DNA from: Prochlorococcus sp. AG-670-N10
GTDB lineage: Bacteria > Cyanobacteriota > Cyanobacteriia > PCC-6307 > Cyanobiaceae
Direction: 5' to 3'
Assembly (NCBI GenBank): GCA_003209065.1
Contig: QCSX01000003.1
Span: forward strand, 1-64,000
Length of the DNA stretch: 64,000 nt
The translations under genes were made by a program, and so were the position numbers. Under the pieces are notes generated by a model that was not told the DNA's origin, ran no database searches, and saw only the letters and a list, made by a program, of their open reading frames with translations. Shown one piece after another: positions 1 through 64,000 of this stretch (position 1 is its first letter; each line of letters begins with the position of its first letter).

Positions 1-195
1 GTTGAATTATCAGAGAAAAAAGATTCATCTTCAAATAAGAGAAAAAATTTAGGTTCTAATAACAATAAAAAGAGGAAAGATTTTAAGAAGATTGTTCATA
101 GTGATGCGCCTAATCTTGAGGCTCCTGATCCTAGATGGGCTGGGGAATTATCAAAACTAAAAGATTTGTTAGCTAATCAGAAAACTCCTGCATAG
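1..195 (+). CDS. C-terminal fragment of an unidentified protein truncated by the window edge (ends ...APDPRWAGELSKLKDLLANQKTPA*)
   Basis: Frame 1 is open from base 1 to TAG at 193-195; lysine/asparagine-rich then a more ordered tail; no confident family. Confidence 0.6.
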   Translation, partial: VELSEKKDSSSNKRKNLGSNNNKKRKDFKKIVHSDAPNLEAPDPRWAGELSKLKDLLANQKTPA

Positions 196-199
196 TTAG

Positions 200-1108
200 T
201 TATTTTATCCTTGAGATTAAAAAAGATATTGGGATTTCAAATGCTTTTACTGAATTTTTCACAAAAGCTCTATTGTTAAATACATCATAATCTAATCTTT
301 CAATAGAATCTAATATTCCTCTGTAAAGTCGTAAAGATGTCCAAACAGGCCATCTTGCATCTGAAGATAACCACTTAATACCATCCTCAGACTTTTTGAA
401 CCAATTGCGAGCTCTGGTTAATTGAAAATTCATCAGCATTTTCCACTGATTATTTATTACTCCTTGCAATAATTCTTCTTCCGAATAATTAAACTTCTTG
501 ATTTCATCCAGTGGTAAATAGATTCTGCCTCTTTGTCTATCTTCTCCTACATCTCTTAAGATATTAGTTAGTTGATTAGCTATTCCTAAAGCTATTGCTG
601 CTTCAGAAGGGTCAGGCATGCTGCTCCATGGAGCTGATGTATATGCACTATCAATTCCCATTACATTCTGAGTCATTAAGCCAACTGTTCCCGCAACGCG
701 ATAACAGTAAAGCTTTAATTCAGAAAAATTTTTATATCTAAATTTGCTAAGGTCCATTTTCTGACCTTCTATCATATCTAAGTATGGCTCTATCTTCTGT
801 GGAAAATTTTCTATGGTATCGAAGAGTACAGCATCTAAATCTGATTTTATTATTCCTTGAAAAACATTTTTTGTGTTTTCTTCCCATTCATTTAACTTAT
901 CAGAAAGTTCATCTTTGGACTTTGTTAAAGCTTCTTGGCTATCCATTATTTCGTCTGTTCTCCTACACCAAACGTAAATGGCCCAAATTGCTTTTCTTTT
1001 TTCGTAAGGTAATAAAAGAGTTCCTAAATAAAAAGTTTTAGCCCACCGTTGAGTCTCTTTTTGGCATATTTCATATGCTTTATTAAGTTGAGGTGTTGAA
1101 TTTTTCAA
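200..1108 (-). CDS. crtB: Phytoene synthase
   Basis: Squalene/phytoene synthase motifs (YVWCRRTDEIMD, NQLTNILRDVGEDRQRGRIYLP); next to crtP. Confidence 0.95.
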   Translation of the reverse strand: MKNSTPQLNKAYEICQKETQRWAKTFYLGTLLLPYEKRKAIWAIYVWCRRTDEIMDSQEALTKSKDELSDKLNEWEENTKNVFQGIIKSDLDAVLFDTIENFPQKIEPYLDMIEGQKMDLSKFRYKNFSELKLYCYRVAGTVGLMTQNVMGIDSAYTSAPWSSMPDPSEAAIALGIANQLTNILRDVGEDRQRGRIYLPLDEIKKFNYSEEELLQGVINNQWKMLMNFQLTRARNWFKKSEDGIKWLSSDARWPVWTSLRLYRGILDSIERLDYDVFNNRAFVKNSVKAFEIPISFLISRIK

Positions 1109-1129
1109 AAAGGGTTTTTGACTGGAGGT

Positions 1130-2590
<1,461 letters not shown>

Positions 2591-2637
2591 CTAAAGTTAG
2601 AACATTATAGTTTTTTTTGTTGATTATTTCTTAAATT

Positions 2638-2985
2638 ATGGAAAAAATGCTTTTAAAGTCAACTACTAGGCATGTGAGGATATTTACTGCTGAAGTAGTT
2701 AATAACGAATTACAATTTCATCCTAATAAATTAACCCTTGATTTAGATCCTGATAATGAATTTATTTGGAGTGAAGAATCCTTAAAAAAAGTAAATAATA
2801 AATTTTCTGAACTTGTCGAAGAAAGAGCTGAAAAAAGTTTAGATGATTATGAACTACGTAAAATAGGATCAGAAATTGAGGTTTTAATAAAATATTTGCT
2901 ACAAATTGGATTATTAAGTTACAACCCAGAATGTAGAGTAATGAACTATTCAATGGGTTTACCTAAGACAAATGAAATACTGTGA
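2638..2985 (+). CDS. ndhM: NAD(P)H-quinone oxidoreductase subunit M
   Basis: 115 aa; matches recalled cyanobacterial NdhM ([12 protein letters not shown]...[11 protein letters not shown]). Confidence 0.85.
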
Positions 2986-3605
2986 ATAAATATCCAAATA
3001 GAGGTTCTAGAAGAGGCTCAAGTAGAAATTCTTACTCTTCAAATTCAATGGATGGCGCTAATTATACTCAACGGAGTAAAAGAATACCGCCTTCCAGTTC
3101 TGAACAAAAAAATAATTTTAATACTGGAACAATTGCTGTACTTGCTGGAGTTTTAATTTTAGGGGTGGGAATAGGAAGTGCTATTACTAGTACAACTGAT
3201 GGAGGTCAGGGAAATATAGCTAGTCAACAGCAATTAGACATGGCTGTTCCAGACCCTGAATTTTGTAGACAATGGGGCGCAAGCGCTTTTGTAATTGATG
3301 TAGAGATGTATACAACATTAAATCCTTCAACTAGTTTTGTAACACAACCCGCACTCCAACCTGGTTGTGTTATTCGAAGGGAGAATTGGACAGTTTTACA
3401 AAAACAAGGAGCGATAAGCAATGAAGATGTTAGAGAATGTAAGCAAAGAATGAATACTTTTGCCTATATTGGCTCAATAAGAGACAAGCCTATTGTTAAG
3501 TGTGTTTATCAAACTGATGTAAATGAGAACAAATTTATCATCAAGGGTGATGGACAAGCTGAAGACGGAGGAGTAGGAATTAACAAGGAAGCAATTCAAT
3601 TTTAA
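2982..3605 (+). CDS. Conserved cyanobacterial membrane-anchored protein, DUF3172-like
   Basis: One TM segment after an Arg/Ser-rich N-terminus; conserved-looking C-terminal domain; GTG start overlapping the ndhM stop. Confidence 0.7.
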
Positions 3606-4555
3606 TTTAAGTTAATTTGCCTTAATGGGCTTTCAGAGCTTGCAAATTGAGGCAGAACATTCTTTTTAAAAGCTTCTGATGCTCTTGATGAATATCTTGA
3701 TGGATTTGTAATTAATTTGAGCTCTCTTTTGACCTCTAAATCAGTTACGAAGGGTTTGTGAATTGTTCCACCTGCTAGTTCCCTTTCAATTGAAACCACA
3801 GGTAAAAAAGAAGCTCCGAGACCAGACTGAACTGCATTTTTAATTGCTTCAAGAGAATTTAACTCCATTTCAATTTTTAATCTTTGAATATCTAGACCAG
3901 AATCTTTTAAAAGTTTATCAACAACTTTTCTAGTTGTGGATTGAGAATCTAACGTAACGAAATTAAGTTTGTATAAATCTTCTTTCATAAGTTCTTTCTT
4001 ACTGGCAAGTGGATGCTTTGTTGGTAATACAAGAGCTAATTCATCATTTGAATATGGAATTACTTCTAGCAAGTTCTCTAGATCGATTGGCAATTGGCCT
4101 CCAATAATAGCTAAATCAATTTGACCATTCGCAACGCTCCAACCCGTTCTTCTTGTACTATGCACCTGCAGTTGGACAGATACATCAGGATATTTTTGAC
4201 GAAAAATCCCTATCATCCTTGGCATTAAGTAGGTACCAGTAGTTTGACTAGCTCCAATTACGAGTGTTCCACCTTTCAAACTATTTAAGTCTTCAATAGC
4301 TTTACAGGCTTCATCACATTGATTCAGGATCCTTTCACAATATTCAAGTAATAACTTACCCCCTTCAGTTAGAAGTGCTTTTCTACCACCTCTATCAAAA
4401 ATTGTAATTTCAAGTTGTTTTTCTAAATTCTGAATTTGTAAGCTAACAGCTGGTTGAGTCACATAAAGTAAATCTGCAGCTTTCTTGAAACTTCCTTGAG
4501 CTGCTATAGCTTTTAGTATTCTTAATTGGTCAAGAGTAAAAGGTAATTCGGGCAT
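3602..4555 (-). CDS. rbcR: LysR-family regulator, RbcR/Ycf30-like
   Basis: N-terminal LysR HTH ([43 protein letters not shown]), Ycf30-like. Confidence 0.85.
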
Positions 4556-4638
4556 TTATTTATCCCTACTATTTAATGGTAATTCTAATACCTAGGCGTA
4601 TTATTGTTAATAATAAATAACTTGAATTTTTTAATTAT

Positions 4639-5367
4639 ATGGAGACTCACAAAACTTCTTTATTAATTTTGGGATTAATATTCATCTTCGCAGTTATTCA
4701 TAGTGGAGGGGCAGCTTTGAGAAGCAGAGCAGAAACTTTGATGGGACCAAGATTATGGAGATTATGCTTTGTTTCTTTAAGTTTGCCATCTGCAGTAATA
4801 TTAATTAGTTATTTTTTAGCGCACAGATACGATGGAATTAGATTATGGAATTTTCAATCTAATAATTATGTACTTTTGTTAGTTTGGGTTTTAACTGCTA
4901 TCAGTTTCTTGTTTTTGTATCCTGCAACTTATAATCTACTGGAAATTCCTTCAGTGTTAAAACCCAAAGTTAGGATATATGGAACAGGAATAATGAGAAT
5001 AACAAGACACCCGCAAGCTTTTGGTCAAATTATTTGGTGTTTAGCTCATACATTATGGATTGGGACATCATTTACATTTATTACTTCCTTAGGTCTAATT
5101 TCCCATCATCTATTTGCAATTTGGCACGGTGATAAGAGATTAGAAATTAAATTTGGTGAAGAATTCTATACCTATAAAGATAGTACTTCCATTATCCCAT
5201 TCGTCGCAGTATTTGATGGCCGACAGAAAATAAAATTAAAAGAATTTCTTAAATTGTCGCAAATTGGTATATTAATAGCGATAGCAGTAATCTGGTGGTC
5301 TCATAAATTTATAAATATTGCTGTTACAACATTTAATTCATCTTTTATATCTAAAATTTTCAATTAG
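4639..5367 (+). CDS. NnrU family multi-pass membrane protein
   Basis: Several TM helices; NnrU-like GIMRITRHPQAFGQIIWCLAH. Confidence 0.75.
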   Translation: METHKTSLLILGLIFIFAVIHSGGAALRSRAETLMGPRLWRLCFVSLSLPSAVILISYFLAHRYDGIRLWNFQSNNYVLLLVWVLTAISFLFLYPATYNLLEIPSVLKPKVRIYGTGIMRITRHPQAFGQIIWCLAHTLWIGTSFTFITSLGLISHHLFAIWHGDKRLEIKFGEEFYTYKDSTSIIPFVAVFDGRQKIKLKEFLKLSQIGILIAIAVIWWSHKFINIAVTTFNSSFISKIFN

Positions 5368-5400
5368 CAGTTTAATATTAGATTATAAATATTATTAAAA

Positions 5401-7413
5401 ATGCCTCAAGCTTCAGAAATTGCCTGGTTAATTCCTGTTTTCCCACTAATTGGAGCAGTTTTATCTGGCTTGGGATTGATATGTCTGAATAAAAAAATAA
5501 ATAACTCCAGGGAAATTGTTTCTATCAGTCTGATATCATTCGTTGGTGTTTCTGCTGTTATTAGTTATAAGACTCTAATTGAACAAATAAATGGTTACCA
5601 ATCAATAGAAAAATTATTTGTTTGGGCAAGTGCAGGAGATTTCACAATACCAATGGGATTTGTGCTTGACCCATTAGGAAGCGTAATGCTGACATTGGTA
5701 ACCACAATTACTTTATTAGTCATGATTTACTCTCATGGTTATATGGCTCATGATAAAGGTTATGTAAGATTTTTTACATATTTAGCTCTCTTTAGCAGTT
5801 CGATGATGGGATTAATTATAAGCCCAAATTTATTGGAGATATACGTCTTTTGGGAATTAGTAGGAATGTGTTCTTATTTATTAGTTGGTTTCTGGTATGA
5901 CAGAGATGGTGCAGCTAATGCTGCTCAAAAAGCATTTGTGGTAAATAGAGTGGGAGATTTTGGATTATTACTTGGAATTTTAGGTCTATTTTGGGCTACG
6001 AAAAGCTTTGACTTTAATGAAATTGCTTTAGGAGTATCACGATCCGTTTCAGAGAATTCATTGCCAGTTTGGGCTGCGCTTTTACTTTGTTTCTTAGTCT
6101 TCTTAGGCCCTATGGCAAAATCTGCCCAGTTTCCTCTTCATGTATGGCTTCCAGACGCTATGGAAGGACCCACCCCTATTTCAGCTCTTATTCATGCAGC
6201 AACTATGGTCGCTGCAGGAATATTCTTAGTAGCAAGACTTCAACCTCTTTACTCATTATTCCCTACAATTCAATTCATTATTGCTTTAGTGGGGACTATC
6301 ACATGTTTCTTAGGAGCATCTATTGCCTTAACCCAGATGGATCTCAAAAAAGGTTTGGCGTATAGTACTGTTTCTCAGCTCGGATATATGATGCTTGCGA
6401 TGGGTTGTGGTGCTCCAGTAGCTGGAATTTTTCATTTAGTAACACATGCTTGCTTCAAAGCAATGTTATTTTTGGGCTCTGGATCAGTAATTCATGCGAT
6501 GGAAGAAGTAGTTGGACATCAACCTGTACTTGCCCAAGATATGAGGTTAATGGGAGGATTAAGAAAGAAAATGCCCTTTACTTCATCAACTTTTTTAATA
6601 GGTTGTGTAGCAATAAGTGGTATTCCTCCATTGGCTGGGTTTTGGAGTAAAGATGAAATATTGGGAAGCGCTTTTATTTCATTTCCAGCTTTTTGGTTTG
6701 TAGGATTTTTAACAGCTGGAATGACCGCCTTTTATATGTTTAGACTTTATTTTTTAACTTTCGAAGGAGATTTTAGAGGGGAAAATAAGGATTTACAAAA
6801 AGAGCTTTTATTAGCTTCAGAAATTACTTTAGAAGAAGAAGATCATGAAGAACATGGCTCACTCCATGAGTCTCCTTGGTCTATGACTTTCCCACTGGTT
6901 TTTCTAGCAGTTCCCTCAGTAATTATTGGGTTTATGGGACTTCCTTGGGATAGTAAGTTTTCAGATTTATTAGATCCCGAAGAAGCGTTGATTGCTATAG
7001 AGTCTTTTGAATTAAAAGAATTTTTACCTTTAGCTATTGCATCTGTTTTCATTGCTTCAATAGGTATAACTATTGCTTATCAAGCTTATTTTGCTAAGAA
7101 AATTAACTTATCAATATTATTTTCAGAAAGATTCCCATCTGTTAATAAGTTTTTATCAAATAAATGGTATTTGGATGATATTAATGAAAAACTATTCGTT
7201 AAAGGAAGTAGAAAACTTGCGAAAGAAGTTTTAGAGGTTGATTCCAAAGTAGTTGATGGAGTAGTAAATCTTACTGGACTTGTAACATTGGGAAGTGGAG
7301 AGGGCCTAAAGTATTTTGAAACTGGTAAAGCCCAATTCTATGCTCTTATAGTTTTTGGAGGAGTTATTTTATTAGTAGCTATATTTGGTTTCCAATCACC
7401 ACAAGTAACTTAA
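5401..7413 (+). CDS. ndhF: NAD(P)H-quinone oxidoreductase chain 5
   Basis: 670 aa; proton-translocating domain with VGDFGLLLG, PTPISALIHAATMVAAGIFLVAR. Confidence 0.95.
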   Translation: MPQASEIAWLIPVFPLIGAVLSGLGLICLNKKINNSREIVSISLISFVGVSAVISYKTLIEQINGYQSIEKLFVWASAGDFTIPMGFVLDPLGSVMLTLVTTITLLVMIYSHGYMAHDKGYVRFFTYLALFSSSMMGLIISPNLLEIYVFWELVGMCSYLLVGFWYDRDGAANAAQKAFVVNRVGDFGLLLGILGLFWATKSFDFNEIALGVSRSVSENSLPVWAALLLCFLVFLGPMAKSAQFPLHVWLPDAMEGPTPISALIHAATMVAAGIFLVARLQPLYSLFPTIQFIIALVGTITCFLGASIALTQMDLKKGLAYSTVSQLGYMMLAMGCGAPVAGIFHLVTHACFKAMLFLGSGSVIHAMEEVVGHQPVLAQDMRLMGGLRKKMPFTSSTFLIGCVAISGIPPLAGFWSKDEILGSAFISFPAFWFVGFLTAGMTAFYMFRLYFLTFEGDFRGENKDLQKELLLASEITLEEEDHEEHGSLHESPWSMTFPLVFLAVPSVIIGFMGLPWDSKFSDLLDPEEALIAIESFELKEFLPLAIASVFIASIGITIAYQAYFAKKINLSILFSERFPSVNKFLSNKWYLDDINEKLFVKGSRKLAKEVLEVDSKVVDGVVNLTGLVTLGSGEGLKYFETGKAQFYALIVFGGVILLVAIFGFQSPQVT

Positions 7414-7497
7414 TTACAAATGTGTGTCTTCACTGCTATAGGGATGAAAAAATCCTTATTATTTCTAGAATCTGTTTAAGATCAATTTCTTAATCAA

Positions 7498-9138
7498 TTG
7501 AGCAGTTATTTTTTTGCACATTTTGCATTTCATACATTAGGAACATTAGGTACAGGCTTATCTGATTTCCCTTGGTTATCAGTATCTATTCTTTTCCCAA
7601 TTGGAAGTGCATTTTTGATACCTTTTTTCCCTGATAAAGGAGAAGGTAAAGAGGTTAGATGGTTTGCTTTAAGTATCGCTTTAATTACTTTTTTAGTAAC
7701 TGTAGGATCCTATATAAACGGTTTTGATATCAATAATGATAATGTTCAACTTAAAGAAAGTATAAATTGGCTTCCAAATCTAGGACTTACTTGGTCAGTA
7801 GGCGCTGATGGAATGTCAATGCCTCTTATATTGCTAACTAGTTTCATAACGGCATTAGCTGTCTTAGCTGCATGGCCAGTAAAGTTTAAACCAAAATTAT
7901 TTTTCTTTTTAATACTTATAATGGATGGTGGCCAAATAGCTGTTTTTGCAGTACAAGATATGCTTCTATTCTTTTTAAGTTGGGAATTGGAATTATTGCC
8001 AGTATATTTACTTTTAGCTATCTGGGGAGGGAAAAATCGACAATATGCAGCAACAAAATTTATTATATATACAGCTGGTAGCTCCATATTTATCCTCTTA
8101 GCTGCATTGGCAATGGGTTTTTATGGAACTGAAGTTCCAAATTTTGAATTTTCTCATTTAGCTAATCAAGATTTTGGCCAAAACTTCCAAATTCTTTGTT
8201 ATGTGGGACTATTAATTGCTTTTGGGGTGAAACTCCCCATTGTCCCTTTGCATACTTGGCTTCCCGATGCCCATGGGGAGGCTACAGCGCCTGTTCATAT
8301 GCTTTTGGCTGGAATATTGTTAAAGATGGGAGGGTATGCACTTTTAAGATTTAATGCTCAATTATTACCTTTAGCACATGCTCAATTCGCGCCTTTATTA
8401 ATAGTTCTTGGTGTAGTTAATATAATTTATGCCGCGTTAACTTCTTTCGCGCAAAGGAATCTTAAAAGAAAAATTGCATATAGTTCAATTAGTCATATGG
8501 GCTTTGTTCTAATTGGAATAGGAAGTTTTAGTAGTTTAGGTACAAGCGGAGCAATGTTACAAATGGTTAGTCATGGATTAATTGGAGCAAGTTTGTTCTT
8601 TCTTGTCGGTGCCACTTATGACAGGACAAAGACTTTAAAACTTGATGAAATGGGTGGAGTGGGACAAAAAATGCGTATTATGTTTGCATTGTGGACAGCC
8701 TGCTCTCTTGCTTCTCTTGCTTTGCCAGGTATGAGTGGATTTGTTTCTGAATTAATGGTATTCACTGGATTTGTTACTGATGAAGTTTATACTCTACCTT
8801 TTAGAGTAGTAATGGCTTCTCTAGCTGCAATAGGAGTTATCCTTACACCAATTTATTTGCTGTCTATGTTACGTGAGATTTTCTTTGGGAAAGAAAATCC
8901 AAAGTTAACTGAAGGTAGAAATTTAATTGATGCAGAGCCAAGAGAGGTCTACATCATTGCATGTTTACTCTTACCAATAATTGGTATAGGTCTATATCCA
9001 AGGTTAGTTACAGAAAGTTATTTGGCGACAATTAATAATTTGGTAGATAGAGATTTAAATGCAGTAAAAAATATTGCAAAGACAAGTATTTTTGCTGGGA
9101 ATAAAAAAAATCAAATTTTTAAAGCACCAACTATATAA
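7498..9138 (+). CDS. ndhD: NAD(P)H-quinone oxidoreductase chain 4
   Basis: 546 aa; [45 protein letters not shown] start, with an in-frame TAA at 7477 upstream. Confidence 0.95.
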
Positions 9139-9210
9139 TTTTTTTAAATTTTTCTATTATAATTTTGCATAAAAAATGATATAAAGATATCTTTAAAAAA
9201 GATTTAATTA

Positions 9211-10083
9211 ATTAAAGTAACTAATTCTAAATCTATCGATAGGTCACAGTTAGGACCTAGATTACTGATAAAATTTCTTCAAGATGCAGCTGGGAGGGGT
9301 GATCTTGATCCTTGGGATATTGATGTTATAAGTGTTATCGACAGCTTTTTAGAACAATTCAATCAGAATTTGAAATATTCATCAAATGATCAAATTTCGT
9401 ATCAAAAGGACTTATCCGAAACAAGCGAAGCATTTTTTGCTGCCTCCGTATTAGTAAATTTGAAAGCTCAAGTTTTAGAATCTGATGTTTTTCAAGAAGA
9501 AACATTAGTTTTTGACGAAGAAATTGAGATGGATAACCAAGAATGGATTAATCAAGGATTTGATATCCCGAAAAATCCTGAAAAATATCTCAGAAGAAGA
9601 TCTGTAGCTCAACCCGTTATTAAACGTACATCAACGTTAGGAGAACTTGTTAGTCAACTTGAGGCGATTGCCGAAATAATTGAAACGCAAGATCTTTTGC
9701 TTATGAAAAGGAAAAGAAATAATAAATATTCTGATAGAATTTTAATTTCTAAAGTTCAATCATTAGCACATCGTGAAAAACTTCCTGAAACAACTAAAGC
9801 ACTTGGTAAGTTTCTTGATGGATGGGAAAAGGCATTGCAATGGACTGATTTTGAATATTTAGTAGATAAGTGGCAGAATGTGGTGAAAAGTGATTTAGAT
9901 AAAGACAGGCTTGGTGTATTTTGGGCTTTATTATTCTTATCATCGGAAAATAAAATCGAAATAAAACAAAAAAATTCTCTTTATGGTCCAATAGAAATAA
10001 AAAGAATTATTCCTGATGGAGAATTAGCTCAATTACCTATAGAGAATCTTGAGGTAGCAGATACTTCTTCGACTGCTGCTTAA
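9211..10083 (+). CDS. scpA: Segregation and condensation protein A (kleisin); start extended upstream of the track ORF (9370)
   Basis: Frame is open from after TAA at 9205-9207; residues upstream of 9370 (RSQLGPRLLIKFLQDAAGRGDLDPWDIDVISVIDSFLEQF) look like the ScpA N-terminus. Confidence 0.8.
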   Translation: MKVTNSKSIDRSQLGPRLLIKFLQDAAGRGDLDPWDIDVISVIDSFLEQFNQNLKYSSNDQISYQKDLSETSEAFFAASVLVNLKAQVLESDVFQEETLVFDEEIEMDNQEWINQGFDIPKNPEKYLRRRSVAQPVIKRTSTLGELVSQLEAIAEIIETQDLLLMKRKRNNKYSDRILISKVQSLAHREKLPETTKALGKFLDGWEKALQWTDFEYLVDKWQNVVKSDLDKDRLGVFWALLFLSSENKIEIKQKNSLYGPIEIKRIIPDGELAQLPIENLEVADTSSTAA

Positions 10084-10132
10084 AGATATGAGAGCAATAA
10101 CGTATAATCTGTAAAAAGAGGTTTTAAAGCTG

Positions 10133-11311
10133 ATGAAGGCAATGATACTTGCGGCAGGTAAGGGAACGCGCATTCAGCCAATTACGCATATTATTCCAAA
10201 ACCCATGATTCCGATTTTACAAAAACCTGTAATGGAATTTCTATTGGAACTTTTAAAAGAACATGGTTTTAGAGAAATAATGGTTAATGTTTCCCATCTT
10301 GCTGAGGAAATTGAAAACTACTTTAGAGATGGTCAAAGATTTGGTGTGGAAATAGCTTATAGCTTTGAAGGAAGAATTGAAGATGGAGAAATGATTGGTG
10401 ATGCTTTGGGTTCAGCAGGAGGATTAAAAAAAATTCAAGATTTTCAAAACTTTTTTGACGAAACCTTTGTTGTGTTGTGTGGTGATGCTTTAGTTGATTT
10501 AGATTTAACTGAAGCCGTAAAAAAGCATAAGCAAAAAGGAGCAATAGCAAGTTTAATAACAAAGCAGGTAACTCGAGAACAGGTCTCTAGTTATGGAGTT
10601 GTAGTTTCTGATGAAAATGGTAGAGTCAAAACGTTTCAAGAAAAACCAACAGTAGATAATGCTTTGAGCGATTCAATAAATACTGGGATTTATCTTTTTG
10701 AGCCAGAAATTTTTGACTATATACCTTCAGGAAAAAAATTTGATATTGGAGCTGATTTATTTCCTAAACTTGTTGAAATGGATTTGCCATTTTTTGCTTT
10801 ACCTATGGATTTTGAGTGGGTAGATATTGGTAAAGTTCCTGATTACTGGAGTGCTATTAGAAATGTATTACTAGGTAAAGTGAGGCAAGTAGAAATTCCG
10901 GGTAAAGAAATTAAACCTGGAGTCTTTACAGGTCTTAATGTTGCTGCAAATTGGGATCAAGTTGATATAAAAGGGCCAGTTTATATTGGAGGGATGACAA
11001 GAATAGAAGATGGAGCCACTATTATTGGCCCTTCAATGATTGGACCAAGTTGTTGTATTTGTGAGGGGGCAACAATAGATAACTCGATAATTTTTGATTA
11101 TTCAAAAATTGGAAAAGGAGTTCAACTAGTCGATAAATTAGTATTTGGTAGATATTGTGTTGGAAAAAATGGAGATCATTTTGATTTGAAAGATGCTTCC
11201 TTGGACTGGTTAATAACAGACTCAAGAAGATTAGATTTAACAGAGCCATCTCCTCAACAAAAAGCGATGGCAGAATTATTAGGTACTGATTTAATTAATA
11301 TTCCAGATTAA
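10133..11311 (+). CDS. NDP-sugar pyrophosphorylase / nucleotidyltransferase with C-terminal left-handed beta-helix
   Basis: MKAMILAAGKGTRIQPITHIIPKPMIPI signature; hexapeptide-like repeats in the C-terminal half. Confidence 0.9.
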   Translation: MKAMILAAGKGTRIQPITHIIPKPMIPILQKPVMEFLLELLKEHGFREIMVNVSHLAEEIENYFRDGQRFGVEIAYSFEGRIEDGEMIGDALGSAGGLKKIQDFQNFFDETFVVLCGDALVDLDLTEAVKKHKQKGAIASLITKQVTREQVSSYGVVVSDENGRVKTFQEKPTVDNALSDSINTGIYLFEPEIFDYIPSGKKFDIGADLFPKLVEMDLPFFALPMDFEWVDIGKVPDYWSAIRNVLLGKVRQVEIPGKEIKPGVFTGLNVAANWDQVDIKGPVYIGGMTRIEDGATIIGPSMIGPSCCICEGATIDNSIIFDYSKIGKGVQLVDKLVFGRYCVGKNGDHFDLKDASLDWLITDSRRLDLTEPSPQQKAMAELLGTDLINIPD

Positions 11312-12185
11312 GACCAGCTTTTTCAAGTATTTCTGGGATAAGATTTTCTGCCTTTACTGCCATTATATGAATACCCTCAGCAATATTAATAAAATCTTTT
11401 GCTTGTTCAGAAGCAATTAATATTCCTTCTTTCTGGGGATTTTTTGCTTCTTTGAGACGATTTAAAATATTGTCAGGAATATTTGCGCCAGGTACAAATT
11501 TATTTATAAAAAGCGCATTTTTATATGATTTCAAAAGAAATACTCCGGCAATAACTGGTATCTCAAGTGGATTACTGATTTCATTGCAAAAATCTATTAA
11601 ACAATTTCTATCCATAACTATTTGAGTTTGTAAAAAATTTGCTCCAGCCTCCTTTTTTTTTCTGGTTCTACTTTTTAAACTTTTTTTATTACGACAACTG
11701 GGATCTACTGCAGCACCGGAAAAAATATTAGTTTTTTTGTCAGGAAGTTGCTCAAAAGTAGGATCAATTCCTTGATTGAAAGCTTGAATTTGTTTTAATA
11801 ATCGAACTGCTTCAAATTCATGAACAGCTTTTGTTTCTTGTTGATCTCCAGCTTTTACAGAATCGCCAGTAATGCACAAAATATTTTTAATACCCAAGGC
11901 ATTTGCACCAAGAATATCTGATTGTAAAGCAATTTTATTACGATCTCTGCAAGAAATTTGCATTATAGGTTCTATCCCATTTTCCAGTAATAGTTTGGAC
12001 ATTGCTAAACTACACATTCTCATTATTGCTCTACTACCATCTGTAATGTTAACTGCATGTACCTTATCTTTCAGAAGTTGTGCTATCTTAAGAGATCTTA
12101 CGGGGTCCCCTCCTCTTGGCGGCATTAATTCTGCTGTAATTACTTTTGAATTTTTTTCTAAAGTTTGCTGAAGTTTTGATTTCAA
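11295..12185 (-). CDS. metF: Methylenetetrahydrofolate reductase
   Basis: VITAELMPPRGGDPVRSL, AVNITDGSRAIMRM, NILCITGD; MTHFR TIM-barrel motifs. Confidence 0.9.
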   Translation of the reverse strand: MKSKLQQTLEKNSKVITAELMPPRGGDPVRSLKIAQLLKDKVHAVNITDGSRAIMRMCSLAMSKLLLENGIEPIMQISCRDRNKIALQSDILGANALGIKNILCITGDSVKAGDQQETKAVHEFEAVRLLKQIQAFNQGIDPTFEQLPDKKTNIFSGAAVDPSCRNKKSLKSRTRKKKEAGANFLQTQIVMDRNCLIDFCNEISNPLEIPVIAGVFLLKSYKNALFINKFVPGANIPDNILNRLKEAKNPQKEGILIASEQAKDFINIAEGIHIMAVKAENLIPEILEKAGLNLEY

Positions 12186-12262
12186 TTGCTTTTTTCTCCT
12201 ACTTGGTTAAGAAGTTTACCGAGATTGCTAAACTCAATTAATATAAAAAAGGAACTGTTTAA

Positions 12263-12541
12263 ATGCAAATGGTTGAAGAAGGAGTAAACAACATTGATAT
12301 GATGGGTCTCTCATCTAGGGAGATGGAAATCATAGATTTAGTAGCTGATGGGCTTACAAATCAAGAAATTGCAGTAAAGCTTACTATTAGTAAAAGAACT
12401 GTTGATAATCATGTAAGTAATATGTTTACAAAAACAGGCTCAAAAAACAGAGTAGCACTATTAAATTGGGCAATGGATCATGGAAAGATCTGCAGAGATG
12501 GGTTTAATTGTTGTTCGTTGCCTGATTCAGATCAAGATTAA
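12263..12541 (+). CDS. Small stand-alone LuxR-type HTH regulator, PedR-like
   Basis: 92 aa, almost only a GerE HTH (LSSREMEIIDLVADGLTNQEIAVKLTISKRTVDNHVSNMFTKTGSKNRVALLNWA); no receiver domain. Confidence 0.85.
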   Translation: MQMVEEGVNNIDMMGLSSREMEIIDLVADGLTNQEIAVKLTISKRTVDNHVSNMFTKTGSKNRVALLNWAMDHGKICRDGFNCCSLPDSDQD

Positions 12542-12689
12542 TATCAATTCCTATATCAATACTTTCTTTTAAATTTATTAAACAAAAATGTGTTGAATTC
12601 AGCTCAAATAATTTTGCGTAATCAAGACACGCTTCTCTATCAGAGTTAACAAATCTCAACACCCCATCTTTGTCGTAAAGTCCATACAT
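12504..12689 (-). CDS. Small conserved hypothetical protein (61 aa)
   Basis: MYGLYDKDGVLRFVNSDREACLDYAKLFEL looks globular; overlaps the 3' end of the convergent regulator. Confidence 0.55.
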   Translation of the reverse strand: MYGLYDKDGVLRFVNSDREACLDYAKLFELNSTHFCLINLKESIDIGIDINLDLNQATNNN

Positions 12690-12758
12690 ATCTAAAGTTT
12701 AAAATTTATTGCTGATATATAAAATATAAAGGAATAGTGAGCTTTTTGGATAGTTTAT

Positions 12759-13247
12759 TTAGAAATTTTTTAAATCTTTGTTTTCCCATTTTGAGAAGGG
12801 ATGTTTTGTCAGACTAAGATTGGTAAAAATTTTAAGACCTGTAATTTCTCTCGATAAAAAAGGTGGTAGAATAACTACTTCTTTTTCTTCATTAAGCTCA
12901 ATTTCGGCAATTTCTAATGGGAAGTTTTTATCTTTGAAACAATCTATAATCCAATTTTGTTGATCAACTTCTAAAAAAAATCTTTCTTTTTTAATTATAT
13001 TTTTAAGTGTTGCCATGATTTTTTCACCTTCACTATTCGGAATTGTGTATTCAAATTCATAATTAGTAAAATTTTCTATATGTTTTTTAAGTGCAATTTT
13101 AAAGTTCTTCCCGTTAAATCTTATTCTTATGATCCAATCTTCTAAATTATATGAAAGATAGCCCTGCTCTATCAAAATTTTATTAGTAACAAAATTTTTC
13201 CATTGATCATTTTTTATAAGAAATCGTCTTTCTATTTCTAATGCCAT
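12759..13247 (-). CDS. CYTH-domain protein / triphosphate tunnel metalloenzyme
   Basis: N-terminal EIERRFLIK (ExExK) followed by RIRFNGKNFKIALKK. Confidence 0.85.
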   Translation of the reverse strand: MALEIERRFLIKNDQWKNFVTNKILIEQGYLSYNLEDWIIRIRFNGKNFKIALKKHIENFTNYEFEYTIPNSEGEKIMATLKNIIKKERFFLEVDQQNWIIDCFKDKNFPLEIAEIELNEEKEVVILPPFLSREITGLKIFTNLSLTKHPFSKWENKDLKNF

Positions 13248-14162
13248 TTAATTGCTTTGATTATTTTTTAATGATAAATCTCCTCTCCATTCAAGCTTTT
13301 TAATTAATGTAGTGTAGTATGAAATGCTCTTATTAAATTTAATCATTTTGCAGGGCTTTGTTACCTTATTAATTTCACAATAATCATTTTCTTTTATCGT
13401 CATACACTTTGATCCATCTTTCCAAAGTTTTATTTCTCTTTTATTTTTTTGAACAACTCTAATGATTACTTTACTTGTATCAGGAACAATAATTGGGCGG
13501 CTTGATAAGCTCATAGGACATATTGGATTTATTAAAAATGCATTTATTGAGGGGTGTACGATCGGACCTCCTGCTGCCATAGAGTATGCAGTGGAACCAG
13601 TTGAGGAAGAAATAATTAAGCCATCACCTTTATATTCGTTTACTTTTTCATTATCTATTTCGATTTGTATTTGATTGGTAGGAGAAATATCTTCTTCAAC
13701 AGATTTAAAATAAAAATCATTTAATGCATCATAGCTTTTAAGTATTTTTCTCTCTACATTATTTTCACTATTATAAACATCACAATGTAATCTGTTCCTA
13801 AAATCAATAATGAATTCTTCTTTTTCTAAAATTTTTATAAATGATTGATCAAATAAAAAATCTTTTTCTTGAGTCAAAAATCCTAAATTACCGCCAATAT
13901 TAAAACTTAGTAAAGGAATATCATAATTAACTAATGCATTAGCAGATTTAAGAACAGTGCCATCTCCTCCAAGAACAATTACTAAATCTGGTAATTTTGA
14001 AAGATTGGAAAAATAGCTTTCTAGTTGATTGTTATCAAAATCACTTTCTATCCTTTTTGATTTGATATTTCTATCTTTGAGAGTTCTTTCGCAAAATATG
14101 GATGAATCTTTAGCAGTAGAGCTATTAGAGCGATAAATGATAAACACAAATGAAAGTTTCAC
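13248..14162 (-). CDS. nadK: NAD(+) kinase
   Basis: GGDGT motif ([15 protein letters not shown]) and [26 protein letters not shown]. Confidence 0.93.
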
Positions 14163-14171
14163 TTGATGCTT

Positions 14172-14492
14172 TTACCATTTTAATAAATTAAAACTTTCCA
14201 TATCTACAGTGACTCTATTTCTATAAAGAGATAATAATATAGCTAAACCTACAGCTGCTTCAGCTGCTGCTACTGTAATAACAAAAATAGTAAAAACTTG
14301 TCCTTGAATTAGATTATTATCTATATAAGAAGAGAAGGCCATCAAATTTATATTCACTGCATTTAACATTAATTCTATACTCATCAGGACTCTCACAGCA
14401 TTTCTGCTATTTAATAATCCCCAAATGCCAATACAAAATAACATTGAGGAAACTATTAAAAAAGCTTGTAGTGGTATGGATTCAAAATTCAT
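14172..14492 (-). CDS. ndhE: NAD(P)H-quinone oxidoreductase subunit 4L
   Basis: 106 aa NuoK-like, [17 protein letters not shown]; ndh operon context. Confidence 0.95.
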
Positions 14493-14493
14493 A

Positions 14494-15093
14494 TTAATTT
14501 TTTTTTATTAATAATGGTTCGCTTGATTTCTCAATCAGCTCTTGGTCTACAGGTAATCCTGTTGAAATATCTTCATTCATAACATCTCTTCTAGCTAAAA
14601 CTATAGCTCCAATCATGGCCATTAAAAGTAATACAGATGCTACTTCAAACGGGAGTAAATAATCACTAAATAAGTGTTCTCCAATTCTAATTGTAGATTC
14701 CTCGCCTATAGAAGTATTGGGATCTGATAAACCCCAAACATTTGATAAGTCAACTCTAATTAATAGACTTAGAAGAGTTAAACAAATTGAGGTTGATATA
14801 ATTCTTCTTGATTTAATATTATCGATAGGTTTTAAATCTTCTTTTTTATTAACTAACATAATTGCAAAAATTATTAGAACATTAACTGCTCCAACGTAAA
14901 CTAAAACTTGTGCTGCCGCAACAAAACTTGCGTTTAATAGCAGATATAAGCCTGCAACACTCATAAAGACTCCGCCAAGCAAGAATGCAGAGTAAACAAT
15001 ATTTTCTAGAAGGATGACTCCTAATGCTCCAACTATTACAACTAGAGATAACACTGAAAAACAAATTATTTGTGTTGTAAATGCTATTGACAT
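14494..15093 (-). CDS. ndhG: NAD(P)H-quinone oxidoreductase subunit J (chain 6)
   Basis: NuoJ-like, [24 protein letters not shown]. Confidence 0.95.
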
Positions 15094-15106
15094 GTATTAA
15101 TTTAAA

Positions 15107-15733
15107 TTATTTGTTTGGTTTGACAGCGGTATCATTAGTATCATTTAATTCTGGTTTCATCCAATCATAAACTTCTTCTGGTAGTTTACCAACTCGAACA
15201 TCAGAGTTAGAAACTTCATGAGGATCCATAACTCCTTTAGGCAAATATGCTAATTCTCTAAGAGGTTTTACAGATGGATCAGTAGTAACATTTGTAGGGA
15301 GTCTACCTAATGCTATATTGTCAAAATTTAAATTATGTCTATCGAATGTAGCTAATTCATATTCTTCAGTCATAGATAAGCAATTTGTTGGACAATATTC
15401 AACACAATTCCCGCAAAAAATACATACTCCAAAGTCTATAGAATAATTTCTAAGTTCCTTTTTTTTAGTTTCTTTATTCATTACCCAGTCAACTACTGGA
15501 AGATTTATTGGACAAACGCGTACGCATACTTCACAGGCTATGCATTTATCAAATTCATAATGAATTCTTCCTCTATATCTTTCAGAAGGAATTAATTTCT
15601 CATAAGGGTATTGAACAGTAACAGGTCTTCTTCGGAGATGATCAAAAGTTACAGAAAGTCCATCATATAAATATTTGCCAGCGTTAAAGGCTTCTTTAAT
15701 ATAGCTGTTTACTTTTTGAAGAAAATCTTTCAT
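15107..15733 (-). CDS. ndhI: NAD(P)H-quinone oxidoreductase subunit I
   Basis: Two 4Fe-4S motifs: [12 protein letters not shown] and [12 protein letters not shown]. Confidence 0.96.
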
Positions 15734-15775
15734 TTGAAGAATTTACCAAGTTAATTTATTCTAATGGATTAATTT

Positions 15776-15803
15776 AATGTTTAAGTATATGTACTTAAAC
15801 ATT
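15776..15803. repeat. Perfect inverted repeat AATGTTTAAGTA-TATG-TACTTAAACATT (13 bp including the flanking T15775/A15804 pair)
   Basis: Read directly from sequence; overlaps the ndhA stop codon (complement of TTA at 15802-15804) in the ndhA/ndhI gap. Confidence 0.9.
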
Positions 15804-16962
15804 ATCCACCAAAAAATTGAGGGAAAGCTAATTTTAGTCCTGCAGTAACAAGAAGATTAGCAAGAGAAATGGGTAAAAGGAATTTCCATCCTAAATCTAG
15901 AAGTTGATCTATTCTCACCCTTGGAGTTGTCCAACGCAATAATATAGCAATAAAAACTAATAGATATGCTTTGAGAACAGTCATTATGATTCCTATAGAG
16001 GCTGTGAAAACTTGGATCACTGGAGCATTAATTGGAAGATTTAGAACTTTAGCAATTATCTCAACAGGAATAGGAAAGCCCCATCCACCTAAATAAAGTA
16101 TGGATACCAATAATGCGGATAAGATTAAATTTATATAGCTGCCTAAATAAAATAAAGCAAATTTCATTCCAGCATATTCAGTTTGATAACCTGCTACTAA
16201 TTCTTCCTCAGCTTCTGGTAAGTCAAATGGTAATCTTTCGCATTCAGCAAGAGCACATATCCAAAAAATTACAAATCCAATAGGTTGCCTCCATATATTC
16301 CAACTTAATATTCCAGCGCCACTTTGTTGATTAACAATATCAACAGTGCTAAGAGAATTTGTCATCAAAACAATAGCTAGTACAGACAAAGCTAGGGGTA
16401 TTTCATAGCTTATAGATTGAGCAGCAGCTCTTAATCCTCCTAATAGTGAATATTTATTATTTGAGGCGTATCCACTCATAAGAAGACCAATAGGTTGAAT
16501 ACTACTAAGAGCTATCCAAAGAAAGATTCCAATACCAACGTTACTAATAAGTAAGTTTTGGCCAAAAGGAACAATTAACCAGGAGAGAATAACAGGTACT
16601 AATACCAATATTGGTCCTGCAGTGAAGAGGACCGAATCTGCTTTTGCAGGAATAATATCTTCTTTAACAAGTAATTTAAGACCGTCTGCAATTGGTTGAA
16701 GAACTCCTAAAGCGCCTGCATATTCCGGACCTATTCTTTGTTGAGCAGCTGCTGATATTTTTCTTTCTAACCAAACGGTAACCAATACACCAACTACTGC
16801 TGATACCAAAACTAATAACATTGGTAAAGGAAGCCAAACTATATGAGCAAGTTCACTTGAGAGGCCAAATCCCTTTAAGATTTCATTAAAACTATATTCA
16901 AGGTCTAATCCGGAGTTCAAAACTTTGTTGTTATTTACTTTATAGATTAACTCTTCATTCAC
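15802..16962 (-). CDS. ndhA: NAD(P)H-quinone oxidoreductase subunit 1
   Basis: NuoH motifs: [56 protein letters not shown]. Confidence 0.96.
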
Positions 16963-16995
16963 TAAATGTGTGTTTTTTATGAAAAGCTGAAAATA

Positions 16996-18141
16996 TTATT
17001 TTCTATTTTCTAAAGTTATCCAATCTCTTGGAGACGAACCGGTATAAATTTGAGATGGTCTAAAAATTCTGTTGGCTCCTAATTGTTCCCTCCAGTGAGC
17101 TAACCAACCTGCTACTCTTGATATTGCAAAAATAGGAGTAAACAAATCGCGTGGGATCCCAAGCTTTCTGTAAACAAGGCCAGAATAGAAATCAACATTT
17201 GGGAAAATACCTTTACAGCCTAGTCTTGGGATTGCCTCTAACTCTAATTTTTTAGCAACTTCGTACATTTCATCTTTGCCAAATCTGATGAAAAGCTCCT
17301 CTGCTAATTTCTGAAGAATAATTGCTCGGGGATCTTTAACTTTGTACTCTCTATGACCGAAGCCCATTATTTTACTTTTATTTTGAATCGCATCCTCTAG
17401 AAAAGAAGCAGCTTTTTCTGGAGTTTTAATAACTTCTAGCATGGCAATCACATCTTCATTTGCTCCTCCATGAAGAGGACCCGCTAATGTTCCTACTGCA
17501 GAGGCAATTACCGCGTATGGGTCGGTAAGGGTGCTAGCAGTAACTCTAGCGCTAAAAGTACTTGCGTTTAAGCTATGTTCTGCATGAAGAATTAAACACC
17601 TATCAAAAACTTTTGCAGCTATGGGATCTTGTTCTTTCTCAGTTAGCATGTAAAGAAAATTTGATGAGTAAGATAAATCATCCCTAGGTTGAATAGGATC
17701 TTGTCCTTTTCTTATAAGTTGAAATGCGGCAATCATCGTTGGAATTTTTGCAATGAGTCTTATCACTGCGTTATAGATATATTTGGGATCGTCTATCGCT
17801 CTTCTTGAGTAGAAAAGACCAAGAGAGGCGGCGCTAGATTGCAGAGCGTCCATTGGATGACCCGTAGCAGGAAAACATTTCATCATATCTCTTACTCTGA
17901 AGCTTAATCTTCGATGCATCTGTACTTCTTGTTCGAAATCCCTTAGTTCTGTTGCTGAAGGTAAATCTCCCCAAATTAACAGAAAAGCAGTTTCTAAGAA
18001 ACTACTTTTCTGTGCTAATTCTTCAATTGAGTAGCCTCTATATAATAATTTCCCTTTTTTACCGTCAATATCACATATTGATGAATTAGTTACAGGGACA
18101 CCTTCTAATCCTGGTTTTAAAATTAGTTTGTTAGTATCCAA
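16996..18141 (-). CDS. gltA: Citrate synthase
   Basis: HGGANEDVI, GFGHREYKVKDPRA; full-length citrate synthase pattern. Confidence 0.95.
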   Translation of the reverse strand: MDTNKLILKPGLEGVPVTNSSICDIDGKKGKLLYRGYSIEELAQKSSFLETAFLLIWGDLPSATELRDFEQEVQMHRRLSFRVRDMMKCFPATGHPMDALQSSAASLGLFYSRRAIDDPKYIYNAVIRLIAKIPTMIAAFQLIRKGQDPIQPRDDLSYSSNFLYMLTEKEQDPIAAKVFDRCLILHAEHSLNASTFSARVTASTLTDPYAVIASAVGTLAGPLHGGANEDVIAMLEVIKTPEKAASFLEDAIQNKSKIMGFGHREYKVKDPRAIILQKLAEELFIRFGKDEMYEVAKKLELEAIPRLGCKGIFPNVDFYSGLVYRKLGIPRDLFTPIFAISRVAGWLAHWREQLGANRIFRPSQIYTGSSPRDWITLENRK

Positions 18142-18220
18142 AACTGTAATGCGATATGAATCCTTTATAGATCTAAGATAGTCAAATAATTTTTAGTTAA
18201 CCATAAGATATCAATCAAAT

Positions 18221-19690
18221 TTAATTATTAAATATTTTTAAATTAGTTTCTGCATAATAAACAGGAGCTGTTTCAGGAATAGATTGCTTTATTATTGCTT
18301 TAAATTCTATGATTGATAAATTAATTACATTTTTAAAAAAGTAATTAATGTTTTCAAAATAAGAGACATTTTCAGGTTGAATAGAGTAAGGATTTTTAAG
18401 ATTTATTTTTTTATTTAGAAAATATTTAGCAATTCTATCCCCTCTTAAACTAAAGAATTCTTTTGAAATTAAATCTATATCTGTTTGATTTACCAACGAA
18501 TTACTCATAAAGTTTAGATTATCAGTCTGCACTAAAAAAATCTTTTTATAGTTAGACTGTTTGATAATATTTTCTTCTTTTTTAAGCCTATCTTTTGAAT
18601 ATATTGTATAAATATTATTATTATTTTCTAAACTATTCTTATTAAAATCTTCTAATAATTTTATGTTCTCAATAGAAAAATTTTTTTTATCATATATTAC
18701 TAACCAATTATTATCAGAACTTAAAAAAAGTATATTTTGTTTTGATTTAATATTTAATTCTTCAATAATATCTTTCTCAAAACTATTTATTTCGATATTA
18801 TCAAGATATTTATTAGAATCTAATAAATTATTATAAATGGATATCTGATAGTTTTTTTTATCTAATGTATTAACTATATCCATGTTGTTGTAAGATAGCA
18901 TATCTGAATTTTGGTTATTATTAACTAAATATGATTTTAATATAATTTGCTTATCATTAAACTCAAATAAAGTTACTAAATAGTCCTCTTTTTTTAGAGA
19001 ATAATTTGAATTATTTAATAGTTCATTTGTTTTAAAATTATTAGTTAAAAAGATATTATGTTCATTTTTAAAATTATTCAATACTTTTTTAAAAGAGATA
19101 TATTTTTTTTCAATATCTTTATCAAAATTAATTGATTGCAATGCATCAAGTATTAAAGCTTTAGTGGAGGAAGTAATAATATAATTATCATTAGTTCGAT
19201 AAATATATTTTAAATAATTTAATTTATTTTCTCTGAAAATTTTAATTAATTTATCAGGCTCATCAATTTTATTGGGAAGATTTAAAATATCATCTATATC
19301 TTTCCCCTCCTTAATTTTGAATATTATTAAAACATCATCTATATCTTTATCTTTATTGTCGTAGGTGGTTATTGTAAACTCATTATTATAAATATCTTCT
19401 AGTTTGTTCATGCCTAAATCTATGCCTAAGTAAGCTAATAAACTATTTTTTATCACAAGAAGCTCATCTTGATTATTTGTTTCAAAGTTTTTTCTTATAT
19501 GGTTAGTTATTTCTGAGCTCTTAGTATTTGAAATGAAAAATGTTTTATTATCTTTCGGTAAGTACTTCAAAATTTTTAATTCTGAAATATCATCTTGGCT
19601 TACTTTATTTAAACTAAAAGAAACTTCTTCAAATCCAAAAATACAGCATAGCGTTAATATTGTTATTACAGTAAAGTATTTAATATTCAT
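18221..19690 (-). CDS. Exported/anchored hypothetical protein, DUF3352-like
   Basis: N-terminal hydrophobic segment (YFTVITILTLCCIFGF), Asn/Lys-rich long ORF; family assignment tentative. Confidence 0.7.
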   Translation of the reverse strand: MNIKYFTVITILTLCCIFGFEEVSFSLNKVSQDDISELKILKYLPKDNKTFFISNTKSSEITNHIRKNFETNNQDELLVIKNSLLAYLGIDLGMNKLEDIYNNEFTITTYDNKDKDIDDVLIIFKIKEGKDIDDILNLPNKIDEPDKLIKIFRENKLNYLKYIYRTNDNYIITSSTKALILDALQSINFDKDIEKKYISFKKVLNNFKNEHNIFLTNNFKTNELLNNSNYSLKKEDYLVTLFEFNDKQIILKSYLVNNNQNSDMLSYNNMDIVNTLDKKNYQISIYNNLLDSNKYLDNIEINSFEKDIIEELNIKSKQNILFLSSDNNWLVIYDKKNFSIENIKLLEDFNKNSLENNNNIYTIYSKDRLKKEENIIKQSNYKKIFLVQTDNLNFMSNSLVNQTDIDLISKEFFSLRGDRIAKYFLNKKINLKNPYSIQPENVSYFENINYFFKNVINLSIIEFKAIIKQSIPETAPVYYAETNLKIFNN

Positions 19691-19718
19691 TTTTATTTTT
19701 ATTTTTATTTTATTTTTA
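19689..19718. repeat. Short tandem repeat: (ATTTTT)3-ATTTT-ATTTTT
   Basis: Read directly from 19689-19718; abuts and partly overlaps the ATG (complement of 19688-19690) of the downstream minus-strand gene. Confidence 0.9.
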
Positions 19719-19783
19719 ACAATAAACGTGTTCTTGTAACCTTACTTATAAAATTGTTAATATCAAGTACTTATTTCTAACAA

Positions 19784-20134
19784 TTGGGAAATTATCCGAA
19801 AACTTTAAATGCTTTTGAACTTAATGAATGGTTTAATTCTGAAGATGAAAATCCTATTATTATTGATGTTAGAGAGGATTCAGAACTTGAAATTGCTTGT
19901 TTCCCTAAGGAATTTTTACATTTACCAATAAGTAAAGTTTCGGCAGAGTACGTAAAAACAAAAATTAGTGATGAAAAAGAAAAAAAAATTGTTGTTATAT
20001 GTCATGCCGGTATCAGAAGTTTTAATTTTGGACAATGGTTATTGGATAACAATATCGTAAATGAGATTTGGAATCTTGAAGAGGGTATAGATGGATGGAG
20101 TAAGTATATTGATCAAACAATTCCTAGATATTAG
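19784..20134 (+). CDS. Rhodanese-like domain protein
   Basis: IIIDVREDSELEIACFP and VVICHAGIRSFNFGQWL (catalytic Cys loop); TTG start. Confidence 0.88.
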   Translation: MGNYPKTLNAFELNEWFNSEDENPIIIDVREDSELEIACFPKEFLHLPISKVSAEYVKTKISDEKEKKIVVICHAGIRSFNFGQWLLDNNIVNEIWNLEEGIDGWSKYIDQTIPRY

Positions 20135-21379
20135 TTACACAATATCCAAAGATGAAGCCACAGTATTAACATCCTTATCCCCTCTACCAGAACAATTAAT
20201 TACTATTTCTGTATCTTTATCTAAGGTAGGACATAATTTTTCTAACCATGCAAAGGCATGAGCTGTTTCGAGCGCAGGGATAATTCCCTCTAGTTCACTA
20301 ACTAGCTTCAAAGCGTCTAAAGCTTCTGTGTCAGTAACAGAACCATATTCTGCTCTACCTATATCTTTTAAATAACTATGTTCAGGACCTACCCCAGGAT
20401 AATCAAGACCTGCACTTATAGAATGTGCTTCTTGTACTTGACCATCCTTATCTTGTAAAAGAAGACTCATTGATCCATGTAAAATTCCTACGGATCCTTT
20501 AGTAATAGTCGCGGCATGTTTTTCAGTATTGACTCCGCTTCCTGCCGCTTCAACTCCAATCAGTCGAACTGATTTTTCTTTTACGAATGGATGAAAAAGA
20601 CCCATTGCATTTGACCCTCCACCTACACAAGCAAGCAAAATGTCAGGTAATGATCCAAATGATTCTAGACATTGTTTTTTAGCTTCTTCTCCTATAACTG
20701 CATGGAAATCTCTAACAATCATTGGGAATGGGTGTGGTCCGGCAACTGAACCCAAAATATAGTGTGTTGTTTCTACATTGGATACCCAATCCCTTATAGC
20801 TTCACTAGTTGCATCTTTAAGAGTTGCAGTACCTGAAGTGACAACTTTAACTTCTGCACCTAAAAGTTTCATCCGAAAGACGTTTAATGATTGTCTTTTT
20901 ATATCTTCTGCCCCCATATAGATAATGCATTTCAAACCAAATCTCGCACATACAGTAGCAGTAGCAACTCCGTGTTGCCCAGCACCTGTTTCTGCAATTA
21001 TTCTTTGTTTACCCATTCTTATCGCTAGTAAAGCTTGACCTAATGCATTATTGATTTTGTGCGCACCAGTATGATTTAGGTCTTCTCTTTTGAGCCATAT
21101 CCTGCAGGTAGATGTTTTTGTTTGGTAATGTTCAGTAAGTCTTTTAGCTTCATATAATGGGGTCTCTCTTCCTACATAAGTTTTCAGCAAATGATTTAAT
21201 TCATTAACAAATTGTTTATCTTTCCATGCATCAGACGCTGCTTCTTCCAGTTCAAAAAGAGCTGGCATTAGTGTCTCAGGGACATATTGGCCTCCATATT
21301 TTCCAAATCTTCCTTCATTTGAAGGTTGATTTAAATCATCATTATTACTTTGATTCTGACGAGAAATTGTACTTACCAA
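20135..21379 (-). CDS. trpB: Tryptophan synthase beta chain
   Basis: [43 protein letters not shown]. Confidence 0.97.
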
Positions 21380-21426
21380 TTTTTTATAGTATAAGTATGG
21401 ACTAACTATAGATTATAAAAAAAATA

Positions 21427-21729
21427 ATGGGGAAAAAAAATTGGATTGAATTTGATAACCAAGAAAATATTTATCAAGAGAAACCTAAAGAAGAGAATTT
21501 TAAAAATATTTCAAAAATAAATATCTCAAAACAAAAAAAGGGTAAAAAAGGTAAAACCATTACTTTAATAAAAGGTTTAGCTATTAGAAATGAAATAGAA
21601 GTTAAGGAATTACTAAAAAAAATGAAAGTTTTTTGTGGTACTGGAGGAACTGTAGTAGGGGAAGATATTCAATTGCAAGGAGATATGGTAAACAAATCAA
21701 TTGAGTTTCTTCGCAAAGAAGGATTTTAA
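21427..21729 (+). CDS. SUI1/YciH-family translation initiation factor-like protein
   Basis: KTITLIKGL...KVFCGTGGTVVGEDIQLQGD matches the SUI1/YciH core. Confidence 0.9.
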   Translation: MGKKNWIEFDNQENIYQEKPKEENFKNISKINISKQKKGKKGKTITLIKGLAIRNEIEVKELLKKMKVFCGTGGTVVGEDIQLQGDMVNKSIEFLRKEGF

Positions 21730-21781
21730 AATTTATGAGTCAAGAGTTAAAATAGATTTCTACTTTTAGAAACATAAAAAG

Positions 21782-22408
21782 ATGACGGAACTAAATCAAA
21801 AAAATTCAGGAAAAAATATAAAATGGCACAATTTAACTATTGATAGAAATAAGTTAGAAAAAATGAGAGGACATAAAGGAATGGTAATTTGGTTTACAGG
21901 TTTATCAGGGTCTGGGAAAAGTACCTTAGCCAATGCAGTTAATGAGGTTTTGCACTTGGATGGTTTTTCAACTTATTTATTAGACGGAGATAATATTAGA
22001 CATGGTTTATGCAAGGATCTTGGATTTTCTGATGAAGATAGGGAAGAAAACATAAGAAGAATTGGAGAAGTAGCTAATTTATTTATGAATGCCGGAATCA
22101 TAACTATTACAGCATTTGTCTCCCCTTTCATTAGTGATAGAAATAAGGTTAGAAAAATTATAGGATCAAAGGATTTTATTGAAGTATATTGCGCTGCAGA
22201 TATTGAAGTATGTGAGAGTAGAGATACTAAAGGTTTATATAAAAAAGCACGTTTAGGACAAATTAAAGAATTTACCGGGATATCTAGTCCCTATGAGGCA
22301 CCTGCAAATCCAGAAATAGTTGTTGATACAGGTTCCTTAGGTTTAAATGATTCTGTTGAAAAAGTTATTAATTATCTTAAAGAACAAAATTTACTTGAAA
22401 GAGTTTAA
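21782..22408 (+). CDS. cysC: Adenylylsulfate (APS) kinase
   Basis: P-loop GLSGSGKSTLANAV, LLDGDNIRHGLCKDLGFS. Confidence 0.95.
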   Translation: MTELNQKNSGKNIKWHNLTIDRNKLEKMRGHKGMVIWFTGLSGSGKSTLANAVNEVLHLDGFSTYLLDGDNIRHGLCKDLGFSDEDREENIRRIGEVANLFMNAGIITITAFVSPFISDRNKVRKIIGSKDFIEVYCAADIEVCESRDTKGLYKKARLGQIKEFTGISSPYEAPANPEIVVDTGSLGLNDSVEKVINYLKEQNLLERV

Positions 22409-22423
22409 TTTATAAAGAATCAT

Positions 22424-22960
22424 TTAGTCAGTTTTCAGATAATTATCAGCCCCAATATCAGACAATTTACTATTTTTAGCTCTTACTTGTGCATGGAGAT
22501 TCTCTCTAAATTTTTTAATTTTTACTCTTAAAGCCTTATCAAATAAACTAAGAATTTGAATTGCTAATAGACCAGCATTTTTTGCACCGTTTATTGCCAC
22601 TGTTGCTACGGGAATCCCTGCAGGCATTTGAATAATTGATAATAGGGAGTCAATTCCTTTTAAAGTTTTACTTTCTACTGGTACGCCTATGATGGGGATA
22701 TATGTGAGTGAAGCTAGCATGCCAGGCAGGTGAGCAGCTCCACCTGCCCCTGCAATAATTACTTTTATATTTTCTGATTCTGCTTTTTTTGCATATTCCA
22801 TCATCTCCATTGGGGTTCTATGTGCGGAAAGTATACAAACATCAGTTTCTATTCCAAATTCATTCAGTATATCAATTGCAGGTTTCAAAGTTTTTAGATC
22901 TGAATCACTTCCCATTACTACAGCAATTTTATAAATATTGCTGGAATTCAAGTCTGACAA
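22424..22960 (-). CDS. purE: N5-carboxyaminoimidazole ribonucleotide mutase
   Basis: [38 protein letters not shown]. Confidence 0.96.
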
Positions 22961-22982
22961 AATAACAAATCAATTCTTTTCT

Positions 22983-23009
22983 TATAATGACGCGCAATTA
23001 CTTGTGCGC
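22983..23009 (+). promoter_or_regulatory. Candidate -10 (TATAAT, 22983-22988) followed by GC-rich stem GCGCA/TGCGC (22992-22996 / 23005-23009) upstream of chlM
   Basis: Read from sequence in the purE/chlM divergent gap; functional assignment inferred. Confidence 0.4.
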
Positions 23010-23051
23010 TAGTTAGCTAGTATTAAAAAGACTAATTTTGTATGAATTGTT

Positions 23052-23753
23052 ATGTCGTCTAATAAAAATCTTGAAAAAAGTGAAGTTAGGGAGTATTTCA
23101 ATGGGACTGGTTTTGATCGATGGAGAAAAATCTATAGTAAATCAGAAGAAATCAATACAGTACAGAAAAATATTAGAAAAGGTCATCAAAAGACTGTCGA
23201 TGATGTCGTTTCATACGTAAAAAATTATCCTGAATTAACAAGTAAGACTTTTTGTGATGCTGGTTGCGGTGTTGGAAGTTTAGCTATTCCTTTACTAAGA
23301 CTGGGTATTAAAGATTTACAGGTTAGTGACATATCTTCTGAAATGATTAAAGAAACAAAGAAACGTATCAATGAATTAGGTTTAAGTCAAAGAAAAGTTA
23401 AATTTTTAACTAGTGATCTTGAACAGTTAAAAGGGTTATTTGATGTCGTCATTTGTTTAGATGTATTTATTCATTACCAGCAACCAGTTGCTGAAGAAAT
23501 GGTGAGACATTTATGTGACTTGAGTAAAGAGAAGCTAATAGTTAGTTTTGCCCCTTATACACCAATATTGGCAATGTTAAAGAATATTGGAAAGTTGTTT
23601 CCCGGGCCAAGTAAAACTACTAGAGCTTATACATTAAGAGAAAAAGGGATTATTAATGCTGCTAATGAAAAAGGTTTTATTGTAGTTCAAAAGAAATTAA
23701 ATCAAGCTCCATTTTATTTTTCCAAATTAATTGAGTTTAAGAAAGTTAAATAA
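23052..23753 (+). CDS. chlM: Magnesium-protoporphyrin IX methyltransferase
   Basis: SAM-MTase motif (FCDAGCGVGSLAIPLLRLG), N-terminal VREYFNGTGFDRWRKIY typical of ChlM/BchM. Confidence 0.93.
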   Translation: MSSNKNLEKSEVREYFNGTGFDRWRKIYSKSEEINTVQKNIRKGHQKTVDDVVSYVKNYPELTSKTFCDAGCGVGSLAIPLLRLGIKDLQVSDISSEMIKETKKRINELGLSQRKVKFLTSDLEQLKGLFDVVICLDVFIHYQQPVAEEMVRHLCDLSKEKLIVSFAPYTPILAMLKNIGKLFPGPSKTTRAYTLREKGIINAANEKGFIVVQKKLNQAPFYFSKLIEFKKVK

Positions 23754-23754
23754 A

Positions 23755-24483
23755 TTATTTTACTAAGTGATTTTCAAGTGCATAACGGACTAATTCGGTT
23801 CTGCTAGATGTACTTGTTTTTATAAAAAGCCTGCTTACATACTTTTCAACATTTCTAATAGAGGTTTCAAGTTTTCTGGCAATTTCTTTATTCATAAGGC
23901 CTTCTGCAACAAGTTGAAGTACGCTTGCTTCTCTTGGCGTAAAACTTGGAATATCTATAGAATTTTCTTGATTGAGTGGATTCTGATCTGTAAGCATAGA
24001 TTTTATTTCAGTGATCTGTTTTGCCATTTTACTAACATCAATATCAGCAAATCGGGCCGCCTCTTTGAGTAATCGCTCTTGCCTATTAATTACATTTTTA
24101 ACTCTTGCAGATAATTCATCTGGATCAAAGGGTTTAGAAATATAATCATCAATACCTGCAAGATATCCTTGGGTTCTGTCTAAAGTCATTCCCTTTGCTG
24201 TAAGGAAAATAACTGGAGTACCTCCTAGCTTTTCATCTCCTCTTATTTTTTCTAATAAAGCATAACCATTTGATCTAGGCATCATAATATCGCTAATAAT
24301 TAAATCTGGGAAAATTGTTTGAGCTTTTTCCCATCCATCCTCTCCGTCAACCGCAATAAAAATTTCAAATCCTTCGTCTTCGAGAAATGTTTTTACAGCT
24401 GTTCTTAAACCAGGCTCATCATCTACCAACAATATTTTTGATTTTCTTATTGCTTCATTATTTGTCTGATTAGTGTCATTCAT
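23755..24483 (-). CDS. NarL-type response regulator, Rre1/Ycf29-like
   Basis: Receiver (LLVDDEPGLRT...DLIISDIMMP...ISKPFDPDEL) plus C-terminal LuxR HTH (FTPREASVLQLVAEGLMNKEIARKL). Confidence 0.88.
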   Translation of the reverse strand: MNDTNQTNNEAIRKSKILLVDDEPGLRTAVKTFLEDEGFEIFIAVDGEDGWEKAQTIFPDLIISDIMMPRSNGYALLEKIRGDEKLGGTPVIFLTAKGMTLDRTQGYLAGIDDYISKPFDPDELSARVKNVINRQERLLKEAARFADIDVSKMAKQITEIKSMLTDQNPLNQENSIDIPSFTPREASVLQLVAEGLMNKEIARKLETSIRNVEKYVSRLFIKTSTSSRTELVRYALENHLVK

Positions 24484-24539
24484 TTTTTTAATTTTGAATT
24501 AAATTTTCTTTAGCCTAATGATAATTTTATATACTAAAT

Positions 24540-25688
24540 ATGATGCTTTCAACTCCTATACTACTAGATTATCAATCCTCAACCCCTTGCTTAGAGGATG
24601 TTGTGAATTCTATGACACCTTATTGGAGTGAAATATTTTCTAATCCCTCGAGTAAATCAAATTTAGCAGGCATTAATGCAAGTGCCATATTAGAAGTCTC
24701 AAGAGAAAAAATACAGGAATATTTATTTCTAAAGAAAAAGAAAGTAATTTTTACTAGTGGAGCAACAGAATCTAACAATTTGGCTTTGCTGGGTTATGCA
24801 AGGAAACATTATAAAGAAACAGAAAATTATGGTCATATTATTACTCTAAAAACTGAGCATAAAGCTGTTTTAGAGCCCTTAGATCAATTAAGAAAAGAGG
24901 GATTTCATATTACTGAAATTAGTCCAGAAAAAGATGGTTTAGTTTCAGAAGAGAAATTTGTTAGCTGTATAAGAGATGATACATTTTTGGTAAGTATCAT
25001 GATGGCAAATAACGAAATAGGAGTTATTCAGCCTTTAAAAGAAATTTCAGAAATATGTAGTTCAAGGGATATAATTATGCATTCTGATTTTGCTCAATGT
25101 CTAGGCTTTCTAGAGTTTGATAGCCTTGACTCAGTAGCAAATATGTTAACAATAAGCTCCCATAAAATATATGGTCCTAAAGGGGTAGGAATACTTTTGA
25201 TTGATAAAGATATTGAGCTGCAGCCTTTAGTTTTAGGAGGAGGACAAGAATTTGGTTTAAGACCAGGAACATTGCCATTACCTTTGATAGTAGGGTTTAC
25301 TAAAGCAATAGAAATAGCAGTTTTAAATCAAAAAAAGAATATTCAGAAATTTCTTTTTCATAGAGACAAACTTTTGAAGGGATTATTAGATAATAATTCT
25401 GGAGTGGAAATTAACGGGTCAATGAAAGAAAGATTACCTCATAATTTGAATCTGACCGTACTTGATGTTAACGGTTCCAAATTACATAAAAGTTTGAAAT
25501 CTAAAATAATCTGTTCTAGTGGGTCAGCGTGCAGTAATGGTGAGCCTTCTCATGTATTACTCGCTTTAGGAAGATCTTTTAAAGAAGCAGAGGCTTCATT
25601 AAGATTAAGTATTGGTTTGATGACTACTATAGAAGACATAGAAAAATCAATTGAGATAATTACAGATTCTATTAAATTATTACGCTGA
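24540..25688 (+). CDS. Cysteine desulfurase (NifS/IscS family)
   Basis: TSGATESNNLALLG, SSHKIYGPKGVGIL (PLP Lys), SSGSACSNGEPS (catalytic Cys loop). Confidence 0.92.
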   Translation: MMLSTPILLDYQSSTPCLEDVVNSMTPYWSEIFSNPSSKSNLAGINASAILEVSREKIQEYLFLKKKKVIFTSGATESNNLALLGYARKHYKETENYGHIITLKTEHKAVLEPLDQLRKEGFHITEISPEKDGLVSEEKFVSCIRDDTFLVSIMMANNEIGVIQPLKEISEICSSRDIIMHSDFAQCLGFLEFDSLDSVANMLTISSHKIYGPKGVGILLIDKDIELQPLVLGGGQEFGLRPGTLPLPLIVGFTKAIEIAVLNQKKNIQKFLFHRDKLLKGLLDNNSGVEINGSMKERLPHNLNLTVLDVNGSKLHKSLKSKIICSSGSACSNGEPSHVLLALGRSFKEAEASLRLSIGLMTTIEDIEKSIEIITDSIKLLR

Positions 25689-25696
25689 AATATTAA

Positions 25697-26599
25697 CTAT
25701 TTTAATTGGGCAATTCTTAATTTTGCGCTTCGAGATCTTTTATTATTTTCAATTTCTTTTTCATTTGGTGTAATTGGTTTTTTTGTGAGATTTTTTAATC
25801 TTTCATCACCCTTAAAAGAATTTTTCACCAGCCGATCTTCTATTGAATGAAAGCTAATAATTGAAATTATTCCCCCAGGTAATAGCCAATTTGGAGAAAT
25901 ATCTAAGAATTTTTCTAGGGCTTCGATTTCTTTATTTACAGCAATTCTTAGTGCTTGAAATGTTCTAGTCGCTGGATGAATTTTTCGATATCTTTGTTTG
26001 GGTGGGAAACAACCAGCAATGGAATAGGCTAAATCTTTTGTACCCGAATATTTGCCTTTTTCTTTTAAATCTTTTTTGATTCTCCTAGAAATCTTTCGTG
26101 ATAATCTTTCATCACCAAATTTAAAAATTAAATTAGCCAGATCTTTTTCACTTAAAGTCTCAATTAAGTTCTCTGCATTCATCTCAAGCAAAGGATTCAT
26201 TCGCATATCTAAAGGCCCATCTTTTTGAAAACTAAATCCTCTTTGTGGGTTATCTATCTGATTACTATTGACTCCAAGGTCTGCTATTACAAAAGAAACT
26301 TTTTCTTTTGGCTCAAAGTTCGCAAAATTTGAGGGAAGTATTTCAATCCTCGATTTAAATTCTTCAAGCTTGATAAATGCTGACTTTCTTGCGAATGGAT
26401 CATGATCTAGTCCAATTATTTTTAAATCAGGATATTTTTTTAATAATTGATATGAGTGGCCTCCACCACCTAAAGTTGCATCTATCGCAGTTAGTTTATT
26501 GTCTGATATTAACGGATATTGATCTACAGAAACTAAAATTTCATCTGTCATCACTGACTTATGATTGAATAAAGATGAATCAGAAAGGTCAGTTTGCAT
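25697..26599 (-). CDS. rsmH: 16S rRNA (cytosine1402-N4)-methyltransferase
   Basis: DATLGGGGHSYQLL, DLGVNSNQIDNPQRGFSFQKDGPLDMRM, ISFHSIEDRLVK. Confidence 0.95.
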   Translation of the reverse strand: MQTDLSDSSLFNHKSVMTDEILVSVDQYPLISDNKLTAIDATLGGGGHSYQLLKKYPDLKIIGLDHDPFARKSAFIKLEEFKSRIEILPSNFANFEPKEKVSFVIADLGVNSNQIDNPQRGFSFQKDGPLDMRMNPLLEMNAENLIETLSEKDLANLIFKFGDERLSRKISRRIKKDLKEKGKYSGTKDLAYSIAGCFPPKQRYRKIHPATRTFQALRIAVNKEIEALEKFLDISPNWLLPGGIISIISFHSIEDRLVKNSFKGDERLKNLTKKPITPNEKEIENNKRSRSAKLRIAQLK

Positions 26600-26637
26600 A
26601 ACTTTCTACTAAGATTTAAATAGAGGTTAAATTATTA

Positions 26638-27825
26638 ATGGCTCAACTAGAGACTAGAACAGAACCGATGGTGGTCAACTTTGGCCCTCATCATCCATCT
26701 ATGCATGGAGTTTTAAGGTTAGTTGTAACCCTTGATGGTGAGAATGTAATAGATTGTGAGCCCGTAATTGGATATTTGCATAGAGGGATGGAAAAGATTG
26801 CCGAAAATAGGACAAACGTTATGTATGTACCTTATGTAAGCAGAATGGATTATGCAGCCGGAATGTTTTATGAAGCTATTGTAGTAAATGCACCAGAAAG
26901 ATTGGCGAATATTGTTGTACCTAAAAGAGCCAGTTATATAAGAGTTTTAATGTTGGAGCTCAATAGAATTGCAAATCATCTTTTATGGCTAGGTCCGTTT
27001 CTAGCAGATGTAGGAGCTCAAACTCCATTCTTTTATATCTTTAGAGAAAGAGAAATGATTTATGACCTTTGGGAAGCTGCTACTGGACAAAGATTGATAA
27101 ATAATAATTTTTTTAGAATAGGAGGTGTGGCTTGTGATTTGCCTTACGGATGGTTAGAAAAATGCATAGATTTTTGTGATTGGTTTTCTCCAAAGATTGA
27201 TGAATATGAAAAACTAATAACAAATAATCCTATATTTAAAAAACGAATTGAAGGTCTTGGAACTATCGAAAGAGATCAAGCAATTAATTGGTCACTTTCT
27301 GGACCAATGCTTAGGGCCTCTGGAGTCTCTTGGGATTTGAGAAAAGTTGATAGTTATGAATGTTATGACGATTTTGAATGGGAAATTGCTTCAGAAAAAG
27401 AAGGTGATTGTTATGCCAGATATCGAGTAAGAGTTCAAGAAATGAGACAATCATTAAAAATTATTCGTCAAGCTTGCGAAATGATTCCTGGAGGCCCAAC
27501 AGAAAATTTAGAAGCTAAACGTATGGCTACAGAAGATAAAAAGAGTGAAATATTTGGCATGGATTATCAATATGTAGCTAAGAAAGTTGCGCCAACCTTT
27601 AAGATCCCTAATGGAGAATTATATACAAGATTAGAATCTGGGAAAGGTGAAATAGGAGTTTTTATTCAAGGAAATAATGAAGTTACACCATGGAGATTTA
27701 AAATTAGAGCTGCTGATTTAAATAATCTTCAAATATTGCCTCATATTCTAAAGGGAGCAAAGATAGCTGATATTATGGCAATCCTTGGCTCAATAGACGT
27801 CATTATGGGTTCTGTAGACAGGTAA
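26638..27825 (+). CDS. ndhH: NAD(P)H-quinone oxidoreductase subunit H
   Basis: [46 protein letters not shown]. Confidence 0.97.
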
Positions 27826-27833
27826 ACCTTTTA

Positions 27834-28286
27834 ATGAAACCCAAAAAATGGTTGATTTTAAAAAGGAAAGTAAGGTTTGGTGATTGTGACTCTGCAGGAG
27901 TGATACATTTTCACAACCTTTTAAGATGGGCTCATGAAAGTTGGGAAGAAAGCATAGATATATATGGTATTCCTCATCAGGATATTTTTCCGGATGATAA
28001 TTCCCATAAAAATCATATTATATGTCCAATAGTTAATTGCGAAGCAAATTTTCTATCACCTATTAAGATTGGCGATTTACTTTCAATTAAGATATTCCCA
28101 AAAAAAATTAATAATCACTTATTTCAAGTAAATACATTTTTTTTAAAAGATGAAATTAATGTCGCAGAAGGGAAAATTATCCATTGTTCTTTAGATGTTG
28201 ATTCAAAATTGAAAGTTAAATTACCTGATCAACTGGAGAGGTGGATAGAGGCTTCCAATATAAATACTAATTTAAAAGAGTGTTAA
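27834..28286 (+). CDS. 1,4-dihydroxy-2-naphthoyl-CoA thioesterase-like hotdog protein
   Basis: [26 protein letters not shown] hotdog active site; next to menE/menC/menA. Confidence 0.85.
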
Positions 28287-28296
28287 TTATCATGAG

Positions 28297-29517
28297 CTAC
28301 TTTTTTTTAAATGTGAAATTAGATTTTTTAATATAATTTGGTTGATTTTTACCAATAATCCAGGTTTCAGGCCTCTCATGTTTTGGCCAATTTTTAGAAA
28401 AGTTTTTTAATAGTTTTAATGAATATTCAATATTTTTTTTACTAGTTTGTTTTTTGAAATCAATGATGATTTCAATTTTATTTCCCCATTCTTTATTAGG
28501 GATATTTGAAATCATAAAATTTTCTATTGGAATTTTTTCCTTTAAGATGAATTCACTTAGTCGTAATTTAATTAATTCTGGAAAAACTATTTCACCTCCA
28601 GAATTAAAAGCATTATCTATTCTTCTAATAAATTTTAGATAAAAAGAATTATTCAATTCTTGGATCTCTCCCAAATCACTACTTTCCCACCAACCATTTT
28701 TATCTTTGAAATTTTTAGTTTTAGAAGATTCAAGCAATTCAATTCCAATTCTTTCTGATTTGATTTTGATTAAACCTTTTTTACTAATTCTTAAATTTAT
28801 ATCACATAGTATTTCTCCTGAATTATCAAGCCCTTCTAAAAATTCCTTAGGTTTTAAGCTTGTAACCATAGCTGCAGTTTCAGTTGATCCGTAACAGGGA
28901 GCTAAATTTATTTTTTCTACTCTGCACTTTCGAGAAGTTTCACTAGATATGGATGCCCCTCCAATCCAAATTAAATCAAAAATCTTTAACCAATTAATCC
29001 CATCTTTTTCAGATAAAAGTCTTTTTAATTGTGTTGGAACTAATGATGTTATGAGGTGTTGTCTTTCTTTTTTTACCCCCTTAGTAAAGACTAATAATTC
29101 CTTTGTTTTTTTAATTAATGTAGGAGAAATATTTATATAGTCACAACTCCATGTTTCGCTTCTAAATATGGGCATTAATCCACTGATATGATTCAAAGGT
29201 AAAGTATTAAAAATTAAACAGTTTTGTAATTTAAATCCTTGCTTTTCAAGCCAAATTCCAGATGCCTTAGCAGATAAATTGAGATTTTCTAAACTATGTA
29301 TACATTTTCTAGGCTTTCCACTACTGCCACTACTATTTAAGATAATTGCAGGGCCATTTATATCAATAATCTCTAATTTTTCTTCGGTCTTATAAGATTT
29401 ATTTTTTATATAAGTTATTTTTTTATCCTTTATATTTTCAAGAATTTTTTTAATGGATTCTTTTTCATTATTCTCAACTTCAATAATATGAATTTTATTT
29501 TTCATAGTTGATCCCAT
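28297..29517 (-). CDS. menE: O-succinylbenzoate-CoA ligase
   Basis: AMP-binding motif LNSSGSSGKPRKCIHS; context with menC/menA. Confidence 0.85.
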   Translation of the reverse strand: MGSTMKNKIHIIEVENNEKESIKKILENIKDKKITYIKNKSYKTEEKLEIIDINGPAIILNSSGSSGKPRKCIHSLENLNLSAKASGIWLEKQGFKLQNCLIFNTLPLNHISGLMPIFRSETWSCDYINISPTLIKKTKELLVFTKGVKKERQHLITSLVPTQLKRLLSEKDGINWLKIFDLIWIGGASISSETSRKCRVEKINLAPCYGSTETAAMVTSLKPKEFLEGLDNSGEILCDINLRISKKGLIKIKSERIGIELLESSKTKNFKDKNGWWESSDLGEIQELNNSFYLKFIRRIDNAFNSGGEIVFPELIKLRLSEFILKEKIPIENFMISNIPNKEWGNKIEIIIDFKKQTSKKNIEYSLKLLKNFSKNWPKHERPETWIIGKNQPNYIKKSNFTFKKK

Positions 29518-30467
29518 ATCTTTTGAGCATCATTTAGGAAAAGAAAAGAATTAGGATTTCTTTTCAAAGCTAAACCAGGAACTTTTGGAGTTCGTCCCAA
29601 TAGCTGTAGGGAAGATAAATGAAAAAGCCATCTTCTGCCTATTCCCGTCTCGAAAGAAGTGCTTAAGGATCTAAAACCTTTCTTATCTTTTAACTCTTTT
29701 AAAAGATGCATAGGATTCCTTTCTTGAGAAGGTCTTCGAATTTGCCAACCATCCCATTCATTAATTAAATGTGGGTATTTTAATAGTGATTCATCTAAAG
29801 CAATTGGCATCTTTTGATTAAGTTCTCTTAAACCCTCTAAATCATCTTTAGGAAGTGGTTGTTCTAGCCAATCTATATTTTCAATATCTTTCAAAATATC
29901 AACCCATCTATTAGCTATTTCTCTTTTCCAAGAACCATTCGCATCTATTCTTAACTTTATATTACTTTTTAAATGATTTAGTATCTCTATTAGAGTTTTT
30001 TCTTCGGAGAAATTATCTTGTATGCCTACTTTCCATTTAATAGTGAGTAATTTCTTATTCAAAAGTTTATTACCTTTTAAGATTATTAATTCTTTAAGAG
30101 CGTTATGAGGATCTAAAAGTATAGCTGTTTGATCAATTTCATTAAAGTAATAATTTTCCTGAAAATTTATTTTTCTTTCAATTTCAGCTAATGCAGAGTT
30201 TATTGCTGATTGAACGCACGGGTGAAAATTCTTTATTAACTCAGATATATTTTTTGAATTTACGTATTTGGGAATCTGATTTAATTGTATTTGACATGAA
30301 TCTAAATCTTGTTTTCTTAGCGGATTTACTTCTCCAAAACCAACTCCCTTTTCCATATTTTTTAATTTAATTATCCACCCAGATTTATAGTTATATGTTG
30401 TATTTGAATTATCCACTTTCGAAGATAATTTAAAGAAAAAAGATTTTTTTTTAAAAGTTAAGTTCAT
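29502..30467 (-). CDS. menC: o-succinylbenzoate synthase
   Basis: Enolase-superfamily LRIDANGSW, WLEQPL, ALDESL; context. Confidence 0.88.
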   Translation of the reverse strand: MNLTFKKKSFFFKLSSKVDNSNTTYNYKSGWIIKLKNMEKGVGFGEVNPLRKQDLDSCQIQLNQIPKYVNSKNISELIKNFHPCVQSAINSALAEIERKINFQENYYFNEIDQTAILLDPHNALKELIILKGNKLLNKKLLTIKWKVGIQDNFSEEKTLIEILNHLKSNIKLRIDANGSWKREIANRWVDILKDIENIDWLEQPLPKDDLEGLRELNQKMPIALDESLLKYPHLINEWDGWQIRRPSQERNPMHLLKELKDKKGFRSLSTSFETGIGRRWLFHLSSLQLLGRTPKVPGLALKRNPNSFLFLNDAQKIWDQL

Positions 30468-31381
30468 TTATAAATCAAGTAATTTATGATAAATCCTGCT
30501 ATTAATCCAATTCCATTTAGCGTTTGGAATTTGATAGCAATAAATTTACAATTTTTTATTGCTTCAGGTTTGTTATATGAATATTTCAACAAATTTATAA
30601 GCTTTAATGATTGAGGAAAACTTATAAGGAAAAGAACGCAAAGTATCGGAATAAATCCATTAATTATTAAAAAAAGTTGGAAAACATAAATTATAAAAAC
30701 TATCCAAGGAATAATTTTAGCTCCTTTTTTCGCTCCTAAACGAACTAAAGGTGAATTTTTACCATGTTCTTTATCTTCTTTTATCTGATGAAAATGAGAG
30801 CAAAATAGTACTAGTGTGGTTGCCAATGAGGATCCTGAACCAAGTAATAATGACTCTTTCCAAGGAATAGAAATCATGTATATATCTGATGGATTTAATG
30901 CAATTAAAGCAGCGGCGTAAGCAAAGGGGCCAAAAGCTAACCAACATAATGGTTCTCCTAAACCCTGGTAGCCCAAACGGAAAGGGGGACCTTGATATAA
31001 ATATCCTAAGAAGCAGCAAGCGCCGACTAATAGCATTACATTTATGCTCGTCGAAATTGAAATAATGGCAATTACTAATAATCCAATTAATAGAGATGTA
31101 TAAGCGGTAATTGAAACTATTGTTTTACTTCGCACAAGATTTACAATGGAATGAAATTTAAATTCATCAATTCCTGTTTCTGAATCAAATAAATCATTAG
31201 TTAGATTTTCCCAAATTAGTATTAATATTGCAGCGATTGTGAATGCAATTAAATTATATATTTTGACATTTTTGAAAGAGTTGAGGGTATAAGCCCCTGA
31301 AATAAAAACTGGTAAAATTGCTACTGAATAAAGAGGCCATTTTATTGCTTGTTTCCATAAACTTTTATTTATTTCATTCAT
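30464..31381 (-). CDS. menA: 1,4-dihydroxy-2-naphthoate phytyltransferase
   Basis: UbiA-type prenyltransferase: ENLTNDLFDSETGIDEFK, multi-TM; men cluster. Confidence 0.9.
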   Translation of the reverse strand: MNEINKSLWKQAIKWPLYSVAILPVFISGAYTLNSFKNVKIYNLIAFTIAAILILIWENLTNDLFDSETGIDEFKFHSIVNLVRSKTIVSITAYTSLLIGLLVIAIISISTSINVMLLVGACCFLGYLYQGPPFRLGYQGLGEPLCWLAFGPFAYAAALIALNPSDIYMISIPWKESLLLGSGSSLATTLVLFCSHFHQIKEDKEHGKNSPLVRLGAKKGAKIIPWIVFIIYVFQLFLIINGFIPILCVLFLISFPQSLKLINLLKYSYNKPEAIKNCKFIAIKFQTLNGIGLIAGFIINYLIYK

Positions 31382-31479
31382 TATTAATGCAGTTAAGAAA
31401 AACTATAATTATTAAATATAGTTTATAAATTGAGTTACATTTTTTACTTTAATGCATGATTTTTAGTTATTTTCAATAA

Positions 31480-32880
31480 GTGATGAAAAATAATTTAAAC
31501 TTTTCAGATTTTTTAAAAGGCGTTTTTTCCAATTTCGATAAGAAAGGGGTAAATTCCGGATTAGTAAGTATTTGTATTGAGATACCTTGTGTTGATTTAT
31601 TTGATGTATATGAATTTTTTATTGATAAATATTCTTTTTCTTCTTTTTGGGAAGAGGATAATAAAATGTCATATATAGCTCTTGAGAAATGTAAATATCT
31701 AACTCTAGAAGGGCCTAAAAAATTTAAAGTAGCCAAAGAATTTAGCGATGAGAACTTTAATAATCTAATAAATTTGACTGATGAATCGAATACCTATGCG
31801 CTTTCAAAAATAATTTATTTTTTTTCTTTTTCAGAGAATTTAAAGAAAAAATATTGCTTGTTTGACGTTCCTGGTTTAGAGGCCATTTTACCTAAAATAT
31901 TGATTATTAAAAATAAAAATATTTGTTGGTTAAGAATTAATGCACATGTAGAGGGTAAATCTTCTTTGAGGACGTTAATTGAAGAACTATGGTCAATAAG
32001 GGATCAGATCTTAAATTCAAAAAATCAAAAAAGTAAAAATAGTTTTAATTATCCTTCGATCAATTATTTTTTGAATTCTTTAGAATTATCAAATAATAAT
32101 CTGAAGCAATTAATAAAAAAGGGAATTAAATTAGTAGAGGAAGGTAGCCTTGACAAGTTAGTTTTAGCTTCAAGAGTCAAAATAGAATTTAAAAATAAAT
32201 TAAATCTAATAAATATTTTAAAAAAATTAAAAACTAATCAACCAAATACTTGCAGATATGTTTGGAGGAGAAATAGTAAAGATATTATATTTGGAGCATC
32301 GCCTGAAAAATTATTTTCTTTTAAGAAGCCTGATTTGGTTTTAGAAGCTATTGCAGGAACAGTATCAAGTGATTTAAATCCGGATACTCTTATGGAAAGC
32401 TCTAAGGATATAAAAGAGCATAATTATGTACTTGAGTATTTAATTAAATCTTTGGAAGTTTTAAAGATTAATAACTATACAAAAAGTTCGTTAAAGGTAA
32501 CTTCTTTTGGAGATATTTCTCATTTACAGACTTTGGTATCTTCCAAGATTCATAACATATGCCCTTTTGATTTGCTTAGAGTTTTGCATCCATCTCCAGC
32601 AGTCTGTGGATCTCCTAAAAAGGAAGCAATTAATTGGATAAACACACTTGAATCATTTTCTAGAGGAAATTATGCTTCGCCAATAGGGTGGGTAGATTCT
32701 GAAGGGAATTCAGAATTCAGAGTAGCTATAAGAGGAGCACGTTATATTGATCAAAATCTAGAATTTACCGCTGGTTCAGGGTTAGTAAAAGGTTCTATCT
32801 CTAAAAAAGAAATTGAGGAGATTCGACTTAAATTTAAATCCTTAGCAAAGCAAATATTTCTTGCAAAAACTACTAAATAA
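31480..32880 (+). CDS. menF: Isochorismate synthase
   Basis: Chorismate-binding C-terminal domain: [50 protein letters not shown]. Confidence 0.9.
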
Positions 32881-33796
32881 TTTCTAATAATTTTTCAATT
32901 ACTTGATCCGAAACACTTTTGTTAGATAAAGTTTCTATCTCTCTTAATCCTGTGGGACTTGTTACATTAATTTCACTAAGCATTTCATTTATTACATCTA
33001 TACCAACAAAGAATAAACCTTCATCTTTGAAATGTTGAGATAACTCAGTACAAATCTTTTTTTCTTTAGCTGTAAGGTTTGTTTTTTCTGCTTTACCTCC
33101 CATAGCTAAATTACTCCTAAAGTCTCCCCCTTGAGGAATTCTATTTATTGATCCAATTGGCTCACCGTTAACAATAATTATTCTTTTATCCCCTTCTTTT
33201 ACTTCGGGAATGAATTTTTGCATCATTACTGGTAATTGTTCTTGCGATGTTATTAATTCAATCATTGCTTTAATACCTGGAGAATCCTTAGTTAGACGAA
33301 TAACGCCTTGTCCTCCTTTTCCTCCAAGTGGTTTAACAACAACATCATGATTAATTTGTGCAAAATTAATAAGATCTTTTACTTTACTTGCAACTATTGT
33401 TGGAGCCATCAAATGGCTGTACCTCAATGCGCCTAATTTTTCGTTCCAAGCACGTAATGAGGAAGGCTTATTTATAACTTTTACTCCTTTTCTTTCGGCT
33501 ACTTCCAAAAGATGAGTTGCATATAAATATCCCTCATTTACTGGAGGATCTTTTCTCATCCAAATACAATTAAATTCAGCAAGAGGGATGCATTTATTTT
33601 CTTTAAAAGAAACCCATGGACAAACTTCAGCTCTCCAAGAAGATGCCCATACTTCATCTCCTCTTGCCTCTAGATCTTGAGGCGTACAACTCCATACTTC
33701 TATCTTTTTCTTAGAAGAAGCTTGCATTAATGCTGCAGATGAATCTTTTAATGGATTAATATTTTTTATTGGGTCTACTACGAATAGAAATTTCAT
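32873..33796 (-). CDS. gshB: Glutathione synthetase
   Basis: [30 protein letters not shown]-grasp [14 protein letters not shown]. Confidence 0.95.
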
Positions 33797-33801
33797 ATTA
33801 T

Positions 33802-34056
33802 CTAATTCAGTAATAAGTCCAGTTTGTCCTCTTTTTCTAATTCATAAAGTTCGTCACAACCACCAATACTTTTGTCATCAATGAAAATTTGTGGAACTGT
33901 TCTTTTACCATTAGCTCTCTCCATCATGAGTTCCCTTGCATTATCATCGCCATCTATTTTATGTTCAGTAAAAGTTATATTTTTTTTCCCAAGTAAAGAT
34001 TTCGCCCGTATGCAGAATGGGCAAAATCGCCAAGTATAAATTTCAACTTTAGACAT
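33802..34056 (-). CDS. grxC: Glutaredoxin 3
   Basis: CPFC active site, [18 protein letters not shown]. Confidence 0.95.
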
Positions 34057-34132
34057 TTTTTTAAAATATTATTTACTTTATACTATTAAATAAAAGTGCT
34101 TGTTAGATTATAAATAACAATTAAATTCTATT

Positions 34133-35252
34133 TTGATAGATATAACAGAATTTAAAAAAGATCTTTCAGAGTTAACCAAGCGCCTGGGTAATGCTCAGGA
34201 TTGTCTTTGACGTCCCCAATTTAATAGCTAAGAAAAAAGAGTTAGAGCAAATTGCTGCTCAACCAGAATTCTGGGTTAATCAGGCATATGCAAAAAAACA
34301 TATGCTCAACCTTGATGATGTTAGAGATCAACTTCAATTGTTAGATAAATGGAAAATGTTCATTTCTGATGCTGAAGCTTCTCTTGAGCTTTATTCCTTA
34401 GAGCCTGAAGAAGAAATGATTGTTGAGTCACATCAAGGTTTAGTTACTTTAAGAGAGAATTTAGATAAGTGGGAATTCCAAAGATTATTATGTGGTGAAT
34501 ATGATAAAGAAGCTGCTATCGTCTCTATTAATGCTGGTGCAGGTGGCACTGATGCACAAGATTGGGTGGAAATTCTATTAAGAATGTATTCAAGATGGGC
34601 AGATAATAATGGAATGAGCTTAGAAATTACTGATTTATCTGATGGAGAAGAAGCAGGTATTAAAAGCGTTACTTTTGAAGTTAACGGTAAATATGCTTAT
34701 GGTTATCTTCAAAATGAAAAAGGTACTCATAGATTAGTAAGAATCTCACCGTTTAATGCAAATGGTAAAAGACAAACTAGTTTCGCTGGAGTTGAGGTTA
34801 TGCCTAAATTAGATCAAAGTATTTCATTAGATATTCCTGATAAAGATTTAGAAATAACAACTAGTAGATCAGGCGGAGCTGGAGGACAAAACGTTAATAA
34901 AGTAGAAACAGCAGTAAGGATTGTACATTTGCCTTCAGGAATCGCTGTAAGATGTACTCAAGAGAGATCTCAGTTACAAAATAAGGAGAAAGCAATGTTA
35001 TTGCTTAAAGCTAAATTATTAGTAATAGCTAAAGAACAAAGAGCTTCTGAAATATCAGATATTAAAGGTGATATTGTTGAAGCTGCATGGGGTACTCAAA
35101 TTAGAAATTATGTTTTTCATCCCTATCAAATGGTCAAAGATTTAAGAACAATGAAAGAGACTAATGATTTAGATGCAGTTCTTAATGGTGGATTAGATCA
35201 ATTTATTCATGAATTATTACGTATGAATATTTCTTCTAAAGAGTCTATTTAA
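34133..35252 (+). CDS. prfB: Peptide chain release factor 2, join(34133..34207,34209..35252) through a programmed +1 frameshift
   Basis: Zero frame [25 protein letters not shown] then TGA; +1 at CTT continues [14 protein letters not shown]...; [16 protein letters not shown] class I RF motif (GGQ). Confidence 0.93.
34194..34211 (+). promoter_or_regulatory. prfB: Programmed +1 frameshift site CTCAGGATTGTCTTTGAC (slip CTT, in-frame TGA, C)
   Basis: CTTTGAC matches the conserved bacterial prfB recoding heptamer; frame change is required to join the two halves. Confidence 0.92.
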
Positions 35253-35259
35253 TAAATTT

Positions 35260-35442
35260 ATGGCAAATAAAAACGAAAATTTAGAAAAAAAAGTTTCTCC
35301 TCCTAGCTTTATAAAACTAGCTATGAGAAATATGGTTAGGAAGGGTTCTAAAAGTATTTCTCATTTTTCAATTACTTTTTTAATCCTGATCGGACTTTTA
35401 ATTTTAATAGCTACTTTAGGAAAGCCTAATATGCCCGTTTAA
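35260..35442 (+). CDS. Small single-TM protein, DUF3285-like
   Basis: 60 aa with C-terminal TM ([17 protein letters not shown]); between prfB and ybeY. Confidence 0.65.
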
Positions 35443-35449
35443 TGAAAGT

Positions 35450-35992
35450 ATGTATCAGAAAGATTTATATGACTTACAAATAGATTTAGTCTTTAAATGT
35501 AATGATTTTTCTAATTTATCAAATAATTTTATAAATAAGCCAGATAATCTTATTTTCGAATCTGGTTTTTGGGAAGAAGTATTATTGTGTTGGATTAAAA
35601 TAATCCTAGATGAAAAAGATACTTCTTTCCCAAATTTTATTTTAGACAAAAAAATTTTTTCGTTAAGTTTGCAGATTATTAATGATAATGAAATTTCTTC
35701 TATTAATCAAAAGTGGATGAATAAATCTGGGTCAACTGATGTTTTATCTTTCCCAATTATTTCTGATGAAGATAATACTAAAGATTTAAATTTTATTGAA
35801 TTAGGAGATTTATTTATATCCTTAGAAACGGCTTTTAAACAATCCTTAGAATTTAATCATTCTATTAAAAAAGAAATGCTCTGGTTAGCAAGTCATGGAT
35901 TATTACATCTTTTGGGATGGGAACATAATGATGATTATGAATTAGATAATATGTTAAATTTTCAAGAATATTTAATTTCAAAATTAGATTGA
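35450..35992 (+). CDS. ybeY: Endoribonuclease YbeY
   Basis: [11 protein letters not shown] metal-binding motif (HxxxHxxGxxH). Confidence 0.92.
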
Positions 35993-36015
35993 AAGATTTT
36001 ATTAATCAACTATAA

Positions 36016-36432
36016 ATGAAGAGTAAAGCAAAACTTTTAAAAAGTAGAAGAAGGTCATATAGGACATCTAAAAATGTTTTAATAAGTTTTAGATACGCTT
36101 TTAATGGTATTAAATATACATTTAAAAATTCAAGAAATTTTAAAATTCAAGTTCTTTTTGCTCTTTTTAGTTTAATCATAGGTTCTATTCTTCAACTTGA
36201 TAAAAGCGATTATTTGATTATGTTGGGGGCTATTTTTTCTGTATTGACTTTAGAAATAATAAATACATCAATCGAATCTTTAGTTGATCTAGTGATTAAA
36301 AAAAAGTTTAGTAATCTTGCTAAAATTGCAAAAGACTGTTCAGCAGGTGCTGTATTATTAGCTTCAATTAATTCTGTTATTATTGGTCTATGCTTATTTA
36401 TTCCTAAAATAAAGTTATTATTTTTAAATTGA
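36016..36432 (+). CDS. dgkA: Diacylglycerol kinase (prokaryotic, membrane type)
   Basis: EIINTSIESLVDLVI...AKDCSAGAVLLASINSVIIG. Confidence 0.9.
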   Translation: MKSKAKLLKSRRRSYRTSKNVLISFRYAFNGIKYTFKNSRNFKIQVLFALFSLIIGSILQLDKSDYLIMLGAIFSVLTLEIINTSIESLVDLVIKKKFSNLAKIAKDCSAGAVLLASINSVIIGLCLFIPKIKLLFLN

Positions 36433-36439
36433 AAAAGAT

Positions 36440-37036
36440 ATGTTTCTAGTTATCGATAATTATGATAGTTTTACTTATAACCTAGTTCAATACTTGGGAG
36501 AGCTTTCAGTAGAACATCAGATAACAAAAGAATTATTAGTAAAAAGAAATGATGAAATTACTTTAGAAGAAATAAGTCATATTAATCCCGATGGTATTTT
36601 ATTGTCTCCTGGTCCAGGGAATCCAGATCAGTCAGGTATTTGTCTGCCTATTCTCCAAAACTTATCAAAGGAAATTCCAATATTAGGAGTCTGTTTAGGT
36701 CATCAAGCCTTGGCTCAAGCCTATGGCGGTAAAGTAATAGTGGGTAAAGAATTAATGCATGGAAAGACCTCAAAAATTATTCACAATAAAAAAGGATTAT
36801 TTAAAGATATTGATAGCCCATTTGTGGCTACTAGATATCATAGTCTTATAGTAGATTCAGAATCTCTCCCCTCTTGTTTTGAAATAACTGCAACTCTAGA
36901 GGATTCAACAATTATGGCAATTTCTCATAAAGAATATAAAAATTTACATGGTGTTCAGTTTCATCCAGAAAGTGTTCTAACACAATTTGGACATAAATTA
37001 ATCAGTAATTTTCTAAATATGGCGGAACAGAAGTAA
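36440..37036 (+). CDS. trpG: Anthranilate/aminodeoxychorismate synthase glutamine amidotransferase component
   Basis: IDNYDSFTYNLVQYLGEL, LSPGPGNPDQSGIC, GVCLGHQALAQAYGG, GVQFHPESV. Confidence 0.94.
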   Translation: MFLVIDNYDSFTYNLVQYLGELSVEHQITKELLVKRNDEITLEEISHINPDGILLSPGPGNPDQSGICLPILQNLSKEIPILGVCLGHQALAQAYGGKVIVGKELMHGKTSKIIHNKKGLFKDIDSPFVATRYHSLIVDSESLPSCFEITATLEDSTIMAISHKEYKNLHGVQFHPESVLTQFGHKLISNFLNMAEQK

Positions 37037-37058
37037 AATGTGATTATAAAAATTTTCT

Positions 37059-37787
37059 ATGAGTATTATCAAAATTAAAAAATTTTTCCTTTTTATATTA
37101 TTTTTATTTTTAATACCCTCATCCGCTATGGCAGGTGATTTGTTATTAAAAAGTTTAGGACATGGTAGTTTTTTAATTAAGGGAAGAGAAAAATCAGTTC
37201 TTATAAATCCTTTTAAGGCTATTGGTTGTGCAAGTGATTTAAATGAGCCAAAAGGCATCAATGCTGATTTTATTTTAGCTAGTTCAAAACTTGCTGATGA
37301 AGGATATAATCCAAATGATCAATTGATGTTTGTAGAACCTGGAGTTTATAAATTCGAAGATATATTATTAAATGGAATTGAGGTTCCTCATGACAGAGTT
37401 GGGGGAAGAAGGTTGGGGATGGCTACGGTCTGGAGTTGGGAGCAGAATAATTTAAAAATAGTCCATATGGGTGGAGCTGCAGGTGAAATGGATATAAATA
37501 GTCAAATTATTTTGTCCCGTCCAGATATTTTATTTATTTCAATAGGAGGAGGATTCAAATCTTATAACGGAAGTGAGGCCTCAAATATAGTAAAAACATT
37601 AAAACCCTCAATTGTTGTTCCTGTCCATTTTATGAGAGGTAAAAATATTAGTGATAATTGTGATTTTTCTAATGCTGACTTTTTTCTTGAAAATATGCCA
37701 GATTTTAAAGTCAAATATCTTGGTAAAAGCTTTGAAATAAATTCAAAAAGAATTGATAAAAATACTATTTATATTTTCAAAGATTAA
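37059..37787 (+). CDS. Secreted UlaG-like metallo-beta-lactamase-fold protein with degenerate metal motif
   Basis: Signal peptide (FFLFILFLFLIPSSAMA), LGHGSFLIKG start, IVVPVHF near the end; no HxHxDH. Confidence 0.75.
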   Translation: MSIIKIKKFFLFILFLFLIPSSAMAGDLLLKSLGHGSFLIKGREKSVLINPFKAIGCASDLNEPKGINADFILASSKLADEGYNPNDQLMFVEPGVYKFEDILLNGIEVPHDRVGGRRLGMATVWSWEQNNLKIVHMGGAAGEMDINSQIILSRPDILFISIGGGFKSYNGSEASNIVKTLKPSIVVPVHFMRGKNISDNCDFSNADFFLENMPDFKVKYLGKSFEINSKRIDKNTIYIFKD

Positions 37788-38893
37788 TTATTAAGATCTA
37801 ATTTTTTATAAGTATTCCAGAAAAAACTCATTTGTTCTTGAGTTCCTATACTAACCCTTATAGAATTCTCAATATCTTTTTTGTTTTTCATCTCTCTTAT
37901 TAAGATACCCTTTTCTCTCATTTGTCTTGTCAAAATTTCAGGATTTTTTTTTGGCCAAATTAAAAAATAATTTCCTCCACCAAAGTGTTTCCTTATTGCT
38001 ATAGATTCAAATTTCTTCTCAATAAATACTCTCGCTTTTTTTACTTCAGAAACATAATTATCTATATAAGATTTATCATTTAGAGCAGCTAATGCAGCAG
38101 TAACAGCAAAACTGTTCACATCGTAAGGTCCTGTCACTTTGTTGATATATTGCATTATGCTTTTATTTCCGAACGCAAAGCCAATTCTTAAACCAGCTAA
38201 ACCAGCAGTTTTTGAAAGGGATTGAATAACAACTAAATTTTTAATTTTTTTAAATTCTATTACAGGAAGAAGACTATCTCCGTTAAATTTCTCATAAAGT
38301 TCATCAACGACAATTAATGAATTTTTATTCAAATTTGCTAATTTAATTATTTCTTGAGCACTTACAACAGTACCAGTAGGATTATTTGGATTACAAATAA
38401 ATATTAATTTAGGTTTATATTTAATAATTTTTTCTTGAAATCGCTTTATTGGGAATAGAAAGTTTTCTCCTTCGTAGGCACAAGTTATTTTTCTCATACC
38501 TTGTATTTCGGAACAAGGAGAATAATAACCAAAAGTCGGATTTGTGGTCAGAAATATTTCATCCCTGTCGCCAAAAGAATTAAATATCGCATTTATTGCA
38601 GCATCAGCTCCATTAAACAAACCTATCTCTTCAGAGTCAAATTGCCTTGATTCATAATAGTGATTCGATACAAATTTTTTTAATAAGTTATATTCTGGAT
38701 AGATTGAAATTTGATTTAAATTAATATCTTTGATAGCTTCATATACTTTTTGACTGGGACCTAAAGTATTTTCATTAAAATCTAAACGCAATAAATTTCT
38801 TCTGTTTTCTAATGGTGCAGAATAAGATTGCATATTTATTATTTCCTTTCTTGGGAGAGGTGAAAGATTATTTATTTGATCAAATTCATTCAT
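37784..38893 (-). CDS. Histidinol-phosphate aminotransferase-like class I/II aminotransferase
   Basis: NPNNPTGTVVSAQEI, QSLSKTAGLAGLRIGFAFG (PLP Lys). Confidence 0.85.
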   Translation of the reverse strand: MNEFDQINNLSPLPRKEIINMQSYSAPLENRRNLLRLDFNENTLGPSQKVYEAIKDINLNQISIYPEYNLLKKFVSNHYYESRQFDSEEIGLFNGADAAINAIFNSFGDRDEIFLTTNPTFGYYSPCSEIQGMRKITCAYEGENFLFPIKRFQEKIIKYKPKLIFICNPNNPTGTVVSAQEIIKLANLNKNSLIVVDELYEKFNGDSLLPVIEFKKIKNLVVIQSLSKTAGLAGLRIGFAFGNKSIMQYINKVTGPYDVNSFAVTAALAALNDKSYIDNYVSEVKKARVFIEKKFESIAIRKHFGGGNYFLIWPKKNPEILTRQMREKGILIREMKNKKDIENSIRVSIGTQEQMSFFWNTYKKLDLNN

Positions 38894-40704
38894 TACATTC
38901 TCTCTAAGGTTTCAATTCCAAGAAGCTCTAAACTTAATTTTAAAGTCTTTTCAGTTAAAGCACATAATGTAAGTCTTGAAATCTTTTTATCTATTTCTCC
39001 CTTAAGAATAGGAACTTGATCATAAAATCTATTAAAAGTCTTACATAATTCAAACAGATAATTACATAGTCTATTTGGCATTAAGTCTTTTTCTATCGAA
39101 ATAATAACTTCATCAAATTTAAGTAATTTCCTTATAAGCTTCCACTCTAAATCATGGTTATATGAAATAGATTCCAAATTTATAACCTCTTCAGTCATAT
39201 TATTTTTTCTATTAATTCCTGAAATTCTTACAAGTGTATACAAAAGATAAGGCGCCGTATTCCCATTCAGCGAAAGCATCTTTTCAAAACTAAATTGATA
39301 ATTTGTGATTCTATTTTGGCTTAAATCAGCATATTTTACTGCTCCGATTCCAATAACTTTTGAAGTATTAAAAATAAAATCATCATTTTCAAAACGACTT
39401 TCGTTCTCTAATCTTTTTAATAGATCTTCTTTTGCTCTTTTAACTGACTCTGATAATAAATCTTTTAGTTTGACGGTATCTCCCTCTCTTGTTTTAAGCT
39501 TTTTACCATCAATACCTTGTACTAGCCCGAATGGGACGTGATTTACTTCACAATCTTTAGGGATCCAATTAGCTCTTTTTGCAACTTGAAAAACTCCTTC
39601 AAAATGATTGGATTGACCATGATCTGTTACATAAATAATTCTAGCTGCATTATCGCCGTAAGGTTCCTTATTAAATCGATATCTTAGAGCAGCAAGATCA
39701 GTAGTTGCATAATTGAACCCACCGTCTTTTTTTTGAATAATAAGTGGAAATGGATTACCTTCTTTATTAGTCATGCCATCAAGAAAAACACATTTTGCGC
39801 CTTGGTCTTCTACTAAAATATTTTTGTAATTTAAATCCTCAATTATTGATTTTAAAAACGGATTATAAAAGGATTCTCCTCTTTCCTTAATTTTTATGTT
39901 CAATGTTTTATAGATTTGATCAAACTCTTTTCTTGATTGATTACATAATAATTTCCATGCTTCAATTGATTTTTTATCTCCACTTTGTAATTGAACAACC
40001 TCTTCTCTTGATCTTTTTTGAAATTCTATTTCATTATCAAATCTTTTTTTTGAAGCTTTATAGAATTCAACTAAATCACTAATTTTGATACTATCTATTT
40101 CTTTAAGATCACTTGAATATAAATCTTTAAGCTGAGTAATAAGCATGCCAAATTGTGTACCCCAATCTCCAATGTGATTTAGTCTTAAAACGATATATCC
40201 TCTAAATTCGAAAATTTTTGAGATCGAATCTCCTATAATTGTTGATCTTAGATGACCCACATGCATTTCTTTAGCAATATTAGGACTTGAAAAATCTACG
40301 ATAACTTTTTTTTTGGAATGACTATTATTTTTATGGGATAAAGGAACACCAGCTCTAGGGCATTTAATATTAGATTTTATTGCTTCAATCAAAACTTTAT
40401 TTTTTAATTTTATATTTATAAAACCTGGTCCAGCAATTTCTAAATTTTCACACAAATTAGATATCTTTTTATTTCCTTTGAGGGTCTCAATAAATGCAAT
40501 AGCAATTTCTCTAGGGTTAATTTTATAAATCTTAGATAAAACAAGACATATATTACATTGATAATCACCAAACTCCTCTTTAGATGCTTGATTAATTAGA
40601 TTTTTACGTATTTTTTCAAATTCTTCTTTCTTTTCATTTTTTATAAGACTTTCTAGAAGGGTTTCTTCAAAGCTTTTAGTCAATTCTTTAAAAATTGTCT
40701 GCAT
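38893..40704 (-). CDS. argS: Arginyl-tRNA synthetase
   Basis: [36 protein letters not shown]. Confidence 0.97.
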
Positions 40705-40731
40705 GAATTATTAAAATGCTATTCGAGTCAT

Positions 40732-41598
40732 TTAATTAATATAACGCATACTAAAATCAATCCAATTACTTTTAGTAATTGAAGAACTTGTTGAAATTAA
40801 ATCAATTCCATCAATTAAATAGTTACTAATGTTTATTGGATTAATTCCAGATACCTCTATGATTAAATCATTCCTAATTGTTCTATTAGAGTTATTTGTT
40901 GATAACTCTCTTAATTCTTTAATGCCTTTTTTAAGTAATTCAGGATTAAATTCATCTAACAAAATACTATCTGCACCTGCTAAAACTGCATCTTTTGCTT
41001 GCTTCATATCTTCTGCTTCAATAATAATATGAGTTGTAAAGGGAGTATTTAATCTAATTTTTTCAACTGCATTTTTCAATTTATCAGTCCATGCAATATG
41101 GTTTTCTTTAATCATTGCAGCATCATATAATCCCATTCTATGATTAATACCACCACCACATTTAAAAGCATACTTTTCAAATATTCTTAAACCAGGAGTA
41201 GTTTTTCTTGTATCTGCTAAATTTATATTTGTACCTTTCAGAACATCTACAATATTTTTTGTATAAGTTGAGATCCCCGATAAATGCATTGAGATATTGA
41301 GAGTTATTCTTTCACTTGCTAAAAGACTTCTTGAAGGGCCATTTAGTTCAAGAAGCTTTTGATCCTTCAAAAATTTTTCACCATCATTAATAAAAAAATT
41401 GCACTCTATCTTTTCGTCAATTTTTTTTAAAATTTCTTTTATTATTCCAACACCACAAAATATTCCTTCCTCTTTTGCTATCCAATGGGCTTTTCCTATT
41501 TTTTGGGTAATCGCAGAAGATGTTAGATCACCTTTACCGATATCTTCTTCAATCCAACCATCAATAATTCTAGAAATATTTGGAGAGTATAAATCCAC
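40732..41598 (-). CDS. nadC: Nicotinate-nucleotide pyrophosphorylase (carboxylating)
   Basis: LADTRKTTPGLRIFEKYAFKCGGGINHRMGLYDAAMIKENH. Confidence 0.96.
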   Translation of the reverse strand: MDLYSPNISRIIDGWIEEDIGKGDLTSSAITQKIGKAHWIAKEEGIFCGVGIIKEILKKIDEKIECNFFINDGEKFLKDQKLLELNGPSRSLLASERITLNISMHLSGISTYTKNIVDVLKGTNINLADTRKTTPGLRIFEKYAFKCGGGINHRMGLYDAAMIKENHIAWTDKLKNAVEKIRLNTPFTTHIIIEAEDMKQAKDAVLAGADSILLDEFNPELLKKGIKELRELSTNNSNRTIRNDLIIEVSGINPINISNYLIDGIDLISTSSSITKSNWIDFSMRYIN

Positions 41599-41673
41599 TA
41601 AATTTGAATAAGATAAAAATTTTATTTTAACTTTTAAAGTTTACTTTATACATTTATGTATTTTAATAAAAAT

Positions 41674-43056
41674 TTATTTACCTATACAAAATTTGGAAAA
41701 AATATTATTTAGTAGATCTTCAGTTAATTCTTGACCTGTAATTCTCGATAAGTTTTTTATTCCATCTCTAACTTCAATTGATAATAAATCGAAGGGTAAT
41801 TGATTAGCAATTATTGGATCAGTATCATTTAAATTTTTTAGGCAATCAGTTAGGTTTGATATTTGTCTTTCATTTAAAAAAATATCTATATTTTCAAATT
41901 CTTTTGATCCACATTTTTTAACTATCTTTTCGACTAGTTCTTTTTCCCCTTCATCATTTTTAATACTCATTAAAACAGAGTTCGATAAATTTTTTTTATT
42001 TACTTTTTTTGAATCAATTAAATCTTTTTTATTCCCCAAGATTGTAATTAATTTTTCTTGTGGAATTTTGCTTATAATTTTCTCATCATCCTTATTTAAT
42101 CCTTCTTCAAGACTATATAAATAGATTATATAGTCTGAGTTTTGAATCATTTCAAAGCTTTTTTCAATTCCAATATTTTCTATATATTCATCGGTTTCTC
42201 TAATGCCAGCAGTATCTATTATTTTTATTGGTATATCTTTTAGAGTCAAATTAACTTCGATTATATCTCTAGTTGTTCCTGGAATACTAGTAACTATTGC
42301 TTTTTCTTTTTTTGAGAGAAGATTTAAAAGAGAACTTTTCCCAACATTAGTTTTGCCAATAAGAGCAATTGATATCCCATTATGAATATGCGCCCCCCTT
42401 TTTGAATTTTCTATAAGGATTTCTATTTTTTCTTTTATAATTTCAATATTTCTAGAAAAATCATTATAATTAAATTCTGAAAAATCCTCTTCAAAGTCTA
42501 CTCTTGCCTCTATTTCTGATAATTGCTCGATTAAATCATTTTTAATAATATCAATCTTTTTCTTTATTTCTCCTTTTACTCCATTAAAAGCTATCTCGGC
42601 TGATTTAAGATTTTTTGCATTAATCAATTGATTAATTGATTCTGCTTGAGTTAAATCTATTTTGCCATTAAGAAATGCTCTTTGACTAAATTCTCCTGGA
42701 TTTGCAATCCTTACTCCAGTATTATTTGATAACAATGTCTCCATCACTTTATTTACAACAATTACCCCTCCATGACAGTGCAATTCAACAATATCTTCTC
42801 CAGTGAAACTATTAGGAGAATGCATAACTGTAATTAAAATTTCATCTATAAATTTATTTTCTAAATTATCTTTTATGAAGCCATGAAAAACTCTGTGAGA
42901 CTCCCAAGCATATTTAGATTTTGTTTCTACAATATTTTTACAGGAATTTATTGCTTCTTCCCCTGATACTCTTATAACTGCAATTCCTCCTTTACCTAGA
43001 CTTATAGCCGAAGCTATTGCTGCTATTGTATCCTCAGTCTCGATAATTGATTCCAT
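41674..43056 (-). CDS. mnmE: tRNA modification GTPase
   Basis: [31 protein letters not shown]-terminal CIGK. Confidence 0.96.
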
Positions 43057-43122
43057 CTCTCACTATGCTGCAGATAATTAAGTAGGCTTATCAAAGAAAA
43101 CTTTCTTGATTGTGATTTCAGA

Positions 43123-43575
43123 ATGAAGTTGATAAAGAATCTTCAATATAAAAAAATTCTATCATTATTTTTGAAACAAGATGGTACTCCCTTTTTTAAT
43201 GCAAAGGGATTAGCTGTTGGGGTCTTCTGCGGATGCTTTCCTTTCTTTGGTTTTCAAACTTTATTAGGATTATTTTTAGCAAGAGTTGCGAAAGGAAATC
43301 TTTTTCTTGCTGCAATTGGTACTTGGATAAGCAATCCATTTACTTATGTACCTCTATATTTTTTCAATTATAAAGTTGGTTCATTTTTGCTAAAAAATTC
43401 ACCAGATATTGTTTTTGATAAAAATTTAATGATTGAAGAATTATGGAAAAAAGGAAGTATTTTTTCATTAAGGTTAATTTTGGGTTCAGCATTAGTTGGA
43501 TTACTATTAGCTTCTATTTCAGGAACTATTGTTTTTTTGCTATGTAAAAGAAAAATAAAAAAAACAGCATCTTAA
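43123..43575 (+). CDS. DUF2062 membrane protein
   Basis: GLAVGVFCGCFPFFGFQTLLGLFLA...SNPFTYVPLYFFNYKVG. Confidence 0.85.
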   Translation: MKLIKNLQYKKILSLFLKQDGTPFFNAKGLAVGVFCGCFPFFGFQTLLGLFLARVAKGNLFLAAIGTWISNPFTYVPLYFFNYKVGSFLLKNSPDIVFDKNLMIEELWKKGSIFSLRLILGSALVGLLLASISGTIVFLLCKRKIKKTAS

Positions 43576-43593
43576 AATTCTTCTAAGTTTAAA

Positions 43594-45903
43594 TTAACTT
43601 ATTCCTACCCTTGCAATATCTAATACATCAGCCATTGATTTAATTTGATCAATAGTTTTGTGGAGTTGACTATAACTTTCTAGACCAACACATAAATTAA
43701 TTATTGCAGGTTTACCAAAAGCGGTTTTTACATTTGCATCGCTAACATTTATTCCTTTATCAGATAATCTCATAAGAATATCTTTTAGGACCCCTACTCT
43801 ATCTATAACTTCTATTCTGAGTTGAATTGGGAACTTATTGTCAAGAATCTTATTCTCTTGGTTCCATGCAACAGGTAATCTTCTCTCTATTGGTATTGGG
43901 ATAACATTCTCACAATCTCTTCTATGAATAGTGATACCATGATTACCTAGAGAGACAGTTCCAATTATTTCTTCCCCAGGAAGTGGACTGCAGCATTTGC
44001 CGATTCTATAATCTAAGCCTTCGACCCCAGTGATTGGTGATTTATTAGTTGCATGAGATTTGGTTGCAATTGAATTATTTTTATTTATGAGAGATCTTGC
44101 TAATTCTTCGTTAGATTCATTTTTAATTTCTTCTGTCTGTATTTTAATCTCTTCTCTTAATCTATTCAATACTTGATGTAACGTTAAGCCCCCAAATCCT
44201 AATGATGCTAGTAGATCTTCCGTAGACTTTAAATTACATCGATGTGCAACTTTTTTCATGGCTTCACTTGAAATTAATGATTCAAATCCATTACGACCTA
44301 TTTCTTTTTCAAGCAGATCTTTTCCTCTTTTAATAGTTTCATCTCTATGGCTTTTTTTATACCACTGCCGAATTCTATTTTTTGCGGTTGGAGTAACTAC
44401 AAAATTCAACCAATCTAAGCTTGGAGTTGAATTATTATTAGTTAAGATTTCGATAAAGTCCCCATTTTGCAATGATGTAGATAGAGGAGATAGCTTTTCA
44501 TTTATTCTTATACCATTACAATGATTGCCTATTTCTGAATGTATTCTGTAAGCAAAATCGATTGCAGTAGATCCTTTCCTTAGGCCAACAACATCTCCTT
44601 TTGGTGTAATTACAAATACCTCTTCATCGAATAAATCTTCTTTTATAGAGGCTAGATAGTCATTATGGTCTTTCTCATTACCTTCTTGTTGCCACTCTAC
44701 TAATTGTCTCAGCCAATTAAATCTTTCTGCATTACTAGATGCAGGTGAACCTCCTTCTTTATATTGCCAATGTGCAGCTATTCCGAATTCTGCAATTTGA
44801 TGCATTGAACTCGTTCTTATTTGAACTTCAATAGGCCTATGTCTGCCGATCACAGAGGTATGCAAGGACTGGTAACCATTTGGTTTTGGTAAACCTATAT
44901 AATCTTTAAATCTTCCTGGAATTGGCCTAAAAGTATCATGAACGACTGCTAAAGCTTTATAACAGCTATCTGAATTGCTAACAATAATTCTTAAAGCAGC
45001 AACGTCATAAATCTCGCTAAATTGTTTTTGTTGTCTTTCCATTTTGCTCCAAATACCATAGAGATGTTTTGGTCTTCCCGTAATTTCAAAATTTCCTAAA
45101 CCTGAAGAGACTAAGTTTTCCTTCATCAGATTTAAGGTAACGTTTAACCTTTTTTCTCTATCACTTCTTTTAACGGCAATTTGATCTTTTAAATTTTTAT
45201 ATTCCTCTGGTTCAAGAAATTTAAATGCTAGATCTTCTAATTCCCATTTAAATCTATTTATTCCTAACCTATTTGCTAAAGGGGCATATATTTCTCTAGT
45301 TTCTCTCGCAATTCTCTCTTTTCTCTCTTCATTAAGCCATTGAATTGTTCTCATATTATGTAGTCGATCTGCAAGTTTAACTAAAACAACTCTTATGTCG
45401 CTTGCCATAGCTAAGAACATTTTTCTAAGATTTTCAGCCTGTGCTTCAGTTCTATTATTAAAGTGAATACCTCCTAATTTAGTTACACCTTCTACAAGTA
45501 CTTTTACTTCTAAGCCAAAATTAACTTCTATCTCTGAAAGAGCAATTCCTGTGTCTTCAACAACATCATGTAATAGGCCTGCAGCTATAACTGATGAACT
45601 TGCCCCTATTTCTTTAAGTAGATCAGCAACAGCTATGGGATGAATTATATATGGCTCTCCACTTGCCCGAAGTTGTCCATTATGAGCTTCATAAGCAAGT
45701 TTGAAAGCTTTTACTATAAGATCTTGATTCGAATCATTTTTTTTATTTGATACTTCATAGTTTTCAATAATCTCAATAAGCCAATTAGGAATATTTATCT
45801 CATACTTCAAAGATTCACTTTCATAATTTTTATTTTCAGGCAAAATGATTGTTGAAACTTTAATTTCATTTTTTTCTTTTGAATTCGCAGTTGCTTCAGC
45901 CAT
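43594..45903 (-). CDS. spoT: Bifunctional (p)ppGpp synthetase/hydrolase
   Basis: HD site LLHDVVEDT, synthetase PNGYQSLHTSVIG, TGS and ACT domains. Confidence 0.95.
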   Translation of the reverse strand: MAEATANSKEKNEIKVSTIILPENKNYESESLKYEINIPNWLIEIIENYEVSNKKNDSNQDLIVKAFKLAYEAHNGQLRASGEPYIIHPIAVADLLKEIGASSSVIAAGLLHDVVEDTGIALSEIEVNFGLEVKVLVEGVTKLGGIHFNNRTEAQAENLRKMFLAMASDIRVVLVKLADRLHNMRTIQWLNEERKERIARETREIYAPLANRLGINRFKWELEDLAFKFLEPEEYKNLKDQIAVKRSDREKRLNVTLNLMKENLVSSGLGNFEITGRPKHLYGIWSKMERQQKQFSEIYDVAALRIIVSNSDSCYKALAVVHDTFRPIPGRFKDYIGLPKPNGYQSLHTSVIGRHRPIEVQIRTSSMHQIAEFGIAAHWQYKEGGSPASSNAERFNWLRQLVEWQQEGNEKDHNDYLASIKEDLFDEEVFVITPKGDVVGLRKGSTAIDFAYRIHSEIGNHCNGIRINEKLSPLSTSLQNGDFIEILTNNNSTPSLDWLNFVVTPTAKNRIRQWYKKSHRDETIKRGKDLLEKEIGRNGFESLISSEAMKKVAHRCNLKSTEDLLASLGFGGLTLHQVLNRLREEIKIQTEEIKNESNEELARSLINKNNSIATKSHATNKSPITGVEGLDYRIGKCCSPLPGEEIIGTVSLGNHGITIHRRDCENVIPIPIERRLPVAWNQENKILDNKFPIQLRIEVIDRVGVLKDILMRLSDKGINVSDANVKTAFGKPAIINLCVGLESYSQLHKTIDQIKSMADVLDIARVGIS

Positions 45904-45958
45904 ATAATGTTCCTTTAGATTTATTTTATTTAGGACTAGAGAAATTTGCTACAAAATT

Positions 45959-47554
45959 ATGAAAATAAATAAAAGCAAAATTCTTGAAATCAGGAATCTA
46001 AATGTCAAATATGGTTCTAATCAGAAATCTACCATAAAAAATTTTAAATTAGATCTGTTTAAAGGAGATCACTTAGCAATAATAGGCCCTTCTGGATGCG
46101 GTAAAACAACATTTGCAAAAACAATTGTAGATATGCTTCCTGAAGGTTCAATTACTCAAGGATTTATAAGAATATCTGGAGAAGATTTAACTAAAATTGA
46201 TAAAAAAAAAATTCAATTGTTTAGAAGAAATAATTTTGGATTTATTTATCAAGATTCCATAAAAAAACTTAATCCTTTAATGACAGTTGGAGATCATTTA
46301 AAAGAATTAATCAAAACACACTTTGAAAACTATCCCCCTTTAATTATTAAAGAATTAGTAGAAGAAAATTTTAGAAAAGTAGGAATAGATATTGAAAGAT
46401 TAGATTCATTTCCTCATCAGTTTAGTGGGGGAATGAGACAAAGAGTTTCAATTGCAATGGCTTTAGCTTTGAAACCTAAAATATTAATAGCAGATGAACC
46501 TTCAACCAGTCTGGATTCTAAGACTAGTTTTGAAGTAATGAATCAAATTCTTCATTTATGTGAGAAATCTGGAACTACGTTGGTTTTGATTAGTCATGAT
46601 ATTAATCTTGCAGCAAAGTGGTGTAAAAAAGTAGTGATAATGGATCAAGGATTAATTCAGGAGCAAGGAAATATAAAAGAAGTTTTTAAATCGCCTAAAT
46701 CAAAAATTGGAGAGAAATTGATAAATACAGCAAATATATCTTTGAAGCCAAGAAAAATAATTACCTCTACAAATGATGTTGTTTTAGAGGTTAATAATTT
46801 AAGACATTGGTATAAATTAAATTCTTCAATTTTCCGACCTAAATGGAATAAGGCTTTAAAAGAAGTAAGTTTTAAATTGTATCGAAATGAAGTCCTTGGA
46901 ATTGTTGGATCTTCTGGGAGTGGAAAAAGTACTTTATGCAGAGCTTTAATAGGACTCTTGAAAGTGAGAGGAGGTGAAATAAAAGTTTATGAAAGAAATT
47001 TAGAATTACATACAAAAAAGTCTAATAATTTTAAAAATATACAAATAATTTTCCAAGATCCTTTTTCAAGTTTGAATCCAAAAATGCAAATCAAAAATAT
47101 TTTGAAGGATATATTTTTAATTCAAAAAATATCTAATAATTATCAAATTAAAGATGAGATTAAACTAATTTTAAAAAATTTAAATCTACCTTCAGATCCT
47201 GAATTCTTAAACTCCTACCCTAATCAATTGTCTGGCGGTCAATTACAAAGAATTTCAATTGCAAGAGCATTATTATTGAAACCAAAAATCCTCATCTGCG
47301 ATGAAACTGTAAATATGTTAGATGCATATGTAAAATTTGAGACACTTGATTTACTTAGAAAGATGCAAGAAAAAATGGATTTAACAATAATTTTTATTAC
47401 TCATGATTTAGGAATTGCAAAGAAATTTTGTAATAGATTATTAGTTATGAATTATGGACAGATTATTGAAGAAGGCGATTCAGATACAGTTTTTTCAAAT
47501 CCTAAGAATAATGTTACAAAAGCTTTAGTAAATAGTTCCTTACACCTTAATTGA
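45959..47554 (+). CDS. Fused double-ATPase ABC transporter subunit (Dpp/Opp type)
   Basis: Two NBDs: GPSGCGKTTFA...FSGGMRQRVSIAMALALKPKILIADEPSTSLD and GSSGSGKSTLC...LSGGQLQRISIARALLLKPKILICDETVNMLDA. Confidence 0.92.
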   Translation: MKINKSKILEIRNLNVKYGSNQKSTIKNFKLDLFKGDHLAIIGPSGCGKTTFAKTIVDMLPEGSITQGFIRISGEDLTKIDKKKIQLFRRNNFGFIYQDSIKKLNPLMTVGDHLKELIKTHFENYPPLIIKELVEENFRKVGIDIERLDSFPHQFSGGMRQRVSIAMALALKPKILIADEPSTSLDSKTSFEVMNQILHLCEKSGTTLVLISHDINLAAKWCKKVVIMDQGLIQEQGNIKEVFKSPKSKIGEKLINTANISLKPRKIITSTNDVVLEVNNLRHWYKLNSSIFRPKWNKALKEVSFKLYRNEVLGIVGSSGSGKSTLCRALIGLLKVRGGEIKVYERNLELHTKKSNNFKNIQIIFQDPFSSLNPKMQIKNILKDIFLIQKISNNYQIKDEIKLILKNLNLPSDPEFLNSYPNQLSGGQLQRISIARALLLKPKILICDETVNMLDAYVKFETLDLLRKMQEKMDLTIIFITHDLGIAKKFCNRLLVMNYGQIIEEGDSDTVFSNPKNNVTKALVNSSLHLN

Positions 47555-48508
47555 TTTTTTTAAGACTCTTAATAATTTCTGAAATTCTTGGGGTAATTCT
47601 GCTTCGAATTTCATTTCTTCTCCATTTATAGGATGAAAAAGTCCTAGCTCTACAGCATGTAAAGCCTGACCATCCAATTTGCAAGGAAGCTTTTTACATC
47701 TCCCATATAAAGGATCACCTAGAATGGGGTGATTGATATGTGCACAATGAACTCTTATTTGATGAGTTCTTCCAGTATCTAGTTTGAAGCTCATTAATGA
47801 ATAATTACCTAATCTTTCTAATAATTTCCAATAAGTACATGCATATCTCCCGGAATTTTCATCAACTACCGCATACTTCAATCGATTTAGTTTATCTCTA
47901 CCTATATGTCCAACAATTTTACCTTCTGAAGTATTTGGGACTCCATGAATTACCGCAATATAGTTTCTTGAAGCGATTTTTTCTTTTATTTGTATTTGAA
48001 GATTGACAAGTGATTCTTGGCTTTTTGCTACAACCATACAGCCAGAGGTGTCCTTATCTAATCTATGAACTATCCCAGGTCTTAACTTGCCATTTATTCC
48101 AGGTAAATCTTTACAGTGAAAGAGTAATCCATTTACCAAGGTTCCTGATTTATGTCCTGGAGCTGGATGGACTATGAGTCCTGATTGTTTATTAATTACA
48201 ATGATGTGTTCATCTTCAAAAAGGATATTTAAGTTCATCTTTTCTGGCTTTAAATATATGAGAGGTTCTGGAGGCGGCATCCAAATTTGTATACTATCTC
48301 CTGTTTTAAGTGGGGTTTTAGCTTTTGCAGTTTTGTAGTTAACAAGAACTAATCCCGCGTTTATAAAATGTTGTATTCTTGCTCTACTCTGTTCAGGCCT
48401 CTTGCTTACTAGCCACCTATCGAGTCGCATAGGAAGGGACATCTCATAAGTAATTTCTATTAATTCACCTTCTCCTACTCCAAAAGAGTTTTTATTACTT
48501 GAGTTCAT
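47540..48508 (-). CDS. RluD-family pseudouridine synthase
   Basis: S4-like N-terminus and PGIVHRLDKDTSGCMVVAKS catalytic motif. Confidence 0.94.
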   Translation of the reverse strand: MNSSNKNSFGVGEGELIEITYEMSLPMRLDRWLVSKRPEQSRARIQHFINAGLVLVNYKTAKAKTPLKTGDSIQIWMPPPEPLIYLKPEKMNLNILFEDEHIIVINKQSGLIVHPAPGHKSGTLVNGLLFHCKDLPGINGKLRPGIVHRLDKDTSGCMVVAKSQESLVNLQIQIKEKIASRNYIAVIHGVPNTSEGKIVGHIGRDKLNRLKYAVVDENSGRYACTYWKLLERLGNYSLMSFKLDTGRTHQIRVHCAHINHPILGDPLYGRCKKLPCKLDGQALHAVELGLFHPINGEEMKFEAELPQEFQKLLRVLKKSIKV

Positions 48509-49371
48509 ATTGGCACTTCCAAAGCAATCTTTCCTAGCATTTGATTGCGATAATCTTCTAATAATTTGTAAGCCATTCTTCTTTTATTACCTGAGGTATG
48601 TTTCAAGGCTACAAGATCAATCCATTCATGAGGGCTATCAAAGTTCTTTAATATATCAACTCCATATCTTTCAGATATCTTTGAAAGTGAAATATTCGCA
48701 TTTTTATCTTCTTTTAATTTGAAAATTATTTTTATAAATTCAATCGCAACACTTTCTATTTCATAAGCAGCCTCTCCAATATCATCACATAGTGCAAGTT
48801 TTAGAGCCGATTTTTGATTCTCTAAATTAGGGGGTATAACACCGGGGGCATCAAGCAAATCTATCCCACTGTCTAATCTGATCCATCTAAGATTACGTGT
48901 TACTCCTGCTTTCCTAGCGCTTTCAACAACTTTTTTCTTGGCGATTCTATTTATTAATGCAGATTTTCCTACATTAGGAAAACCTAGGGTAAGTGCTCTG
49001 ATCGGCCTAACCTTCATTCCTCTAGATAACCTTCTGTTATCAATTGATAATCGGGATTCCTTAGCAGATTTACAAATTTCTTTTATTCCTTTACCATTTT
49101 TTGCGTCACACCAAAGAGGATATATATTATCTTTTTTAAACCACTTGTTCCAATTAGTTATAGTTTCTGGCGCTATCATATCTGCGCGATTTATAACAAG
49201 GATATGTTTTTTGTTTCTAATCCATTGATTAAGATGAGGATGACCTGTTGATAAAGGGATTCTTGCATCTCTAACTTCTATAACCAAATCTACTCTCTTT
49301 ATTACTTCAGTTAGTTTTTTTTCGGCTTTAGCAATATGGCCTGGGTACCATTGAATTTTAGGTATTTCCAA
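48505..49371 (-). CDS. rbgA: Ribosome biogenesis GTPase YlqF/RbgA
   Basis: Circularly permuted GTPase order: NRAD (G4) before GFPNVGKSALINRIA (G1); IQWYPGHIAKAEK start. Confidence 0.94.
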   Translation of the reverse strand: MEIPKIQWYPGHIAKAEKKLTEVIKRVDLVIEVRDARIPLSTGHPHLNQWIRNKKHILVINRADMIAPETITNWNKWFKKDNIYPLWCDAKNGKGIKEICKSAKESRLSIDNRRLSRGMKVRPIRALTLGFPNVGKSALINRIAKKKVVESARKAGVTRNLRWIRLDSGIDLLDAPGVIPPNLENQKSALKLALCDDIGEAAYEIESVAIEFIKIIFKLKEDKNANISLSKISERYGVDILKNFDSPHEWIDLVALKHTSGNKRRMAYKLLEDYRNQMLGKIALEVPI

Positions 49372-49522
49372 TTGATTAAATCCAACAAGTTGTACGAGTA
49401 AACCTTTTGATTCTTATTAATTTCAAAAGTAATTACATTTAATATTAATTTAAACATTAAATATTTTTTATTTTTATAAATTTTATATTTCTACCTAATT
49501 TTTAAAATTTATTAAGGCATAA

Positions 49523-49565
49523 GTAACACTTAGTACTTTTTAACCCAATAAGCTCAAATTAACGT
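49523..49565 (+). promoter_or_regulatory. Candidate NtcA-activated promoter upstream of pgk: GTAACACTTAGTAC (49523-49536) - 23 nt - TAACGT (49560-49565)
   Basis: Matches GTA-N8-TAC-N20-24-TAN3T; read directly. Confidence 0.4.
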
Positions 49566-49596
49566 TAGGGTTTCATGGTAAAAATAGGATGTTTTA

Positions 49597-50805
49597 ATGT
49601 CGAAGTTGTCTCTTTCCAGTCTTGATAAATCTAAATTAGAAGGAAAAAAAGTTCTTGTAAGGGTTGATTTTAATGTCCCATTAAATGACAGTGGTCAGAT
49701 TACTGATGATACTAGAATAAGAGCAGCAATTCCTACTATAAAATATCTTATAAATAATTCGGCAAAAGTTATATTAACTGCTCATTTTGGAAGACCTAAA
49801 GGGAAAGTTAATGAAAAAATGAGATTAACCCCAGTTGCTACCAGATTAAGCGATATATTGGAACAAAAAGTTAATTTGACTGAAAGCTGTATTGGTGAAA
49901 AAGCTCTAATCAAATCTAATAATCTGAAGAACGGGGATGTTTTGTTATTAGAAAATGTTCGTTTTTTTGAAGAGGAAGAAAAAAATGATTTAGAATTTGC
50001 CAAAAATTTAGCTGCTCACGCAGATATTTATGTTAACGATGCATTTGGCGCTGCTCATAGAGCTCATGCTTCAACTCAAGGAGTTACAAAATTTTTAGAG
50101 CCCTCAGTAGCAGGATTTTTGTTAGAAAAAGAATTGAAATATTTACAGGGTGCAATAGATGCTCCCAAACGTCCTCTTGCCGCAATAGTTGGAGGTTCTA
50201 AAGTTAGTAGCAAAATTGGTGTTTTAGATTCTCTTCTAGATAAGTGTGACAAAATTATTATTGGTGGAGGTATGATTTTTACTTTCTATAAAGCAAGAGG
50301 ATTGGACGTTGGAAAGAGTCTTGTTGAGGAAGATAAACTTGAGCTCGCAAGAAATTTAGAGGCAAAAGCAAAAAATAAAGGAGTTGAACTGCTTTTACCA
50401 TCTGATGTGGTACTTGCTAATGAGTTCTCTCCCACTGCCGAAACTAAATTATCCCAAATAGATTCAATAAGTGGCGATTGGATGGGGCTAGACATTGGAC
50501 CAGAATCAATCAAAGTATTCCAAAATGCTCTTGCTGAATGCAAAACAATTATTTGGAATGGTCCGATGGGTGTTTTTGAATTTGATAAATTTGCTGAAGG
50601 TACAAATGCGATAGCAACAACCCTTGCAGATTTAAGTTCTTTCTCTGAGGTTTGTACAATTATTGGTGGAGGTGACTCAGTAGCCGCAGTGGAGAAAGCT
50701 GGCTTGGCTGAAAGAATGTCGCATATATCTACTGGTGGGGGCGCTAGTTTAGAACTTTTAGAAGGCAAAACTTTACCTGGGGTTGCTGCTTTAAAAGAAG
50801 CTTAA
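49597..50805 (+). CDS. pgk: Phosphoglycerate kinase
   Basis: [38 protein letters not shown]. Confidence 0.97.
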
Positions 50806-50806
50806 A

Positions 50807-51538
50807 TTACATTTTATCAACAATTTCAACGCCTTTAGTAAATGAAATTATTCCTTTTGGATGCACTATGATCCCCGACCATATTTGCGTACTTGGTTTA
50901 GATGATGCTCTAGTAGTTTTAAAAATACCTCCAGAGGCTAAAAGCTCAATGTTGATTTCTTGTTTTAGATAAGATTGATCCTGATGAGATTTGATTCCTC
51001 CAGCTATAACTTCATTACCAAGAGGTTCATTTAAAATAATATCAATATCATATTTTGTACCAGTAAGAACTTTGTCTGGAATTCTAAAAATAATATCAGT
51101 TTTGTTATTATCGTTTCTTATAGTGGTAAGCAAATTTTTTATTTCCCCATTATTTATTTTGTCATTATTAGTAAAATATAGATACTTAAATTTGGATTCA
51201 AGAAAGTATATTTGCCCATTAACTATTTTCTTTCCATTAACTTTGATATCAAATATTTTTTCTTTAGAATTTCCTCTGCTTAATTTTTTAATTTGCCATT
51301 GTGAATTAGGAAAATCATTTATTATTTCCTTAAATTGTGATTGAATCTTTAAGTTTTCTTCTTCTTTGAAAATGCTTTTTATCAATTGTAAGTTTCTAGT
51401 ATTTAGTGCCTTTTCAAGATTTTTTCTTATATCAACGTTTGTATTTTGGGCGATTGCTAATTTTGGGAAAATGAGATAAATAATTATATAGATAAATAAT
51501 CCTAATTTTGCAAAGAAATTTGAATTAATCATTTTCAT
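50807..51538 (-). CDS. Exported hypothetical protein (243 aa)
   Basis: N-terminal signal-like segment (LGLFIYIIIYLIFPKLAIAQ); convergent with pgk. Confidence 0.75.
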   Translation of the reverse strand: MKMINSNFFAKLGLFIYIIIYLIFPKLAIAQNTNVDIRKNLEKALNTRNLQLIKSIFKEEENLKIQSQFKEIINDFPNSQWQIKKLSRGNSKEKIFDIKVNGKKIVNGQIYFLESKFKYLYFTNNDKINNGEIKNLLTTIRNDNNKTDIIFRIPDKVLTGTKYDIDIILNEPLGNEVIAGGIKSHQDQSYLKQEINIELLASGGIFKTTRASSKPSTQIWSGIIVHPKGIISFTKGVEIVDKM

Positions 51539-51573
51539 AACTTTCTCATTTTATTTTACTTATTTAATTTTTA

Positions 51574-52668
51574 ATGTCTAAAAATAGAAATAATTTATTA
51601 ATTGCTGCAAGTGGTACTGGAGGTCATATTTTCCCTGCTTTAGCAGTTTCTAAAAAGGTTCAAAAAGATTGGAATATCCATTGGTTAGGCGTTGAAAAAA
51701 GACTTGATGCTAAATTTGTACCTAAAAACTATAATTTTTTGACTTTAAAGCTAGAGACACCAAAAAAAAATATTTTTATATTTATTCAATATTTGAAAAT
51801 TTTATTTTCAACTTTTACTATTATCAAAATCCTAAAAGACAAAAAAATTAATTTAGTATTTACGACTGGTGGATATATTTCGGCACCCTCAATTCTTGCA
51901 GCAAAGTTGTTAAAAATACCTGTCATTATGCATGAATCAAATTTGATACCAGGCATGGTTACAAAATATTTTGGTTTTTTATGTAAATTTGTTCTTATAG
52001 GATTTAAAGATACAAATTCTTATTTAAAAAATTGTAAGACTATTTTTACTGGCACTCCTCTAAGGGAGGAATTTTATGAAACTAATCCTTTACCAGAATG
52101 GGTTCCACGAGGAAAAGGTCCTCTTCTAATTGTTATGGGAGGAAGTCAAGGGGCAAAGGATATTAATAAAATTTTTTATGAAGCTCTTAATTTTTTAATA
52201 AAACAAAAATTTAGAATTGTTCATATTGTCGGAGATAATAATCTAAATAATTCCCTAAGAAAAAAATCTAATAATTATGTTCAAAAGAAATTTACTAATC
52301 AAATTGCATCTTTGATGCAAAACTGTGACCTCGTAATATCAAGATCTGGAGCAGGGACAATTAATGAACTTATACAAACTGGGAAACCGTCAATTTTAAT
52401 TCCATACCCAAATTCTAAAAATAATCACCAAGAAAAAAATGCAATGATTCTCTCTTCAATTGGGGGTGCTATTTTAATAAATCAAAATAAAATTTCTAAG
52501 GAATATTTTGAACAGACTTTGAAAAGGATTTTTAAATTCAAATCAAAAAAAGGCAAACCTAAATATGAAATTCTAGATTTAATGAAAGAAAATATGAAAA
52601 CTCTTAATTACTTAAAATCTACAAATGAGATTAAAAGATTCATAAACTATTTTTTAAAAGAATTATAA
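51574..52668 (+). CDS. murG: UDP-GlcNAc:lipid II N-acetylglucosaminyltransferase
   Basis: AASGTGGHIFPALAVSK, VMHESNLIPGMVTK, SRSGAGTINELIQTGKPSILIPYP. Confidence 0.95.
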   Translation: MSKNRNNLLIAASGTGGHIFPALAVSKKVQKDWNIHWLGVEKRLDAKFVPKNYNFLTLKLETPKKNIFIFIQYLKILFSTFTIIKILKDKKINLVFTTGGYISAPSILAAKLLKIPVIMHESNLIPGMVTKYFGFLCKFVLIGFKDTNSYLKNCKTIFTGTPLREEFYETNPLPEWVPRGKGPLLIVMGGSQGAKDINKIFYEALNFLIKQKFRIVHIVGDNNLNNSLRKKSNNYVQKKFTNQIASLMQNCDLVISRSGAGTINELIQTGKPSILIPYPNSKNNHQEKNAMILSSIGGAILINQNKISKEYFEQTLKRIFKFKSKKGKPKYEILDLMKENMKTLNYLKSTNEIKRFINYFLKEL

Positions 52669-53732
52669 ATTTCTCTACATAAAATTTTATTCTTTTTTCT
52701 ATTCTGTAAACTTATTCTTGCCCAGTTTTCATTTAGAAATATAAATGAGGCACATTCTCTAATTAAGATACCTTTGTGTTTTAAATAATTAATATTAGAA
52801 GATAATGAAAATTTACTTTCTATCAAGAAAAAGTTAGTTGAAGAGTTATGTACCTTAAGATTATTTATTTTCGATAATTTATTTGAAACCCAATTCTTCT
52901 CTGTTATTACCCAATCATGAATCTTTTGTATCCATTCTTTATAAAAAACTCTATTACTTAATAATTCTATCCCAGCCCTAATAGCAAAGGAATTTAATGG
53001 CCATGGATCTCTTATAATATTCCATTGTTTAAGTTTTTTAGATGAGCCAATAATGTAACCTAATCTTAAACCTGCAATGTTAAAGAGTTTGGTTAAACTC
53101 CTAATAACTAATAAATTATCATAAATTTTAGTGAGCGGGATTAAAGATTCTTGCTCGCCATTTGGTGTTATTGCTAAGAAAGCTTCATCACAAATAACTA
53201 ATTTATATTTCTTTAAAATTATTTCTAATGACTTTTTGTCCCATAATTGACCAGTGGGGTTATGTGGGTTTGTTATCCAAAGAACATCGCAAATAGGATT
53301 AAGTGGAAAGGATTGAGGGAAACTATTACTCCAATTTTTTGGCAATTCTGAATAATCGAAGCTAGCATTCCAGCAATTTAGAGATCTTTCATAATCCACG
53401 AAACCTGGACTTGGAATACAACTTGCTCCAAATTTTGAAGCTTCATATCCTGCCCAAGTTATTAGTTCAGAAGCTCCATTACCTGGCAATATATTTTCGG
53501 GACTTATTTGATGAAACTCTCCAATTATTTCTCTTAAATTATTTAGATTCCTTTCAGGATAATATCGAAATCCTAGTGTTTTTATTTCTGATTTTAAAGC
53601 GTCTATAAGGAGCTTTGGGGGTTTAAAAGGAACTAATGATGCACTTGAGTCAATTATTTCAGAAGTTAATAGATTTAATTTTTTTGCCTGAGTCAATATA
53701 TTTCCTCCATGCTTGAAGTTCATATCTTTCAT
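52647..53732 (-). CDS. PLP aminotransferase, HisC/CobC (threonine-phosphate decarboxylase)-like
   Basis: ENILPGNGASELITW, ITNPHNPTGQLW, IRSLTKLFNIAGLRLGY. Confidence 0.85.
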   Translation of the reverse strand: MKDMNFKHGGNILTQAKKLNLLTSEIIDSSASLVPFKPPKLLIDALKSEIKTLGFRYYPERNLNNLREIIGEFHQISPENILPGNGASELITWAGYEASKFGASCIPSPGFVDYERSLNCWNASFDYSELPKNWSNSFPQSFPLNPICDVLWITNPHNPTGQLWDKKSLEIILKKYKLVICDEAFLAITPNGEQESLIPLTKIYDNLLVIRSLTKLFNIAGLRLGYIIGSSKKLKQWNIIRDPWPLNSFAIRAGIELLSNRVFYKEWIQKIHDWVITEKNWVSNKLSKINNLKVHNSSTNFFLIESKFSLSSNINYLKHKGILIRECASFIFLNENWARISLQNRKKNKILCREIYNSFKK

Positions 53733-53738
53733 AATTGA

Positions 53739-54908
53739 TTATTCAATCCATTCTAAGTTTGATCCAATAGCTTCCTTTATATTTGATAATTGGTGATTAT
53801 TAAGTTGTTTTATGATCCCATTAAGAATATCTGGAACTAATTGCGGACCTTTATAAATCCATCCAGTATATATTTGAATCAAAGATGCGCCTGAACATAT
53901 TCTTTCCCATGCAGATTCTGGGCTATCTATTCCTCCTACTCCAATTAAATTAATATTATTATTTATATTATGTATATGACGAATAATTTCGTTAGCTTTT
54001 AGTTGAAGTGGTCTGCCGCTTAATCCACCATTTTCCTCATTAAGTAATAGTCCTGTTTGCTGTATCTTTCTTTGTTCAAGACCTAATCTATCTAGACTTG
54101 TATTTGTAGCAATAATTCCATCAATATTCTCATCAATAATTAGCTGACATATATCTTCAATATCTTTATAACTTAAATCTGGTGCAATTTTTACAAATAT
54201 AGGTGGACAATTATCTAATTTTTTAACTTCTCTTAGCAGTTCTTTTAGAAGAATAGGATCTTGTAACTTTCTAAGACCCTCAGTATTAGGTGAACTTACA
54301 TTTATAGCGGCGTAATTACAATAAGGAATCAGTAGTTTTAAAGAAGTTAAATAATCTTCTGTGGCCATGGATAAGCTTGTAATTTTAGATTTACCGAAAT
54401 TTATGCCCAAACAATTATTTTTTCTATTTTTTGACAAACCAACACCTTGCTTTAAAAAGTTTTTAACAAGATTTTCAGCACCATTATTGTTGAATCCCAT
54501 TCTATTTAATGCTGCCTCCTCTTTAGCTAATCTGAACAATCTTGGTTTTGCATTTCCAGCTTGAGGAAATTTAGTAACTGTACCAATTTCAGCGAAACCA
54601 AACCCAAAATCGCTCCAAATATTTGCAGCGTTACCATTTTTATCAAAACCAGCTGCCAAACCTACTGGATTAGAAAAATCTATTCCACATATTTTTTGAT
54701 GTAATCTTCTATCAACCACACATAATTCTTTATTTAAATTATTTATTATTCTTGAAATTAAGGGCCAATTTCTATTGTTTGAGCTAAAAGTTAGAAGACT
54801 TAATGAGAAGTTTGTAAGGTACTCTGCATCTATTCCAGCGTCTTTTTTAAGGATAGGAGTGACCAAATTCTTATAAATATTATTAAACATTCCTTTCTGT
54901 TCAATCAT
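53739..54908 (-). CDS. pyrD: Dihydroorotate dehydrogenase (class 2)
   Basis: NPVGLAAGFDKNGNA, INVSSPNTEGLRKLQ, GGLSGRPLQLKANEIIRHI. Confidence 0.96.
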   Translation of the reverse strand: MIEQKGMFNNIYKNLVTPILKKDAGIDAEYLTNFSLSLLTFSSNNRNWPLISRIINNLNKELCVVDRRLHQKICGIDFSNPVGLAAGFDKNGNAANIWSDFGFGFAEIGTVTKFPQAGNAKPRLFRLAKEEAALNRMGFNNNGAENLVKNFLKQGVGLSKNRKNNCLGINFGKSKITSLSMATEDYLTSLKLLIPYCNYAAINVSSPNTEGLRKLQDPILLKELLREVKKLDNCPPIFVKIAPDLSYKDIEDICQLIIDENIDGIIATNTSLDRLGLEQRKIQQTGLLLNEENGGLSGRPLQLKANEIIRHIHNINNNINLIGVGGIDSPESAWERICSGASLIQIYTGWIYKGPQLVPDILNGIIKQLNNHQLSNIKEAIGSNLEWIE

Positions 54909-54922
54909 AAAAATATTAAAGA

Positions 54923-55645
54923 TTAAATGTTTTTACTTTCTATTATCCAATATTTTTGATTTTTAGGAATCAGTTTCCAATTACGCCATTCAAATGATTC
55001 ATATTTTTGAACGAGTATATAACTTTCTTCTCCAAGTAATTCATGTAATTCACTAGAATTTAAAAAATATTTTTTTTCAGCAAATTTTTCAAGTAATTCA
55101 TTTTTGGAAAATAATTTTTGAATTTTAGTAGGCTCTGTTTCATTTGAAAGGTTTTTTGATGTAAGTGATTTTTTACCTTCACTAATTAAACTTATACCTT
55201 TACTATAGCTTGTAGCAATTAAATCAACTCTTTCATTATGTTTATCCCCACTATGCCCTTTAACGAATTGCATCTCTAGGCCTTTTATTCTTAAAACATC
55301 TATTTTTTGCCATAAATCCAAATTTTGAACAGATTTTCCGGAACTTGTTTTCCATCCATTTCTCTTCCAATTAATGATCCAATTTGTATAGCCTTCAATA
55401 ACATATTTACTATCTGTTCTTAATTTAAAGTTTTCTTTTAATTGAAAATCTTTTAACTTTTCGAGAGTTTTGATAGCTGCAGTGAGTTCCATCCTATTGT
55501 TAGTGGTATTTTCTTCAGAACCACCTATTTCTATTTCACTATTATCATTAAAAATTATTAGTCCTCCCCACCCACCAGGACCTGGGTTCCCACTGCAAGC
55601 ACCATCTGTTGCGGCTTCAATTGCAATATTTTGTTGACTATTCAT
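54923..55645 (-). CDS. rnhA: Ribonuclease HI with C-terminal extension
   Basis: TDGACSGNPGPGGWGGL, NNRMELTAAIKTLE, TDSKYVIEGYTNWI, KGHSGDKHNERVD; about 90 extra C-terminal residues. Confidence 0.93.
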   Translation of the reverse strand: MNSQQNIAIEAATDGACSGNPGPGGWGGLIIFNDNSEIEIGGSEENTTNNRMELTAAIKTLEKLKDFQLKENFKLRTDSKYVIEGYTNWIINWKRNGWKTSSGKSVQNLDLWQKIDVLRIKGLEMQFVKGHSGDKHNERVDLIATSYSKGISLISEGKKSLTSKNLSNETEPTKIQKLFSKNELLEKFAEKKYFLNSSELHELLGEESYILVQKYESFEWRNWKLIPKNQKYWIIESKNI

Positions 55646-55690
55646 AATTTTAAAGCCGATATTAGATATATCGGCTAGAAAAATTTTTCT

Positions 55691-56083
55691 CTATTTTAGT
55701 GTAACCTTACCGCCAGCTTCTTCAATCTCTTTCTTTAAAGTTTCAGCATCTGCTTTCGCAATACCTTCTTTAACTGTCTTTGGTGCGGATTCAACAAGTG
55801 CTTTTGCATCACCAAGACCAAGACCAGTAGCATTTCTTACAACTTTAAGGACTTTGATTTTAGCCGCTGCGTCGAAGCTTTCTAGAATTACGTCGAATTC
55901 AGTTTTCTCTTCAGCTGCTTCACCGCCTCCATCTCCACCAGCTCCTGGAGCTGCCATTACTACACCAGCTGATGCAGCGGCAGAGACACCAAATGCCTCT
56001 TCGATTTGTTTAACAAGCTCAGATGCTTCTAAAAGTGAGAGGGATTTCAATGATTCGAGAATTTCTTCAGTTTTTGCAGTCAT
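55691..56083 (-). CDS. rplL: 50S ribosomal protein L7/L12
   Basis: [44 protein letters not shown]. Confidence 0.98.
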
Positions 56084-56111
56084 TTTCTTAATAGATAATT
56101 AATTTTGAAGT

Positions 56112-56639
56112 TTAAGATTCTGATTTTTCAGAATGTTGTTTAAGTGATCTAGCAAGTCCAGAAGGCACTTCATTGATAGAAATAGCAATTTTTGTAGCAA
56201 CACCATTTAGTGCACCAGCAATTTTTGCCATTAATACCTCTCTCGAAGGTAGACTTGCGATCTCTTTTATTTCAGATTCGCTGAGAAGTCTACCTTCAAA
56301 TAAAGCTCCTTTGGTTTCGGATTTTTTTGTCTCATTCTGAAAAGATTGAATTGCTTTTACAGCGCCTCCAACATCTTCTTTGATTAAAACAAAAGCATTA
56401 GTCCCTGTGAGTAAAGATTCAAGATTATCCCAATTACTATTACCATCAATTGCTTTACGCATTAATGAGTTTTTGGTAACTTTGCAAATGCCATTATTTG
56501 TTTGCAATCTTGATCGCAAATCAGACATCTCCTTGATAGTTAAACCTTTATAGTCGAGAACTACAGCCATTTCCGAATCATCTAACAGAGATTTTATTTC
56601 TGAGACGATTTTTTGCTTATTCTCTATTGTTCGGCCCAT
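56112..56639 (-). CDS. rplJ: 50S ribosomal protein L10 (track start 56684 is probably too far upstream; proposed MGRTIENKQ start)
   Basis: [42 protein letters not shown]. Confidence 0.93.
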
Positions 56640-56669
56640 TGTTGTTTTTGGATCGTAATTTAGGAAGAG

Positions 56670-56805
56670 CAGGAAATGCGGCAAAGTCCATTTATGAAAG
56701 AGGCCGCACTTATTAGATCCAAAAAGAAAATAATTAAGACGAAACCTCGGCAGGAATTAATAATTTAGCAAGAACTAAATCTACCTACTTTCTTTGGCCG
56801 TATTA
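56670..56805 (-). promoter_or_regulatory. L10-leader-like regulatory RNA upstream of rplJ-rplL
   Basis: Minus strand GGCCAAAGAAAGUAGGUAG...UUAAUUCCUGCCGAGGUUUCG (56740-56800) resembles the L10 leader core; downstream hairpin AAGUGCGGC/GCCGCAUUU (56674-56711). Confidence 0.75.
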
Positions 56806-56831
56806 TTGCTTTAAAATTATACTATAGAACG

Positions 56832-57539
56832 TTAACTTTCAGGCTGATAATCTTGCAAGGCATTTATATCGACTTGAACTGAAGGTCCCATAGTTGAAGT
56901 TACATAAAAACTTTTCCAATACTTACCTTTCGCACCACTAGGCTTATTTTTGTCAATCGATTCTTGTAGTGTCTTTAAGTTTTCAAATAAAGCATTTTCG
57001 GTGAAGCTAGCTTTCCCAAAGCGAACATGCACAATCCCAGCTTTATCTGCTCTGAATTCTAATTTACCCGCCTTAAATTCTTTTATTGCACTAGCTATAT
57101 CACTAGTTACAGTACCAGCTTTAGGATTTGGCATTAACCCCCTTGGTCCTAATACTCTTCCAAGTTTTGCTACTTTTGGCATCATATCAGGAGTTGCAAT
57201 AAGCAAATCAAAATCCATATTGCCTTTATTAATGCTTTCTACAAGATCTTCTTCTCCAAAAAGATCTGCACCAGCAGATTTGGCTTTTGCTACATTTTCA
57301 CCGCTAGTGATAACAGCAATTTTAATACCTTGACCAGTACCATTAGGTAGAGCTACTGTTGTTCGTAGCTGTTGATCTGTGTATTTTGGATCAATACCTA
57401 ACCGAATATGAGCTTCAATTGTCTCATCGAATTTAGCATTTGCATTTTTCTTGATAATACCTAAGGCATCAAGGGGAGCATATGTGCGATCTTCTATCTT
57501 TGATGATAGAACCGTCATTCTTTTAGAAAGTTTTTTCAT
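56832..57539 (-). CDS. rplA: 50S ribosomal protein L1
   Basis: [40 protein letters not shown]. Confidence 0.98.
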
Positions 57540-57605
57540 AATGTATTTGGGTTCAAACGGTTAAAGAATTAACCTCCCCTAAAAAGTGAAAGTTTGGGAT
57601 TAAAT

Positions 57606-58031
57606 TTATTCAGTAATTGAAACGCCCATATTTCGAGCAGTTCCTTCAATTACCTTCATAGCTGATTCAATACTTGTACAGTTTAAATCAGGAAGCTTTG
57701 TTTTGGCTATTTCCTCTAATTGAGATTTACTGATATTTCCCACAGATCCTTTAGAAGATTCACCAGCTCCTTTTTCTATTCCAGCGGCTTTAGTTATTAA
57801 GACTGAAGCAGGTGGAGTTTTGGTTATAAATGTAAAACTTCTATCTTCAAAAACTGAAATTTCAACAGGAATAACAAAACCGGCTTTTTCTTGTGTTCTT
57901 GCATTATATTCTTTGCAAAATGCCATTATATTGACACCATGTTGACCTAATGCTGGACCCACTGGTGGGGCTGGGTTTGCTTTGCCAGCTTGAAGTGCTA
58001 GTTTAATAACCGCAACAATTTTTTTTGCCAT
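57606..58031 (-). CDS. rplK: 50S ribosomal protein L11
   Basis: [35 protein letters not shown]. Confidence 0.98.
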
Positions 58032-58093
58032 TGGTTTCTTGAATTTAAAGGGGGTTTGAAATGATTAATTTACTCGATAAACAGAAATAATAA

Positions 58094-58705
58094 TTAATTT
58101 TGTTTACTGATTTGGGAGAATTCTAATTCTACAGGAGTTTCGCGCCCAAAGATTGAAAGTAATGCTTTTAATTTATTTCTTTCCCCCGAAACTTCTATAA
58201 CTTCACCCTGAAAATCTTTAAAAGGTCCACTAGTAACGATAATTCTATCTTTTTCCTCAAGATCTAATTTTATTACAGCTTTCTTCTCCGAGGCGCGTTT
58301 AAATATTCTATTTACCTCTTGCCTGGATAAGGGTCGAGGTTTAATATGTCCTCGTGATCTACCGCTGCCTCTTCCATCTTCCGCTCCAACAAAATTAATA
58401 ACATTGGGAGTACTTTTTACAGCCATCATTGTATCTTCATCCAGAATCATCCTAACCAATACGTAACCAGGGAAAACTTTTTCCTCAGTAGTTTGTCTAG
58501 AACCATCTTTTTTAAGTTTAATACCTGGAGTTTGAGGAATTTCAATCTCTATAATTCTATTATTAACACCTAATGTTACTGACCTTTGCTCGAGAGTGGC
58601 TTTTACTTTCTTTTCACAGCTTGATGCAACTTGTACCGCATACCATCTAGCAATACTAGTATTAGCCTTTTGAGAACTAAGGTTTGTTGTCAATTCATTA
58701 CTCAT
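58094..58705 (-). CDS. nusG: Transcription termination/antitermination protein NusG
   Basis: RWYAVQVASSCEKKVK, EKVFPGYVLVRM, KOW-type DRIIVTSGPFKDFQGEVIEV. Confidence 0.96.
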   Translation of the reverse strand: MSNELTTNLSSQKANTSIARWYAVQVASSCEKKVKATLEQRSVTLGVNNRIIEIEIPQTPGIKLKKDGSRQTTEEKVFPGYVLVRMILDEDTMMAVKSTPNVINFVGAEDGRGSGRSRGHIKPRPLSRQEVNRIFKRASEKKAVIKLDLEEKDRIIVTSGPFKDFQGEVIEVSGERNKLKALLSIFGRETPVELEFSQISKQN

Positions 58706-58779
58706 TTTTCTTTCTTTGGAAACTGGATAAATGATTTTTTAAAATTATAGGATTGAATCTATATTTAAAAATTTTTAAT

Positions 58780-59019
58780 TTAACGGAAAATTTGTGATGC
58801 AGCCCACCCATAAAATCTACTTACAGATGCAATTGCCGCAGCCGAAAAGGATACCATAATGATAACAGCAATAGATTCGCTAAATAGCTGTTGTTTGTTA
58901 GGCCACACAACTAGTTTGAGTTCATCGAATGTAGAAGTTAAAAAATTCTTCTTTTTCTTCGGCTCTTTTATTTCAGAAGGCTCTTTTTTAAGAGGTTCTT
59001 GATTAGTAGGACTTGTCAC
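58780..59019 (-). CDS. secE: Preprotein translocase subunit SecE
   Basis: FDELKLVVWPNKQQLFSESIAVIIMVSF; directly upstream of nusG. Confidence 0.92.
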   Translation of the reverse strand: MTSPTNQEPLKKEPSEIKEPKKKKNFLTSTFDELKLVVWPNKQQLFSESIAVIIMVSFSAAAIASVSRFYGWAASQIFR

Positions 59020-59082
59020 AAAATTTTAATTTAGTTTAAGCTTAAAAAAACTTAGAATTATTTTAGCTCATCGTTTTACTCA

Positions 59083-61842
59083 TCAGCTAGGTTTAAACAA
59101 AATCTCATCTTTTTTTGAAGGGCTAATTTTTACAGATATATTTTTTTTATTTTTAAAATTATCTTCTAATAGTTTTGATGCTAGTGGATTTTCAATTTGT
59201 CTTCTAAGTTCTCTTCCTAAGGGCCTAGCACCATATTCAGGCTGATAGGAATCATTAGCAATCTTCTGTATAACTCTTTTATCAATATTAATTTTTATTC
59301 CCTGTTCAAGTAATAATTTTTTTAAATCTTCTATTTGTAAAAGAATTATTTTTTGTAGTTGATCAATTGATAGGGTATCAAACTTTACTATTTCATCGAT
59401 TCTGTTTAAAAATTCGGGTCTAAATATAGAGGATAATGATTTATTAATAGAATCTTGTAAAGTTTGTTTTCTTAATTCGGAATTTTCTTTTTGATTCGGA
59501 ACTATTTTTGAATCTTCTAATATTATTTTTCCAGCTAAATTGCTAGTCATAATTATGACTGTATTTTTGAAGTCAACAGTTCTTCCTTGAGAATCCGTTA
59601 ATCTTCCTTCATCTAAAACTTGTAGGAGGATATTGAAAACTTCAGAATGGGCTTTTTCGATCTCATCAAGGAGAATTACAGAATAAGGTTTTCTCCTAAC
59701 TGCTTCAGTTAATTGCCCTCCCTCTTCGTAGCCAACATAACCTGGAGGAGCTCCTAAAAGTCTTGCGACAGCGTTTTTCTCCATATATTCACTCATATCA
59801 AGCCTTAATAAAGCTTCTTCTTCATCAAATAATGATGATGCCAAAGATTTTGCTAATTCTGTCTTGCCAACTCCTGTCGGGCCCATAAATAAGAATGACC
59901 CAATTGGTCTTTTAGGATTCTTCATTCCAACTCTCGCTCTTCGTATCGCAGAAGAAACAGCTTCTATAGCTTTTTCTTGTCCAATAACTTTTTCACTTAT
60001 TTCTAACTCCAAGTTAACTAATTTTTTTCTTTCATTAGAAACTACTTTAGCAATAGGAATTCCAGTTATTTTTGAAATAACATCAGCAATATCATCAGGT
60101 TCAACTTGATATTTCAACTTATATTTTCTATTTCTTTGAAGTTTCTGGCAACTTATCTCAACATTTTTTATTTCACATTCAACTTCATTCAGTTCTGCTT
60201 CTAGATTATTTAGGATATCAAAATTATCTGTTTCGTCACTATGAATGCTTAATTCTTCGATTTTCAGAATTAGCCTATTTTCTTCTTTTAACAAAAAAGT
60301 TAATTGTTCCATTTTTTCTCGATCATTGTTCCAATCATTAGTAATTTCATTCAATTTCTTTATAGATATTTCTTTGCTTTCTAATAACTTTTCTCTTTCT
60401 TCGATATTTTCGGGGAATATATTTTTTAACTTAATTTCAATAGTATCGATATTTTTTTCTTCATCGATAATTGTTTGGGGTTTTATATTAGATTCAATTT
60501 TTAATTGGGCTGCTGCTTCATCTATCAAATCTACTGCTTTATCTGGAAGGCACTTATCGCTTATGTATCTATCTGCAAGTCTCGCAGAACAATTAATTGC
60601 TTCTTCTGTAATTCTAATGCCATGATGTAATTCATATTTCTTTTTTATACCTTGTAAAATTTTTGCACTTAACTCAACTGATGGTTCATTAACTAATATC
60701 TTTTGAAAACAATTATTTAATGACTGATCTTTTTCAATACTTTCGCGAAATCTTTCAGGTGTTGTTGTTCCTATGCATCTGAGCTCACCTTCGGTAAGTA
60801 AAGGTTTTAAAATGTTGCTTATATCTGTTGTAGTTCTATCAGAGCTGATTATTGTATGAATTTCATCAATAAATAAAATAATGCCTTTATTAGAATCTTT
60901 AATTTGATTAAGTATTAAGCTTAGTCTTTCCTCTAATTGGCCTCTGAATTTTGTTCCAGAAACTAATGCTCCCAAGTCAAGAGAAATAATTTTTGAGTTT
61001 TTTAATAAATCAGGAACTTTTTTTTCTACTATCAATTGAGCAAGTAATTTGGCAATAGAAGTTTTGCCAACGCCTGGATGACCAATGAGGATTGGATTGT
61101 TTTTGCTTCGTCGAGATAAAACTCTCATTAAGTTGTTAATCTCATCCCCGCGTCCTATTACTGGGTCTAGCAGACCTTTCTCAGCAGATTCTGTTAAATC
61201 TTTTCCGTAAAGAGACAGTACATTCTCTTCAGTTTTTTGCTTTGTTTTAATTATAAGATTACTTTTCGGTGAAGGGATGATGGCTTTTGATTCCTTTATT
61301 AACTCCTCCTTGTCACTTTCATCGATAGATTTATTGATTAATATATTATCTTCATCAGATATATTTTTTTTATTTTCTATGTAATTTTTTCTTTGAATAA
61401 TATTCGGGGAAAATTTTAATTCTTCTTCTAATTGTTCTGCTGAAAGGTTCCCCTCTTGAAAAACATAATTACCTATTCTTGAATCACTGCCTAAAGCAAT
61501 TAACAAATGAGGAATCTCTATTAAATTAGAACCCCACTGTGTTTTTATTTGATTTGCATTGTCTAATAAAATTTCGAGCTCTTCACCAATAGTAAAAATA
61601 TCTGAATCATTTGTTGGGGTTTCTTCTAAAAAATCTTCAGTTATGTCTAGAACTGTATTTTGATCTATGGATAACTTTTCAATAAATGAAAAAAATTCAC
61701 TTGAGGTGAACAAAGTATAAATAATGTGTTCAATATTAAATTCACAATGATCCCATTTTTTTGCCGTTTCCTCTCCCAATAAAAGAAGATTCCAGCTTAT
61801 ATCACTAAAAAGTTCTGGATTTGAGGTAAGAGTTTCTCTCAT
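59083..61842 (-). CDS. ClpB-type AAA+ chaperone (ClpB2-like)
   Basis: Two AAA modules (GHPGVGKTSIAKLLA; GPTGVGKTELAKSLA), LLGAPPGYVGYEEGGQLTEAVRRKPYSV, coiled M-like segment; no obvious ClpP-binding [LIV]G[FL] loop. Confidence 0.9.
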   Translation of the reverse strand: MRETLTSNPELFSDISWNLLLLGEETAKKWDHCEFNIEHIIYTLFTSSEFFSFIEKLSIDQNTVLDITEDFLEETPTNDSDIFTIGEELEILLDNANQIKTQWGSNLIEIPHLLIALGSDSRIGNYVFQEGNLSAEQLEEELKFSPNIIQRKNYIENKKNISDEDNILINKSIDESDKEELIKESKAIIPSPKSNLIIKTKQKTEENVLSLYGKDLTESAEKGLLDPVIGRGDEINNLMRVLSRRSKNNPILIGHPGVGKTSIAKLLAQLIVEKKVPDLLKNSKIISLDLGALVSGTKFRGQLEERLSLILNQIKDSNKGIILFIDEIHTIISSDRTTTDISNILKPLLTEGELRCIGTTTPERFRESIEKDQSLNNCFQKILVNEPSVELSAKILQGIKKKYELHHGIRITEEAINCSARLADRYISDKCLPDKAVDLIDEAAAQLKIESNIKPQTIIDEEKNIDTIEIKLKNIFPENIEEREKLLESKEISIKKLNEITNDWNNDREKMEQLTFLLKEENRLILKIEELSIHSDETDNFDILNNLEAELNEVECEIKNVEISCQKLQRNRKYKLKYQVEPDDIADVISKITGIPIAKVVSNERKKLVNLELEISEKVIGQEKAIEAVSSAIRRARVGMKNPKRPIGSFLFMGPTGVGKTELAKSLASSLFDEEEALLRLDMSEYMEKNAVARLLGAPPGYVGYEEGGQLTEAVRRKPYSVILLDEIEKAHSEVFNILLQVLDEGRLTDSQGRTVDFKNTVIIMTSNLAGKIILEDSKIVPNQKENSELRKQTLQDSINKSLSSIFRPEFLNRIDEIVKFDTLSIDQLQKIILLQIEDLKKLLLEQGIKINIDKRVIQKIANDSYQPEYGARPLGRELRRQIENPLASKLLEDNFKNKKNISVKISPSKKDEILFKPS

Positions 61843-62123
61843 GAACTATACAAAATTTATGCTTGATAATTTATTTTTCTTTATTAAGAATAACTTAATG
61901 ATCATTTAGAATTTTCTTAAATTATAGGATGAAATTAAAAAATTTTTTATTTAATAAAAAGAGTTTTTAGTTTGGTTGGAGAATTTTCATGATTAATACG
62001 TAATTGGTGAAAAGTTTTAGCACTTGTTTTGAAATCAAAAAAAAATATTTGATTATCTTCTTTATATTTCAGATATTAGCCAAATACTTCAGCTATTTAT
62101 AGGATTTAGATAGTATTAATTAA

Positions 62124-63419
<1,296 letters not shown>

Positions 63420-63422
63420 TTT

Positions 63423-64000
63423 TTATTGCTTAAGCTTTTCTATTCGGGAACCTTTTTTCATTCTTAGTTGACACTTAATCCAATCAATACTTATTGGGGC
63501 TGCAAAAATTAAAGGTAAGATCGCAAAATTAGTTTGGTTATTAGTTACGAGTAAAGCTGAGGCTATGGTTAAACTCCCCATAAGAATAGAATGACCTAAT
63601 GATTTTTGAGCAGTAAACATTTTCTTAAATTGCCTGTCAGATTCGCCCATCCTTATTTGAAGTTGTAAATCACCCTGTTCTAATCTCTCTAAACTCTCAT
63701 CAATTCTTTTTGGTATACCCACAGCCTTAGAACCTAACTCACCAACTTGTCTTCCAAATTGGTTAATTAAATCATTAGGTGTTTGATTGTTAGAAGTCAT
63801 GAGGTCAATTAGATAAGGCTTAGTAATTGATACCAGATTAAACCCTGGATCTAACATTCTACCAACCCCTTCAAATGTTGATAGTGCTCTCATCACAAAA
63901 ATTAAATCTACAGGTAGTTGAAAAGGAGTTTCATAAACAAGTTCGTATAAATCACCAGATAGTTTTTCGATAATATTTGGGCTGAATGGAGGAGTTAAAG
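63423..64000 (-). CDS. ABC1/UbiB family kinase-like protein, C-terminal part; N-terminus beyond the window
   Basis: Frame stays open past the track start to base 64000 (...LTPPFSPNIIEKLSGDLYELVYETPFQLPVDLIFVMRALSTFEGVGRMLDPGFN...), an ABC1-family signature. Confidence 0.85.
   Translation of the reverse strand, partial: LTPPFSPNIIEKLSGDLYELVYETPFQLPVDLIFVMRALSTFEGVGRMLDPGFNLVSITKPYLIDLMTSNNQTPNDLINQFGRQVGELGSKAVGIPKRIDESLERLEQGDLQLQIRMGESDRQFKKMFTAQKSLGHSILMGSLTIASALLVTNNQTNFAILPLIFAAPISIDWIKCQLRMKKGSRIEKLKQ

Follow-up and report, generated by a model that had tools for sequence, protein, structure and literature searches.

A conserved RNA hairpin at the prfB frameshift site of oxygenic cyanobacteria probably takes the place of the Shine-Dalgarno stimulator

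Most bacteria make release factor 2 (RF2), the product of prfB, by a programmed slip of the ribosome at CUU UGA C, which is the textbook example of how an internal Shine-Dalgarno (SD) sequence acts on an elongating ribosome. In the prfB gene of E. coli, this SD is located three nucleotides upstream of the slip site (PMC5009743). A survey published in 2025, covering more than 12,000 genomes, found the elements of the RF2 frameshift to be almost completely conserved, described the internal SD as hyper-conserved and inferred that the SD-type prfB cassette is ancestral to bacteria (PMC12421855). The prfB frameshift itself is thus of a known kind, and the literature surveys describe the SD alone as its stimulator (PMC12421855, PMC5009743).

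Stem-loops on the 5' side of a recoding site have been studied in other settings. An artificial hairpin upstream of CUUUGA, assayed in an E. coli 70S extract, produced about 60% of the effect of the SD on the +1 shift, and did so only when RF2 was left out; this hairpin had 12 bp, and a weaker version of it stimulated less (PMC6321510). In T4 gene 60, a 5' stem-loop at the ribosomal exit was proposed to pull the mRNA, and upstream stem-loops elsewhere were proposed to serve as insulators or pause elements (PMC5009743). Here we describe a prfB locus from Prochlorococcus in which a hairpin occupies the position of the SD, and compare it to prfB loci throughout the cyanobacteria and their sister classes.

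The prfB slip site and its conservation

The stretch of DNA that was analysed (64,000 nucleotides, termed the window) belongs to a Prochlorococcus genome (31% G+C), and its nearest relatives (98–99% in RF2) are named Prochlorococcus. A preliminary description of this stretch had proposed that prfB is opened by a TTG, is interrupted by a TGA and is continued after a +1 shift at CTTTGAC. The sequence contains this arrangement: the zero-frame ORF that starts with the TTG ends after 25 codons at an early in-frame stop that is readable by RF2, in an otherwise intact prfB (Table 1). CTTTGAC (34205–34211) is found at the end of ORF1, i.e. CUU U(GA) followed by C, and a +1 shift at this site leads into the main ORF, in the frame DVPNLIAKK. 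Joining the 25 residues of ORF1 to the RF2 frame gives a protein of 372 amino acids that scores 456.8 bits against the NCBIfam model TIGR00020 prfB (cut-off, 370 bits) and matches it from position 2. Solved RF2 structures (PDB) align across the frameshift junction. The N-terminal segment that the ORF track had missed is therefore real, although the term "exon-like", which was applied to it in the preliminary description, is merely a figure of speech.

The bare CTTTGAC heptamer is common, with seven occurrences in the window compared to 7.1 expected by chance; its significance lies in position and conservation, not in rarity. In order to follow its conservation, we searched for RF2 at three levels, in 121 genomes from the genus, 200 from the family and 146 from the phylum, and added 80 named loci. 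The preliminary description had let its reading depend on the presence of CTTTGAC in related genomes and had suggested a comparison with cyanobacterial prfB. CTTTGA was found in frame and at the same place in all 265 oxygenic cyanobacterial prfB loci whose upstream region was extracted, and the zero-frame peptide is conserved throughout the relatives together with the slip site. The site is kept in AT-rich Prochlorococcus as well as in the GC-rich Synechococcus WH7803 (L091) and Cyanobium (L110). In six loci (L260, L270–L272, L280 and L281) the base after UGA is G, T or A, and not the near-universal C.

Judging from these comparisons, prfB is expressed here, as in oxygenic cyanobacteria generally, via an obligatory +1 frameshift at CUU UGA C. 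This frameshift would serve the autoregulation of RF2, as the identity of the stop codon, UGA, and published work on other bacteria suggest. At the start of the gene (34133–34135 and the homologous position), TTG or GTG is the rule in Cyanobiaceae and ATG is usual in other cyanobacteria, which suggests that the prfB start of the Cyanobiaceae is persistently weak.

Table 1 Features of the prfB frameshift region in the window.
Feature	Positions	Strand	Description
Zero-frame ORF1 of prfB	34133–34210	+	TTG start, 25 codons, TGA stop
Conserved RNA hairpin	34183–34199	+	5' arm 34183–34189 CCUGGGU, loop 34190–34192 AAU, 3' arm 34193–34199 GCUCAGG
Spurious annotated start ATG	34191–34193	+	in the hairpin loop and pairing region; not conserved
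Residual AGGA, weak SD-like tetramer	34197–34200	+	overlaps the hairpin's 3' arm; anti-SD pairing energy −4.1 kcal/mol
5-nt spacer, stem to slip codon	34200–34204	+	includes E-site codon UGU; length constant in the loci
Slip site CUU U	34205–34208	+	predicted move of P-site tRNA-Leu from CUU to UUU; CTTTGA in 265/265 loci
UGA stop plus C	34208–34211	+	RF2-read stop in a weak termination context; fourth base is C in nearly all loci
RF2 main frame	34209–35252	+	GAC 34209 to TAA; TIGR00020 match, PDB RF2 matches

A hairpin next to the slip site

The SD-like element before the slip site had been described as weak, and this is borne out: the value for AGGA compares with −10.7 kcal/mol for the E. 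coli-like AGGGGGUAU. No internal SD resembling AGGGGG or AGGAGG is present three nucleotides before CTT, where the window has CAGGATTGT. No canonical SD was found elsewhere upstream, and over the 14 nt that precede CTT the anti-SD pairing reaches about −4 kcal/mol at best. The reason, which the preliminary description missed, would be the conserved hairpin that stands in the place of the SD.

The nucleotides that precede the slip, CGCCUGGGUAAUGCUCAGGAUUGU, contain a mismatch-free 7-bp hairpin that folds at −9.0 kcal/mol. Its stem ends 5 nt before CTT, which puts a stable hairpin adjoining the E site upstream of the slip. Only two comparable stems of 7 bp with a 3-nt loop exist on both strands of the window, one of them being the prfB hairpin, and none of the other plus-strand CTTTGA sites in the window is preceded by such a stem. 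When a region of 100 nt was folded as a whole, no significant structure was obtained (z 0.17), since the surroundings are AT-rich; for 26 nt of the window sequence alone, the z-score is only −1.92. Positions 34050–34350 gave no match to the curated RNA families of Rfam at E up to 1. The signal of the hairpin is local and comparative.

The block CGCCTGRG-NNNNN-CYCAGGA-NTNT-CTTTGAC recurs in relatives throughout the class, dozens of genera beyond the family among them. A strict hairpin pattern was detected in 346 of 390 Cyanobacteriia genomes, which represent 140 of 155 genera; the same pattern reversed, as a control, gave no hits. RF2 was not recovered in three of the 44 genomes missed by the pattern, and most of the others carry near-variants that differ only in having TGC or TAC as the E-site codon, a G-U pair in the stem or an outer pair that is open. 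In the relatives the E-site codon is UAU or UGU, and the spacer is fixed at 5 nt except where the stem has been lost. The sequence of the loop is not conserved. For the 25 nt that precede CTT, the median minimum free energy is −11.3 in cyanobacteria versus −4.0 in the sister classes of the phylum (L199–L215), which we take to be non-photosynthetic.

A consensus fold was calculated with RNAalifold from an alignment of 93 non-redundant sequences (<90% identical, 87 columns). The prfB stem was the sole predicted structure (−6.5 kcal/mol), compared to a mean of −0.02 and a best value of −1.05 kcal/mol for column-shuffled alignments. The seven pairs of the stem form in 95, 99, 100, 99, 96, 95 and 78% of the 93 sequences, with exchanges among G-C, G-U and A-U and among C-G, U-A and U-G. 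Pair five is G-C in 57 sequences, G-U in 19 and A-U in 13, with no case of A-C. For the innermost pair, the counts are 35 for C-G, 28 for U-A and 9 for U-G. Pair counts were above those of shuffled and slid controls (32 distinct blocks). A tree-controlled test for independent pairs gave 2.1 same and 0 opposite changes for pair 5, and 1.9 same and 0.2 opposite changes for pair 7; these rest on few independent events and are not significant. Since several of the stem pairs show little variation, some of the conservation could be specific to the sequence. Comparison shows the hairpin to be a conserved element; its function we infer.

Alternative explanations for the conserved block

The stimulator might still be an internal SD, namely AGGA, with the hairpin being incidental or a by-product. 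AGGA is present in most cyanobacterial prfB sites, the anti-SD is intact in the genome of the window (CACCTCCTTT, GGATCACCTCCTTT), and some pairing is possible (−4 to −7 kcal/mol). Moreover, two loci that have lost the stem retain such a sequence, GAGGA in L088 and CAGGA in L283. However, a residual SD leaves unexplained both the constraint on the 5' arm (CGC CTG) and the paired changes, and its AGG is sequestered by the 3' arm of the hairpin. In L261, L265 and L278, AGGA is changed to AGCA and anti-SD pairing is essentially nil (0.0 to +1.2 kcal/mol), yet the inner stem is kept. The median anti-SD pairing is −4.0 kcal/mol in cyanobacteria versus −10.6 kcal/mol in the sister classes. The latter carry a canonical SD before CTTTGA (AGGAGG-CAT, GGGAGG-TCT, AAGGAG-TGT or AGGGGG-TTG), and the prfB hairpin is absent from them (L199–L215). 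We consider it unlikely that AGGA is the stimulator. One family of the sister classes (L210, L211) has AGGGGG-TTG-CTTTGAT, with TTG as the E-site codon and T after the stop.

The hairpin may also be real and act in another way: as an insulator that prevents pairing of the slip site, as a pause element before the slip, or as a site for mRNA processing or for a regulator. The first two of these roles have precedents among the stem-loops of other systems (PMC5009743). The fixed distance of 5 nt and the location at the very place of the SD in the sister classes argue instead for an action on the ribosome at the slip, and an unconserved loop also speaks against such a role, which we regard as distinctly improbable.

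A further possibility is that the block owes its conservation to the encoded protein or nascent peptide (R-L-G/S-x-A/T-Q-D-Y/C-L), for example a stalling peptide. The residues R, L, Q and D are indeed well conserved, but synonymous positions are conserved far above codon usage. In 54 genomes with full genes, the synonymous excess over the codon usage of the same gene corresponds to z-scores of 8.6 for CGC, 13.2 for CTG, 9.2 for CAG and 7.2 for GAC. CTG was found in 52 of the 54 compared to 13.3 expected, and CAG in 50 compared to 20.5 expected; in the window, the shares within the respective codon families are 2.1% for CGC (arginine), 2.6% for CTG (leucine) and 16.8% for CAG (glutamine). GAC after the slip has a z-score of 8.8, similar in size to those of the hairpin-block codons, and codons outside the cassette are mostly under 4, with two near 5–6. 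Third positions track their pairing partner, and the change from Gly to Ser is accompanied by a compensating change of a third base. At the five informative positions, pairing-preserving synonymous choices exceed the codon usage of each gene by z 6–10; third-position controls range from −3 to +3, some of them reaching about 3. This constraint is strong evidence against the peptide sequence being the sole cause. The nascent-peptide explanation was rejected on this ground, and we hold it to be very improbable.

Finally, initiation of RF2 at ATG 34191 (MLRIVF...) with no frameshift, the start given by mechanical ORF calling, was rejected and is practically out of the question: this ATG is missing from most cyanobacteria (e.g. 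CGCCTGGGTAAAACCCAGG in L120–L138) and the version that starts with it (449.8 bits) matches TIGR00020 only from position 12, whereas the peptide of the zero frame is conserved and can be aligned to the N-termini of RF2, both in family models and in solved structures. ORF calling produced the six residues MLRIVF as an artefact. They had been assigned to the wrong frame; their frame is in fact that of RF2, but they precede the slip and so would not belong to the real protein.

Proposed mechanism and comparison with known systems

We propose that in oxygenic cyanobacteria generally the SD stimulator has probably been replaced by an RNA hairpin of 6–7 bp, the base of which is located 5 nt before the slip codon. 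It also seems fairly likely that, in the ancestor of oxygenic cyanobacteria, a stimulator that pairs with rRNA gave way to a hairpin within the mRNA itself, with the same mechanical role at the ribosome exit. Because the SD-type cassette was inferred to be ancestral to bacteria (PMC12421855), the simplest history would be a replacement of the SD by the hairpin on the stem of the oxygenic cyanobacteria.

With CUU positioned in the P site, the stem ends at its 3' base six positions upstream of the first base of the slip codon, and two nucleotides separate it from the E-site codon. This is almost exactly where the SD:anti-SD helix sits in E. coli. Passage of the ribosome would unwind the hairpin, which could refold at the mRNA exit adjoining the E site once CUU occupies the P site and UGA the A site. 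Closing of the lowest stem pairs would then pull or strain the mRNA in the 5' direction by one base, and this strain may loosen the pairing in the E and P sites. Re-pairing of tRNA-Leu with UUU would be favoured when RF2 is scarce and termination is slow. The frameshift is established by comparison; stimulation by the hairpin and the zippering step are what we infer.

The stem is broken in the Prochlorococcus loci L088, L089 (Prochlorococcus sp. W8) and L283, and in L217 of a related genus. CTTTGAC is kept in all four, so the hairpin is not a strict requirement everywhere. Both the hairpin and any SD-like sequence are missing from L089 and L217. The tRNA for CUU in the genome of the window is tRNA-Leu(AAG) (L318; G000:C33:7295-7378). 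Prochlorococcus and several neighbouring genera use tRNA-Leu(AAG) to read CUU, and other Cyanobiaceae genera use tRNA-Leu(GAG) (L321–L349); the genome that is the source of L217 (G298) carries tRNA-Leu(AAG) (L325). An A at position 34 could pair with U in CUU as well as in UUU, which might make the slip easier; we note this as a lead only.

An earlier description of a hairpin in cyanobacterial prfB was not found in the literature searched, which did not cover older work on RF2 sites, and priority is uncertain. The hairpin appears to be a previously undescribed way to drive a well-known frameshift. If the proposal is true, the best-studied bacterial recoding event would include a natural, class-wide and SD-independent stimulator of +1 frameshifting. 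A class-wide exchange of SD for hairpin would be a natural experiment on whether a specific rRNA contact is needed or any duplex wedged on the E-site side will do. It would also explain the regulation of prfB in cyanobacteria, correct the N-termini of RF2 proteins that were called from an internal ATG, and provide frameshift predictors with a second type of stimulator. The stem-less lineages and the change of the tRNA-Leu anticodon occur in the same part of the family, and make the question open to a comparative test.

The SD-stimulated prfB of the E. coli type (PMC12421855; PMC5009743, Fig. 12) shares with the cyanobacterial gene a UGA at about codon 26, CUU U, a C after the stop, RF2 in the +1 frame and the spacer codon UAU or UGU. 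It differs in that its AGGGGG or AGGAGG three nucleotides upstream is missing here, and the cyanobacterial genes have a hairpin with paired changes five nucleotides upstream. The artificial hairpin that mimics the SD (Huang, Cho and Chang 2018, PMC6321510) is likewise located by the E site, upstream of the same CUUUGA. It is an engineered 12-bp reporter stem with a measured effect, whereas the cyanobacterial hairpin is natural, class-wide, 6–7 bp long and known from comparison; we propose that it may be the natural form of such an upstream-hairpin stimulator. In the bypassing of T4 gene 60 (PMC5009743), an mRNA stem-loop at the ribosomal exit, on the 5' side, is also thought to pull the mRNA in a forward slip. 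T4 gene 60, however, bypasses a long coding gap, with another take-off signal and a contribution of the nascent peptide, and the cyanobacterial shift is of one nucleotide.
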